Source: an uncultured Lachnospiraceae bacterium
Lineage (GTDB): Bacteria; Bacillota; Clostridia; Lachnospirales; Lachnospiraceae
Reading direction: 5' to 3'
Assembly: GCA_902768735.1 (NCBI GenBank)
Contig: CACXMK010000010.1
Location: 1-48,444 of the forward strand
DNA length: 48,444 nt
Shown piece by piece: positions 1 through 48,444 of the stretch. The position numbers and the translations under genes were made by a program. Position 1 is the first letter of the stretch; every line of letters begins with the position of its first letter. The notes below the pieces were generated by a model. It was not told the origin of the DNA and did no database searches. It saw only the letters and a program-made list of their open reading frames with translations.

Positions 1-1
1 G

Positions 2-820
2 GGAATCGGTCTGGTTCTGGATTTTTGCGGATTTGAGCACTGCCCGCCAAAACACAGTTGCAATCCTAATAAAAGAAACAATTATGTGCTCTGTTTTGTC
101 CTTGACGGAGAGGGCGCTCTGGAATGCGAGGGCCGGGAATGGAAGATCATGAAGGATCAGTCCTTTATCCTTTTTCCCGGGGAGACCGCTGTATGTTATG
201 CGGATATGTCCAACCCCTTGTATTGCTGCTGGATCGGATTCCATGGAGAGCTTGCGGACAGGGTCGTGGAGAACATAGGGGTTACAAAAGAAACCCCCGT
301 ATTGGAAGTCATAGAGAGCGACCGGTTTGAGACATTCGTACGGCTGATGGTCGAAACAAAAGAAATGGGGCTGAATGGTCGGCTCCGGCGCTACGCCTAT
401 ATGATGTCCATCTTATCCGCCCTGATCGAAGACGAAGGACAGGATGACAGAGGGAATCCTTCCAGCCAGGTTATCTCGTATGTGGACTATGCGAAGCGCT
501 TCATTAATAATCATTACAGGGAGAAGATCAGGATCCAGGACCTCGCGCAGCACATCGGGATCTCGAGAAGCTATCTTGTAAAACTCATGAAACGGGAGAC
601 AGGGGTGTCACCTCAGGAATACCTGATCGCGACGAGAATGAAGAGAGCATCTGAGTTCCTTATCAGTACGAGTGATTCGATCCGCAATGTGGCAGAAGAG
701 TGCGGGTACGACGACGCCCTCGCTTTTTCTAAAGCTTTTAAGGCGAAATACGGTATGAACCCCAGCGACTACAGGCTCCGGTACAGGGAAAACGCTGATA
801 GGGCCGGCACCAAGGATTAA
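2..820 (+). CDS. AraC-family transcriptional regulator (5' end outside window)
   Basis: DNA-binding regulator with an N-terminal cupin-like effector domain and a C-terminal AraC/XylS double helix-turn-helix. The reading frame is open to the first bases of the window, and the residues before the internal GTG at 86 (including the motif FEHCPPKHSCNP) look like genuine AraC-family N-terminal sequence, so the true start lies upstream. The C-terminal part carries the expected features: YAKRFINNHYREKIRIQDLA, then ISRSYLVKLMKRETGVSPQEYL, then the second helix-turn-helix ending in FSKAFKAKYGMNPSDYR. It lies 240 bp before a sugar ABC transporter operon on the same strand, the usual place for a regulator responding to the imported sugar; that link is inference and the ligand cannot be read from the sequence. 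Confidence 0.9.
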   Translation, partial: GIGLVLDFCGFEHCPPKHSCNPNKRNNYVLCFVLDGEGALECEGREWKIMKDQSFILFPGETAVCYADMSNPLYCCWIGFHGELADRVVENIGVTKETPVLEVIESDRFETFVRLMVETKEMGLNGRLRRYAYMMSILSALIEDEGQDDRGNPSSQVISYVDYAKRFINNHYREKIRIQDLAQHIGISRSYLVKLMKRETGVSPQEYLIATRMKRASEFLISTSDSIRNVAEECGYDDALAFSKAFKAKYGMNPSDYRLRYRENADRAGTKD

Positions 821-1016
821 AAAGTGAAGAGCGTACAAAGATGATAAAAAAATACGGACATTTTTGTTGAAATTTCCGGCTTTTTCTTTGCGGCATCACG
901 GCTTCTGTGAAATGTTGACGAAAAAAACGGGTTTGAAACACATTCTTCTATGCTAATGCAACATTAGTCCATGTTCGTTTGAAGGATATAACGATACACT
1001 TTTACTGTTAAGGAAT

Positions 1017-1034
1017 AGCCTGCAAGATCAGGCT
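1017..1034 (+). promoter_or_regulatory. Short hairpin in the leader of the sugar-binding lipoprotein gene
   Basis: AGCCTG and CAGGCT form a 6-bp stem with a 6-nt loop, about 15 nt before the AGGAGG ribosome binding site of the gene at 1061. There is no U-tract, so it is more likely a leader hairpin or operator than a terminator. The rest of the 240-bp gap holds no gene; a TTGACG at 915-920 has no good -10 partner that I can find. Confidence 0.35.
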
Positions 1035-1060
1035 GCTTTCTCGTTAAAGGAGGGTAAGTT

Positions 1061-2416
1061 ATGAAAATGAAGAAACTGTTATCACTTGCAATGGCAGCGA
1101 TCCTTGTGCTGTCACTCGCTGCATGCGGCGGCTCCTCGGGCGCCTCTTCGGGCGGAAGCTCCGGCGGAAGCTCTTCCGGCGATTCCGGCTCCGCAGCTGC
1201 GAGCGGAACACTCCAGATCAACATTTGGGATAACAACCAGCTGGCCGGCCTGCAGGAAATCGCAGACGCATGGTCCGCTGAGTCCGGTGTCACGGCTAAG
1301 ATCAATGTCGTTGACTGGGACAACTACTGGACACTGCTCGAGGCAGGCGCTTCCGGCGGACAGATGCCCGATGTGTTCTGGATGCATTCCAATACCGCTC
1401 AGATGTACATGGAGAATGATCTGCTCCTGAATCTGGACGATTACATTGCAAAAGATGATGCGATCGATCTGAACAACTACTATGAAGGCATCGTAAACCT
1501 CTACAAGTCCGGCGACCATCAGTATGCGCTTCCTAAGGACCACGACACCATCGCGCTCCTTTACAACCAGGCGATCTTCGACAAGTACGGCGTTGAGGCT
1601 CCTACGGACAACTGGACATGGGAAGATGTTTACAACGCGGCAGCTAAGATCACGGAAGCAGGCGCAGCGGACGGCGTTTACGGCTATGCGATCAACACCT
1701 CCAACAACCAGGACGGCTGGTACAACCTGGTCTATGATTACGGTGCACAGGTCATCACAGACGACCACAAGGGAACGACCATCGGCTCCGCCGAAGGCAA
1801 GGCCGGCATGGAAATGATGCGCAAGATCCTCACTGTCGCTGCTCCTCAGGCAACTGTTGCCGAGACCGGCACAGACTCCCTGTTCATGTCCAACCTTGTC
1901 GGTATGATCACACAGGGTTCCTGGATGATCAATTCCTTCTACAAGGCAGAGAGCCACGCTGATTACAAGTGGGCGATGCTTCCTTACGCTGATGTGAACG
2001 GCAACGGCGCATGCGACAAGGGCGAGCGCTGGAGCGCTTACAACGGCCTTGGCTGGGCGATCTCCGCGAACTGCGCGAATCCCGATGCTGCTTACAGCCT
2101 GATCTCTTACTTCTGCAACGAGGCAGGCCAGAAGAAGCAGGCTGAGCTCGGCGTAACCATGGCAGGCTACAAGGGCGTTTCCGAAGAATTCGCGGGCGCT
2201 TTCGAGGGCATGGACGTCTCCGCATTTGTTAAGATCGAAGATGAGGGCGACCTGTACTTCAGGCCTTACACCAGAAATACCACTGTTTGGGAGGATAAGC
2301 TCCAGCAGCAGGGCGCATTCCTGGATGCATGGCAGAATCCTTCCGATCCTGCGGTCATGGAAGCAGCGTGCGACAATGCGCAGAAGATCATCGAGGAAGC
2401 TATCGCTAACGAATAA
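1061..2416 (+). CDS. Sugar ABC transporter substrate-binding lipoprotein
   Basis: Extracellular solute-binding protein of family 1 (MalE/UgpB-like), the capture component of a carbohydrate importer. The 451-residue protein begins with a lipoprotein signal peptide: MKMKKLL, a hydrophobic core and the lipobox LAAC with Cys22 as the lipidation site. A Gly/Ser-rich linker (about residues 23-48) then leads into the binding domain, which starts LQINIWDNNQLAGLQEIADAW, typical of the family. Length is normal. Start ATG at 1061 has a strong AAAGGAGGG site. Two permease genes follow after a terminator, so this gene can be transcribed at higher level than the membrane parts. The sugar is unknown; the neighbouring AraC regulator and DUF624 protein only indicate an oligosaccharide or glycoside. 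Confidence 0.93.
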   Translation: MKMKKLLSLAMAAILVLSLAACGGSSGASSGGSSGGSSSGDSGSAAASGTLQINIWDNNQLAGLQEIADAWSAESGVTAKINVVDWDNYWTLLEAGASGGQMPDVFWMHSNTAQMYMENDLLLNLDDYIAKDDAIDLNNYYEGIVNLYKSGDHQYALPKDHDTIALLYNQAIFDKYGVEAPTDNWTWEDVYNAAAKITEAGAADGVYGYAINTSNNQDGWYNLVYDYGAQVITDDHKGTTIGSAEGKAGMEMMRKILTVAAPQATVAETGTDSLFMSNLVGMITQGSWMINSFYKAESHADYKWAMLPYADVNGNGACDKGERWSAYNGLGWAISANCANPDAAYSLISYFCNEAGQKKQAELGVTMAGYKGVSEEFAGAFEGMDVSAFVKIEDEGDLYFRPYTRNTTVWEDKLQQQGAFLDAWQNPSDPAVMEAACDNAQKIIEEAIANE

Positions 2417-2461
2417 TCCGGCGTACTGCTTCACCGGTCAATAAGTAAAATCAGGTAAATC

Positions 2462-2505
2462 GGAACTGCGGAAAACCGGAAGCCGGTTTCCGCAGTTCCT
2501 TTTTA
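2462..2505 (+). terminator. Strong intrinsic terminator between binding protein and permeases
   Basis: A long stem (arms 2462-2478 and 2482-2499, core AACTGCGGAAA / TTTCCGCAGTT) is followed by TTTTT. It lies inside the transporter operon, 46 bp after the lipoprotein stop codon and 37 bp before the first permease. Such partial terminators commonly give excess binding protein over permease. Confidence 0.85.
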
Positions 2506-2541
2506 TAAGATATCATTTATTTGCCAACAAGGAGGAAATGT

Positions 2542-3435
2542 ATGGGGAAAAAGAAAGGAATGACCGCTGCTGAGAAGCGGGAAGCCGTTTGGGGGTGGGC
2601 TTTTATCCTTCCTACCATGATCGGTCTGATCGTTCTCAACTTCTATCCGGTCATTCAGACAGTTTATCAGTCCTTCTGCAAGACAGGTGATTTCGGTAAA
2701 GGAAATATCTTTGTCGGTCTTGCCAACTACCAGAAGCTTCTTTCGGACGGAGAAGTCTGGCAGTCTCTCTGGAACACTGTAAAGTACGCGATCATCGAAG
2801 TTCCGTTCTCCGTAGTCATCGCTCTGCTCCTGGCGGTCCTGCTCAACAGAAAGATGAAGGGCGTCTCGATCTACAGGACGATCTTTTTCCTGCCTATGGT
2901 CTGCGCACCCGCAGCCGTCGCTATGGTATGGAAATGGCTCTACAACCAGCAGTTCGGTCTTCTGAACAACATCTTCCACACCAAGACCGCATGGATCTCC
3001 GATCCCAAGATCGCATGGATCTCCGTAGCAGTCATCGGTGTCTGGTCGATCGTCGGTTACAACATGGTCCTGTTCATCTCGGGCCTGCAGGAGATCCCGC
3101 ACGATTATTATGAAGCAGCTGATATCGACGGAGCATCCGAAGTCCGTCAGTTCTTCAGCATCACAGTGCCGCTCCTGAGCCCTACGACATTCTTTATCGT
3201 ACAGACCCGTATCATCGGCGCGCTCACGGTATTCGACCTGATGTTCATGGTCATGGACAAGACCAATGTGGCTCTGAGCAAAGTACAGTCAGTCGTCTAC
3301 CTGTTCTATCAGTATTCGTTTACGAACGGAAATAAAGGCATGGGCTCCGCTCTTGTCATGATCCTCGTCATCTTCATCATGATCCTGACCTTCTTCCTCC
3401 AGCAGGCGGAGAAGAAGCTGGTCTACCATAACTAA
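2542..3435 (+). CDS. Sugar ABC transporter permease, MalF type
   Basis: First inner-membrane permease of the importer, 297 residues, binding-protein-dependent transport family. Six membrane spans are visible, beginning with WGWAFILPTMIGLIVLNFY. The cytoplasmic EAA loop that docks the ATPase is clear: EAADIDGASEVRQFFSITVP. The start is placed at ATG 2542 because AGGAGG ends seven bases before it; the frame also extends seven codons upstream to 2521, but that ATG lacks a ribosome binding site. It is followed 18 bp later by the partner permease. No ATP-binding subunit is encoded in the operon, which is common in Firmicutes that share one MsmK/MsiK-type ATPase among several importers; that sharing is inference here. 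Confidence 0.93.
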   Translation: MGKKKGMTAAEKREAVWGWAFILPTMIGLIVLNFYPVIQTVYQSFCKTGDFGKGNIFVGLANYQKLLSDGEVWQSLWNTVKYAIIEVPFSVVIALLLAVLLNRKMKGVSIYRTIFFLPMVCAPAAVAMVWKWLYNQQFGLLNNIFHTKTAWISDPKIAWISVAVIGVWSIVGYNMVLFISGLQEIPHDYYEAADIDGASEVRQFFSITVPLLSPTTFFIVQTRIIGALTVFDLMFMVMDKTNVALSKVQSVVYLFYQYSFTNGNKGMGSALVMILVIFIMILTFFLQQAEKKLVYHN

Positions 3436-3453
3436 GGAAAGGGGGAAATAGAT

Positions 3454-4296
3454 ATGGATAGCATGCAGCAGAAAGCAAAAATGAAGTCCATTCTGGTCCA
3501 CTGCATTCTGATCATCTTCTCGCTCATTATGCTGGTCCCCTTTGCATGGATGATCCTGACGGCTCTCAAGACGAACCAGGAAGCGATTTCGGTCAACCCG
3601 TTCTATATTTTCCCTTCCAAAGGCTGGCACTGGGAAAACTTTGGTACAGTTTGGAAGTCCTATAATTTCATTATTCTGTATAAGAACACACTGCTCCTGA
3701 TCTTCTTCCGTGTTGTCTGCGCGTGCCTTACGGCAACCATGGCAGGCTATGCGTTTGGAAGACTGAAATTCCCGGGCAAGACTTTTATGTTCACGCTGGT
3801 CCTGGTCCAGATGATGATCCCTTCCCAGATCTTCATCATTCCCCAGTACCTGATGGTCTCCAAGATGGGAATGCTCAACACCACGTTCGGTCTGGTGTTC
3901 CCCGGTCTTGTCACAGCGTTCGGTACGTACCTTCTCAAGACGGGTTATGAAGGCCTTCCCAGGGATCTGGAAGAAGCAGCAGGCATCGACGGCTGCAACA
4001 TCGGCCAGAAGTTCCTGAAGATCATGATGCCTCTGACGCAGTCCTCCATGGTCGCGCTCGGCATCTTCACCGCAGTGTTCGCGTTCAAGGACCTGATGTG
4101 GCCCATGATCGTCTGCACCAACGCGGAGACGACAACCCTGTCCGCGGGTCTTGCAAAGATGCAGGGCCAGTACGGCAGTGAATATCCTACCATGATGGCG
4201 GCAGCTACTCTGGCAATCCTGCCCATGGTCGTCATCTACGTGATCTTCCAGAAACAGTTTGTCGAAGGTATTGCTACTTCCGGCGGAAAGCTGTAA
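3454..4296 (+). CDS. Sugar ABC transporter permease, MalG/AraQ type
   Basis: Second permease of the importer, 280 residues. The N-terminal span begins near ILVHCILIIFSLIMLVPFAW, and the family marker AWMILTALKTNQEA follows. The EAA loop reads EAAGIDGCNIGQKFLKIMMP. The C-terminal end FQKQFVEGIATSGGKL is typical of MalG/AraQ-like proteins. A GGGGG-containing ribosome binding site precedes ATG 3454. It pairs with the MalF-type protein upstream to form the channel; the ATPase must come from elsewhere in the genome. Confidence 0.93.
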   Translation: MDSMQQKAKMKSILVHCILIIFSLIMLVPFAWMILTALKTNQEAISVNPFYIFPSKGWHWENFGTVWKSYNFIILYKNTLLLIFFRVVCACLTATMAGYAFGRLKFPGKTFMFTLVLVQMMIPSQIFIIPQYLMVSKMGMLNTTFGLVFPGLVTAFGTYLLKTGYEGLPRDLEEAAGIDGCNIGQKFLKIMMPLTQSSMVALGIFTAVFAFKDLMWPMIVCTNAETTTLSAGLAKMQGQYGSEYPTMMAAATLAILPMVVIYVIFQKQFVEGIATSGGKL

Positions 4297-4365
4297 TCTG
4301 ATACCGTTGCTAAGGAAAAAATACAGAGGACTGTATTTAACGAACGGATAAAGGATAGGAAATCA

Positions 4366-5046
4366 GTGATCGAATATCTGAAACAGGAATATCGAAAAGC
4401 AAAAAAAGAAGTTTCGCGGCTCGAAGGAGCTGCGAAACTTCAGTATGTATGGGACTATTATAAACTGTGGATCATAGGTGTCGTATGTACGCTCCTGTTC
4501 ATCATCTATTTTGTGACAGCGCGTATTATGACTCCGAATGACAACTGGTTTTATATTACGATCGCCAATACCCAGGCGGATGCTGGCAATGGATCGCAGC
4601 TGTGGAAGGATTTTGTCGAGTACGGAGGTTTTGATACGAGGCAGAAGAACGTGTATTTTAATACGAACTGCTTTTTTGATCCGTTCTCTGAAAAACCCAA
4701 CGATTACTATACCTATTTTGTGGCCTATGTGGACGCGGGCACGCTCGATCTGATCACCATGGAAAAGGATGACCTGCAAAAGCTCGGGGAGAGAGGAAGG
4801 CTTCTTGACCTCTCACTGCCGGAAGCTTCTAAGATCATGGAAAAGTATTCGGACAGGCTCATCTATGCCGTACCGCTGGATACGGAATACAGCACGGAGC
4901 CCGTCCCGATCGGGATCGACCTTAGTGACACTGTGCTTGTATCAAAGTACCATGTCTACGCGGATAGCTGCGCGGTGGGACTCTCAGCGCACTGCCCGCA
5001 TATGGATGCGATCCTCACATTTCTTTCGTTTGTATTGGAGAACTAG
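4366..5046 (+). CDS. Uncharacterised single-span membrane protein of the sugar transporter operon
   Basis: I do not recognise a characterised family. The 226-residue protein has a basic N-terminus (about residues 1-25), one membrane span near residues 34-54 (LWIIGVVCTLLFIIYFV), and an extracytoplasmic domain of about 170 residues with few cysteines. That is the layout of an anchored extracellular domain with the N-terminus inside. The GTG start at 4366 follows AAAGGATAGG. Its stop codon is one base before the start of the DUF624 gene, so the two are almost certainly co-translated. A role as accessory protein of carbohydrate uptake or sensing is inferred from position only. Confidence 0.75.
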   Translation: MIEYLKQEYRKAKKEVSRLEGAAKLQYVWDYYKLWIIGVVCTLLFIIYFVTARIMTPNDNWFYITIANTQADAGNGSQLWKDFVEYGGFDTRQKNVYFNTNCFFDPFSEKPNDYYTYFVAYVDAGTLDLITMEKDDLQKLGERGRLLDLSLPEASKIMEKYSDRLIYAVPLDTEYSTEPVPIGIDLSDTVLVSKYHVYADSCAVGLSAHCPHMDAILTFLSFVLEN

Positions 5047-5047
5047 C

Positions 5048-5803
5048 ATGCTGCGTGGTTTTTTGGATAATGACAGCATTTTCGGTCAGATCATGCTCAG
5101 GTGCTGGGCGATCATCGCCTGCAATCTGTGTTTTGTCATCACAATGCTTCCCATAGTGACGGCCGGAGCGGGGTGGGCGGCGATGGATTACGCGCTCATG
5201 AACACGCTTAAGAACAAAGACTCGGCGGCTCCCTTCCGCGATTTCTGGAAGGGGTTCCTGATGAATTTCAAACAGGCGACCATCTCATGGCTGGCGGGAC
5301 TTGCGCTCTTAGTGTTTCTCGGAATGGAATGGTACTGGTGCAGGCAGTTTGGTGGGGTATTCGCGTATTTCGCTATTGGCGTGATGGTGATCGCGGTGCT
5401 CGTCCTGACGGTCCTGATCCACCTCTTTCCGACGATGGCTGCGCTGGAAGCGACGATCCCTCAGCTGATCAGAAACAGTATTTATTTCGCCTTTAAGAAC
5501 CCGCTCCACCTGATCATCATCCTGTTCATACATGTCGTGCCTATGGCTCTCACTTACAGGAATCTGCAGATGCTGCCGATGTACGCGTTTTTCTGGTGCT
5601 TCTTCGGATTCGGGGCAGTGAGTCTTATCACGGTCAATCTTCTTCTTCCGGAGTATATGCCGTATTTAAAGAAAAACGAAAAGCCGGCAAAAAAGGACGA
5701 CGGGGAAGGATTTTCTTTCCGGTTTGATGACGATGAGGAAGGGAAAAAAGACCGGAAGTCAGAAGCCGAAATCCTGGAAGACATGCAAAAACTCGGCATG
5801 TGA
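5048..5803 (+). CDS. DUF624 (YesL-like) membrane protein
   Basis: A 251-residue polytopic protein matching the DUF624/YesL family, which regularly accompanies ABC importers for plant-derived oligosaccharides in Firmicutes; its molecular function is not established. Family features visible here: the opening segment FGQIMLRCWAIIACNLCFV, the TMLPIVTAGAGWAAM loop with conserved Pro and Gly, and about five hydrophobic spans. The C-terminal tail (about residues 212-251) is highly charged and cytoplasmic. The start at ATG 5048 is one base after the previous stop; an in-frame extension upstream to 4769 merely overlaps the preceding gene in another frame. It closes the operon, before an intrinsic terminator. 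Confidence 0.85.
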   Translation: MLRGFLDNDSIFGQIMLRCWAIIACNLCFVITMLPIVTAGAGWAAMDYALMNTLKNKDSAAPFRDFWKGFLMNFKQATISWLAGLALLVFLGMEWYWCRQFGGVFAYFAIGVMVIAVLVLTVLIHLFPTMAALEATIPQLIRNSIYFAFKNPLHLIIILFIHVVPMALTYRNLQMLPMYAFFWCFFGFGAVSLITVNLLLPEYMPYLKKNEKPAKKDDGEGFSFRFDDDEEGKKDRKSEAEILEDMQKLGM

Positions 5804-5826
5804 GACACAAATACTTTGCTTAATTG

Positions 5827-5858
5827 AAATGCGCTCCTCGATGTGAGCGCATTTTATG
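5827..5858 (+). terminator. Intrinsic terminator of the sugar transporter operon
   Basis: AAATGCGCTC (5827-5836) pairs perfectly with GAGCGCATTT (5845-5854) around an 8-nt loop; a weak T-rich run (TTTTATGTT) follows. Confidence 0.75.
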
Positions 5859-5920
5859 TTATAGTTTTTAAATATTTACGAAATTAGTTAATTAATTATT
5901 AAATAGTTTCGCCTTTTATG

Positions 5921-5949
5921 TTGCATTTTTGTAATTAATATATTACAAT
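5921..5949 (+). promoter_or_regulatory. Sigma-A promoter of the Amidase_6 surface protein gene
   Basis: TTGCAT (-35) and TACAAT (-10) are separated by exactly 17 bp within an AT-rich stretch, 36 bp before the start codon at 5985. Confidence 0.7.
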
Positions 5950-5984
5950 AATGTTACATTTAAAAAGGGGAGACTATTTTTGTT

Positions 5985-8450
5985 ATGAAAAAAGTATTGG
6001 CAGGACTTCTCACATTCTGTATGATCGCAGCCCTTGTCTCACCGGCAGGGACAGTACTCCTCGCTGGGAGCAGCACAGATCCCACGGCGGAACTTCAAAA
6101 AACGGAAGCGGCAGCGGAACAGGAGACTGCTTCTAAGCTGGAGGCCGACGCAGATGAGGTGATCGCATTTCCTCAGGATACCGCTTCTGATGAGCAGATG
6201 ATCTCCGGAGCGGCACAGTGTTTTGACCAGGCGATCCGGGATCTCTATGACAATTCCATGTCAGCGACGGACGAGGACGTCCTCGCCTCCGCGCAGCTTA
6301 TGCCCTCGGACTTCGGAGCGATCGAGAGCGCTCTCGGCGCAGGAGCGCCCGCACTCATCGCCTCGCTGAAATCCTATGAGGTGGCAAAGAGCCAATATAT
6401 GACGGATAACAACGCTGCCAATACCGTGAAAGACATCAATATTATCGAAGAATGGAAAAAGCAGGAAGAATATACTTCCTATGTTATGCCCGCGACGGAT
6501 GTCATCCTGACGCTGGTCCCCAGGATCAAGGTCACGGATTTCCGACTGGAAGACAATACCGCCGTGATGGATATTTATGAGTGGATGACGGTCGGCTACG
6601 CTCCGGACAAAGATCAGCAGGCGAGCGCTGCGGCGTACGGCTACAATTTCTCCATGAAAGCGGAACTCGACGCAAACGGCAACTGGCAGATCGCCGCTGT
6701 CGGAAATACGGAACAGAACTTTGTCTGGATGGAAGAGGAAGCGAAATATGCCTCCGAAGTCGAAGAAGCGGGAACGGATGACAGAAGAGTCGTTTCCGAG
6801 GATGGAGTCCTGGAGATGATGGCAGCTTCAGCCGCGATGACGTATTCCTACAATGTTTCCAATGCGATCGCCTATGCGGACAGATACTGCATCAACTACA
6901 ATAACTCCTACAACAGCTATAAGGGCAGGGGCGGAGACTGCGCGAACTTCGTCTCCCAGTGCCTGTATGCCGGTGGCTTCAAGCAGAATACCGTATGGTA
7001 CAAGCACAGTGTCGCCTGGATCAATGTCATGAAGCAGATCGCGCACTTCAAGCAGTACGGCTCATTCTTGAATGCGACAAACTCCAACCTGATCAAGGGA
7101 AATCCGATCTACTTCGACTGGAACGGAGACAGCACCTATGATCACGCGACCATCTGCGTCGGACGCAACAACAGCGGCATCGCGATCCTCGACTCCCACA
7201 CCAGAGATCTGTATCACGCGACCTGGACGAACTGGAGCTTTAAAAAGGCCGCGACGATCCAGCTGAGGACTTCCGGAACTGTGACCAACACGCAGGACGG
7301 CGGTTTCAAGACAGACAGCGTAGGAAAATACTACGAGTATTCGGACGGAACCCGTCTCAAGGGATGCTTTGAGACGTTTAACGGAAAGACCTATTACTTT
7401 AAGAGTGACGGTTATGTTGCAAAAGGACTGACAAAGATAAACGGCGATACCTACCTCTTTAACACATCGACCGGCGTCATGTGCACGGGATGGGTCACAT
7501 ACAGGGGCAACAGGTACTACTTCGGCACATCGGGCGCAGCCTATACCGAGTGGGAAGAGATCGACGGACACTACTATTATTTCAATCCGGATACCTGTGT
7601 GATGGCCACGGGCTTTTACAGGGTAAAGACCAAGCTGCACTATTTTGGCACCGACGGCATTGAGCGGTTCGGGTTTATCACAGTCGACGGAAAGAAATAC
7701 TATCTCGACCAGTACGGAGTAGTGCAGTTCGGCTGGCAGACCCTCGGCGGAAGGAAGTACTACTTTGATTCGAACGGCGTGATGGTGACCGGAAACGTGA
7801 AGATCGACGGCGTCGTTTACAAGTTTGACACGAACGGCGTCTGCCGCGGAAAAGCGACGGGAACGGAAGCTTCAACAGCTGCCAATACGAATACTTCTTC
7901 TACGAATACTTCCTCCGGAACATCCTCACAGAGCGGTACTTCCACCACAGTGAAGAAGGGATGGCTCAAAGAGGGTGGAAAGTGGTATTACTACAAAAAC
8001 GGCGTCAAGCAGACGGGATGGCTCAGGCTCGGAAAAGATACGAAGCGTGTGTTCTATCTGGGATCGAACGGCGCGATGCGCATCGGATGGGTAACGATCA
8101 GCGGCAGCAAGTATTTCTTTGATAATGAGGGCGTCCTGCAGAAGGGCTGGCTCAAGTACAACGGGGCGATGTACTATCTGCAGTCGAACGGCAAGCTGAA
8201 GAAAGGCTGGCTCAAGTACAACAACGCATGGTATTATCTGCAGACCAACGGCAAGATGAAGACCGGATGGCTGAAGCTGGGGAATTCCTGGTATTACCTG
8301 CAGTCAAACGGCAAGATGAAGACCGGATGGTTTAAGGATAAGGACGGTCTTACGTATTACTTACGCAGTGACGGAACCATGGCGACCGGCAGAAATATGA
8401 TCGGCGGACGCGTCTATAACTTCCGCGCGACCGGATCGCTGATCGGCTGA
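5985..8450 (+). CDS. Secreted Amidase_6 protein with cell-wall-binding repeats
   Basis: An 821-residue exported protein likely to act on or at the cell wall. A signal peptide (MKKVLAGLLTFCMIAALVSP) is followed by about 270 residues without a clear assignment. At about residues 290-410 lies an Amidase_6-type papain/NlpC-like domain: GRGGDCANFVSQ contains the probable nucleophile Cys319, and YDHATICV supplies His387. From about residue 440 to the end run many CW_binding_1 (choline-binding-type) repeats with the GWLKxxxxWYYL pattern, interrupted by a Thr/Ser/Asn-rich linker near residues 628-645. The last repeats (8140-8340) are nearly identical, suggesting recent duplication. It is monocistronic, with its own promoter and terminator. 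The exact substrate (peptidoglycan peptide or other) is not shown by the sequence. Confidence 0.88.
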   Translation: MKKVLAGLLTFCMIAALVSPAGTVLLAGSSTDPTAELQKTEAAAEQETASKLEADADEVIAFPQDTASDEQMISGAAQCFDQAIRDLYDNSMSATDEDVLASAQLMPSDFGAIESALGAGAPALIASLKSYEVAKSQYMTDNNAANTVKDINIIEEWKKQEEYTSYVMPATDVILTLVPRIKVTDFRLEDNTAVMDIYEWMTVGYAPDKDQQASAAAYGYNFSMKAELDANGNWQIAAVGNTEQNFVWMEEEAKYASEVEEAGTDDRRVVSEDGVLEMMAASAAMTYSYNVSNAIAYADRYCINYNNSYNSYKGRGGDCANFVSQCLYAGGFKQNTVWYKHSVAWINVMKQIAHFKQYGSFLNATNSNLIKGNPIYFDWNGDSTYDHATICVGRNNSGIAILDSHTRDLYHATWTNWSFKKAATIQLRTSGTVTNTQDGGFKTDSVGKYYEYSDGTRLKGCFETFNGKTYYFKSDGYVAKGLTKINGDTYLFNTSTGVMCTGWVTYRGNRYYFGTSGAAYTEWEEIDGHYYYFNPDTCVMATGFYRVKTKLHYFGTDGIERFGFITVDGKKYYLDQYGVVQFGWQTLGGRKYYFDSNGVMVTGNVKIDGVVYKFDTNGVCRGKATGTEASTAANTNTSSTNTSSGTSSQSGTSTTVKKGWLKEGGKWYYYKNGVKQTGWLRLGKDTKRVFYLGSNGAMRIGWVTISGSKYFFDNEGVLQKGWLKYNGAMYYLQSNGKLKKGWLKYNNAWYYLQTNGKMKTGWLKLGNSWYYLQSNGKMKTGWFKDKDGLTYYLRSDGTMATGRNMIGGRVYNFRATGSLIG

Positions 8451-8526
8451 CACTCGCGGGGCCGCGTAATAGAATAGGATGCACCGGGCAAAACACTGAC
8501 CCGGCGGATGAAACAAGAGCTTACTG

Positions 8527-8577
8527 GAGATGGCAGCTGATGAGGACTTAGTTCTCAATCAGGCTGCCTCTCTTTTT
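8527..8577 (+). terminator. Intrinsic terminator after the Amidase_6 gene
   Basis: GAGATGGCAGC (8527-8537) pairs with GCTGCCTCTC (8563-8572) with one bulged base, and additional pairs form inside; TTTTT follows at 8573-8577. Confidence 0.7.
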
Positions 8578-8666
8578 GGATTGCATTTGCTATTAAATTG
8601 TGGTAAATTCGATTGCATGGTATATGGCTTTATAATACAGAAAATAACCGTAACCGGAGGAATAGA

Positions 8667-9107
8667 ATGAGCAGCAAATATGACTGTTTGAAACTGAATA
8701 ACCAGATCTGCTTTCCGCTTTACGCATGTTCCAAAGAGATCATCAAGAGGTACAAGCCTTATCTGGATAAAGTGGATCTTACGTACACCCAGTACATCGC
8801 GATGATGGCGCTCTGGGAAAACGAGACCATGAACGTCAGGGAGCTCGGGAAATGCCTTTTCCTGGATTCCGGAACACTGACGCCGCTGCTCAAGAAGCTT
8901 GAGCACAAAGGCTATATTATGAGAAACCGCTCAAAGGATGATGAGCGTAACCTGGTCGTAACAGTGACAGACAAGGGATGGGAACTGAGAGAAGAAATGC
9001 TGGGAGTCCCCGGATCCATGGCGAGCTGTGTTGAGCTGGAACCGCAGGAAGCGGCAGAACTCTACAGGCTCCTCTACAAGGTGCTCGGCGTAAAAGCAGA
9101 GCTGTAG
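8667..9107 (+). CDS. ohrR: MarR-family organic peroxide sensor, OhrR-like
   Basis: A 146-residue winged-helix repressor. The N-terminus MSSKYDCLKLNNQICFPLYA aligns by eye with OhrR of Bacillus subtilis, with Cys15 in the position of the peroxide-reactive cysteine. The recognition-helix region LDSGTLTPLLKKLE and the wing RSKDDERN are also OhrR-like. The start is placed at ATG 8667, nine bases after GGAGG, although the frame stays open upstream. OhrR normally represses ohr, a thiol peroxidase; no ohr gene is adjacent, and secA follows 49 bp later, so its targets are elsewhere or it controls itself. A TATAAT at 8631-8636 could be its -10 element, with no good -35. The family is sure; the peroxide role is inferred from Cys15. 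Confidence 0.85.
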   Translation: MSSKYDCLKLNNQICFPLYACSKEIIKRYKPYLDKVDLTYTQYIAMMALWENETMNVRELGKCLFLDSGTLTPLLKKLEHKGYIMRNRSKDDERNLVVTVTDKGWELREEMLGVPGSMASCVELEPQEAAELYRLLYKVLGVKAEL

Positions 9108-9156
9108 ATCTTTCCGGATGGTTTAATACGATTTCAAAAAATACAACGAGGTTACT

Positions 9157-11727
9157 ATGTCAAAGATCACAGATATGTTATTTGGTACACATAGCCAGAG
9201 AGAACTCAGAAGGATCGAGCCTCTCGTGGATAAGATCGAGGGTCTCCGCCCTCAGATGCAGGCGCTCAGCGATGAAGAGCTCCGCGCGAAGACGGACGAA
9301 TTCAGAAAGAGATATGCGGATGGAGAGACGCTGGACGACCTTCTTCCCGAGGCCTACGCGGCAGTAAGGGAAGGCGCCAGACGCGCGCTCGGTATGGAGC
9401 CCTTCCGCGTACAGCTGATCGGCGCGATCATCCTTCATCAGGGCCGCATCGCCGAGATGCGCACAGGTGAAGGCAAGACGCTGGTAGCGACCATGCCCGC
9501 TTACCTCAATGCCCTGGAAGGCAGAGGCGTCCATGTGGTTACAGTCAACGATTACCTGGCCAAGCGTGACGCGGAGTGGATGGGACAGGTCTACACCTTT
9601 ATGGGAATGACAGTCGGCGTTGTCCTCAACAGCATGAGCAGCGAGGAGAGGCAGGCACAGTACGGCTGCGATATCACTTATGTCACTAACAACGAGCTGG
9701 GTTTTGACTACCTTCGCGACAACATGGCGATCTATAAAAAGCAGCTCGTTCTGCGCGAACTGCATTACGCGATCATCGACGAGGTCGACTCCGTCCTCAT
9801 CGACGAAGCGCGTACGCCCCTCATCATCTCCGGACAGAGCGGAAAGTCCACGAAGATCTACGAGGCATGCGATATTTTGGCCAAACAGATGAAGCGCGGC
9901 GAGGATATGGAGGACCTGTCCAAGATTGACGCGATCATGGGCGTTGAGCGGGAAGAGACGGGAGATTTCATCGTCAACGAGAAGGATAAGGTGGTCAACC
10001 TCACGGCGGAAGGCGTCACGAAAGTAGAGAGATTCTTCCACATCGAGAACCTTGCGGATCCGGAAAACCTTGAGATCCAGCACTGCATTATCCTTGCTCT
10101 TCGCGCGAACAACCTGATGCACAGGGACCATGACTATATCGTTAAGGACGACCAGGTCCTGATCGTCGATGAGTTTACGGGCCGTGTCATGCCGGGAAGA
10201 CGCTACAGCGACGGTCTTCACCAGGCGATCGAGGCCAAAGAGAACGTCAAGGTCAAGAAAGAGAGCAAGACCCTCGCGACGATCACTTTCCAGAACTTCT
10301 TCAATAAGTTCGACAAGAAGTGCGGTATGACCGGTACGGCGCTCACCGAAGAGCGTGAGTTCCGCGAGATCTACGGTATGGACGTCATCGAGATCCCGAC
10401 AAATATGCCTGTCATCCGTAAAGACCATCAGGACGCGGTCTATAAGACTAAGAAGGAAAAATACAGGGCGGTCATAGAGGCAGTCAAAGAGGCACACGAA
10501 AAGGGACAGCCTGTCCTTGTCGGCACGATCACGATCCAGGTCTCTGAGGACGTCTCCAAGATGCTCAAGAGAGAAGGGATCCCTCACAACGTGCTGAACG
10601 CCAAGTTCCATGAACTGGAGGCGGAGATCGTCGCACAGGCAGGCCAGCACGGCGCGGTCACGATCGCGACGAATATGGCAGGCCGTGGTACGGATATCAA
10701 GCTGGACGAAGACGCCAAGAGGGCCGGCGGTCTGAAGATCATCGGCACGGAGCGCCACGAGTCCAGACGTATCGACAATCAGCTGCGCGGCCGAAGCGGA
10801 CGACAGGGCGACCCCGGCGAATCCCGCTTCTATATCTCGCTCGAAGACGATCTTATGCGCCTGTTCGGTTCTGACAGGATGATCGGCATGTTCAACGCGC
10901 TCAAGATCCCGGAAGGCGAGGAGATCTCCCACAAGTCCCTCACAAAGGCTGTGGAAGGCGCCCAGAAGAAGATCGAAGCCAATAACTTCGGCATTCGTAA
11001 GAACCTGCTTGACTATGACCAGGTCATGAACGAGCAGAGAGAGATCATGTACAAACAGCGCCGTCAGGTACTTGACGGCGAGAGCATGCGCGATTCGATC
11101 CTTAACATGATCACGGAGATCGTGGAGAGGGCAGTCGACACAAGTATTTCCGAGGACCAGGACAGCGACGAGTGGAACCTGATGGAACTCAACGAGCTCC
11201 TTCTGCCCACGATCCCCCTCAAGGTCATCAACAGGGGAAGGATCAAGGAGCGCTCGATGAGCGGCCTCAAGCAGCAGCTCAAGGAAGAGGCGCTCGAACT
11301 GTACGAGAGCAAGGAATCCGAGTTCCCGGATGAGGAAGCAGTCAGGGAACTCGAGCGCGTCGTGCTCCTCAAGGTCGTAGACAGAAAGTGGATGGATCAC
11401 ATCGACGACATGGACCAGCTGCGCCAGAGTATCGGCCTGCAGGCACTTGGACAGCACGATCCGCTCGTCGAGTACAAGATCGCCGGCTTCGACATGTTCA
11501 ATGAGATGAACCGAAATATCATGGAAGAGACCGTACGCGTGCTGTTCCATGTCAAGGTCGAGCAGAAGGTCGAGCGCGAGGAAGTCGCGAAGGTGACAGG
11601 TACCAATAAGGACGACACTTCTGTCAAGGAACCCAAGAGAAGAACAGACAAGAAGATCTATCCCAACGATCCCTGCCCCTGCGGAAGCGGAAAGAAGTAT
11701 AAGAACTGCCACGGCAGAAAAGGATGA
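9157..11727 (+). CDS. secA: Preprotein translocase ATPase SecA
   Basis: Motor ATPase that drives unfolded preproteins through SecYEG. The 856-residue length is normal. Motifs in order: Walker [10 protein letters not shown] (about residue 103), [32 protein letters not shown] (Walker B), [10 protein letters not shown], the motif [12 protein letters not shown], and [14 protein letters not shown] with the arginine finger. The C-terminal SEC-C zinc-binding tail [13 protein letters not shown], used for SecB or membrane contact, is intact. ATG 9157 is preceded by a modest ribosome binding site (ACGAGG). The order secA then prfB is conserved in Firmicutes, but here a folded element of about 190 bp separates them. 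Confidence 0.98.
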
Positions 11728-11750
11728 TACACGATAAAATTCATCACCCC

Positions 11751-11943
11751 ACAGTCCAAAATGCTTCGCATTCAGGACTGTTGGCGAACACAATAATTGC
11801 ACACAAAACGAGGTGTGCAATTATAGAAGCCGCACCTAAGTGCGTCTTTCCGGCGCTACAGCGCCTTGTCCGCCTCGGAAAAATACTCAAAAACGATTCG
11901 GCGAGCGAGCTCGCCGTCTCTAATTTTGATCATTTTTCCGGGG
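11751..11943 (+). other. Five-hairpin structured intergenic element between secA and prfB
   Basis: Nearly the whole 234-bp gap folds into consecutive hairpins: H1 ACAGTCC/GGACTGT (11751-11757 with 11775-11781) containing an inner AATGC/GCATT stem; H2 a perfect 12-bp stem (11793-11804 with 11813-11824) around an 8-nt loop; H3 CGCAC/GTGCG (11831-11844); H4 GGCGC/GCGCC (11852-11865); H5 a long stem of 12 bp plus 6 bp (11873-11892 with 11924-11943) capped by a 7-bp stem CGGCGAG/CTCGCCG (11899-11916). H5 ends nine bases before the prfB ribosome binding site GGAGG. No hairpin carries a U-tract, so these are not ordinary terminators. It could be a cis-regulatory leader, a small RNA, or a copy of a dispersed palindromic repeat; the sequence alone does not decide. 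Confidence 0.75.
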
Positions 11944-11961
11944 TGCTGATTGGAGGTACAA

Positions 11962-13086
11962 ATGATTGAATTAGATCAGATGAAACTGGAACTGCAGCAG
12001 TACGAGACACCGCTTGAAGAAGTCAGAGATTCACTGGATCTGGAATACAAAAAGCAGAGGATCGAGGAACTCTCAAGAGAGACCGAAGCGCCTGATTTCT
12101 GGAACAACGCGGATGTCGCCAACAAAAAGATGAAACAGCTCAAAGATCTGCAGACTCTGGTGGAGGAAGCTGACGGACTCAGCACTTCCTACGAGGAGAT
12201 CATGATGTTGATCGAGATGGGAAACGAGGAGGAGGACCGCTCCGTGATCGACACGATCAGGGAAGACCTCGATGCTTTTAAAGAGAAACTCGAAGATATG
12301 CGTCTCTCCACTCTTCTGACCGGGGAGTATGACGATTCCAATGCGATCGTAAGCTTAAACGCGGGAGCCGGCGGCACAGAGAGCTGCGACTGGTGCTCCA
12401 TGCTTTACAGGATGTATACGCGCTGGGCCGACAGAAAGGGCTTTAGCGTGGAAGTGATGAACTTTGTCGACGGAGACGAAGCCGGTATCAAGTCCGTGGA
12501 TTTCCAGATCAACGGGACAAACGCATACGGTTATCTGAAATCGGAGAGAGGCGTACACAGGCTGGTCCGCATTTCTCCGTTTAATGCACAGGGCAAAAGA
12601 CAGACCTCTTTTGTTTCCTGCGACGTCATGCCTGATATCCAGAAAGACATCGATATCGTCATCAATCCCGACGACATCCGGATCGACACATACCGAAGCA
12701 GCGGCGCCGGCGGACAGCACATCAACAAGACGTCCTCGGCGATCCGCATCACGCATTTCCCTACAGGCATCGTGGTCACCTGCCAGAACGAAAGATCCCA
12801 GTTCCAGAACAAGGACAAGGCGATGCAGATGCTCAAGGCTAAGCTCTACATGAAGAAGATGGAAGAGGAGCAGGCCAAGCTCGCGGGGATCCGCGGCGAA
12901 GTCAAGGACATCGCGTGGGGAAGCCAGATCCGCTCTTATGTCCTGCAGCCATATACGATGGTCAAGGATACCAGAACGCAGGAAGAGACCAGCAACACAG
13001 GCGCGGTTCTCGACGGCGATATCGACCGCTTCATCAATGCGTATCTTAAGATGGAAGCAGGAAAGGCGGAGAGAACGAATGTCTGA
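11962..13086 (+). CDS. prfB: Peptide chain release factor 2
   Basis: RF2 terminates translation at UGA and UAA. The 374-residue protein has the tripeptide SPF (residues 205-207) that identifies RF2 and recognises the stop codon, and the GGQ motif (residues 250-252, context GAGGQHINKT) that triggers peptide release. The start is ATG 11962, six bases after GGAGG. Unlike the classical gene, codons around 20-30 (VRDSLDLEYKKQRIEEL) are read in one continuous frame: there is no in-frame UGA and hence no +1 programmed frameshift for autoregulation. The stop codon overlaps the start of the next gene by 8 bp, implying translational coupling. Confidence 0.97.
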   Translation: MIELDQMKLELQQYETPLEEVRDSLDLEYKKQRIEELSRETEAPDFWNNADVANKKMKQLKDLQTLVEEADGLSTSYEEIMMLIEMGNEEEDRSVIDTIREDLDAFKEKLEDMRLSTLLTGEYDDSNAIVSLNAGAGGTESCDWCSMLYRMYTRWADRKGFSVEVMNFVDGDEAGIKSVDFQINGTNAYGYLKSERGVHRLVRISPFNAQGKRQTSFVSCDVMPDIQKDIDIVINPDDIRIDTYRSSGAGGQHINKTSSAIRITHFPTGIVVTCQNERSQFQNKDKAMQMLKAKLYMKKMEEEQAKLAGIRGEVKDIAWGSQIRSYVLQPYTMVKDTRTQEETSNTGAVLDGDIDRFINAYLKMEAGKAERTNV

Positions 13087-14341
13087 TAAAAAGCAGACCG
13101 CCTGCGATCTGACGAGAAAACTATATGAAGAGGACGCGTACCTCTCAAGGTGCGAGGCGAAGGTACTGGAAATCAGGAAATCTGATGACGGCAAAGGCTC
13201 TTTGACGGAAGTGATCCTGGACCGCACTGTCTTTTTCCCGGAAGGCGGAGGTCAGTCGCCTGACAGAGGCTGGCTGATGACCTCCGGAAACGGCGCCGCA
13301 GAAGGCGGCGTTTATGAAGTGACGGACGTGCAGATCGCAGACGGCGTGATCAGCCACACAATTGCCATTAACCCTGTTGGGGGCGGTGTTTTGGCTTCCG
13401 GGGGGAATGCTCCGGCACTCAAACCCGGTGACACAGTTATGCTGCAGATCGACTGGGAGCGCAGATTCTCCTTCATGCAGAACCACACCGGTGAGCACAT
13501 CCTTTCGGGCCTAATGCACAACAAGTACGGATTTGACAACATCGGCTTTCACCTCAGCGATAACTCCGTGACTCTCGACATCAACGGCCAGTTAGACGAG
13601 GAGCAGATTCTGCAGCTGGAATGGGATGCTAATGAGGTCGTGTACAGGAATATTCCGGTGGAGATCTTATACCCGTCTGACGAGGAGCTTACGCAGTACA
13701 CATACCGCAGCAAGATCGAGATCGAAGGCCAGGTCCGTCTTGTGAGGATACCTGACGTGGATCTCTGCGCGTGCTGCGCTACTCACGTGCACAGAACGGG
13801 AGAGATCGGCCTTGTCAAAATAGTGAGAGTCCTGAAGTTTAACGGCGGAATGCGGCTGTTCATCTCATGCGGAAGAAGGGCGTTCGAACTGGTACAGAGA
13901 CATCAGCAGCGCGTGGAGGAGGTGTCGCACCTCACGAACCGCAGCCAGGATGAGATCGGAGACGGTGTAAGGCACCTTCTCGACGAGATCGGCCGCCTCA
14001 AGCAGAAAAACAGGGAGCTGGAGTATAAGGCCGCGTTTCTCCGCCTCGAAACAATACCGTCGGATCTTAAGGACGTCTTTTTGTTCGTCGGAGAGATGGA
14101 CACTATCGTGCAGCGCAACCTTGTCAACCGGCTTGCAGAAGAGCACGAGGGAGTGTGCGGTGTCTTCTCCGGATCGGACGAAACCGGCTACCGCTATATC
14201 ATTGCCAGCAGGACGCAGGATTCCAGAGAGACGCAGAAAAAACTGCGTGAGAAACTCGGGGCCAAGGGCGGCGGCAAACCGGAAATGATCCAGGGATCTG
14301 TCAGCGGCACAAAGGAAAGCATCGAGCGGGCGCTCTCTTGA
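13079..14341 (+). CDS. Alanyl-tRNA editing protein with DHHA1 domain (AlaX-L type)
   Basis: Probable trans-editing enzyme that hydrolyses mischarged Ser- or Gly-tRNA(Ala). The 420-residue protein resembles the editing and C-terminal parts of alanyl-tRNA synthetase without the catalytic core. The first part contains FFPEGGGQSPDRGW, then the zinc-binding pair HxxxH (His136, His140 in NHTGEHIL) and CxxxH (Cys232, His236). After a coiled-coil segment (about residues 265-325) comes a DHHA1-like domain ending in GAKGGGKPEMIQGS, the tRNA-binding signature of the synthetase C-terminus. The start ATG 13079 overlaps the end of prfB. Coupling to RF2 groups two translation-fidelity factors, although the functional link is inference. 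Confidence 0.9.
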   Translation: MSDKKQTACDLTRKLYEEDAYLSRCEAKVLEIRKSDDGKGSLTEVILDRTVFFPEGGGQSPDRGWLMTSGNGAAEGGVYEVTDVQIADGVISHTIAINPVGGGVLASGGNAPALKPGDTVMLQIDWERRFSFMQNHTGEHILSGLMHNKYGFDNIGFHLSDNSVTLDINGQLDEEQILQLEWDANEVVYRNIPVEILYPSDEELTQYTYRSKIEIEGQVRLVRIPDVDLCACCATHVHRTGEIGLVKIVRVLKFNGGMRLFISCGRRAFELVQRHQQRVEEVSHLTNRSQDEIGDGVRHLLDEIGRLKQKNRELEYKAAFLRLETIPSDLKDVFLFVGEMDTIVQRNLVNRLAEEHEGVCGVFSGSDETGYRYIIASRTQDSRETQKKLREKLGAKGGGKPEMIQGSVSGTKESIERALS

Positions 14342-14358
14342 GAGAATAGGAGGTAGAA

Positions 14359-14727
14359 GTGGAATCGATCCTTATTATCATCATGATCATCATCTGGGTC
14401 ACCGTTACGGGTTTTCTCAAGAAAGCATCCGGCAAAGGAAAAACCGCGGTTGACAGAAACAGCGGGTCTTCAAACAACGCGGACAGGTGGCATACGGAGA
14501 AGCTGCCGGGGATCGGAGGCTCAAAAAGACCGGCGAGATCTTCTGACGGCCATTTTCTTAAGAAAAATCAGGACATCACCTGCCGGCAGTTCGGGCACGA
14601 CCATCCTGAATGGCAGGAGCCCGGTACCCGGTACATCGTGCATGACGATCCGGAAGACGGGTTCATCATCCTCAATGGCAAAAAGATGAGGATCACCGAA
14701 GCAGACAAGTACGAGAATACGATCTGA
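14359..14727 (+). CDS. Small uncharacterised membrane-anchored protein
   Basis: A 122-residue protein with no family that I recognise. It has one N-terminal hydrophobic segment (ILIIIMIIIWVTVTGFL, residues 4-20), a basic Ser/Asn-rich stretch, and a hydrophilic C-terminal domain containing two Cys-free acidic blocks and the motif HDDPEDGFIILNGKKM. Cys75 lies in DITCRQFGHDHPEW, a context with nearby His residues that might bind metal. The GTG start at 14359 is supported by TAGGAGG at 14348-14354. It lies 17 bp after the alanyl-tRNA editing gene and before the 18-bp repeats leading into the methyltransferase, so it is probably part of the same operon. Confidence 0.7.
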   Translation: MESILIIIMIIIWVTVTGFLKKASGKGKTAVDRNSGSSNNADRWHTEKLPGIGGSKRPARSSDGHFLKKNQDITCRQFGHDHPEWQEPGTRYIVHDDPEDGFIILNGKKMRITEADKYENTI

Positions 14728-14745
14728 ATAATTGCACCTGATCGG

Positions 14746-14817
14746 ATACCTGAATTAGATAGGATACCTGAATTAGATAGGATACCTGAATTAGATAGGA
14801 TACTTGAATTGGAAAGA
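14746..14817 (+). repeat. Tandem array of an 18-bp unit at the start of the rRNA methyltransferase gene
   Basis: Three identical copies of ATACCTGAATTAGATAGG (14746-14763, 14764-14781, 14782-14799) are followed by a diverged fourth (14800-14817) and traces of a fifth. The unit is in frame with the downstream gene and would read IPELDR; the diverged copy encodes its probable first residues. Each copy contains AGGATA, a ribosome-binding-like sequence. Confidence 0.95.
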
Positions 14818-16401
14818 TTACCTGAAGAATTCAAACGGCGCATGAAGGCAATGCTCGGTGATGAGTATGAAGCTTTCCTTGCGTCCTACGAGAGTCCGAG
14901 AAGGCCCGGACTCCGTCTGAATATGCTGAAAAACGGCGCGGAGAGACTTGAGAAGGGCTCTCCGTTTCATTTGGAGCCGGTTTTGTGGGCGTCCCGCGGT
15001 TTCTACTATGACCCTGAAACACGTCCCGGAAGACATCCCTTTCATGAGTGCGGCGCTTACTATATCCAGGAGCCGAGCGCAATGGCTGTCGCGGCGCTGT
15101 CCGGCGTTAAGCCGGGAATGCGGGTGCTGGATCTGTGCGCAGCGCCCGGAGGAAAGAGTACGCACCTCGCCTCCCTGATGCAGGGAGAGGGCCTTCTCAT
15201 ATCCAATGAGATCCACCCTGCGAGGGCTAAGATCCTCTCCCAGAATATGGAGCGCATGGGTGTTATGAACGCGGTTGTCATAAACGAGACACCCGAGAAG
15301 TTAAAAGAGAGGTTTCCGCTCTTTTTTGACGCCGTTGTTGTCGATGCGCCTTGTTCGGGGGAAGGGATGTTCCGCAAGGAGCCGGAGGCGATCCCAAACT
15401 GGAGCCCGGAGAACGTGGAATTGTGCGCTGAGCGGCAGATGGGAATCCTGGACTGCGCTGCGGAGATGACAGCCGCAGGCGGTACGCTGGTGTATTCTAC
15501 CTGTACGTTCGCGCCTCTTGAGGATGAGAGAAACGCTGCGCTCTTCCTTATGCGCCATCCGGAATTTGAGATCGTTGATCTTCCCGCTGCGCTGGGAGCG
15601 GAATTTATGGAAAAAACAGGACTCTCGGCGGGAGTGCCGGAGTGGGCGGGCGATCACCCTGCCGGCGTAGATGGCAAAGCTGACCTTGTGAATGCCGGCT
15701 TTGCGGAAGCGGTCAGGGGATGTATCCGCCTGTGGCCCCACAAGCTGGAGGGCGAAGGCCATTTCATGGCTGCCTTCAAAAGGCGCGGGGAGTCCTTTTT
15801 AAGGGGAATCCCGATGTCGGCGCCTTCCGCAAACAAAAAAGGCAGAAATAAAAAAGCGGGAAACAAAGATTCCGGAAACCTGGAATCTGTAAGGAAAGAA
15901 GCGCTTAAGCTGTGGCAGGGATTTGGCGACGAGGCGCTGACGGAACCCGGGAAGAAGAAGCTGGCCGCGGATGGCGTCGAAGCGGGTTTGACGCTGTTCG
16001 GCAGCGAAGTATACCGCGTCCCGTATTCCATTGACCTCACAGGGCTCAAAGTGCTCCGCGCGGGGCTCCATCTTGGGACAGTCAAGAAGAACCGCTTCGA
16101 ACCCTCGCACTCGCTGGCGTTGGCGCTCGACGCCGAGGATGTAAAGTGCCGGGCGGAAGCCTGGGCGGACGATGGCAAAAAACCGACTGCCTTTGGAAGC
16201 GAACCGGATCACGAACCCGGCCGCGCGGCTGCTGCATTTCTTCACGGAGAGAGCCTGCAGACGCGGGAATGCGGTCAGGTGACCGGGGAAAAAGGGTGGT
16301 GCCTCGTCACGATCGGCGGTTTCAGCGCCGGCTGGGGGAAGCTCGCCGGAGAACAGATCAAGAACCACTATCCGAAGGGGCTTAGAAGGAAAACCGTTTA
16401 A
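14809..16401 (+). CDS. rsmF: RsmF/RsmB-type 16S rRNA (cytosine-C5) methyltransferase
   Basis: NOL1/NOP2/Sun-family SAM-dependent methyltransferase acting on ribosomal RNA. The protein has about 530 residues. The start region LPEEFKRRMKAMLGDEYEAF is typical of Firmicute RsmF proteins. Motif I LDLCAAPGGKSTHLA binds SAM, the catalytic cysteine pair is Cys182 (DAPCSGEGMF) and Cys232 (YSTCTF), and a C-terminal PUA-like RNA-binding region follows an Asn/Lys-rich linker near residue 345. The start is uncertain: no ATG occurs before 14842, and the best candidate is TTG 14809, which lies nine bases after AGGA inside the last repeat unit. In E. coli the family member modifies C1407; the exact target here is inferred. 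Confidence 0.88.
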   Translation: MERLPEEFKRRMKAMLGDEYEAFLASYESPRRPGLRLNMLKNGAERLEKGSPFHLEPVLWASRGFYYDPETRPGRHPFHECGAYYIQEPSAMAVAALSGVKPGMRVLDLCAAPGGKSTHLASLMQGEGLLISNEIHPARAKILSQNMERMGVMNAVVINETPEKLKERFPLFFDAVVVDAPCSGEGMFRKEPEAIPNWSPENVELCAERQMGILDCAAEMTAAGGTLVYSTCTFAPLEDERNAALFLMRHPEFEIVDLPAALGAEFMEKTGLSAGVPEWAGDHPAGVDGKADLVNAGFAEAVRGCIRLWPHKLEGEGHFMAAFKRRGESFLRGIPMSAPSANKKGRNKKAGNKDSGNLESVRKEALKLWQGFGDEALTEPGKKKLAADGVEAGLTLFGSEVYRVPYSIDLTGLKVLRAGLHLGTVKKNRFEPSHSLALALDAEDVKCRAEAWADDGKKPTAFGSEPDHEPGRAAAAFLHGESLQTRECGQVTGEKGWCLVTIGGFSAGWGKLAGEQIKNHYPKGLRRKTV

Positions 16402-16405
16402 TTTT

Positions 16406-16440
16406 TACACCCGGTCTTGACGGACCGGGTGTATCTATTG
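16406..16440 (+). terminator. Perfect hairpin after the methyltransferase gene (weak terminator)
   Basis: TACACCCGGTC (16406-16416) pairs with GACCGGGTGTA (16423-16433) around a 6-nt loop. The following TCTATTGT is only partly T-rich, so termination may be incomplete. Confidence 0.6.
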
Positions 16441-16516
16441 TATGAAAAATAGAGGTATCCGGATAGAGCCGGATACAGCCAGAACGGTTTCGACGCATTC
16501 CCCGGGGAGACGATCA

Positions 16517-18853
16517 ATGGGCTATAAGAATATGATCTTTGATGTAATGGTCCTGAATATGGAGCGGCAGCTCGTTGAGCTCGCGCATGAGCGCTTTGGT
16601 AAATCGCCGGATAAGTGCGGCGACGAGGAGATGTACCTCGTCCTCATGCTCCTTATTAAGAGGATCCTTGAGGTGGGAGAGAAGAACAGCGGCGAGAAGA
16701 AACTCTATTATATCTCCGCCGAGTTTCTGACAGGCAGGTTTCTTAAGAACACGCTGATCAACCTCGGGATCTTGAAGAAGACCGAGGAAATCCTGTCAAA
16801 ATACGGAAAGAAGATCGAGAACGTGATCGAGCAGGAACCGGAGCCTTCGCTCGGAAGCGGCGGCCTCGGTCTTTTGTCAGCTTCCTATATGGATTCGATC
16901 GCAACGCTGGGATATCCGGCCGTGGCGATCGGGCTGAATTACCACTACGGCCTTTTCAGGCAGTCTTTCTCGAACCATTTCCAGAAGATGGAGAAGGACT
17001 GCTGGATGCAGTGGGATGCCTGGGAGACTCCTACAGATGTGACTTTCGACGTCTGGTTCGGAAAGAGGAAAGTTACTGCCAGGATGTACGAGGTCGGCAT
17101 CGCGGGATATAAGAGCGGGATCAACAAACTCCGCCTTTTTGATCTCGAGACCACGGACGGCTCGATCGTCCATGACGGGATCGAGTTTGATAAAGAGGCT
17201 ATCAACAAGAATCTCACTCTCTTTGCCTATCCGGACGATTCCGACGCCAAGGGGAAGATCCTTCGTCTCTACCAGCAGTACTTCCTTGTGAGCTGCGCGG
17301 CTCAGATGATCCTGAGGGAGATGAAAGCGCGCAAATGCGACCTGCGCAGGATGTACGACTACGCCGTCATCCAGATCAATGAGACGCATCCGAGCCTTCT
17401 CATCCCGGAGCTGATCCGTATCCTGACCGACGAGAAAGCGCTGTCCTTTATGGAAGCGGTAAAAGTTGTGACAGGGACCTGCGCATATACGAACCACACG
17501 ATCCTTGCGGAGGCCCTGGAGACCTGGTCTATGGAGGAACTGTCTGAAGTTGTACCGCAGCTCGTGCCGATCATCCACAGGCTCGATCTGATCGTTAAGA
17601 ACAAATATTCCGATCCTTCCGTTTGGATCATAGACGCGGAGAGAAGGGCCCACATGGCGAATCTGTGCGTCCATTTCGGCTTTTCAGTGAACGGCGTTTC
17701 GAAGAGTCACACCAGTATTTTGGAAAACGCCCAGATGAAGGGCCTCTATGAGGTCTATCCGGAGAAGTTCAGCAATAAGACCAACGGCATCTCCTTCAGG
17801 AGATGGCTCCTTTCCTGCAACCCGAAACTCTCGGAATGGATCTGCGGCAAAATAGGAAATTCCTTTAAACTCGATCCCTCGCAGCTGGAAAGACTTCTTG
17901 AATACGCAAATGAAGAGATCATACCGGACGAACTCGACCGGATCAAACAGGAAGCGAAGAAGAAGCTGGCGGGCTACATCAGAAGAGTTGAGGGCATCTC
18001 TCTTTTGACAGACGGCATCTTTGACGTTCAGGTCAAGCGGATCCACGAATACAAGCGGCAGCAGCTGAACGCGCTCTATGTGATCCGCAAGTATCTTGAG
18101 ATCAAGAGAGGGATCCTGCCTGTACGACCGATCAATTTCATCTTCGGCGGAAAGGCGGCGCCGGGTTATGTCATGGCACAGGATATCCTCCATCTGCTGC
18201 TCGTTTTGCAGGAGATCGTCAACAGCGATCCGGAGGTCAATCCTTACCTTCGGGTAGCCGTCGTCGCAAATTACAACGTGACATACGCCGAGCGCATCAT
18301 CCCCGCAGCGGAGATCTCCGAGCAGATTTCGCTGGCCTCCAGGGAAGCGGCCGGAACAGGAAATATGAAACACATGCTGAACGGCGCCCTGATGCTGGGA
18401 ACACGCGACGGAGCAAGCGTGGAGATCGGTGAACTGGTCGGAGAGGAGAATCTGTATTTCTTCGGGATCCGCCCTGAGGAGGCGATCCGCTTTTACGAGC
18501 AGGGCAACTATGCTCCGAATGTCTGTTACGAGCAGAACGGTGTTGTCCGGGAAACTGTCGATTTCATCGTTGGACCGCAGATGATGTCGGTCGGGCAGAG
18601 GGAGAGCCTCACGCGGCTGTATGAGGAGCTCCGCTATCGCGACAGGTATATGACGCTTCTCGATTTGCCGTCCTACATAGAGACCAAGGACCGAATGATA
18701 CAGGACTACGAGGACCGCGCCGCGTGGAACCGCAAAGTCCTCACAGGCATTGCCAGGGCGGGCTATTTTTCGTCCGACAGGGCGATCGCCGAATACAATA
18801 GGGATATCTGGAAGCTGAAATCGTTCCAGACGTATTCAGAGGAAGGAAAATAA
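16517..18853 (+). CDS. glgP: Glycogen/alpha-glucan phosphorylase
   Basis: Releases glucose 1-phosphate from the non-reducing ends of glycogen or maltodextrin, using PLP. The protein has 778 residues from ATG 16517, which follows GGGGAGA by six bases; an in-frame ATG at 16442 lies right behind the preceding hairpin without a ribosome binding site, so I prefer the later start. Family features: YYISAEFLTGR near the N-terminus, EPEPSLGSGGLGLLSASYMDS, NYHYGLFRQ, and the PLP site GTGNMKHMLNGALMLGT with Lys618. The usual phosphorylase context VKRIHEYKRQQLNALY is intact. Together with malQ 2.3 kb downstream it gives the cell a route from glycogen to glycolysis. Confidence 0.97.
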   Translation: MGYKNMIFDVMVLNMERQLVELAHERFGKSPDKCGDEEMYLVLMLLIKRILEVGEKNSGEKKLYYISAEFLTGRFLKNTLINLGILKKTEEILSKYGKKIENVIEQEPEPSLGSGGLGLLSASYMDSIATLGYPAVAIGLNYHYGLFRQSFSNHFQKMEKDCWMQWDAWETPTDVTFDVWFGKRKVTARMYEVGIAGYKSGINKLRLFDLETTDGSIVHDGIEFDKEAINKNLTLFAYPDDSDAKGKILRLYQQYFLVSCAAQMILREMKARKCDLRRMYDYAVIQINETHPSLLIPELIRILTDEKALSFMEAVKVVTGTCAYTNHTILAEALETWSMEELSEVVPQLVPIIHRLDLIVKNKYSDPSVWIIDAERRAHMANLCVHFGFSVNGVSKSHTSILENAQMKGLYEVYPEKFSNKTNGISFRRWLLSCNPKLSEWICGKIGNSFKLDPSQLERLLEYANEEIIPDELDRIKQEAKKKLAGYIRRVEGISLLTDGIFDVQVKRIHEYKRQQLNALYVIRKYLEIKRGILPVRPINFIFGGKAAPGYVMAQDILHLLLVLQEIVNSDPEVNPYLRVAVVANYNVTYAERIIPAAEISEQISLASREAAGTGNMKHMLNGALMLGTRDGASVEIGELVGEENLYFFGIRPEEAIRFYEQGNYAPNVCYEQNGVVRETVDFIVGPQMMSVGQRESLTRLYEELRYRDRYMTLLDLPSYIETKDRMIQDYEDRAAWNRKVLTGIARAGYFSSDRAIAEYNRDIWKLKSFQTYSEEGK

Positions 18854-18897
18854 TATACCGGGATCACATCAAAGCGATCCCTGAAAGGCAGATCATT

Positions 18898-19410
18898 ATG
18901 TCATCACCGCTTGCTGTCTACAAACTGATCATTCTCTATCTCCTCGACCGGATGGGCGGGGAGATCGCCATGGACAGGCTCTCTTCATTTCTTCTGGAGA
19001 AGGGCTATGTCAATTTTGTTTCCCTGCTTCAGACGTATGCGCAGATCGAGGAGAGCGGCCTTGTAAGATCGCGCGTTTCCGGGGACAGATGCTTTTACTG
19101 CATTACGTCTGAGGGACGGCAGACGCTGGAAATGTTCCGCACGGATCTCAGTGCGGAAATCAGGAAGCAGGCAGACGGCTTTCTTAAGCAGGAAGGCGCT
19201 GCCCTTCGCGGCGATCAGTCTGTGCGCGCCGACATCATTCCTGCGGAAGGCGGAATGTACAATACCGTATTAAAAGTGCTGGAAAAAGGGTCTCCTGTTA
19301 TGGAGATCCGTTTTCAGGTGCCCGACAAATCTCTCGCGGAGGAGATCTGCCGGAACTGGCAGGCCAAAAACGAGAAGATTTATAACTCCCTCATTGAAAA
19401 TTTATTCTGA
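18898..19410 (+). CDS. DUF4364 family protein
   Basis: A 170-residue protein matching DUF4364, a family largely confined to Clostridia and of unknown function. The N-terminal part (about residues 1-80) looks like a winged helix: YKLIILYLLDRMGGEIAMDRL, then the helix pair around LLQTYAQIEESGLV and the wing with RCFYCITSEGRQTL. The C-terminal half contains the sheet-forming segment NTVLKVLEKGSPVMEIRFQV. The layout suggests a DNA-binding regulator but this is not proven. ATG 18898 is preceded by GAAAGG. It follows glgP by 44 bp and is followed by a 277-bp gap with repeats. Confidence 0.85.
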   Translation: MSSPLAVYKLIILYLLDRMGGEIAMDRLSSFLLEKGYVNFVSLLQTYAQIEESGLVRSRVSGDRCFYCITSEGRQTLEMFRTDLSAEIRKQADGFLKQEGAALRGDQSVRADIIPAEGGMYNTVLKVLEKGSPVMEIRFQVPDKSLAEEICRNWQAKNEKIYNSLIENLF

Positions 19411-19438
19411 TAGGTTTAGAATAATCGTGATAATTCTC

Positions 19439-19456
19439 ACAGATGCGAGCATCTGT
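19439..19456 (+). other. Perfect 8-bp inverted repeat after the DUF4364 gene
   Basis: ACAGATGC and GCATCTGT are separated by only GA. No U-tract follows (CCATATC), so it may be a protein-binding site or processing hairpin rather than a terminator. Confidence 0.45.
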
Positions 19457-19497
19457 CCATATCAAGCGAAAGTCTTCAGAGTTATTCCCATTATCGA

Positions 19498-19580
19498 AAT
19501 TCCCAATAAAGAGAATTCCCAATAAAGAGAATTCCCAATAAAAAGAATTCCCTATCAAGAATTCCCCATAAAGAATTCTG
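19498..19580 (+). repeat. Tandem array of a 14-16-bp AATTCCC unit upstream of rho
   Basis: Units: AATTCCCAATAAAGAG at 19498-19513 and 19514-19529, AATTCCCAATAAAAAG at 19530-19545, then shorter AATTCCCTATCAAG (19546-19559) and AATTCCCCATAAAG (19560-19573) and a partial AATTCTG. The array occupies the middle of the 277-bp gap between DUF4364 and rho. Unit length is not a multiple of three and no gene overlaps. A TATACT at 19606-19611 downstream could be the rho -10 element. Confidence 0.95.
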
Positions 19581-19687
19581 TTAGGATAATCCATTAGGGT
19601 AAAACTATACTGTGCAGGAAGACTGCGGCTCTAAGAGGGCCGGCTTCTGTGCTTTGCCAAAACAGTATCAGGAATCAAAGGAGGAGC

Positions 19688-21067
19688 ATGACAAAAGAAA
19701 GATATGAATCTCTGGCACTCCAGAATTTGAAGGAGATTGCCAAGAAAAGAGGAATGAAAGGGATCTCCACCCTTAAAAAGGCGGACCTGATCGAAGCACT
19801 TCTCAAAAAGGATGAGGAGGACGCTGCCCAGATCGCCGCTCAGAATGCCGCCCAGAACACCGGAAAAGTGGTAAGACCCGAACCGAAAAAGCCTGACACA
19901 CCGATCGTCCATAAGAATGAATTTGCAAGTGAGCTTGACAGCGGGCAGATCGCGAACGGGATCCTGGAAGTCATGCCTGACGGCTATGGCTTTATCAGGA
20001 GCGCCAATTACCTGCCCGGTGAAAATGATATTTACGTAGCTCCCAGCCAGATCCGGAGATTTAATCTCAAGACGGGCGATATCGTCAAGGGAAATATCCG
20101 CATCAAGACGCAGGGTGAGAAATTCGGAGCGCTTTTGTTTGTGAAATCTGTCAACGACCTCAGGCCGGACGAGATCACGAAGCGCTTCAATTTCGAGGAT
20201 ATGACGCCGATCTTCCCCAATGACAGGATCCGCCTCGAAAAACCCGGTGCGGGCATCTCCATGAGAGTCATGGACCTGATGTGCCCTGTGGGAAAGGGAC
20301 AGAGAGGAATGATCGTCTCTCCTCCCAAAGCGGGAAAGACGACACTCATGAAGGAAGTCGCAAAATCCGTAAAAGCCAATAATCCGGAGATCCATCTGAT
20401 CATCCTGCTCATCGACGAGCGCCCGGAGGAAGTGACAGATATCAAAGAAGCGATCGAAGGCCCCAACGTCGAAGTGATCTATTCGACGTTCGACGAGCTT
20501 CCGGAACACCACAAGAGGGTGTCCGAGATGGTCATCGAGAGAGCCAAGCGCCTTGTAGAACACAAGAAAGACGTCATGATCCTTCTCGACAGCATTACCC
20601 GCCTTACAAGGGCGTACAACCTTACAGAGCCCTCCAGCGGAAGGACGCTTTCCGGCGGTCTTGATCCCGCCGCGCTCCACATGCCCAAGAGGTTTTTCGG
20701 CGCCGCGAGAAACATGAGAGAGGGCGGAAGCCTTACGATCCTCGCGACGGCGCTCATTGAGACTGGAAGCAAGATGGATGAGGTTGTCTACGAGGAATTC
20801 AAGGGAACCGGCAATATGGAGATGGTCCTCGACCGCAAGCTCTCCGAGCGCAGGATCTTCCCCGCGATCGATATGCAGCGTTCCAGCACCAGAAGGGACG
20901 ATCTGCTTCTGACACCGGACGAACTTGAATCCATCAATATCATCCGGCGCGCCTTCAACGGAGGAAAATCCGAGGAATCTGTCAATCAGGTCCTCGATAT
21001 CTTCTCCAAGACGAGAAACAACGGGGAATTCGTGAGCATTGTCAAAAAACAGAAGTGGTTCTATTAA
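19688..21067 (+). CDS. rho: Transcription termination factor Rho
   Basis: Hexameric RNA helicase that ends transcription of untranslated RNA. From ATG 19688, placed directly after AAAGGAGGAG, the protein has 459 residues. The N-terminal Rho-N helical domain (YESLALQNLKEIAKKRGMKG) is followed by a short Asp/Ala/Gln-rich linker (residues 40-75), the RNA-binding cold-shock-like domain (GILEVMPDGYGFIRS, ENDIYVAPSQIRRF) and the ATPase with Walker A PPKAGKTTLMKEV and the Q-loop/R-loop region. The C-terminal end is QKWFY, whose coding sequence is duplicated just past the stop codon. The frame is open upstream to 19649, but that start has no ribosome binding site. Confidence 0.97.
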   Translation: MTKERYESLALQNLKEIAKKRGMKGISTLKKADLIEALLKKDEEDAAQIAAQNAAQNTGKVVRPEPKKPDTPIVHKNEFASELDSGQIANGILEVMPDGYGFIRSANYLPGENDIYVAPSQIRRFNLKTGDIVKGNIRIKTQGEKFGALLFVKSVNDLRPDEITKRFNFEDMTPIFPNDRIRLEKPGAGISMRVMDLMCPVGKGQRGMIVSPPKAGKTTLMKEVAKSVKANNPEIHLIILLIDERPEEVTDIKEAIEGPNVEVIYSTFDELPEHHKRVSEMVIERAKRLVEHKKDVMILLDSITRLTRAYNLTEPSSGRTLSGGLDPAALHMPKRFFGAARNMREGGSLTILATALIETGSKMDEVVYEEFKGTGNMEMVLDRKLSERRIFPAIDMQRSSTRRDDLLLTPDELESINIIRRAFNGGKSEESVNQVLDIFSKTRNNGEFVSIVKKQKWFY

Positions 21068-21106
21068 ACAGGGTTCTATAAAACACAGAAGCGGTTCTAT
21101 GGAACA
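21050..21106 (+). repeat. Tandem duplication of the rho 3' end
   Basis: The last 15 coding bases and stop of rho (21050-21070, CAGAAGTGGTTCTATTAAACA) recur at 21086-21106 with three changes (CAGAAGCGGTTCTATGGAACA); a shorter copy, GGGTTCTATAAAACA, lies between them. Confidence 0.85.
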
Positions 21107-21161
21107 TGACTGAACTGCTCCTTTTCAGGTGACCGAAAAAACTGCAAGAGAGGGTACAAAC

Positions 21162-22682
21162 ATGGACAGAAGATGCGGGGTGCTTCTCCCGGTCGCAAGC
21201 CTTCCCTCCCGCTACGGGATCGGATGCTTTTCACGGGAAGCGTATGAATTCGTGGATTTCCTTTCTGAGGCAGGACAGAGCTACTGGCAGATCCTGCCCC
21301 TTGGCCAGACCGGATACGGGGACTCTCCGTACCAGTCTTTCTCTACTTTCGCGGGGAACCCGTATTTTGTCGATCCGCAGATGCTGATCGACGAGGGATA
21401 TATCGGAAAGGAAGAGGCGGAAGCGTACGACTTCGGCAGCGATCCGCGCAACGTGGACTATGAGAAGATCTATAGAGGGCGGTATACGTTTTTAAGGAAC
21501 GCCTTTCATAACAGCCCCTACAGCCTTCATCCCGAAGGGGTATGGGCAGATGAAGCCTATGACGGGAAGCGGGCAGCCTTCGCGGCATTCCTTGCGGAAA
21601 ACAGATTCTGGCTTGCCGATTACGCGCTGTTCACGGCGATCAAAGAACGCTATAACGGAAAGATGTTCATCTACTGGCCCAAGGAGATCAGGCTCCGCGA
21701 CCCGGAAGAGATGGAAAAGCTGCGTATGGAACTGGCTGACGAGATCCGGTTCATTGGGTTTGTACAGTATCTCTTTGCTGTTCAGTGGGAGAACCTGAAG
21801 AACTACGCAGCTGAAAAGGGCATCCGCATAATCGGCGATATCCCGATCTATGTGGCTTTTGACAGCGCGGACACCTGGAGCCATCCTGAACTGTTCGAAC
21901 TTGATGAAAACGGTTATCCGACTGTCGTCGCCGGCGTCCCGCCGGATGCTTTTTCGGCGACAGGCCAGCTGTGGGGAAATCCTATCTACCGCTGGAGTTA
22001 CCACAAAGAGACGGGCTACGAGTGGTGGATCCAGAGGATGGAGCATATGTTCCGCCTCTATGACGTGGTCAGGATCGATCACTTCAGGGGATTCGACGAG
22101 TTCTGGGCCATTCCGTTCGGAAGCGGGACTGCTATGAACGGAAAATGGTGCAAGGGCCCGGGATATGATCTGTTCCAGGTCATGAAGTCGAGGCTCGGGA
22201 AGAGAGAGATCATCGCGGAAGATCTCGGGTATCTGACCAGCTCGGTGCTTAAGCTCGTAAAACGAACGGGCTTTCCCGGTATGAAGGTGCTGCAGTTCGC
22301 CTTCGAGGGGGATGCACAGAATGCGTATCTGCCTCATAATTATCCTACAAACGCCGTTGTCTATACCGGAACGCATGACAATGACACGACGCGCGGCTGG
22401 TTTACTTCCGAGAGCAAACAGCTGCAGCAGTACGTCAGAAAATATGCTGACATCCACAGTACCCGAACGGTCACGCGCGACCTGATCCGCCTTGCTTTTC
22501 GCAGCGTCGCGAACACAGCGATCATCCCTATCCAGGATTACCTGGACATCGGTTCGGAGGGAAGGATCAACACGCCCTCCACGCTGGGCGGGAACTGGTC
22601 GTGGCGGCTTTTACCGGGAGAGCTCACACAGAGCCTTGCGGGAGAGATGCGGGAGATCGCGCTGCTTTACGGCAGGAAGTAG
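21162..22682 (+). CDS. malQ: 4-alpha-glucanotransferase (amylomaltase)
   Basis: Transfers glucan segments between maltodextrins, feeding chains to glycogen phosphorylase. The 506-residue length is typical of GH77. Motifs: RRCGVLLPVASLPSRYGIG at the N-terminus, SYWQILPLGQTGYGDSPYQS, GDIPIYVAFDSADTW, the catalytic-nucleophile region VRIDHFRGFDEFWAIP (Asp in RIDHFRG), and the acid/base region IIAEDLG. The strand GTHDNDTTRGWF follows. The start ATG 21162 follows AGAGAGGG; an in-frame GTG at 21129 lacks such a site. With glgP it forms a glycogen-breakdown pair, separated by rho and DUF4364. Confidence 0.96.
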   Translation: MDRRCGVLLPVASLPSRYGIGCFSREAYEFVDFLSEAGQSYWQILPLGQTGYGDSPYQSFSTFAGNPYFVDPQMLIDEGYIGKEEAEAYDFGSDPRNVDYEKIYRGRYTFLRNAFHNSPYSLHPEGVWADEAYDGKRAAFAAFLAENRFWLADYALFTAIKERYNGKMFIYWPKEIRLRDPEEMEKLRMELADEIRFIGFVQYLFAVQWENLKNYAAEKGIRIIGDIPIYVAFDSADTWSHPELFELDENGYPTVVAGVPPDAFSATGQLWGNPIYRWSYHKETGYEWWIQRMEHMFRLYDVVRIDHFRGFDEFWAIPFGSGTAMNGKWCKGPGYDLFQVMKSRLGKREIIAEDLGYLTSSVLKLVKRTGFPGMKVLQFAFEGDAQNAYLPHNYPTNAVVYTGTHDNDTTRGWFTSESKQLQQYVRKYADIHSTRTVTRDLIRLAFRSVANTAIIPIQDYLDIGSEGRINTPSTLGGNWSWRLLPGELTQSLAGEMREIALLYGRK

Positions 22683-22749
22683 AAAAGACCGGCTCAAAAG
22701 AGAAATTCTAAAAGTTCCGTGAATTCACGAAAAGAAACAGCTTTCGGTG

Positions 22750-22779
22750 TTGGAAATCTCAGAGCTGTTGTGATATAAT
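22750..22779 (+). promoter_or_regulatory. Extended -10 promoter of the tig-clpP-clpX cluster
   Basis: TTGGAA (22750-22755), 18 bp, TATAAT (22774-22779), with TGA directly before the -10 (TGn extension). It lies 40 bp before the trigger factor start. Confidence 0.8.
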
Positions 22780-22819
22780 GCACAGTAATTGTGTAAAACA
22801 GACAGGAGGACTTGATTTC

Positions 22820-24112
22820 ATGAATGTTACAGTTGACAAACTTGAAAAGAGCATGGCGAAACTCACGATCGAAGTGAGCGCTGAGGATTTTGATAAAGCG
22901 ATCGACGCGGTTTACCGCAAACAGAGAAATAAAGTGAACATCCCCGGTTTCCGCAGGGGCAAGGCTCCCAGAAAGCTGATCGAGAAGATCTACGGCGAGG
23001 GAATCTTCCTTGAGGAAGCAGTGAATGATACGATCAACAGCACCTATCCCAAGGCCGCTCAGGAAAGCGAGATCGCAAATGAGATCTCCTCGAATCCCGA
23101 GATCGCGGTGGAGCAGGTGGAAGCCGGAAAGCCCCTCATCTATACAGCTACCGTCGCTGTCAAGCCTCCGGTAGGCCTTGGCAAGTACAAGGGCGTCGTC
23201 GTCGAGAAGACAGACATAACCGTCACTGACGAGGATGTCGAAGCGGAGCTGAAGAAAGAGCAGGAGAAGAACGCCACATATAAAGAAGTGACAGACAGAC
23301 CGGTCGCGGACGGCGACAGGATCAGCCTCAACTTCGAGGGATTTGTTGACGGCGTCGCGTTTGAAGGCGGAAAGGGAGAAGATTATTTCCTGAACATCGG
23401 ATCCCACACATTTATCCCCGGCTTTGAAGAGCAGCTGATCGGCGTGGAGCCCGGCAAAGAGACAGAAATCAATGTGACTTTCCCTGAGAACTATCAGTCC
23501 AAGGATCTCGCCGGCAAGTCTGCTGTCTTTAAGTGCACTGTCAATAAGATCAACGAGAAGGAACTTCCCGAGCTGAACGATGAGTTCGCGGACGACGTCT
23601 CCGAGTTCGACACGCTCGAAGAATACAAGGCTGACATCCGCAACACGCTTGCCGCGCGCAAGGAAGAGCAGGCGAAGGTCGAGAAAGAGAACAAGGTCGT
23701 CGACGCGATCATCGCTGACAGCGAGATCGAGATTCCTGAGCCCATGCTGAAGGCACAGCAGGAGCAGATGGTCGACGAATTCGCGCAGAGACTGCAGTCC
23801 CAGGGCCTTAGCATCGACCAGTACTTCTCTTACATCGGCGGAAGCAGAGAGAAGATGATGGAAGAAGTAAAGGACCAGGCTGACAAGCGGATCCGTTCAA
23901 GACTCGTCATGGAAGAAATCGTCAAGGCGGAGAACATTGTCGCAACGGAAGAGGACTTTGAAGTCGAACTCGGAAAGCTCGCGGAAGCGTACGGGACGAA
24001 TGTCGACAACATCAGGGGAATCTTCGAAGGCAGAGAGAAAGACAGAATGATGGAAGACATCGCAGTGCAGAAGGCAATTTCCTTCGTCACTAACAACGCA
24101 GTAGAGAAGTAA
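22820..24112 (+). CDS. tig: Trigger factor
   Basis: Ribosome-bound chaperone and peptidyl-prolyl isomerase that meets nascent chains. 430 residues from ATG 22820, nine bases after AGGAGG; the open frame upstream to 22778 covers the promoter and is not coding. The ribosome-docking signature NIPGFRRGKAPRKLIEKIYG is present near residues 39-58, followed by the FKBP-type isomerase domain (about 160-245, VADGDRISLNFEGFVDG and FIPGFEEQLIG), and the C-terminal helical chaperone arms. It heads the classical tig-clpP-clpX arrangement. Confidence 0.97.
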   Translation: MNVTVDKLEKSMAKLTIEVSAEDFDKAIDAVYRKQRNKVNIPGFRRGKAPRKLIEKIYGEGIFLEEAVNDTINSTYPKAAQESEIANEISSNPEIAVEQVEAGKPLIYTATVAVKPPVGLGKYKGVVVEKTDITVTDEDVEAELKKEQEKNATYKEVTDRPVADGDRISLNFEGFVDGVAFEGGKGEDYFLNIGSHTFIPGFEEQLIGVEPGKETEINVTFPENYQSKDLAGKSAVFKCTVNKINEKELPELNDEFADDVSEFDTLEEYKADIRNTLAARKEEQAKVEKENKVVDAIIADSEIEIPEPMLKAQQEQMVDEFAQRLQSQGLSIDQYFSYIGGSREKMMEEVKDQADKRIRSRLVMEEIVKAENIVATEEDFEVELGKLAEAYGTNVDNIRGIFEGREKDRMMEDIAVQKAISFVTNNAVEK

Positions 24113-24118
24113 TTGGCA

Positions 24119-24147
24119 GGCGGAGTGCACATCTTATGCGCTCCGCC
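24119..24147 (+). other. 10-bp intercistronic hairpin between tig and clpP
   Basis: GGCGGAGTGC (24119-24128) pairs with GCGCTCCGCC (24138-24147), one G-U pair included. It starts six bases after the tig stop codon. No U-tract follows, so it may stabilise RNA ends or attenuate rather than fully terminate. Confidence 0.6.
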
Positions 24148-24175
24148 GCAATCTGTTTGGAATGGGAGAAAAAGC

Positions 24176-24781
24176 ATGGCTAATTTTATTCCTTACGTAA
24201 TCGAGCAGACAGGGAACGGGGAGCGCTCCTACGATATTTTCTCCCGCCTGCTCAAAGAGAGGATCATTTTCCTGGGAGACCAGGTGACAGACACCACTGC
24301 GGAACTGATCGTCGCGCAGATGCTGTTCCTCGAGAGCGAGGATCCGGATAAGGACATCCAGTTTTATATCAACAGCCCCGGAGGCTCCATCTCCGCAGGT
24401 ATGGCGATCTATGATACGATGCAGTTCGTGCAGTGCGACGTATCGACGATCTGCGTCGGGATGGCTGCCAGCATGGGAGCATTCCTTCTGGCAGGCGGCA
24501 CCAAAGGCAAGAGATATTCCCTGCCGCACTCCGAGATCCTGATCCACCAGCCTCTTGGCGGCACGGAGGGACAGGCTTCCGACATCGCGATCCAGGCGGC
24601 GCATATGGCAGCGATCAAGGAGAGGATGAACAGGATCCTCGCGGAGAACACAGGACAGCCGATCGAGAAGATCGAAAGGGATACGGACCGCGACAACTGG
24701 ATGACTCCCGAACAGGCCCGCGAGTACGGACTGATCGACAGGATCTATACGACACGCAAGGAGATCACACAGGGAGAGTGA
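24176..24781 (+). CDS. clpP: ATP-dependent Clp protease proteolytic subunit
   Basis: Barrel-shaped serine protease that degrades proteins fed by ClpX or ClpC. 201 residues from ATG 24176 (GGGAGA upstream), a normal length with a short N-terminal region ([20 protein letters not shown]). The catalytic Ser99 lies in [11 protein letters not shown], His124 in [11 protein letters not shown] and the Asp in the [14 protein letters not shown] segment. An in-frame extension upstream to 24113 crosses the hairpin and has no ribosome binding site. clpX follows 34 bp later. Confidence 0.98.
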
Positions 24782-24815
24782 TCGCCTTAATACAGAGAAA
24801 AACAGGAGATAACTG

Positions 24816-26111
24816 ATGGCAGATAAGACAAGAATGCAGCCGCCCCGCAGGTGCTCATTCTGCAACAGGACGGAGAACCAGGTCTCGAAGCTGATCGCCG
24901 GCCCCGAAGGGGTCTACATCTGCGACGAGTGCGTCGCGATCTGCGCCGATATCATCGACGAATCCATTCAGGAAGATGATTATCCGGACAGCGCCGGTTC
25001 CGCTGACGGGATCAATCTGCTCAAACCGGCAGAGATCAAGGCTTTCCTCGACGAATATGTGATCGGGCAGGAAGAAGCCAAGAAAACACTGTCCGTCGCT
25101 GTCTACAATCATTACAAGCGCATTAAATCTAAGCCCTCGGGTGCCGAGGACGACGGCGTGGAACTTCAGAAGAGCAACATCCTGATGCTGGGACCCACCG
25201 GTTCGGGAAAGACCTACCTGGCGCAGACCCTGGCCAAGATCATCAACGTTCCCTTTGCGATCGCCGACGCGACGACGCTCACGGAAGCCGGTTATGTCGG
25301 GGAGGACGTGGAGAACATCCTTCTGAAGCTGATCCAGGCTGCGGATTATAACATCGAGCGCGCCGAACTCGGCATCATCTACATCGATGAGATCGATAAG
25401 ATATCGAAAAAGGGCGAGAACGTCTCCATAACCAGAGATGTTTCCGGCGAAGGCGTACAGCAGGCGCTCCTTAAGATCGTTGAAGGCACTGTCGCCTCCG
25501 TACCGCCGCAGGGCGGCCGCAAGCACCCGCAGCAGGAGCTCATCCAGATCAACACGACGAACATCCTGTTCATGGTGGGCGGCGCTTTTGACGGTCTGGA
25601 GAAGATCATCGGCGCACGCACCGGAAAAAGGTCCATGGGATTTAACGCGGCTGTCGAGTCGCGCGAGACGAAAAAACTGGATGAGACGCTTCAGCAGGTG
25701 CTTCCCCAGGATCTGGTCAAATTCGGGCTGATCCCCGAGTTTATCGGACGCGTTCCGGTCGTCACGACCTTGAACGAACTGGACAAAGAGGCGCTGGTCC
25801 GTATTCTGAAAGAACCCAAGAATGCGCTTGTCAAGCAGTACAAGAAGCTGTTCGCGTATGACAACGTCAAGCTATCCTTTGAGGACGATGCGCTGGACGC
25901 GATCGCGGATCTCGCTGTTGCGAGAAAGACCGGCGCGAGAGGCCTCCGCTCCATTATGGAGAAGGTGATGATGGACGTCATGTACACCATCCCCTCCGAT
26001 ACGAGCATCAAGGAGTGCGTGATCACAAAGGCTTCCGTGACGGAAGGCGCTTCGCCCCTCATCATAAGGGAACCCGAGCGAAAGACGATCGAGCTTCTGG
26101 AGGCAAAATAA
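24816..26111 (+). CDS. clpX: ATP-dependent Clp protease ATP-binding subunit ClpX
   Basis: AAA+ unfoldase partner of ClpP. 431 residues. The N-terminal C4 zinc finger is intact (Cys13, Cys16, Cys35, Cys38 within [20 protein letters not shown] and ICDECVAIC). Walker A is [14 protein letters not shown], Walker B is [10 protein letters not shown], and the IGF-type ClpP-binding loop region lies in [16 protein letters not shown]. The ATG at 24816 follows ACAGGAGATAACTG. The gene ends before an intrinsic terminator. Confidence 0.98.
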
Positions 26112-26138
26112 GGGTTACTGAGATTTAGGTTTATTATG

Positions 26139-26175
26139 TTCGCTTCCGCATACATTGCGGGAGCGAATCTTTTAT
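26139..26175 (+). terminator. Intrinsic terminator after clpX
   Basis: TTCGCTTCCGCA (26139-26150) pairs with TGCGGGAGCGAA (26156-26167), one mismatch, and TCTTTTATC follows. Only 15 bp separate it from the start of ysxC, so ysxC may rely on readthrough. Confidence 0.75.
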
Positions 26176-26190
26176 CACCGGGAGGTATGT

Positions 26191-26823
26191 ATGGTCATCA
26201 AAACAGTGAATCTGGAGACAGTTTGCGGAATCACCAGCAAACTTCCGGAAAACACAAAGCCGGAGTTCGCGTTTGCCGGAAAGAGCAACGTAGGAAAGTC
26301 CACTTTGATCAACGCGCTCATGAACCGGAAAGCGTATGCGAGGACCAGCGCGACGCCCGGAAAAACGCAGACGATCAACTATTACAACATCAACGACGCG
26401 TTTTATCTCGTCGATCTTCCGGGCTATGGCTACGCGACGGCCGGCGTTAAGGTTAAACAGCAGTGGGGAAAGATGATCGAGAACTATCTTCACACGAGCA
26501 AAAAACTGACGGCAGTATTTCTTCTGGTCGATATCCGGCACGAGCCCTCGGAAAACGATGTCATGATGTTCGACTGGATCCTGGCAGCAGGGTTTACCCC
26601 CTATGTGGTGGCGACCAAATCGGACAAGCTTAAGAGGAGCCAGATCGCAAAGCAGACAGCGATGATCCGCCGCACGATCAGGGAGAAGAGCACAGTGAGC
26701 CACGATGTGAGCTTTGAAGTGATCCCGTTCTCCGGTCTTAATAAATCGGGAAGGGAAGACCTGTATAATATCCTCGACGGATTCCTCGAGAGTGGTCTTG
26801 AGAATGGAGAATCTGTGGTATAA
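26191..26823 (+). CDS. ysxC: Ribosome biogenesis GTP-binding protein YsxC/EngB
   Basis: Essential small GTPase for assembly of the large ribosomal subunit. 210 residues from ATG 26191, five bases after GGAGG. GTPase motifs: G1 GKSNVGKST, G2 region RTSATPGKTQTINYY, G3 DLPGYGYA, G4 TKSDKL, G5 near IPFSGLNKSG. In many Firmicutes a lon protease gene sits between clpX and ysxC; here it is missing and a terminator takes the place. The stop codon overlaps the -10 element of the next gene. Confidence 0.96.
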   Translation: MVIKTVNLETVCGITSKLPENTKPEFAFAGKSNVGKSTLINALMNRKAYARTSATPGKTQTINYYNINDAFYLVDLPGYGYATAGVKVKQQWGKMIENYLHTSKKLTAVFLLVDIRHEPSENDVMMFDWILAAGFTPYVVATKSDKLKRSQIAKQTAMIRRTIREKSTVSHDVSFEVIPFSGLNKSGREDLYNILDGFLESGLENGESVV

Positions 26824-26824
26824 T
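26798..26824 (+). promoter_or_regulatory. Extended -10 promoter of the DUF308 gene overlapping the ysxC stop codon
   Basis: TGG directly precedes TATAAT at 26819-26824, giving a TGn-extended -10; TTGAGA (26798-26803) is a possible -35 with a short 15-bp spacer. A small GTGTATACGTACAC palindrome follows at 26827-26840. Confidence 0.6.
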
Positions 26825-26923
26825 AGTGTATACGTACACAGAGGCGGTTCCTGAGCGAAGGGGTAAAGACGGGAGGGATCTGCCTGTTAGGGGTAAATAC
26901 CAGGGATACATACAGGAGGGGTT

Positions 26924-28000
26924 ATGAAGAGCTTTAAAACAAATCGTCTGATCTTCGCGGTGGGAGCCGTGCTCATCGGTATCATCCTGCTGATCTGGCC
27001 GGGCACGAGCCTTATGCTTATGGGAAAGTGCATCGGTGCTGCGCTTGCTGTCGGCGGCGTCGTGGCAGCGTTTTTTTACTGGAAGGATCATGAGACGCCT
27101 TCCAGATCACTGCTTCTTGTCATGGCAGCGATCATGCTTGTCTGCGGCGTCGTGATCTTCCTTCATCCGGACGACCTGGTCAGACTGATCCCCACGATCA
27201 TGGGGATTCTTGTCGTGATCAGCGGCCTGATCAATATCGGAGAGACATTTCTTCTTAACCGCCAGAAATACGGGAAATGGTGGATCTCCCTTCTTGTGGC
27301 GGCAGTGACGATCGTGGCAGGCCTTGTCCTTATCCACTACGCATTTCAAATGGCAGCGTTCGTCACAAGGGTCGCCGGCGGAGTCCTGATCTTCGACGGA
27401 GCGTCGGATCTGTGGGTGCTCTCAAGGCTCTCATCCTCTGCTAAGAACGCGGCGGCGGAAGCCGGCGTTGTAGACGCGAGTGCCACAGAGGTGAAAGCGG
27501 AGGCCGGGGAAGCCTATACGGCAGGACCTGTGGCAGCAGGCACGGCGCCAGCCGCCGCATCAGAATCCGCTGCAGCCGCAAATATCACACCGGATACCGC
27601 TGCAACTGCAGATATCACACATGAAACCGCTGCGACCGCGGATATTACACCGGATACCGCTGCAGCGGCTGGCAGTACACCGGAAGCCGGTCCATCTGCA
27701 GGCGTCGCAGAGACAGTGGATACCGGAAATGCTGACACGGCTTTTACCGTGACACCTGGAAGCAGCATCGCCAAAGAAGATCCTGTATCGATGTTTGAAC
27801 AGACTTCCGCAGAGCTGATCTGGAACGATGACGGAGTGGTCATCGGCTCCGCAGAGACAGAAGTTGCCGGCGATATGCAGGAAACCGCCGATCAACCGGC
27901 AGACGATGCAAACAACGGAGATTCCCCTGAAGGCGGCATTCCGGAATATATACTGCAGGATGAGCAGCCGGGAGAGTACAAGATCCCCGGACAGGAGTGA
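26924..28000 (+). CDS. DUF308 (HdeD-like) membrane protein with a long Ala/Thr-rich acidic tail
   Basis: The first 165 residues form about six hydrophobic spans in the DUF308/HdeD pattern (for example VLIGIILLIWPGTSLMLMGK, a repeat of two similar three-span units). From residue 180 on the protein is a low-complexity tail rich in Ala, Thr, Glu and Asp, including about four degenerate 10-residue repeats of the type ITPDTAATAD (27580-27700). HdeD-family proteins are linked to acid or stress tolerance in some bacteria, but function here is unknown. The start ATG 26924 follows CAGGAGGGG. The tail ends IPEYILQDEQPGEYKIPGQE, a fairly ordered acidic end that could bind a partner. Confidence 0.8.
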   Translation: MKSFKTNRLIFAVGAVLIGIILLIWPGTSLMLMGKCIGAALAVGGVVAAFFYWKDHETPSRSLLLVMAAIMLVCGVVIFLHPDDLVRLIPTIMGILVVISGLINIGETFLLNRQKYGKWWISLLVAAVTIVAGLVLIHYAFQMAAFVTRVAGGVLIFDGASDLWVLSRLSSSAKNAAAEAGVVDASATEVKAEAGEAYTAGPVAAGTAPAAASESAAAANITPDTAATADITHETAATADITPDTAAAAGSTPEAGPSAGVAETVDTGNADTAFTVTPGSSIAKEDPVSMFEQTSAELIWNDDGVVIGSAETEVAGDMQETADQPADDANNGDSPEGGIPEYILQDEQPGEYKIPGQE

Positions 28001-28008
28001 TATGTAAG

Positions 28009-28049
28009 GCCTGCGCGAGCCGACTGACGGCTGGCGCAGGCTTCTTTTT
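28009..28049 (+). terminator. Intrinsic terminator of the DUF308 gene
   Basis: GCCTGCGC (28009-28016) and GCGCAGGC (28034-28041) with an inner AGCC/GGCT stem, followed by TTCTTTTTG. Confidence 0.85.
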
Positions 28050-28058
28050 GTGCGATAA

Positions 28059-28103
28059 GCCGGTAAGCGCAGCTCGTGCTTGCACGAAGATGCATTTACC
28101 GGC
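28059..28103 (+). other. Nested hairpin between two terminators upstream of clpB
   Basis: GCCGGTAA (28059-28066) pairs with TTACCGGC (28096-28103); inside, GCA pairs with TGC and TCGTGC with GCACGA (28074-28087). No U-tract follows. It lies between the terminator at 28009 and the one at 28112, so any RNA here would be short-lived or of unknown purpose. Confidence 0.55.
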
Positions 28104-28111
28104 CAATGGTC

Positions 28112-28146
28112 AATCGAGCAGGAGGCCCTCCTGCTCGATTTTTTTG
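28112..28146 (+). terminator. Very strong intrinsic terminator upstream of clpB
   Basis: The arms AATCGAGCAGGAGG and CCTCCTGCTCGATT pair without mismatch, almost without a loop, and run into seven T residues. It insulates clpB from upstream transcription. Confidence 0.85.
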
Positions 28147-28158
28147 TGAAAAATCTGC

Positions 28159-28186
28159 TTGACATTAAAAAGAAGCGTGTTATAGT
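28159..28186 (+). promoter_or_regulatory. Sigma-A promoter of clpB
   Basis: Consensus TTGACA (28159-28164), 16-bp spacer, TATAGT (28181-28186). I see no CIRCE element or CtsR box. The roughly 100-nt leader has AACAGAT (28195-28201) complementary to ATCTGTT (28250-28256), so it may fold. Confidence 0.75.
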
Positions 28187-28289
28187 AGTTATAGAACAGA
28201 TGAACTTAGTTGCCGGGTCATATCATTGAGATCCGCAAAATACAATAGAATCTGTTTCTGAATACGACTAATAGCAAGGAGGTAGCTTA

Positions 28290-30890
28290 ATGAACATTCA
28301 GAAATTTACACAGAAGTCCATTGAAGCTGTGAATCGGTGCGAGACGCTTGCATATGAATATGGGAACCAGCAGATCGAGCAGGAACATCTGCTTTACAGT
28401 CTTTTGACTATTGAGGACAGCCTGATCCTGAAACTGATCCAGAAAATGGGGATCGAACCGCAGGATTTCGTGCAGAGGGCAGAGACAGCTCTCGCAGGTG
28501 TCAATAAGGTACAGGGCGGGGATTCCCGCGTATATGTGAGCGGAGACCTGAACAAGGTCCTTCTTGGAGCGGAGACAGAGGCGAAGCATCTCGGTGACGA
28601 GTACGTAAGCGTGGAGCATCTCTTCCTCTCACTGATCAGGAATGCGGCCCGCGGTGTATCGAAGCTCTTTAAGGAATACGGTATCACAAGGGACAGATTT
28701 TTAAAGGCACTCTCTACGGTGAGAGGAAACCAGCGCGTTGTTTCGGACAATCCGGAGGCGACCTATGACACGCTTGCCAAGTACGGCGAGGAACTGGTGG
28801 GCAAGGCGCGCGAGCAGAAGCTCGATCCGGTCATTGGCAGAGACGCGGAGATCAGGAACGTGATCCGTATTCTCTCGAGAAAGACAAAGAACAACCCTGT
28901 TCTGATCGGTGAGCCCGGCGTAGGTAAGACTGCTGTCGTTGAGGGTCTGGCGCAGAGGATCGCTGCGGGCGATGTACCTGAGGGACTTAAGGACAAGAAG
29001 ATCTTTTCACTGAACATGGGATCCCTTGTCGCGGGCGCCAAGTACAGAGGTGAGTTCGAGGAGCGTCTCAAAGCCGTGCTCGAAGACGTGCGGCAGAGTG
29101 ACGGCGAGATCATCCTCTTTATCGACGAACTTCATACGATCGTCGGCGCCGGTAAATCGGAAGGCGCGATGGATGCCGGCAACATGCTTAAGCCCATGCT
29201 TGCGAGAGGTGAGCTGCACTGCATCGGTGCAACAACGCTAAAAGAGTACAGACAGTATATCGAAAAGGACGCAGCACTTGAAAGAAGGTTCCAGCCGGTC
29301 ATGGTGGACGAGCCGACTGTCGAGGACACGATCTCTATTCTGAGAGGCCTCAAGGAGCGGTATGAAGTCTATCACGGCGTGAAGATCATGGATAACGCGC
29401 TTGTGAGCGCGGCAGTGCTGTCGAACAGATACATTTCGGACAGATTCCTTCCTGATAAGGCGATCGACCTCGTAGACGAGGCCTGTGCACTGATCAAGAC
29501 GGAAATGAACTCGCTGCCCACGGAGCTCGATGAACAGCAGAGAAAGATCCTCCAGATGGAGATTGAAGAAACCGCTCTCAAGAAAGAGGATGACAAGCTC
29601 AGCAAAGAGCGCCTTGAGGATCTGCAGAAAGAACTTGCGGAACTCAAGGAATCTTTCGCGACACTCAAAGCGCAGTGGGAGAACGAGAAGACCAGGGTTG
29701 ACCGGCTCTCGAAGATCCGTGAGCAGATCGACCAGGTAAACGGCGAGATCCAGAAGGCACAGCAGAGAGGAGACCTCAACAAGGCCGCTGAGCTGATGTA
29801 CGGAACGCTTCCTTCGCTCCGTGCGCAGCTCTCGGAAGAAGAGAGCAAGATGAAGGACAGTATGTCTCTCGTCCACGAGCGTGTGACGGAGAATGAGATC
29901 GGACGCATCGTTTCCCGCTGGACCGGGATCCCGATCAGCAAGCTGACCGAGAGCGAGCGCAGCAAGACCCTGCACCTGGACGAAGAGCTCCACAGAAGAG
30001 TCATCGGACAGGACGAAGCTGTGACGAAAGTTTCCGAGGCGATCCTTAGAAGCAAGGCAGGTATCAAGGATCCCACCAAGCCGATCGGCTCCTTCATGTT
30101 CCTGGGACCTACCGGCGTTGGTAAGACTGAGCTGGCCAAGGCTCTTGCCCAGGCCCTGTTCGACGACGAGAAGAACATCGTAAGGATCGACATGAGCGAG
30201 TACATGGAAAAGTTCTCCGTGTCGAGACTGATCGGAGCGCCGCCCGGATACGTCGGATACGAGGAAGGCGGACAGCTGACAGAAGCCGTCAGGCGCAAAC
30301 CTTACAGTGTTGTGCTGTTCGACGAGATCGAGAAAGCGCATCCTGACGTATTCAATGTGCTGCTGCAGGTCCTCGACGACGGTCGTATCACGGATTCCCA
30401 GGGAAGGACCGTGGACTTCAAGAACACGATCCTGATCATGACATCGAATATCGGCGCGCAGCAGATCCTGGCGGATCTCGAGGACAGCATCGGACCCGAA
30501 GGCGAGATCACGGAGGAGACACAGGAGACTGTCATGAACCTTCTTCGCAGCCATTTCCGTCCCGAGTTCCTCAACAGACTGGATGAGATCATCCTCTTCA
30601 AGCCTCTGACCAGGGACAATATTGCGGGCATTATCGACCTGATCATCGCGGATCTCAACAAGAGACTCGAAGACAGGCAGATCACGATCCGCCTGACGGA
30701 CGCTGCCAAGCAGTTCGTCGCGTCCGCGGCTTACGATCCGTCCTTCGGCGCAAGGCCGCTCAAAAGATATATTCAGAAACATGTGGAGACGCTCTCCGCA
30801 AAGCTTATCCTTCGGGACGAAGTCGAAGAGGGCGACGTCATTGAGATCGACGTGCAGGACGGAGAACTCGGTGCATATGTAGTAAAGTGA
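28290..30890 (+). CDS. clpB: ATP-dependent disaggregase ClpB
   Basis: Hsp100 chaperone that, with DnaK, dissolves protein aggregates. The 866-residue length is normal for ClpB. The N-terminal Clp-N repeats ([20 protein letters not shown]) are followed by nucleotide-binding domain 1 with Walker [16 protein letters not shown] (about residue 203), a long coiled-coil middle domain (about 400-530) that distinguishes ClpB from ClpA/C, and domain 2 with Walker [15 protein letters not shown] (about residue 610). No IGF/LGF tripeptide for ClpP binding is evident. ATG 28290 follows CAAGGAGGT by seven bases. The gene is monocistronic with its own promoter and terminator. Confidence 0.97.
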
Positions 30891-30916
30891 TATAGCGGTA
30901 AAGTGAAATAGAGCGG
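30883..30916 (+). repeat. Tandem duplication at the clpB stop codon
   Basis: TAAAGTGATATAGCGG (30883-30898, containing the TGA stop) is followed directly by TAAAGTGAAATAGAGCGG (30899-30916), the same sequence with one change and two inserted bases. Confidence 0.8.
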
Positions 30917-30919
30917 AAT

Positions 30920-30957
30920 AATGAGTCAAAGGGACTATCCCTTTGGCTCATTTTCTG
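30920..30957 (+). terminator. Intrinsic terminator of clpB
   Basis: AATGAGTCAAAGGGA (30920-30934) pairs with TCCCTTTGGCTCATT (30938-30952), one mismatch, followed by TTCTGTTTT. Confidence 0.8.
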
Positions 30958-31006
30958 TTTTACGACCAGAAAGTGCATAAGAATGACAAAAAAATATCAG
31001 AAGTGG

Positions 31007-31036
31007 TTGTGCTCTGAAAGGGTGATATTGTAAAAT
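31007..31036 (+). promoter_or_regulatory. Probable promoter of the hydCBA operon
   Basis: TTGTGC (31007-31012), 18 bp, TAAAAT (31031-31036). About 80 nt of leader follow before the hydC start. Confidence 0.55.
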
Positions 31037-31078
31037 TTATATAGAGTTCTTAAATGGAGCACTATGACGTTTTTGGAT

Positions 31079-31095
31079 TTGCAATCTGATTGCAA
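31079..31095 (+). promoter_or_regulatory. Perfect 8-1-8 palindrome in the hydC leader
   Basis: TTGCAATC-T-GATTGCAA, a perfect inverted repeat ending five bases before the AAAGGAGA ribosome binding site. It could be an operator or an RNA hairpin controlling translation. A differently spelled palindrome of the same architecture precedes the second hydrogenase (45773-45789). Confidence 0.6.
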
Positions 31096-31116
31096 GCGGA
31101 AAGGAGATGGGGAACG

Positions 31117-31608
31117 ATGGCTAATATAGCTTTTCGGGGAACGCCCAAACAGGAGCGCGAGCTTCGCAGATTTATCAGGAAGCATAAGGACCAGCCCGGC
31201 GCATTGATGCCGGTGCTGCAGGAGGCACAGGGCATCTACGGGTATCTTCCCAGACAGGTTCAGCAGATTATTGCTGACGAAATGGGAATACCGTTGGCTC
31301 AGGTTTTTGGCGTGGCGACATTCTACTCGCAGTTCACGCTTACTCCCAAGGGAGAGCATACGATCAGCGTATGTCTCGGAACAGCCTGTTATGTAAAAGG
31401 TGCCGACAAGATCCTCGCCGCGATCGAGAAGAGACTCGGAATCAAGGCAGGAGAGTGCACACCTGACGGGCTGTTTTCCATTGACAGCTGCCGCTGTCTC
31501 GGCGCATGCGGACTTGCTCCTGTCATGACAGTGGACGGAGAAGTTTACGGAAAATGCACGCCGGAGTCCGCGGTTGAAATTATTGAATCCTACTATGAGG
31601 AGGTGTAA
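31117..31608 (+). CDS. hydC: NAD-linked [FeFe] hydrogenase subunit HydC (NuoE-like)
   Basis: Small thioredoxin-fold subunit carrying one [2Fe-2S] cluster, homologous to NuoE of complex I. 163 residues from ATG 31117. The four cluster cysteines are in the pairs CLGTACYVKG and CRCLGACGLAP. The N-terminal helix region LMPVLQEAQGIYGYLP is typical of the family. An in-frame extension to 31090 has no ribosome binding site and crosses the palindrome. hydB follows after three bases, its ribosome binding site GAGGAGGTG lying in the end of this gene. Together with hydB and hydA it forms the trimeric enzyme of the Thermotoga type. Confidence 0.95.
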   Translation: MANIAFRGTPKQERELRRFIRKHKDQPGALMPVLQEAQGIYGYLPRQVQQIIADEMGIPLAQVFGVATFYSQFTLTPKGEHTISVCLGTACYVKGADKILAAIEKRLGIKAGECTPDGLFSIDSCRCLGACGLAPVMTVDGEVYGKCTPESAVEIIESYYEEV

Positions 31609-31611
31609 GCC

Positions 31612-33507
31612 ATGACAATGACAATAGACAGGCTCACTGAGATCAAGAAAAAGAATGAAGAGCTGGTCATGGTCCGCAGGCTGGTAGCTTCCAAGGCTGA
31701 GGAGATGGCTAAGCACACTGCTTACCGCAAGCAGATCCTTGTCTGCGGAGGAACAGGCTGTACTTCATCCGGAAGCCATAAGGTTGTTGACGCGCTTGAG
31801 AGCGAGATCAAAGAGAAAGGCCTGAAAGACGTCCTCATCGTCAAGACCGGATGTTTTGGCCTCTGCGCTCTCGGCCCGGTCGTGATCGTATATCCGGAAG
31901 GATGCTTCTATTCACAGACAACGCCGGAAGGCGCAAAGCGGATCATTGACGAGCACATTGTGGGCGGACAGATCTGCAAGGATCTTCTGTATCCCGAGAC
32001 GGTTCACGCTGACGGCGAGATCCTGCCCCTGAGCAAGACGAACTTCTATGCCAAGCAGATGAGAATAGCGCTCAAGAACTGCGGCGTCATTGATCCCGAG
32101 AACATCGAGGAGTATATCGCCCTGGACGGCTATAAAGCGCTGTACAAGGTCCTTACGGAAATGACGCAGGACCAGGTCATCGACGTAATGCTGGCATCGG
32201 GACTCCGCGGCCGTGGCGGCGCGGGATTCCCTACCGGAAGAAAATGGGCATTCTGCAAATCGACGCCCGGCGAGATCAAATATGTATGTTGCAACGCTGA
32301 CGAAGGAGACCCGGGCGCATTTATGGACCGCTCCATTCTGGAAGGCGATCCGCATGCAGTCATCGAAGCCATGGCGATCGCAGGCTATACGATCGGCGCA
32401 AGCCAGGGTTATGTATATGTAAGAGCGGAGTATCCGATCGCGGTCGACCGTCTTAAGATCGCTATTAATCAGGCGAGAGAGTATGGCTTCCTCGGCAAGA
32501 ATATCTTCGGAACAGGCTTTGATTTCGACCTGGAGATCCGCCTCGGAGCAGGCGCATTCGTCTGCGGCGAGGAGACGGCGCTCATGACTTCCATCGAAGG
32601 AAAGCGCGGCGAGCCCCGTCCCAGACCGCCGTTCCCGGCTGTCAAGGGTCTCTTCGGAAAACCCACTGTTCTCAACAACGTGGAGACATACGCGAACGTA
32701 GCGCAGATCATCCTCAAAGGCGCAGATTGGTATTCCTCTATCGGAACAGAGACCTCCAAGGGTACCAAGGTGTTTGCGCTTGGCGGCAAGATCACGAACG
32801 TCGGTCTTGTGGAAGTTCCCATGGGAACAACACTGCGCGAGATCATCGAGGAGATCGGCGGCGGTATTCCGAACGGCAAGAAGTTCAAGGCGGCGCAGAC
32901 CGGTGGTCCTTCCGGCGGATGCATTCCGTCTGTTCATATCGATACACCGATCGATTATGAGAGCCTTGCCCAGATCGGATCCATGATGGGTTCCGGCGGA
33001 TTGATCATCATGGACGAAGACACCTGCATGGTCGATATCGCCAAGTTCTATCTGGAATTCACATGCGAGGAGTCTTGCGGTAAATGTTCACCTTGCAGGA
33101 TCGGCACAAAGCGTCTGCTGCACCTGCTCGATGACATAACGAAAGGGAATTCCACAATGGAAGACCTCGACAAGATCGAAGAACTCTCTGCACACATGAG
33201 AGTCTCCTGCCTCTGCGCTCTCGGTCAGACGGCTTCTAACCCGGTCGTATCCACACTTAGGTATTTCCATGAGGAATATGTGGATCACATCCAGAACAAG
33301 AGATGCGCTGCTAAGAAGTGCAAAGACCTCCTTCACTATGTGATCGATCCCGAGAAGTGCAAGGGATGCACGCTTTGCTCCAGAAACTGCCCTGTTGGCG
33401 CGATCAGCGGCAAGGTGAAGCAACCTCATTATATTGACAAGAGTGTCTGCATCAAGTGCGGCCTCTGCAAACAGAACTGCAAGTTCGATGCAGTCTATCT
33501 GGATTAA
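31612..33507 (+). CDS. hydB: NAD-linked [FeFe] hydrogenase subunit HydB (NuoF-like flavoprotein)
   Basis: NAD(H)-binding, FMN-containing subunit of 631 residues. The N-terminal thioredoxin-like region (CGGTGCTSSGS and CFGLCALGPVV) holds a [2Fe-2S] cluster. The NuoF core follows: GLRGRGGAGFPTGRKW (FMN and NADH site), CNADEGDPGAFMDR, GAGAFVCGEETALMTSIEG, and the [4Fe-4S] motif ESCGKCSPCRIGTKR. The C-terminal 60 residues add two [4Fe-4S] ferredoxin motifs, CKGCTLCSRNCPVGA and CIKCGLCKQNC. This extra ferredoxin domain is characteristic of HydB and of electron-bifurcating enzymes that use NADH and reduced ferredoxin together to make H2; bifurcation here is inferred from that architecture. Confidence 0.96.
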   Translation: MTMTIDRLTEIKKKNEELVMVRRLVASKAEEMAKHTAYRKQILVCGGTGCTSSGSHKVVDALESEIKEKGLKDVLIVKTGCFGLCALGPVVIVYPEGCFYSQTTPEGAKRIIDEHIVGGQICKDLLYPETVHADGEILPLSKTNFYAKQMRIALKNCGVIDPENIEEYIALDGYKALYKVLTEMTQDQVIDVMLASGLRGRGGAGFPTGRKWAFCKSTPGEIKYVCCNADEGDPGAFMDRSILEGDPHAVIEAMAIAGYTIGASQGYVYVRAEYPIAVDRLKIAINQAREYGFLGKNIFGTGFDFDLEIRLGAGAFVCGEETALMTSIEGKRGEPRPRPPFPAVKGLFGKPTVLNNVETYANVAQIILKGADWYSSIGTETSKGTKVFALGGKITNVGLVEVPMGTTLREIIEEIGGGIPNGKKFKAAQTGGPSGGCIPSVHIDTPIDYESLAQIGSMMGSGGLIIMDEDTCMVDIAKFYLEFTCEESCGKCSPCRIGTKRLLHLLDDITKGNSTMEDLDKIEELSAHMRVSCLCALGQTASNPVVSTLRYFHEEYVDHIQNKRCAAKKCKDLLHYVIDPEKCKGCTLCSRNCPVGAISGKVKQPHYIDKSVCIKCGLCKQNCKFDAVYLD

Positions 33508-33521
33508 GGAGGGATCTGAAC

Positions 33522-35264
33522 GTGAAAAAAATGATTAATCTTAAGATCAATAATATTCCGGTCACCGTACCGGAGGGCACGACTGTTCTGCAGGCGGCCA
33601 AAGTGGCGAATATCGAGATCCCTTCCCTCTGCTATCTCAAGGATATCAACTGCATCGGCGCATGCCGTGTCTGTGTTGTGGAGATCAAGGGAAGACGCGG
33701 ACTTACTGCCGCATGTACCTATCCCGTAGAGGAAGGCCTGGAAGTACTGACCAACACAGCGACTGTGCGCGCCTCCAGAAAGACCACCATTGAGCTGCTC
33801 CTTTCCACACACCGCAAGAAATGTCTTTCCTGCGTGAGAGGAAATCACTGCGAGCTGCAGAAACTGGCATATGATTACGGCATCGATGAGGATCACTTCA
33901 AAGATGACGAGCCGCAATACGAGATCGACGATTCCACGCCTTATGTGGTTCGCGATAACAACAAGTGTATTCAGTGCCTCCGCTGCGTCTCCACCTGCAA
34001 CAACGTGCAGGAAGTCGGCGCGATCGGTCAGATCCGCCGCGGTTTTGACGTCCGTGTCGGTTCTCCCTTCGACCAGGGCCTTAACACTACCAGCTGCGTA
34101 GGCTGCGGACAGTGTATCGTCGCATGTCCTGTCGGCGCACTCTATGAAAGAAGCAATATCGACGACGTTTGGGATGCTATTGCAGATCCGAAAAAGCATG
34201 TGGTATTCTTTACAGCGCCTTCGATCGCCGCGACGCTGGGTGAGTGTTTTGACATGCCTCCGGGAACCCATGTGGAAGGCAAAATGGTACAGGCGATCCG
34301 TATGCTGGGTGACGTCAAGGTCTTTAATATGAACGTGACCGCTGACCTGACGATCATGGAAGAGGCTAACGAGCTGATCGAGCGCATCGTGTCGAATAAG
34401 CTCGACAAGCCGCCGCTTCCGATGTTTACATCCTGCTGCCCCGGCTGGATCAAGTTCGTGGAACACAACTATCCGGAGATGATCCCGCATCTCTCCACCT
34501 GCAAATCACCGCAGGGTATGTTCGGCGCGCTGCTTAAGTCCTACTACTGCCAGAAGAACAACATCAATCCCAAGGATCTGTTCGTGGTCAGCGTGATCCC
34601 CTGCACAGCCAAGAAGTTCGAGGTGGAGAGACCTGAGCTCTCGATGAGGGGATTGCCCGACGTGGACGTAGCCCTTACCACAAGAGAACTGGGCCGCATG
34701 ATCATGGGAGCAGGTATTGCTTTCAAGGATCTCAAGGGTGAAGAGTTCGACAATCCGTTCGCGATCGCGTCCGGCGCAGGAAAGATCTTCGGCGCCACCG
34801 GCGGCGTTATGGAAGCAGCTCTTCGTACAGCAGCCAATATTCTGGACGGGACCAACGAGAAGGTCGATTTCATGGATGTCCGCGGAACCACAGGCATCAA
34901 GGAAGCGACATATCGTATCGCCGGTAAGGAAGTGGATGTCTGCGTCGCCAGCGGCCTCGGCAATGCCAGGAAGGTCGTGGAAATGATCAAGAGCGGTAAG
35001 AAGAACTATCTCTTCGTAGAGATCATGGCGTGCCCCGGCGGCTGCATCAACGGCGGCGGACAGCCGATCCAGAGAGACTACGTACGCAACTGGGTAGACC
35101 TCAAATCCCTCAGATCCGCAGTCCTGTACAATTCGGACAAGGATAACGATCTGCGCTGCTCACACGAGAGCCCTGTCGTACAGATGCTATACAACGAGTT
35201 CTTCGACAAGCCCGGCAAGGCGAAAGCACACAACCTGCTGCACACGACTTACACACCCAGATGA
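33522..35264 (+). CDS. hydA: NAD-linked [FeFe] hydrogenase catalytic subunit HydA
   Basis: Hydrogen-evolving subunit with the H-cluster, 580 residues. The GTG start at 33522 lies eight bases after AAGGAGG; an ATG three codons later is too far from it. Domain order: N-terminal [2Fe-2S] (CIGACRVCVVEIKG), a His-Cys3 [4Fe-4S] site (HRKKCLSCVRGNHCELQ), two [4Fe-4S] motifs (CIQCLRCVSTCN, CVGCGQCIVACPVGA), then the H-domain: L1 TSCCPGW (Cys305-Cys306), L2 PCTAKKFE and L3 MACPGGCINGGGQP. It lacks the additional C-terminal [2Fe-2S] domain found in the 645-residue Thermotoga HydA. Maturases HydE, HydF and HydG are not in this window. The operon order is C-B-A. Confidence 0.97.
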   Translation: MKKMINLKINNIPVTVPEGTTVLQAAKVANIEIPSLCYLKDINCIGACRVCVVEIKGRRGLTAACTYPVEEGLEVLTNTATVRASRKTTIELLLSTHRKKCLSCVRGNHCELQKLAYDYGIDEDHFKDDEPQYEIDDSTPYVVRDNNKCIQCLRCVSTCNNVQEVGAIGQIRRGFDVRVGSPFDQGLNTTSCVGCGQCIVACPVGALYERSNIDDVWDAIADPKKHVVFFTAPSIAATLGECFDMPPGTHVEGKMVQAIRMLGDVKVFNMNVTADLTIMEEANELIERIVSNKLDKPPLPMFTSCCPGWIKFVEHNYPEMIPHLSTCKSPQGMFGALLKSYYCQKNNINPKDLFVVSVIPCTAKKFEVERPELSMRGLPDVDVALTTRELGRMIMGAGIAFKDLKGEEFDNPFAIASGAGKIFGATGGVMEAALRTAANILDGTNEKVDFMDVRGTTGIKEATYRIAGKEVDVCVASGLGNARKVVEMIKSGKKNYLFVEIMACPGGCINGGGQPIQRDYVRNWVDLKSLRSAVLYNSDKDNDLRCSHESPVVQMLYNEFFDKPGKAKAHNLLHTTYTPR

Positions 35265-35307
35265 GATGATGGTAAAAGCGTAAATAACACTGTTTTGACA
35301 TGACGAT

Positions 35308-35386
35308 AAAGGCCAGCTGTCAGCCCGTTGAAGGTCAGTATTTCATCAGGAATGCTTCCCTTCCCACGGTTTTCAGCTGGCCTTTT
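35308..35386 (+). terminator. Long-loop terminator of the hydCBA operon
   Basis: AAAGGCCAGCTG (35308-35319) pairs perfectly with CAGCTGGCCTTT (35374-35385), followed by a short T-run (TTTTG). The 54-nt interior can extend the stem through CCGT/ACGG and GAAGG/CCTTC. The remainder of this 339-bp gap holds the promoter and repeat listed next; no gene is seen in it. Confidence 0.7.
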
Positions 35387-35458
35387 GAGTAAATCAGTGA
35401 ACCGGTCTTCCGGTTGGCCTAAAATTGGGATAAAGCAGTACGAAAATCGAAAATCCGG

Positions 35459-35487
35459 TTGATTGTTTTCCATACGATATGTATATT
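35459..35487 (+). promoter_or_regulatory. Promoter of the transferase-ligase fusion gene
   Basis: TTGATT (35459-35464), 17 bp, TATATT (35482-35487), 116 bp before the start codon. A second TATAAT at 35498-35503 has no clear -35. Confidence 0.6.
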
Positions 35488-35563
35488 TTGGATAGTATAT
35501 AATTACCTTCACTATGGGGTAGTGTGTGCTTTTGGCCAAAAAACAGATATTCTTATTCAGACC

Positions 35564-35589
35564 AATAAAAGACTATAATAAAAGACTAT
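35564..35589 (+). repeat. Tandem pair of a 13-bp unit before the fusion gene
   Basis: AATAAAAGACTAT occurs twice without gap (35564-35576, 35577-35589); the AAAAGGA ribosome binding site begins right after. Confidence 0.9.
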
Positions 35590-35603
35590 AAAAGGAAACA
35601 AAA

Positions 35604-38420
35604 GTGCAGGAACGGAACGGAAAAGTCTCGTATGCTGCCGTGATCGGTACAGGCACGGCGGCATTGCGGTTTTCTCGAAAACAGAATAAAAAGAAAAGGA
35701 AGCGCTATCATATCGTTGGTTTCATCGGCGATGAGAACGAGAAGCTCCCCGCTCCGAGACTGTGCGCTCTGGAGGATCTTGCATCCTATCTGCTCTCTGC
35801 GGATGTGGATGAGATCATTATTGCCATGGACCCGGACCAGGTCTATCTGATGCCGGACATTATTTCTACCTGTGAAAACAGCGGGATCCGGTATTCGATC
35901 TTCTCAGCCAGGCGGGAACCGGCCAGAGAACCGGCACCTGACAGCTCCAAGATGAGAAAGAAGATCCGGGCTTCAAAGCGCAGCAAACTGGGCAGCCCGG
36001 TATGGTTATTTCTAAAGCGTGCTGCCGATCTTATTTTGAGCGCCCTGCTGATCATCATTCTGCTGCCGGTGATGCTGATCATCGCGATCGGCGTAAGATT
36101 CTCCGGACCGGTCCTGGTCCGGGAAAAGATCGTCGGTATGCGTCGTAAATCGTTTACTATGATCAAGTTCCGAAGCATCGAGGATGTCGGGGAACTGAGG
36201 AAGCGCAGACGAAGGCGCGATACGGAAGAAGCTGACGGTAAAAAGGATGGAGAAAACAGCGTTACATCGCCGTTTCTCCTGGGACTGAGGGAGCATAAGC
36301 TTGATATGCTTCCGAGGCTATTCAATGTTTTGAAAGGTGAGATGAGCTTCGTAGGTCCCAATCCGGAGCCGCGCAGCCTCATCGCGAAATACAGGGATTC
36401 CATGCCCGGTTTTATGCAAAGGTACAGGGTACGCCCGGGCCTGACCGGCTGGGCGCGTGTGATCAGTGAACGCGGAGACATTCTGTTCCGGGAGGAGGAG
36501 TGGGTCCGCTATGACCTGTGGTATGTGCAGAACTGGTCACCGCGGCTGGATCTGAGCATCCTGAAAAAGACTTTCTTTGAAAAGAAAACATACCAGGAAG
36601 CTGTCAGGGAGAAAGAGGAGAAATGGAAAGCAGCCCTGAAAGCAAAGAAGCAGAGAGAGCAGGCACAAATGGCAGCCGCCGAACAGAGAGAAGCGGAAGC
36701 ATTGGAGTCTGCCAGAAGAAAAGCAGCAGAACAGGAGGAAAAGCGGCTTAGAGAAGCGGAAAGGCTCCTGAAAGCCGAGGCGAAGGCGGAAGCGAAGCGC
36801 ATCAAAGAAGAAGAGATGCGTCTTGCGGAGGAAAAAGAAATAACCGTGTCTGAAACCCGGCGGAAAACGGCCGCAGTGGAAGCGCGCGCAAGAAGGGAAG
36901 AGGAACGCAGGAAAGCGGCAAAGGCGCGCAGAGAGGTTTTCAGAAAACGCAGAAAAGAAACCGTGGAACTGGGAAGCGCTGCAATAAGATCCGTAAAATC
37001 AGCGCCGAAGAGAGTAAAAAGCCAGAGCAACATCATCTGGGCTATAGCCGGTCATTATGGACGGCCGTTCCTGATCGCTGCTGCTATGCTGATCCTGTTG
37101 TATTATCTGTGTTACAGGATGGATGCGGCGGTTTCCAGCGCCATGTTCGTACCTCTTAAGATCGTAAGCACACTGTTCTTTATCGTCTCCGCTTTCCTTA
37201 CGATCAAAAGAAAGAGCGGGGCGCAGGTCATCCTTCTTTTTAATCTCCTTTGGATGATCCTATCAAGAATTCTGCTCGATGATCTGACGATCGGACCGCA
37301 CGGCGCAGTCTATTTTGCGGCGATGTTCTTTTCGTTCTACTCCTGCGGGATCCTGCTCAAAGACAACTTAAGGGAGTATTTGCTTAACATCGTAACGTTA
37401 TCCATGGGCGCCATCCTGTTGCTTTGGGCTGTAGCAGGATTTCATGTTGCGTTTACAGGGCAGACGGTAAAGGGACTTGAAATGATCCGCCTGCAGGTGG
37501 AAAAGACGCCTGCGCTGATGACGTTTATCTCGTTCTTTGGAACGCACAGAAATATTTCGTCCACGTATTTTGTGATCCTGATGGGGCTTTTCATCTATCA
37601 GGTATTCAGGCACAGGACGATCTTCTGGAAGATCGCAGCCGTAATCTTTGTGCCGACCGCCTATGTCATGGTGGCGATGCAGCACAGCCGTTCCAACTAT
37701 ATGGCTGCTTCTGTCATCCTGACAGGCGCGTTATTAAGCGCGGCCATCGACAAAGCCACAGACAGAAAGAAACATGTGAACGCGCTGATCGTCGTCGCCG
37801 GCGCAGGGCTGTCACTCTTTATTTTCTTCACAGGATTTTATTACAGCAATAAGATCGTGGAATCGCTCGCCAACGATTTCAGGTCGGAACAGTCGCAGAC
37901 CCTTGCGGATACAGGGAAAAGGGCATCCGGTTCGTCGATCACCCTGACGGATCCCCGAGATCTGCAGACCGAGATCAAGACGCTGAACCGGCGCACGGAT
38001 ATCTGGAAGGCCTCTCTTACAGTCATGAATGAGGATCCCCGGATCCTGTCGGTCGGACGTCCGGAAGATCTCGTTATGGAGGCGATCAACGATAAGCTGA
38101 CACGGAAGAAGGAGCCGCATATGCACCATGTGTTCCTGCAGCAGCTGATGGTATGCGGCGCGCTCGGTATGCTCCTGTACATGTGGTTTTTCTTCACGCT
38201 CTTTAAGAGCATGTATTTGTCCCTTCGGGAGACAAAATACAGAGAAACGGTCGGCAACTGGGTGCTCGGCAGTATTTTGATAGCACTTTTCGTATATGGC
38301 ATGCTGGAGCCGCTCCTCAGCCCCAAGATCCCGTTCGCGTCGCTTTTGTTCTGTCTCATCGCAGGGTGCCTGGACGGAGAGCTGCGTAAGATCAGAAGGC
38401 AGTCAAAGACCCGCAGATGA
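35604..38420 (+). CDS. Fusion of sugar-phosphate transferase, charged coiled coil and O-antigen-ligase-like domain
   Basis: A 938-residue protein with three parts. (1) Residues 1-330 are a lipid-linked sugar-1-phosphate transferase of the WbaP/PglC kind: a Rossmann-like domain (AVIGTGTAALRFS), a re-entrant hydrophobic segment (139-162), LDMLPRLFNVLKGEMSFVGP and RVRPGLTGWARV. In relatives the catalytic pair in this motif is Asp-Glu (LDELPQL); here it is Asp234-Met235. The N-terminal four spans of full-length WbaP are absent. (2) Residues 331-460 are a long Ala/Glu/Lys/Arg-rich predicted helix. (3) Residues 478-930 have about 11 spans with O-antigen ligase/polymerase (Wzy_C) marks: MQHSRSNYMAA, RRTDIWKASLTVMNEDP and HMHHVFLQQLMVCGALG. 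Start GTG 35604 follows AAAGGA. No polysaccharide genes adjoin it. It might prime and assemble or transfer one glycan. Confidence 0.85.
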   Translation: MQERNGKVSYAAVIGTGTAALRFSRKQNKKKRKRYHIVGFIGDENEKLPAPRLCALEDLASYLLSADVDEIIIAMDPDQVYLMPDIISTCENSGIRYSIFSARREPAREPAPDSSKMRKKIRASKRSKLGSPVWLFLKRAADLILSALLIIILLPVMLIIAIGVRFSGPVLVREKIVGMRRKSFTMIKFRSIEDVGELRKRRRRRDTEEADGKKDGENSVTSPFLLGLREHKLDMLPRLFNVLKGEMSFVGPNPEPRSLIAKYRDSMPGFMQRYRVRPGLTGWARVISERGDILFREEEWVRYDLWYVQNWSPRLDLSILKKTFFEKKTYQEAVREKEEKWKAALKAKKQREQAQMAAAEQREAEALESARRKAAEQEEKRLREAERLLKAEAKAEAKRIKEEEMRLAEEKEITVSETRRKTAAVEARARREEERRKAAKARREVFRKRRKETVELGSAAIRSVKSAPKRVKSQSNIIWAIAGHYGRPFLIAAAMLILLYYLCYRMDAAVSSAMFVPLKIVSTLFFIVSAFLTIKRKSGAQVILLFNLLWMILSRILLDDLTIGPHGAVYFAAMFFSFYSCGILLKDNLREYLLNIVTLSMGAILLLWAVAGFHVAFTGQTVKGLEMIRLQVEKTPALMTFISFFGTHRNISSTYFVILMGLFIYQVFRHRTIFWKIAAVIFVPTAYVMVAMQHSRSNYMAASVILTGALLSAAIDKATDRKKHVNALIVVAGAGLSLFIFFTGFYYSNKIVESLANDFRSEQSQTLADTGKRASGSSITLTDPRDLQTEIKTLNRRTDIWKASLTVMNEDPRILSVGRPEDLVMEAINDKLTRKKEPHMHHVFLQQLMVCGALGMLLYMWFFFTLFKSMYLSLRETKYRETVGNWVLGSILIALFVYGMLEPLLSPKIPFASLLFCLIAGCLDGELRKIRRQSKTRR

Positions 38421-38478
38421 CGGAAACGGTTTTGGCGGACAGGAGTATGATCAACATTTGAAATTTTCCATAGTTCGG

Positions 38479-38545
38479 ACCGGTTGTATATCTTTTGGCA
38501 GTTGTGACGCTTCGGCGAAGTGCACCATTGGGATATACAGCCGGT
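38479..38545 (+). other. Long hairpin upstream of nagA
   Basis: ACCGGTTGTATATC (38479-38492) pairs with GATATACAGCCGGT (38532-38545), one G-U pair, enclosing 39 nt that contain CGC-TTCG-GCG, a stable tetraloop hairpin. No U-tract follows. It lies about 60 bp after the fusion gene and 70 bp before nagA. It does not match any riboswitch that I know; it could be a processing site, an RNA element or a dispersed palindromic repeat. Confidence 0.65.
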
Positions 38546-38614
38546 CACTTCCCTATTCAGGGGGCGTTTTGGAAAAACGGACATAAAACGGATTGATGAT
38601 GGGATGGATGAAAA

Positions 38615-39784
38615 ATGATATTTCAAGACAGTTGGATCTTCGCAGGAGAGCGGGGATTTGTCCGCGGATCCCTTGAGATCTGCGGAGAAAGGTTCGATAA
38701 AGTAGAGTTTAGCGGCGATGTGCCGCAAGAAGTTTGCACTAAGGCAGGGAGAGAGGTATGTGGTTCCTCAGAGGAATTGTTGCTGCTTCCCGGACTGATC
38801 GATATACACACACACGGAAATTCCGGATACGATTTCTCTGACGGAGATCTGGATGGTCTTAGGTGCATGGGCAGATATCTGGCAGCTAACGGCATCACCT
38901 CATTTTTGCCGACATCGATGACGCTTCCCTATGAGAAACTGGACGCGGCATTTCGGACAGCTGCGCAGTATAAGGAGACGAGAGAGGAGAACGGAGCCAG
39001 GGTTCCGGGGATCCATATGGAGGGTCCTTTCTTTTCGGAGAAGAAAAAAGGAGCGCAGAACGCCCTATACCTCAGACTTCCGGACGCGGAAGCGGTGGAA
39101 GATCTGAACAGGCCCTGCGGCGGGATGATCCGGATCGTGGATGTGGCGCCGGAACTGACGGGAACAGAAGGATTTATCAAAGAGATCGCGGGAAATAAAG
39201 CGCAGAACTGCAGGGTTTCCATAGCACACACTGCCGCCTCCTATGAAGAGACGAGAGCGGCGTTTAGTGCCGGGGCGTCGCATGTCACGCACCTGTTCAA
39301 CGCGATGCCCGGGATCCACCATAGGGAGCCAGGAGTGATCGGCGCTGCAGTGGAGACGGAAGATGTGACGGTGGAACTGATCTGTGACGGGCATCACGTC
39401 CATCCGAGCATTATCCGCATGGCGTTCAAATTGTTTCCGGGCAGGATCTGCATGATCTCCGATGCGCTCAGGTGCTGCGGAATGCCCGACGGAAGTTATG
39501 AGCTTGGCGGGCAGCAGGTAACTCTCAAGGATAATGTGGCGCGTCTTTCCGACGGGACCATCGCAGGGGCAGCTTCGAACCTGTTCGACGATCTCAGGAA
39601 CGTTATCCGGTTCGGCATACCGGTTCACGAAGCTGTTATGGCGGCGACAATTGTACCGGCCCGGGTGATAGGCTGCGACCGCGAGACCGGTTCCATTGAA
39701 GAAGGGAAACTCGCGGATCTCATCGTATGCGATAAGGATCTGAACTTACGACAGGTCTATATCGGCGGAAAACGCATAAAATGA
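38615..39784 (+). CDS. nagA: N-acetylglucosamine-6-phosphate deacetylase
   Basis: Removes acetate from GlcNAc-6-phosphate, the first committed step in using amino sugars from cell wall turnover or chitin-like polymers. 389 residues, amidohydrolase fold. Motifs: PGLIDIHTHGNSGYDFSDG, HMEGPFFS (metal-binding Glu), SIAHTAAS, VTHLFNAMPGIHHREPG, ICDGHHVHP and ISDALRCCGMPDG with the catalytic Asp; TIAGAASNLFDDLRN closes the active site. The first metal-site motif is HTHG. ATG 38615 has only a weak GGATGG upstream. The partner nagB is not in the window. A terminator shared with the tRNA gene ends the transcript. Confidence 0.95.
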   Translation: MIFQDSWIFAGERGFVRGSLEICGERFDKVEFSGDVPQEVCTKAGREVCGSSEELLLLPGLIDIHTHGNSGYDFSDGDLDGLRCMGRYLAANGITSFLPTSMTLPYEKLDAAFRTAAQYKETREENGARVPGIHMEGPFFSEKKKGAQNALYLRLPDAEAVEDLNRPCGGMIRIVDVAPELTGTEGFIKEIAGNKAQNCRVSIAHTAASYEETRAAFSAGASHVTHLFNAMPGIHHREPGVIGAAVETEDVTVELICDGHHVHPSIIRMAFKLFPGRICMISDALRCCGMPDGSYELGGQQVTLKDNVARLSDGTIAGAASNLFDDLRNVIRFGIPVHEAVMAATIVPARVIGCDRETGSIEEGKLADLIVCDKDLNLRQVYIGGKRIK

Positions 39785-39790
39785 CATAAA

Positions 39791-39824
39791 AAAGAGTCGC
39801 GGGAAATTCCTGCGACTCTTTTTC
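39791..39824. terminator. Bidirectional terminator between nagA and tRNA-Met
   Basis: AAAGAGTCGC (39791-39800) pairs perfectly with GCGACTCTTT (39812-39821). T-runs occur on both strands, serving nagA on the plus strand and the tRNA on the minus strand. The gap of 378 bp from nagA to the amidase gene also holds the tRNA, its promoter and the sites listed below. Confidence 0.85.
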
Positions 39825-39825
39825 G

Positions 39826-39899
39826 TAGCGAGAGGGGGACTTGAACCCTCGACACTGCGGGTATGAACCGCATGCTCTAGCCAGCTGAGCTATCTCGCC
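39826..39899 (-). tRNA. tRNA-Met (CAT), elongator type
   Basis: The minus strand reads as a full cloverleaf: acceptor stem GGCGAGA/TCTCGCT, a D arm (GCTCAGCTGGCTAGAGC), an anticodon arm TGCGG-TTCATAC-CCGCA with CAT, and a T arm containing GGGTTCAAGTCC. Discriminator base A. CCA is not encoded (CGA follows). The anticodon stem lacks the three G-C pairs of initiator tRNA, and the 1-72 G-U pair matches elongator tRNA-Met of Firmicutes, so I call it the elongator; a lysidine-type tRNA-Ile(CAT) is less likely. Confidence 0.95.
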
Positions 39900-39928
39900 A
39901 TGTTGCTGTTTCTTCAATCAGCTTTTTA

Positions 39929-39957
39929 AGTATACGAAACAGCGTACTGTTTGTCAA
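39929..39957 (-). promoter_or_regulatory. Near-consensus promoter of the tRNA-Met gene
   Basis: On the minus strand TTGACA (39957-39952), a 17-bp spacer and TATACT (39934-39929) precede the tRNA by 29 bp. This is the most consensus-like promoter in the window. Confidence 0.9.
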
Positions 39958-40000
39958 CCGGAAATTCAAAAATAAACGGAATCGTTTAATATCTTCTCAT

Positions 40001-40042
40001 TTGCAGGCTTAGCGGCGGCTCTCCCGCCTGCAATTTCTCTTG
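40001..40042 (+). terminator. Hairpin with T-rich tail between the tRNA promoter and the amidase gene
   Basis: TTGCAGGC (40001-40008) pairs with GCCTGCAA (40026-40033), followed by TTTCTCTT. There is no plus-strand gene immediately upstream, so its role is unclear; it might limit antisense transcripts reaching the amidase gene. Confidence 0.4.
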
Positions 40043-40069
40043 CTATCAGGCACATGCTTGTAATACTAT
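40040..40069 (+). promoter_or_regulatory. Possible promoter of the amidase-hydrolase gene
   Basis: TTGCTA (40040-40045), 18 bp, TACTAT (40064-40069). Downstream, three imperfect CCCGGGAG-like repeats (40090-40138) fill the leader. Confidence 0.45.
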
Positions 40070-40162
40070 TAACGAAGATTCTGAAAGCTCCGGGAGGATT
40101 GCCCCCAGAGGAACACCCCGGAAGAACGGTCCCGGGAGAACTGGAGAAGAGAGGAACATCAT

Positions 40163-41983
40163 ATGACAGGAGTGATCGCCGCGGTTATGGCGGCATTGAT
40201 CAGTGCTGCCTCAGTGCTCGGCGCAGCTGACTGCAGCCAGATCATACAGGAAGCGGAAGTGAGAATACAACAAGAGGAGCTCTTGGCACAGGAGCAGCGG
40301 GAGAAGGAAGAAGCATCGGCGTTCCTGATCGCGATCGACCCCGGACACCAGGGACACGCGAATCTCGGGCAGGAACCCATCGGCCCCGGTGCGTCGTCAA
40401 CAAAGAACAAAGTCGCGGCAGGGACGAGCGGCAGAGCGACGGGCGTGCCCGAATACCAGCTGACACTCGACGTCTCGCTAAAGCTTCGGGACGTTCTTTT
40501 AGAGAAGGGCTATGAGGTGCTGATGATCCGCGAGGACAACGATGTGGACATCTCGAACGCGGAGCGGGCGAAGATGGCCAATGAGGCCGAAGCGGACGTC
40601 TTTATAAGGATCCATGCGAACGGTTCTGACAGTTCCTCCGCAAACGGCGCGATGACGATCTGCCAGACATCGTCGAATCCTTATAACAGCGAGTACTACG
40701 TGGATTCCAAGAGACTGTCGGAACTTGTCCTCGATGCGTATACGGAAGAGACGGGAATCCGCAGTGAGCGTGTCTGGGAGACGGATACGATGAGCGGGAT
40801 CAACTGGTGCACGGTGCCCGTCACGATTTTGGAACTTGGCTATATGACAAATCCCGACGAAGACAGGAAAATGCAGGATCCTGACTTCCAGGATGATATG
40901 GTGCGTGGGATTGTCAGCGGGATTGAGGCATTCCTCGAAGAGAAGAAAGCGGAACAGGGTCAAAACACCGCTGAACCGGACGCTGCCTCCACTGCGAACA
41001 CAGCAGAGGTTGCGTACGAGACAGAACCGGACGCTGCCTCTACAGCGGTTACAGCGGAGATCGCGTACGAGACAGAACCGGACGCCGCCTCTACAGCGGC
41101 TACAGCGGAGATCGCGGATGAGACAGAGCCTGACGCTGTGCAGGTCCCGGAGCACACAGAGAGATTTATGAACGTACGGATCGCGCCCGGCTTCACGATG
41201 GCGCTTTCATCCTACACGTTCAACAAGCTCTTTGAGAATACGGGCACGGAGCTCCAGGCCATCTACGAGGAGATCAAAAGAGAAGAGGAGGACGCGCCTA
41301 TGGCAGAACTGGAAAAACAGCTGAACGATGAGATCGCAAAGCTCGGAGGAAAGTGGTCGCTCTATTTCAAGCGTCTCGACACGGGCCGGGTGATCGGGAT
41401 CAATGCCGGGGAGAAGATGATCGCAGCCAGCCTGATCAAGCTCTTTGTGGCGGGCGAATTCTACACACAGACAAAGAACGGAAAGCTCAGTGAGGAGAAC
41501 TACGGGAGCAAACCTGACATCATGATCAATGTCAGCGACAACGGTGCCTGCAATACTCTTATTAATGCCGTGGGGATGAGCAACGTCAACGAATTCGCGA
41601 AAAAGAACGGCTATAAAGCCACGCAGCTCAACCGCAGGATGCTGGAATTCAACGGGACCGAGAACTATACGTCGGCCAAGGACTGCGGCGTGATGCTGGA
41701 AAAGGTGCTTGCGAACAAATATGTAAGCAAGCATGCTTCGGAGAGGATCCTTGAGAAGGGCCTTAAGGCGCAGCAGAGACGCTCTAAGATCCCGGCGGGT
41801 GTCCCGTCCGGCGTTAAGACCGCCAATAAAACAGGAGAACTGACGAACGTGGACAATGATGCGGCGATCATCTGGTCACCTGCCTGCACCTATATTCTGG
41901 TCATTATGAGCAGTAACGCAGGGAACAGGATCCCTGAGATCGTAAAGCTCTCTTCAATGGTCTACAAGGGCGTCAATCCATAA
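40163..41983 (+). CDS. Secreted amidase fused to a beta-lactamase-like serine hydrolase
   Basis: A 606-residue exported envelope protein with two catalytic domains. A signal peptide (residues 1-22) and a short helical linker precede an Amidase_3-type N-acetylmuramoyl-L-alanine amidase (about 54-260): zinc ligands His62 (DPGHQG), Glu97 and His151 (IHANG), with Glu224 (LELGYMTN) as catalytic base. A linker of three 17-residue repeats (EPDAASTAxTAExAxET) follows at 271-321. The C-terminal domain (about 375-606) is class A beta-lactamase-like with all three active-site motifs: SLIK (Ser423, Lys426), SDN (458-460) and KTG (556-558). It could cleave peptidoglycan stems and D-Ala peptides, or inactivate beta-lactams; I cannot tell which. 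ATG 40163 follows GAGAGGA. The gene is monocistronic. Confidence 0.9.
   Translation: MTGVIAAVMAALISAASVLGAADCSQIIQEAEVRIQQEELLAQEQREKEEASAFLIAIDPGHQGHANLGQEPIGPGASSTKNKVAAGTSGRATGVPEYQLTLDVSLKLRDVLLEKGYEVLMIREDNDVDISNAERAKMANEAEADVFIRIHANGSDSSSANGAMTICQTSSNPYNSEYYVDSKRLSELVLDAYTEETGIRSERVWETDTMSGINWCTVPVTILELGYMTNPDEDRKMQDPDFQDDMVRGIVSGIEAFLEEKKAEQGQNTAEPDAASTANTAEVAYETEPDAASTAVTAEIAYETEPDAASTAATAEIADETEPDAVQVPEHTERFMNVRIAPGFTMALSSYTFNKLFENTGTELQAIYEEIKREEEDAPMAELEKQLNDEIAKLGGKWSLYFKRLDTGRVIGINAGEKMIAASLIKLFVAGEFYTQTKNGKLSEENYGSKPDIMINVSDNGACNTLINAVGMSNVNEFAKKNGYKATQLNRRMLEFNGTENYTSAKDCGVMLEKVLANKYVSKHASERILEKGLKAQQRRSKIPAGVPSGVKTANKTGELTNVDNDAAIIWSPACTYILVIMSSNAGNRIPEIVKLSSMVYKGVNP
40973..41125 (+). 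repeat. Three tandem copies of a 51-bp unit encoding the amidase-hydrolase linker
   Basis: Units at 40973-41023, 41024-41074 and 41075-41125 encode 17 residues each, with a partial fourth (EPDA). The unit is a multiple of three, so copy number can vary without frameshift, changing the distance between the two catalytic domains. Confidence 0.95.
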
Positions 41984-42051
41984 TCCGGGTCGCTGTTTTG
42001 TCTGAATATTCCGCAAATATGTTTAGTTTGTATGCGTAAAGGTACAATAGC

Positions 42052-42093
42052 AGCGCTACTATCGTGTGTTTGCACGATTGAATCGGCGCTTTT
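42052..42093 (+). terminator. Terminator-like hairpin after the amidase-hydrolase gene
   Basis: AGCGC (42052-42056) pairs with GCGCT (42086-42090), and ATCGTG with CACGAT inside (42061-42078), followed by TTT. The -35 of the next promoter overlaps its 3' part. Confidence 0.55.
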
Positions 42094-42105
42094 CAATGCT
42101 ATAAT
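42078..42105 (+). promoter_or_regulatory. Extended -10 promoter of purO
   Basis: TTGAAT (42078-42083), 16 bp, TATAAT (42100-42105) with TGC before it. It is 38 bp upstream of the purO start. Confidence 0.7.
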
Positions 42106-42143
42106 CGCTTTAGGAGTAACGCGATGACAGAAAGGAGAGAATC

Positions 42144-42863
42144 ATGGCAGATTTTGAAAAGATCCTCAGAGAGACCAGTTATCCCGGCCGCGGCATTATG
42201 ATCGGAAAAAGCGCGGATGGCACAAAGGCAGTGACGGCATATTTTATCATGGGCAGGAGCTCTAACAGCCGCAACCGTATTTTTGTAGAAGAAGGCGAAG
42301 GCATCCGCACAGAGGCTTTTGATCCTTCCAAGATGGAAGATCCGAGTCTGATCATCTACGCACCGGTGCGCGTATACGGCAACAAAACAATCGTGACGAA
42401 TGGCGACCAGACCGATACGATCTACGAGGGACTTGACAAGCAGTTCACTTTTGAGCAGTCTCTGCGCAGCAGGGAGTTCGAGCCCGACGCCCCTAACTAT
42501 ACACCCAGGATCTCCGGCGTCATGCATGTGGAGAAGAGTAAATACAGCTACGCGATGTCTATTTTGAAGAGCGACCAGGGAGATCCGTCTTCCTGCCTGC
42601 GCTATACATTCGCCTATGAAAATCCGAAGGCGGGCGAAGGCCGTTTCATCTCTACTTACATGGGAGACGGAAATCCGCTGCCGAGCTTTGAGGGAGAACC
42701 CAGGGCGCTGGAACTGGACGGCAGTTTCACCGGCGACATCGATGTTTTTACCGGAAGGGTCTGGGACGCGCTTAACGAGGACAACAAAGTATCCCTGTTC
42801 GTACGTTTCATCGACATCGAGAGCGGAAAGTATGAGACGAGGATCGTCAACAAGAATAAATGA
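42144..42863 (+). CDS. purO: IMP cyclohydrolase, PurO type
   Basis: Closes the purine ring: FAICAR to IMP, the last step of de novo synthesis. The 239-residue protein matches the archaeal-type PurO family (IMP_cyclohyd), seen in SYPGRGIMIGKSADGTKAV, YFIMGRSSNSRNRIF and DPSLIIYAPVR, rather than the N-terminal half of bacterial PurH. The following gene encodes only the transformylase half, so together they replace the usual two-domain PurH. ATG 42144 follows AAAGGAGAG. This split arrangement occurs in many Clostridia. Confidence 0.93.
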   Translation: MADFEKILRETSYPGRGIMIGKSADGTKAVTAYFIMGRSSNSRNRIFVEEGEGIRTEAFDPSKMEDPSLIIYAPVRVYGNKTIVTNGDQTDTIYEGLDKQFTFEQSLRSREFEPDAPNYTPRISGVMHVEKSKYSYAMSILKSDQGDPSSCLRYTFAYENPKAGEGRFISTYMGDGNPLPSFEGEPRALELDGSFTGDIDVFTGRVWDALNEDNKVSLFVRFIDIESGKYETRIVNKNK

Positions 42864-42866
42864 TCG

Positions 42867-42910
42867 CGGTAAATACCAGGCGGTGTGAATACCAAAAGGT
42901 GCACATACAA
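42867..42910 (+). repeat. Degenerate tandem repeat between purO and the transformylase gene
   Basis: Three related segments: GCGGTAAATACCAG (42867-42880), GCGGTGTGAATACCAAAA (42881-42898) and GGTGCACATACAAA (42899-42912), just after the purO stop codon. Confidence 0.55.
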
Positions 42911-42929
42911 AGGAGAATGAGAAAAGATT

Positions 42930-44108
42930 ATGAAAGAAATGGAACTCAAATACGGCTGTAACCCCAATCAGAAGCCCTCAAGGATCTACATGGAAGACGG
43001 TTCCGACCTCCCCATTGAAGTCCTCTGCGGAAGACCCGGCTACATCAATCTTCTGGACGCGTTCAACGGCTGGCAGCTGGTGAGCGAACTTAAGAAGGCG
43101 ACCGGCAAAGTGGCGGCCACTTCCTTTAAGCACGTCTCTCCCGCAGGCGCGGCGATCGGCCTTCCCCTGACGGATGTAGAGAAGAAGATCTACTGGGTCG
43201 ATGATATGGGCGATCTGACTCCTATGGGCAGCGCTTATGCGCGCGCAAGAGGCGCTGACAGAATGTCCTCCTTCGGCGACTTTATCTCCCTTTCCGACAC
43301 CTGCGATGTCTGCACCGCGAAGCTCGTTTCCAGAGAGGTATCGGATGGCATCATCGCTCCCGATTATGAGCCGGAAGCGCTTGAGATCCTTAAGAAGAAG
43401 AAAAAAGGCAATTACTGCGTCCTTAAGATCAATCCCGATTACAAGCCCGCCGCGCTTGAGAAAAAGCAGGTGTTCGGCGTTACTTTCGAGCAGGGCAGGA
43501 ATGAGCTCGTCATCGACGACGCGCTGTTCGCGAACATCGTAACAGAGAACAAGGAGCTTCCCCAGGCTGCGCGCGACGATATGGCGATCGCCCTGATCAC
43601 GCTTAAATACACGCAGTCCAACTCCGTCTGCTACGTCAAGGGCGGCCAGGCAATCGGTATCGGCGCCGGACAGCAGTCCAGGATCCACTGCACAAGACTT
43701 GCAGGCAGCAAGGCTGACAACTGGTATTTGCGCCAGTCTCCCCAGGTTCTTGGACTTCCTTTCAAGGAAGGTATCCGCAGAGCGGACAGGGACAATGCGA
43801 TCGACCTGTACATGGGCGAAGATTACATGGACGTCCTCGCGGACGGCAAGTGGGAAGCACTCTTCACCGAGAAGCCCGCGGTCTTCACCGCTGAAGAAAA
43901 GAGAGCATGGCTCGACGGCAACACAGACGTTACCCTTGGTTCCGACGCTTTCTTCCCCTTCGGCGACAACATCGAGAGAGCGTTCCGCAGTGGCGTGAAA
44001 TACGTTGCGCAGCCCGGCGGCAGTGTCAGGGATGACAACGTGATTGAAGCCTGCAACAGCCACAACATGGTTATGTGCTTCACCGGCATCCGCCTGTTCC
44101 ACCACTAA
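42930..44108 (+). CDS. purH: AICAR formyltransferase (PurH C-terminal domain only)
   Basis: Transfers a formyl group from 10-formyl-THF to AICAR, the penultimate step to IMP. The 392-residue protein corresponds to the transformylase domain of PurH without the cyclohydrolase half. The catalytic Lys-His pair is in SFKHVSPAGAAIGLP (about residues 67-68). Other family marks: YGCNPNQKPSR at the start, FGDFISLSDTCDV, GQQSRIHCTRLAGSKAD and RAFRSGVKYVAQPGGSVRDD. The AAAGGAG site is rather far (14 bases) from ATG 42930; an ATG three codons later is the alternative. It forms an operon with purO. Confidence 0.94.
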   Translation: MKEMELKYGCNPNQKPSRIYMEDGSDLPIEVLCGRPGYINLLDAFNGWQLVSELKKATGKVAATSFKHVSPAGAAIGLPLTDVEKKIYWVDDMGDLTPMGSAYARARGADRMSSFGDFISLSDTCDVCTAKLVSREVSDGIIAPDYEPEALEILKKKKKGNYCVLKINPDYKPAALEKKQVFGVTFEQGRNELVIDDALFANIVTENKELPQAARDDMAIALITLKYTQSNSVCYVKGGQAIGIGAGQQSRIHCTRLAGSKADNWYLRQSPQVLGLPFKEGIRRADRDNAIDLYMGEDYMDVLADGKWEALFTEKPAVFTAEEKRAWLDGNTDVTLGSDAFFPFGDNIERAFRSGVKYVAQPGGSVRDDNVIEACNSHNMVMCFTGIRLFHH

Positions 44109-44126
44109 TAGTAAAGAAGAGCGAAG

Positions 44127-44162
44127 GGGCCCGCAGTCGCACAGACGCGGGCCCTGACTATT
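44127..44162 (+). terminator. GC-rich terminator after purH
   Basis: GGGCCCGC (44127-44134) pairs perfectly with GCGGGCCC (44147-44154); an outer ATAGT/ACTAT pairing is possible. The tail TGACTATTTG is only moderately T-rich. Confidence 0.65.
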
Positions 44163-44214
44163 TGCCGAAAATGCTGACAATGCGGTTATCATAGCCGGAA
44201 AGAGGATGCGATCC

Positions 44215-45003
44215 ATGCAGTTCAGGAGGAGCCTTGCAGGAAGAGGCAGCACTGATTTTTATTTCACAGAGGAAGACGCAGGAGGTATGACCGGCGAACA
44301 GCAGGTGTACCTTGCGGATCTGATCATGTCTTACCGCTCGAAGTATCCGGCGCTCCTTGTCAATGCAGTCTGGGATTTCGGGATGGAAGAGGGAGACCCT
44401 GTACAGGGCGATAAGTACGGTGTATTTGCGGAGTGCCGGGACTACGCGGTCTACAACGCGCAGATGCTCACGATCTCTTTTAATCACGTAAGGCTGAGGA
44501 ACATGCCGTGCCGGACGCCGAAGGATGAGATCCTTAAGGCTTTGGAATACAGGGCAAAATACAGCGATCTTCCGGGAACAGCGCAGCGCTTGCAGGCATC
44601 CTGTCTGACTGCCGGTGTTCCTTGGCCGAGAGTCGAAGAGAGGATACGGGAAGAGCTGGGGATCAAAGCCCTTGCGGAAAACGGACTAAGTGTCACAGAT
44701 CCGTGTTTTGCCGATGTACAGGCGGTCCGGATGCTCGAAAATACAAAGAGTATCGAGCGGATCACGATCCATGAGATCGGGCATATGATCTCAGAGGAGA
44801 GCGGAGCTGTATGCAATAAGAAGATCAAAAAGCTGTTTGGCAGTTGCAGAGACGGCTTTGAAGATCTCTATGAATTCTGCGCCGAGTGCTTCATGGCCGC
44901 CGAACTGAGCCAAAGGGACAGACACTTTGACTCACTTTCCGGCAGGATCGGTCTGGCAGAGGAATTCGCAAAGATCCTTTCGGAAACAGTGAAACAGACA
45001 TAG
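44215..45003 (+). CDS. Putative zincin-like protein with HExxH motif
   Basis: I do not recognise a named family. The 262-residue protein has an N-terminal region without clear motifs and, at residues 181-191, the sequence ITIHEIGHMIS, a HExxH zinc site (His186, Glu187, His190). Thirty-odd residues later comes DLYEFCAECFMAAEL, where a Glu could be the third zinc ligand, as in gluzincin-type metallopeptidases; similar layouts appear in some phage head-associated and toxin-related proteins. There is no signal peptide, so it is cytoplasmic. ATG 44215 is chosen because AGAGG lies nine bases before it; ATG 44206 is too close. Substrate and role are unknown. Confidence 0.7.
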   Translation: MQFRRSLAGRGSTDFYFTEEDAGGMTGEQQVYLADLIMSYRSKYPALLVNAVWDFGMEEGDPVQGDKYGVFAECRDYAVYNAQMLTISFNHVRLRNMPCRTPKDEILKALEYRAKYSDLPGTAQRLQASCLTAGVPWPRVEERIREELGIKALAENGLSVTDPCFADVQAVRMLENTKSIERITIHEIGHMISEESGAVCNKKIKKLFGSCRDGFEDLYEFCAECFMAAELSQRDRHFDSLSGRIGLAEEFAKILSETVKQT

Positions 45004-45005
45004 TA

Positions 45006-45029
45006 AAAGCCGGCTGTATAGCCGGCTTT
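45006..45029. terminator. Bidirectional terminator between convergent genes
   Basis: AAAGCCGGCT (45006-45015) and AGCCGGCTTT (45020-45029) form a perfect 10-bp stem with a 4-nt loop; T-rich on both strands. It serves the HExxH gene (plus) and the DJ-1-like gene (minus). Confidence 0.85.
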
Positions 45030-45044
45030 ATTTCATTTCTGTAT

Positions 45045-45620
45045 TTACTGATAGTAAAGAATGTTCCTGCCGAGGGCGTCAGCCACTTCCTTGCCCTTAT
45101 AGTACTCAACAATGGCGAGTGCGAACGGGATCGCTGTGCCCATGGCGCGGCTTGTGATGATATTGCCTGTCCTTACGGCGTTTTCTCTTACAAGTTCAGC
45201 GTCATTGGCAGTCAGAATATCTTCAACAGTGGGGTTGCATGCGGCACGGACGCCTTTCAACAGTCCGAGCTCCGCGAGAATGGAGGGCGCGGCACAGATC
45301 GCGCAGACCATGCGGCCTTCCCTGTGGAAACGGACGACCTGCTCCGTAAGCTGCGCGCATGCCTTGAGATTGAGCGTTCCGGGCATTCCGCCGGGCAGTA
45401 CGAGCATGTCAAAGTCGTCAAAATCCAAATGTCCGATCGTTGTATCAGCGACCATTGTCACCTTATGAGAGGAAACAACGACGGGTGTATCGCTGACCGA
45501 TACTTTCGTGCAAGGGATCCCCGCGCGGAACAGGATGTCCGCCACAGTGAGCGCTTCGATCGTCTCACAGCCGTCAGCAAGGAACAGGGCTACTTTGGGT
45601 TCAGAAGGGGTATTTGACAT
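45045..45620 (-). CDS. DJ-1/PfpI family protein
   Basis: A 191-residue class I glutamine amidotransferase-like protein of the DJ-1/YajL branch. The nucleophile elbow is MVCAICAAPSIL with Cys109 as probable reactive cysteine; the Glu partner lies in GCETIEALT near residue 19. The LPGGMPGT loop and the C-terminal ITSRAMGTAIPFALAIVE helix are typical. Members act as deglycases, chaperones or oxidative-stress sensors; which applies here is not shown. The start at 45620 is supported on the minus strand by AAAGGAGATCC. It runs divergently from the second hydrogenase gene, sharing a 188-bp AT-rich gap that has a TATAAT on the minus strand near 45680. Confidence 0.93.
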   Translation of the reverse strand: MSNTPSEPKVALFLADGCETIEALTVADILFRAGIPCTKVSVSDTPVVVSSHKVTMVADTTIGHLDFDDFDMLVLPGGMPGTLNLKACAQLTEQVVRFHREGRMVCAICAAPSILAELGLLKGVRAACNPTVEDILTANDAELVRENAVRTGNIITSRAMGTAIPFALAIVEYYKGKEVADALGRNILYYQ

Positions 45621-45760
45621 AATCGGATCTCCTTTATTACTTGGTTTTCAGATTCCTTTCAGATCGGTTTTGCATTTATTATAAAGCATTTGCGGTATCT
45701 GTCCGCATCTGCGATAAAAATAAAATACTACAAAAAAGCCTATAAAATTCTTCGTTTGTT

Positions 45761-45789
45761 TGTTACAATAATAATGTTATGATAACGTT
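45761..45789 (+). promoter_or_regulatory. Extended -10 promoter and 8-1-8 palindrome of the group B hydrogenase gene
   Basis: TGT precedes TACAAT (45764-45769), an extended -10. Just after it AATGTTAT-G-ATAACGTT (45773-45789) forms an imperfect palindrome with one mismatch, its centre near the expected transcription start. It ends 19 nt before the start codon, close to the 21 nt seen for the palindrome before hydC. Confidence 0.55.
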
Positions 45790-45808
45790 TTTCTGAAAGG
45801 AGAACAAG

Positions 45809-47311
45809 ATGGTAACTAATGATGCTACACTCGTAAGACTCAAACACAGGATAATGGAAGATGTGGCAAGGCTTGCGTGGGAAGGCAAACTTGACGCAGA
45901 AAACAAGCAGGAACTGATCTATACGATTATTCCCGGTCCCATGGCCACTTATCGTTGCTGCGTATATAAGGAGAGAGAACTTGTCAAACAGAGGATCCGC
46001 CTGTCAGAAGCACGCAATCCTGACGGCACTACCGATTCGGAAAACATCGTGCAGGTCATCCGCCCTGCCTGTGAGGAATGTCCTCTTTCCGCTTATACCG
46101 TGACGGACAACTGCCGTCTGTGTATGGGAAAAGCCTGCATCAATTCCTGTAAGTTCGGCGCGATCTCAATCGGAGAGAACAGGACCAGGATCGATCCCAA
46201 CAAGTGCAAGGAGTGCGGAATGTGCGCGAAGGCCTGCCCTTACGGCGCGATCGCTCATCTTGTGCGCCCCTGCAAGAAGGCTTGCCCTGTTGGCGCCATC
46301 ACTTATGATGACAACGGCATTTGCATGATCGATGAGAAGAAGTGCATTCAGTGCGGCCACTGCATCCACTCCTGTCCTTTCGGTGCGATCGGCTCCAAGA
46401 CCTATCTCGTCAATATCATCAACGATATTCGTGCCGGCAAGGAAGTATATGCCATGGTCGCTCCCGCGACTGAGGGCCAGTTCGGCGGCGATATCACGAT
46501 GAAGTCCATGAAAGAGGCGTTCCTCAAGATGGGATTCGCAGATATGGTCGAAGTTGGTCTTGGCGGAGACATGACCGCAGCTTACGAATCCCTTGAATGG
46601 GCGGAAGCCAAGGAAAAGGGCGAGAAGATGACAACGTCCTGCTGCCCTGCATTCATGAATATGATCAAGAAGCATTTCCCGAAGCAGTATGCGGAGAACG
46701 TATCGCAGACAGTATCCCCGATGTGCGCGATCTCGAGATATCTCAAGACCCTGCACCCCGGCTGCGTCACTGTTTTCCTCGGCCCCTGCATCGCCAAGAA
46801 GTCTGAAGCGGCTGACAAGTCTATCCCCGGAAACGCGGATTACGCGATCACCTACGGTGAATTCCGTGCGCTGCTTCGTTCCAAGAATATTGATCTGGTT
46901 AAGGAAGACAACTCCTATCAGGAGTCCTCGATCTGGGGCAAGCGCTTTGCGACATCGGGCGGCGTAGCTGCTGCAGTTCTGGAGTGCATGAAGGAAAGAG
47001 GTCAGGATATCTCCGATATCAAGTTCGTTCAGGTCGCGGGCGGTCAGGAGTGCAAGACAACACTTACAATGCTCAAGGCAGGACGTCTCAAGGAAGACTT
47101 CGTAGAAGGCATGATCTGCGAAGGCGGCTGCGTGGGCGGACCTTCCAAGCACAGGAGCGAGATTGAGATCAAGAAGGCAAGAGAAGGACTTCTCAAGCTT
47201 GCGGACGGAAGAAAGGTCCTCGAGAACATCAAGGATTATCCGATGGACAAGTTCTCCATGTACCGCGACGGCCACATGGACGAAGAGTGCAAGGTGGAGC
47301 TCGCCAAGTAA
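45809..47311 (+). CDS. Group B-type [FeFe] hydrogenase
   Basis: A 500-residue iron-only hydrogenase of the monomeric group B kind. After an N-terminal region with CEECPLSAY (about residue 90) it has ferredoxin-like cysteine motifs (CRLCMGKACINSCKFGA, CKECGMCAKACPYGA, CKKACPVGA, CIQCGHCIHSCPFGA). The H-domain follows: L1 TSCCPAF (Cys278-Cys279), L2 GPCIAKKSE, and L3 ICEGGCVGGPSKH, which differs from the ACPGGCINGGGQ of HydA and is the group B form. Group B enzymes are poorly known; some characterised ones favour H2 oxidation. ATG 45809 follows AAAGGAG. It is monocistronic, with a palindromic operator candidate upstream and a terminator downstream. Confidence 0.92.
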   Translation: MVTNDATLVRLKHRIMEDVARLAWEGKLDAENKQELIYTIIPGPMATYRCCVYKERELVKQRIRLSEARNPDGTTDSENIVQVIRPACEECPLSAYTVTDNCRLCMGKACINSCKFGAISIGENRTRIDPNKCKECGMCAKACPYGAIAHLVRPCKKACPVGAITYDDNGICMIDEKKCIQCGHCIHSCPFGAIGSKTYLVNIINDIRAGKEVYAMVAPATEGQFGGDITMKSMKEAFLKMGFADMVEVGLGGDMTAAYESLEWAEAKEKGEKMTTSCCPAFMNMIKKHFPKQYAENVSQTVSPMCAISRYLKTLHPGCVTVFLGPCIAKKSEAADKSIPGNADYAITYGEFRALLRSKNIDLVKEDNSYQESSIWGKRFATSGGVAAAVLECMKERGQDISDIKFVQVAGGQECKTTLTMLKAGRLKEDFVEGMICEGGCVGGPSKHRSEIEIKKAREGLLKLADGRKVLENIKDYPMDKFSMYRDGHMDEECKVELAK

Positions 47312-47326
47312 GAAAGACGAAATCAC

Positions 47327-47363
47327 AGATGCCAGCCGGTCAAAAGGCTGGCATCTTTTTTTG
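47327..47363 (+). terminator. Strong intrinsic terminator of the group B hydrogenase gene
   Basis: AGATGCCAGCC (47327-47337) pairs perfectly with GGCTGGCATCT (47346-47356), followed by seven T residues. Confidence 0.9.
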
Positions 47364-47383
47364 TAGACGCTTTAAGATGGGGA

Positions 47384-47397
47384 TGCTATAATATAAT
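47384..47397 (+). promoter_or_regulatory. Promoter of ispF with overlapping -10 elements
   Basis: TGC precedes TATAAT (47387-47392), and a second TATAAT overlaps it by one base (47392-47397). The -35 is weak. The ispF start is 35-40 bp downstream. Confidence 0.6.
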
Positions 47398-47431
47398 GCC
47401 GTAGTTATAAACACAGAAAGAAGAGGCAACT

Positions 47432-47899
47432 ATGCGGATAGGTACAGGTTATGATGTGCACAAGCTCGTAGAGGGACGCAAGCTGATCATTGGCGGGGTG
47501 GAGATTCCCCATGAAAAGGGGCTCCTGGGACATTCCGATGCAGACGTACTGGTCCACGCGATCATGGATGCACTTCTCGGCGCGGCAGCGCTCGGGGATA
47601 TCGGCAAGCATTTTCCTGACAAGGATCCGAAATATAAGGGGGCGGATTCCCTGATGCTCATGAGGGAAGTTCGGCGGATCCTTGACGAAAACGGTTTTAA
47701 GATCGAGAACGTGGATTCGACGATCATCGCCCAGGCGCCGAAGATGAGTCCGCACATCGAAGAGATGCGCAGGAAAATCGCAGAAGCACTCGGGATCGAT
47801 GTGTCGCAGGTGAGCGTCAAAGCTACTACAGAGGAGAGACTCGGATTTACGGGCCGCGGCGAGGGAATCTCCGCCCAGGCGGTCGCGCTTATCCGCTGA
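47432..47899 (+). CDS. ispF: 2-C-methyl-D-erythritol 2,4-cyclodiphosphate synthase
   Basis: Fifth enzyme of the MEP pathway to isoprenoid precursors. The 155-residue length is normal. Zinc ligands: Asp8 and His10 in GYDVHKL and His42 in [13 protein letters not shown]. Other family marks are LLGHSDAD, [14 protein letters not shown] and the C-terminal [22 protein letters not shown]. It shows that the organism makes isoprenoids by the MEP route. AAGAGG precedes ATG 47432. cysS follows after 57 bp in probable operon, a common order in Firmicutes. Confidence 0.97.
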
Positions 47900-47956
47900 T
47901 CATACAGGTAAACTGAAGAACCAGAAGATATTATATTATTAAGAGGATTGTGCATT

Positions 47957-48444
47957 ATGAAGATCTTTAACACGATGTCCAGAAGCAAAGAAGAGTTTGT
48001 ACCGGTAAAGCCCGGCCGTGTGAGTATGTATGTCTGCGGCCCTACGGTCTATAACCTGATCCACATCGGGAACGCGCGACCGATGATCGTTTTTGATACG
48101 GTCAGGCGCTATTTTGAATACAAAGGTTATAAAGTAAACTATGTCTCTAACTTCACGGACGTGGATGACAAGATCATCAAAAAAGCTATGGAGGAAGGCG
48201 TTGATTCTTCCGTGATCTCCGAGCGGTATATCGCCGAGTGCAAGAAGGACATGGCGAGTCTCAACATCAAGCCTGCCACGATGCATCCCAAGGCGACCCT
48301 GGAGATTAACGGCATGATCGAGATGATCCAGAAGCTGATCGACAAAGGCTATGCGTATGTAGCTGACGACGGGACTGTTTATTACAGCACACGGAAATTT
48401 GAAGGGTACGGCAAGCTCTCCCACAAGGATCTCGACAATATGCG
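47957..48444 (+). CDS. cysS: Cysteinyl-tRNA synthetase (3' end outside window)
   Basis: Charges tRNA-Cys. The reading frame from ATG 47957 is open to the end of the window, giving about 162 residues. The class I signature HIGH appears as HIGN in [20 protein letters not shown], the normal form in CysRS, and the zinc ligand Cys is in YVCGPTVY. The segment [13 protein letters not shown] is also typical. The ribosome binding site is AAGAGG. The KMSKS region and anticodon-binding domain lie beyond the window. Confidence 0.96.

Follow-up and report, generated by a model that had tools for sequence, protein, structure and literature searches.

A single-chain gene joining a probable pseudo-PGT to a Wzy/WaaL-type membrane domain in an uncultured Lachnospiraceae bacterium

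Described systems and the architecture of the fusion

Enzymes of the WaaL and Wzy type work on the outer face of the membrane, and monotopic phosphoglycosyl transferases (PGTs) sit in the inner leaflet. One account of the monotopic PGTs describes an Asp-Glu dyad with Mg that is common to every member of the superfamily, and attributes the binding of undecaprenyl phosphate in PglC to R88 and R145, whose loss lowers activity (PMC10519829); the active-site residues of PglC named in another are K59, R88, the D93-E94 pair and R111 (PMC12802240). WbaP, one of the large monotopic PGTs, forms a homodimer held together chiefly by the DUF, for which a nucleotide-sensing role has been proposed together with inhibition by UMP (PMC10942596). 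For the O-antigen ligase, PMC10920833 gives R191, R265 and H313 roles in diphosphate binding and acceptor activation. No fusion of a PGT with a Wzy or WaaL protein appeared among the titles and abstract openings searched, a body of literature that did not reach as far as the main survey of PGT fusions.

The gene described here combines relatives of both kinds of enzymes in one chain. It lies in a window of 48,444 nucleotides, which is the whole stretch of DNA that was analysed, from an uncultured member of the Lachnospiraceae (contig CACXMK010000010.1). Its features are collected in Table 1. The stop-to-stop frame has 942 codons and opens four codons ahead of the start, and an AGGA-type ribosome site can be read upstream of the GTG. 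In the Pfam search the PGT domain was matched by Bac_transf (PF02397) with E 3.8e-43 and the membrane domain by Wzy_C (PF04932) at residues 687-860 with E 3.7e-6 and 27.2 bits, which is below the cut-off of 31.7. The DUF-like region at the N-terminus gave a CoA_binding_3 match at E 7e-4, again below the cut-off, and no match to that family (PF13727) is listed at E 0.1 for the second fusion described below; its model confidence, as pLDDT per ten-residue block, is about 53-84.

When set beside the large monotopic PGTs (WbaP and WcaJ; PF13727 plus PF02397), the fusion shares with them the order of a DUF-like region followed by a PGT, the re-entrant helix motif and, in its predicted model, the PGT fold. 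Unlike them, it has no four-helix bundle, with a first hydropathy peak only at residues 144-162, lacks the Glu of the dyad and the Arg of the GPRP motif, and is joined to a Wzy/WaaL-type enzyme. It resembles the bifunctional monotopic PGTs (Bi-PGTs) in carrying an additional domain on a PGT core; however, its core looks catalytically dead, and its partner is again of the Wzy/WaaL type. Similarly, it has in common with the O-antigen ligase/Wzy_C family (WaaL, GT121 and relatives; PDB 7TPG) the counterparts of R191, R265 and H313 and the hydrophobic spans, but differs from that family by a PGT-derived N-terminal extension of 475 residues. The GN2-type motif HNX9GX2G (PMC12502699) is exact in the second fusion and reads HH in the window protein, as counted by eye.

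Table 1. Positions of the fusion gene, its parts and the hairpin before it, numbered along the window
Feature	Position	Strand	Remark
Hairpin between hydrogenase gene and fusion	35308..35387	+	-43.6 kcal/mol for 35300-35395, z -6.8
Fusion gene, 938 aa, GTG start	35604..38420	+	Probable pseudo-PGT, charged linker and Wzy_C/WaaL-type membrane domain
Truncated DUF, CoA_binding_3-like, Rossmann-type, residues 4-95	35613..35888	+	Weak Pfam match
PGT (Bac_transf) domain, residues 138-325, re-entrant helix motif D142-x12-P155	36015..36578	+	
D234-M235 replacing catalytic Asp-Glu dyad (Asp-Leu in orthologue)	36303..36308	+	
N253 replacing Arg of GPRP motif (His in orthologue)	36360..36362	+	
Charged Glu/Lys/Arg/Ala linker, residues 329-475	36588..37028	+	
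Wzy_C/WaaL-type membrane domain, residues 476-938	37029..38417	+	
R696, counterpart of WaaL R191	37689..37691	+	
R797, counterpart of WaaL R265	37992..37994	+	
H841, counterpart of WaaL H313	38124..38126	+	

A second fusion, the shared locus and the distribution

The fusion gene is real and encodes one chain. A second species of the genus (G025) carries the same fusion at the same chromosomal place, as one uninterrupted frame of 948 amino acids that is 56% identical to the window protein over the aligned residues. The flanking genes are shared as well: those for ClpB, the NuoE-like and NuoF-like proteins, the hydrogenase, the amidase and purine enzymes. An assembly artefact is ruled out by this finding of the same fusion between the same genes in another genome, and the first-pass annotation was right on this point: it had called the gene a one-chain fusion. 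Conserved gene neighbours, which it had proposed to look for, are present around both copies. Of the seven neighbours compared, six have 90-96% identity between the two genomes, against 77% for the amidase. The amidohydrolase gene that adjoins the fusion in the window is missing from the locus in G025, where a match to it was found on another contig.

In the window, the genes upstream encode SecA, a release factor, a carbohydrate phosphorylase, Rho, trigger factor, ClpP/X, ClpB, a NuoF-like protein and an iron-hydrogenase, and those downstream encode the amidohydrolase (NagA-like by reading), tRNA-Met, an amidase/beta-lactamase-like protein and purine enzymes. Pfam or NCBIfam, run on 28 other genes of the window, assigned them to transport, housekeeping, glycogen, cell-wall amidase, hydrogenase and purine functions, with two unmatched. 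None of the 28 belongs to a polysaccharide assembly cluster, in agreement with the earlier statement that no such cluster surrounds the gene.

The hydrogenase gene has a match at E 1e-150 or better in 34 other members of the genus. Its surroundings were compared, as pieces of 7-18 kb, in the 18 of these whose match reaches 78% identity, and in none of the 18 does a fusion lie beside the hydrogenase gene. Three of the pieces (L108, L109 and L111) reach as far as the tRNA-Met and the amidase, with the slot filled by other genes; the fusion therefore occupies a variable slot in a conserved neighbourhood. The hairpin listed in Table 1, which was not picked up by a simple terminator scan, is perhaps the terminator of the upstream operon, and in G025 the corresponding place can be read as a different hairpin. 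With hairpins at both loci, the fusion is therefore probably a transcription unit of its own.

The fusion is rare in the genomes searched. The C-terminal half matched 7 of 62 genomes of the genus: the two with the fusion, and five with weak matches in frames of 495-543 codons. No further fusion was found in 392 genomes of the order (seven others matched weakly, in frames of up to 638 codons), in 397 of the family (five others with weak matches) or, using a two-row profile, in 391 of the class (three others, frames 416-498 codons), in samples that partly overlap and from which a fusion could escape if its Wzy half had diverged strongly. The search for the same domain order in other Clostridia, which the first-pass annotation had proposed, gave the one other genome of the genus and none in the order, family and class samples. 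One family match lies in a frame of 779 codons (G689); that locus (L135) has a PGT in its own frame of 610 codons, and nothing in the locus matches the Wzy profile. Of fourteen regions of the genus with Wzy_C frames of at least 651 codons, thirteen were compared (all but one in G029), and in none of the thirteen is a PGT joined to the long frame; a separate small PGT frame is present in five (L138-L141 and L145). Pfam, run on seven of the thirteen long frames, found Wzy_C in all seven, above the cut-off in one, and no other domain above the cut-off. Among plasmid records 789 matched, none with a single place covering 80% of the query; no relative was found among viral contigs, and the PHROGs search gave no match.

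The two halves and the linker

The C-terminal half had been placed in the Wzy/WaaL superfamily by the first-pass annotation, and the profile comparisons bear this out. In the second fusion Wzy_C scores 37.6 bits, above the cut-off. A two-row profile of the fused C-terminal halves matched five separate proteins of the genus with a probability of 99.2 and E 8.9e-20 over 371 columns; all five carry Wzy_C by Pfam. The same two-row profile matched a second set of seven proteins with a probability of 94.3 and E 1e-7 over 135 columns, and this set in turn matches the solved polymerase/ligase 7TPG at E 6.5e-14. A looser first profile of eight Wzy-like proteins matched no solved relative. Counted along the alignment to 7TPG, the WaaL residues R191, R265 and H313 fall on R696, R797 and H841, which are identical in both fusions. 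The hydropathy scan gives ten spans in the C-terminal half of either fusion, rather than the about eleven stated before. The AlphaFold model shows the PGT fold, but the Wzy half came out poorly, with pLDDT mostly 35-60. By these comparisons the half belongs to the O-antigen ligase/Wzy superfamily, with a putative GT-CB fold presumed from sequence profiles, and it is apparently a membrane enzyme, still intact, that joins surface sugar chains together or attaches them.

The N-terminal half presents a different picture. It had been described as a WbaP/PglC-like transferase that initiates glycans, and the likeness stands in so far as PF02397 and the re-entrant motif are present; the dyad of an active enzyme is not, and the initiating role is not supported by the residues counted here. 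All six frames of 163 sequences yielded 57 distinct PGT pieces, of which three come from the two fusions and 54 from other proteins; one of the latter (L031, 62 residues) misses the motif, leaving 53 for comparison. These were drawn from the query's closest relatives and the neighbours of those, and are not a random sample. The Glu of the dyad is present in 53 of these 53 non-fused PGTs and in neither of the two fusions, which have Met and Leu; the Arg of the GPRP motif is likewise present in all 53 and replaced in both fusions, by Asn and His. The Asp of the dyad is found in 52 of the 53, the exception being a Verrucomicrobiota protein with Asn. Earlier, smaller sets agreed (36/36 and 39/39); they were made from the longest non-overlapping frames only and missed, for example, L009, L016, L019, L021, L026, L034 and L035, and the set of 39 excluded pieces shorter than about 140 residues as well as eight loci repeating the fusions. 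In the first set R176 is conserved in 34 of 35, and R219 and G225 each in 36 of 36 non-fused PGTs; the fusions are without all three. The dyad is kept in three further fusions involving a PGT that occur in the genus (L055, L056 and L058). A sequencing error at the dyad is unlikely, the Met codon ATG being at least two base changes away from any Glu codon and the second genome having Leu.

It is worth pointing out what both fusions keep. D142-x12-P155, K188, R229, D234, R290 and D316 are retained in both, and correspond to D11/P24, K59, R88, D93, R145 and D168 of PglC, in a numbering counted on the PglC chain with an offset of 4 and, for R290, through an alignment to WbaP. The GPRP Arg of PglC is printed as R111 in PMC12802240 and is residue 112 in our own count on the PglC chain. 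A structural comparison of the model by Foldseek matched WbaP (8t53) with E 3e-11 and a target TM of 0.34, and PglC (8g1n) with E 1.9e-8 and a target TM of 0.72. The replacements at the dyad and GPRP positions differ between the fusions, Met against Leu and Asn against His, which, in two sequences only, suggests sites that have been freed. The PGT half has thus probably lost catalysis, while some residual or altered chemistry may persist because the Asp nucleophile and the counterparts of K59 and R88 are retained. We infer from these residues that what was lost is catalytic and that what was retained includes the lipid contacts; this contrast is the core of our reading.

The selection acting on the two halves bears on what the PGT half is for. 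Comparison of the two fusions by the Nei-Gojobori method gives a dN/dS of 0.22 in the DUF region and of 0.24 in both the PGT and the Wzy half, rough ratios given that dS is about 1.5, with synonymous sites near saturation and the value for the linker undefined; the seven neighbouring genes give 0.03-0.12. Both halves look to be under purifying selection, with no simple decay. We think it very improbable that the protein is a bifunctional enzyme, as in the view of the first-pass annotation, with a PGT half that still initiates a glycan by means of an unusual active site and a Wzy half that polymerises or transfers this glycan afterwards. Such an enzyme would agree with the selection on the PGT half, with the retained D234, K188, R229, R290 and re-entrant helix motif, and with the existence of Bi-PGT fusions as a known class (PMC10942596); however, the dyad Glu, the GPRP Arg and the conserved residues at 176, 219 and 225 are missing from both proteins, and the two active sites would, judging from the topology of the families, face opposite sides of the membrane, so that a flippase would still be required. 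That the PGT half is a mere passenger, a relic or simple membrane anchor beside a Wzy half that alone matters, is also distinctly unlikely. The lost active-site residues, a low-complexity repeat inserted in a PGT loop of the second fusion, and the fast divergence of the protein beside its highly similar neighbours could all be expected of a passenger, but identity is greater in the PGT half (63%) than in the Wzy half (54%), and dN/dS is not raised in the PGT half, which is unexpected for a relic.

A phylogeny of 41 PGT domains unites the two fusions in a single clade (100/100), which has a long stem of 1.79 changes per site and falls in a group with the WcaJ-like large PGTs (92/86). Among the relatives, a wzy gene adjoins a small PGT in L048 and L049, and L051 has the order wzy-aminotransferase-PGT; an origin by fusion to such a neighbouring small PGT was considered and rejected, since the fused PGT groups with the WcaJ-like large ones.

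The two halves are connected by a linker in which charged residues make up 55% in the window protein and 59% in the second fusion, modelled by AlphaFold mostly as long helices at 313-413 and 422-457. The first-pass annotation had suggested that the helix could hold the two domains at a fixed distance. Between the shared KKTY and GxxGRP pieces, however, the linker of the window protein has 152 residues and that of the second fusion 103, the latter being a DNA tandem repeat of 21/42 bases; a fixed ruler is unlikely because the length varies by about 50 residues and because of this repeat. A coiled coil as fixed spacer was likewise rejected, the window linker having no heptad signal (P 0.53 at a period of 3.5); in the second fusion none of 500 shuffles scored as high, in a stretch that is the DNA tandem repeat. 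The charge pattern of single alpha-helices is significant in that linker and not in the one from the window (P 0.14-0.15 at a spacing of 4).

A possible working of the fusion and its meaning

On balance we lean towards a membrane glycosyltransferase of the Wzy/WaaL type (Wzy_C, GT-C) whose pseudo-PGT is kept as a docking or sensing module at the inner leaflet, a reading drawn from the residues described above. The C-terminal half would transfer a glycan linked to undecaprenyl diphosphate at the outer face, as a polymerase or as a ligase. From the topologies of the two families, the PGT-like module would thus sit on the cytoplasmic side of an outer-face transferase, where it might dock on the inner leaflet by binding undecaprenyl phosphate, a nucleotide or a partner PGT, the choice of ligand being a guess. 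Such docking would place or regulate the attached transferase, with the variable-length linker merely connecting the two parts, and the glycan substrate would be supplied by enzymes encoded elsewhere in the genome.

The assembled window genome encodes a single PGT besides the fusion, on contig C3; this PGT is of the large kind and its Asp-Glu pair is intact. A stretch of contig C2 holds a flippase, a second Wzy_C-like protein (24.7 bits, below the cut-off) and a capsule-synthesis protein; no PGT was found on that stretch. The second genome also has a separate PGT, and the frames of both separate PGTs are 492 codons long. Absences in these two genomes are weak because both are incomplete (86% and 67%). 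It had been proposed that the protein works alone or serves enzymes encoded elsewhere; the genes on C3 and C2 leave the latter standing and make the former doubtful.

By analogy with WbaP, the pseudo-PGT with its partial DUF could sense a nucleotide or the carrier lipid, or form a pair with an active PGT. The last of these would make it an adaptor: the separate large PGT on C3 would be the partner of the pseudo-PGT and DUF, which would bring the Wzy-type enzyme to the initiating complex. We regard the adaptor as unlikely. The DUF-mediated homodimer of WbaP offers a precedent (PMC10942596), and both fusion genomes carry a separate PGT, that of the window genome with its dyad kept; the fusion, however, is without the N-terminal four-helix bundle, the stretch between its DUF and PGT, near the swapped hairpin of WbaP, has the lowest conservation in the N-terminal half (41% identity), and its PGT falls outside the clade of the window genome's own large PGT. 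A more specific form of the sensing module is tentative and perhaps slightly less doubtful: the pseudo-PGT may act at the inner leaflet as a receptor that recognises undecaprenyl phosphate, or UMP by way of the DUF, and couples the supply of the carrier on the cytoplasmic side to glycan transfer by the attached enzyme on the outer side. It fits because the catalytic residues are lost and the lipid-binding arginines are kept.

The protein carries a warning for annotation, as a "sugar transferase" named from a domain match can be without the residues for that reaction. If the PGT half is indeed a non-catalytic receptor or adaptor, it would be a natural example of an initiating enzyme's fold put to regulatory or targeting use, and the protein would physically connect the beginning and the end of the assembly of surface glycans. 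The protein would then allow a direct test of how different pathways share one small pool of undecaprenyl phosphate.

Surroundings of the fusion gene

The slot that runs from the hydrogenase gene to tRNA-Met is variable beside the fusion too, since the amidohydrolase gene adjoining the fusion in the window has its G025 counterpart on a different contig. The window protein combining Amidase_3 and beta-lactamase-like domains shares 77% identity with that of G025, the second genus genome carrying the orthologous fusion, and six of the seven compared fusion neighbours share 90-96%.

Coordinates of the features, with strand and genome where recorded
Feature	Location	Strand	Genome
Perfect 13-base tandem duplication, shortly 5' of the fusion start codon	window 35564-35589		
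Amidohydrolase gene, adjoining the fusion	window 38615-39784		
Single protein, Amidase_3 and beta-lactamase-like domains (Pfam)	window 40163-41983		
Cell-wall protein, choline-binding repeats and Amidase_6 domain	window 5985-8450		
900-aa frame, PGT mid-chain (279-458)	L055:7376-10078	+	G005
725-aa fusion, family-2 glycosyltransferase and PGT	L058:1182-3359	-	G028
Single 832-aa frame, PGT and flippase domain	L056:5899-8397	-	G030

Long Wzy_C proteins of the genus

Wzy_C proteins of 849-1010 aa, each with a long N-terminal part, are encoded by genus members at six loci (L138, L139, L140, L141, L144 and L145). None of these N-terminal parts gave anything over the Pfam cut-off, and a PGT (monotopic phosphoglycosyl transferase) is excluded as their identity; a small PGT lies in a separate frame of its own in five of the six regions.

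Other PGT-containing chains

The PGT was also found in longer chains elsewhere in the genus, and the catalytic Asp-Glu dyad is intact in all three proteins, those of L055, L058 and L056. In the L055 protein, the C-terminal residues, about 440 of them, had no match in the Pfam search. The L056 protein matched Polysacc_synt over the Pfam cut-off and MurJ more weakly; it is a single chain uniting an initiator with a flippase.
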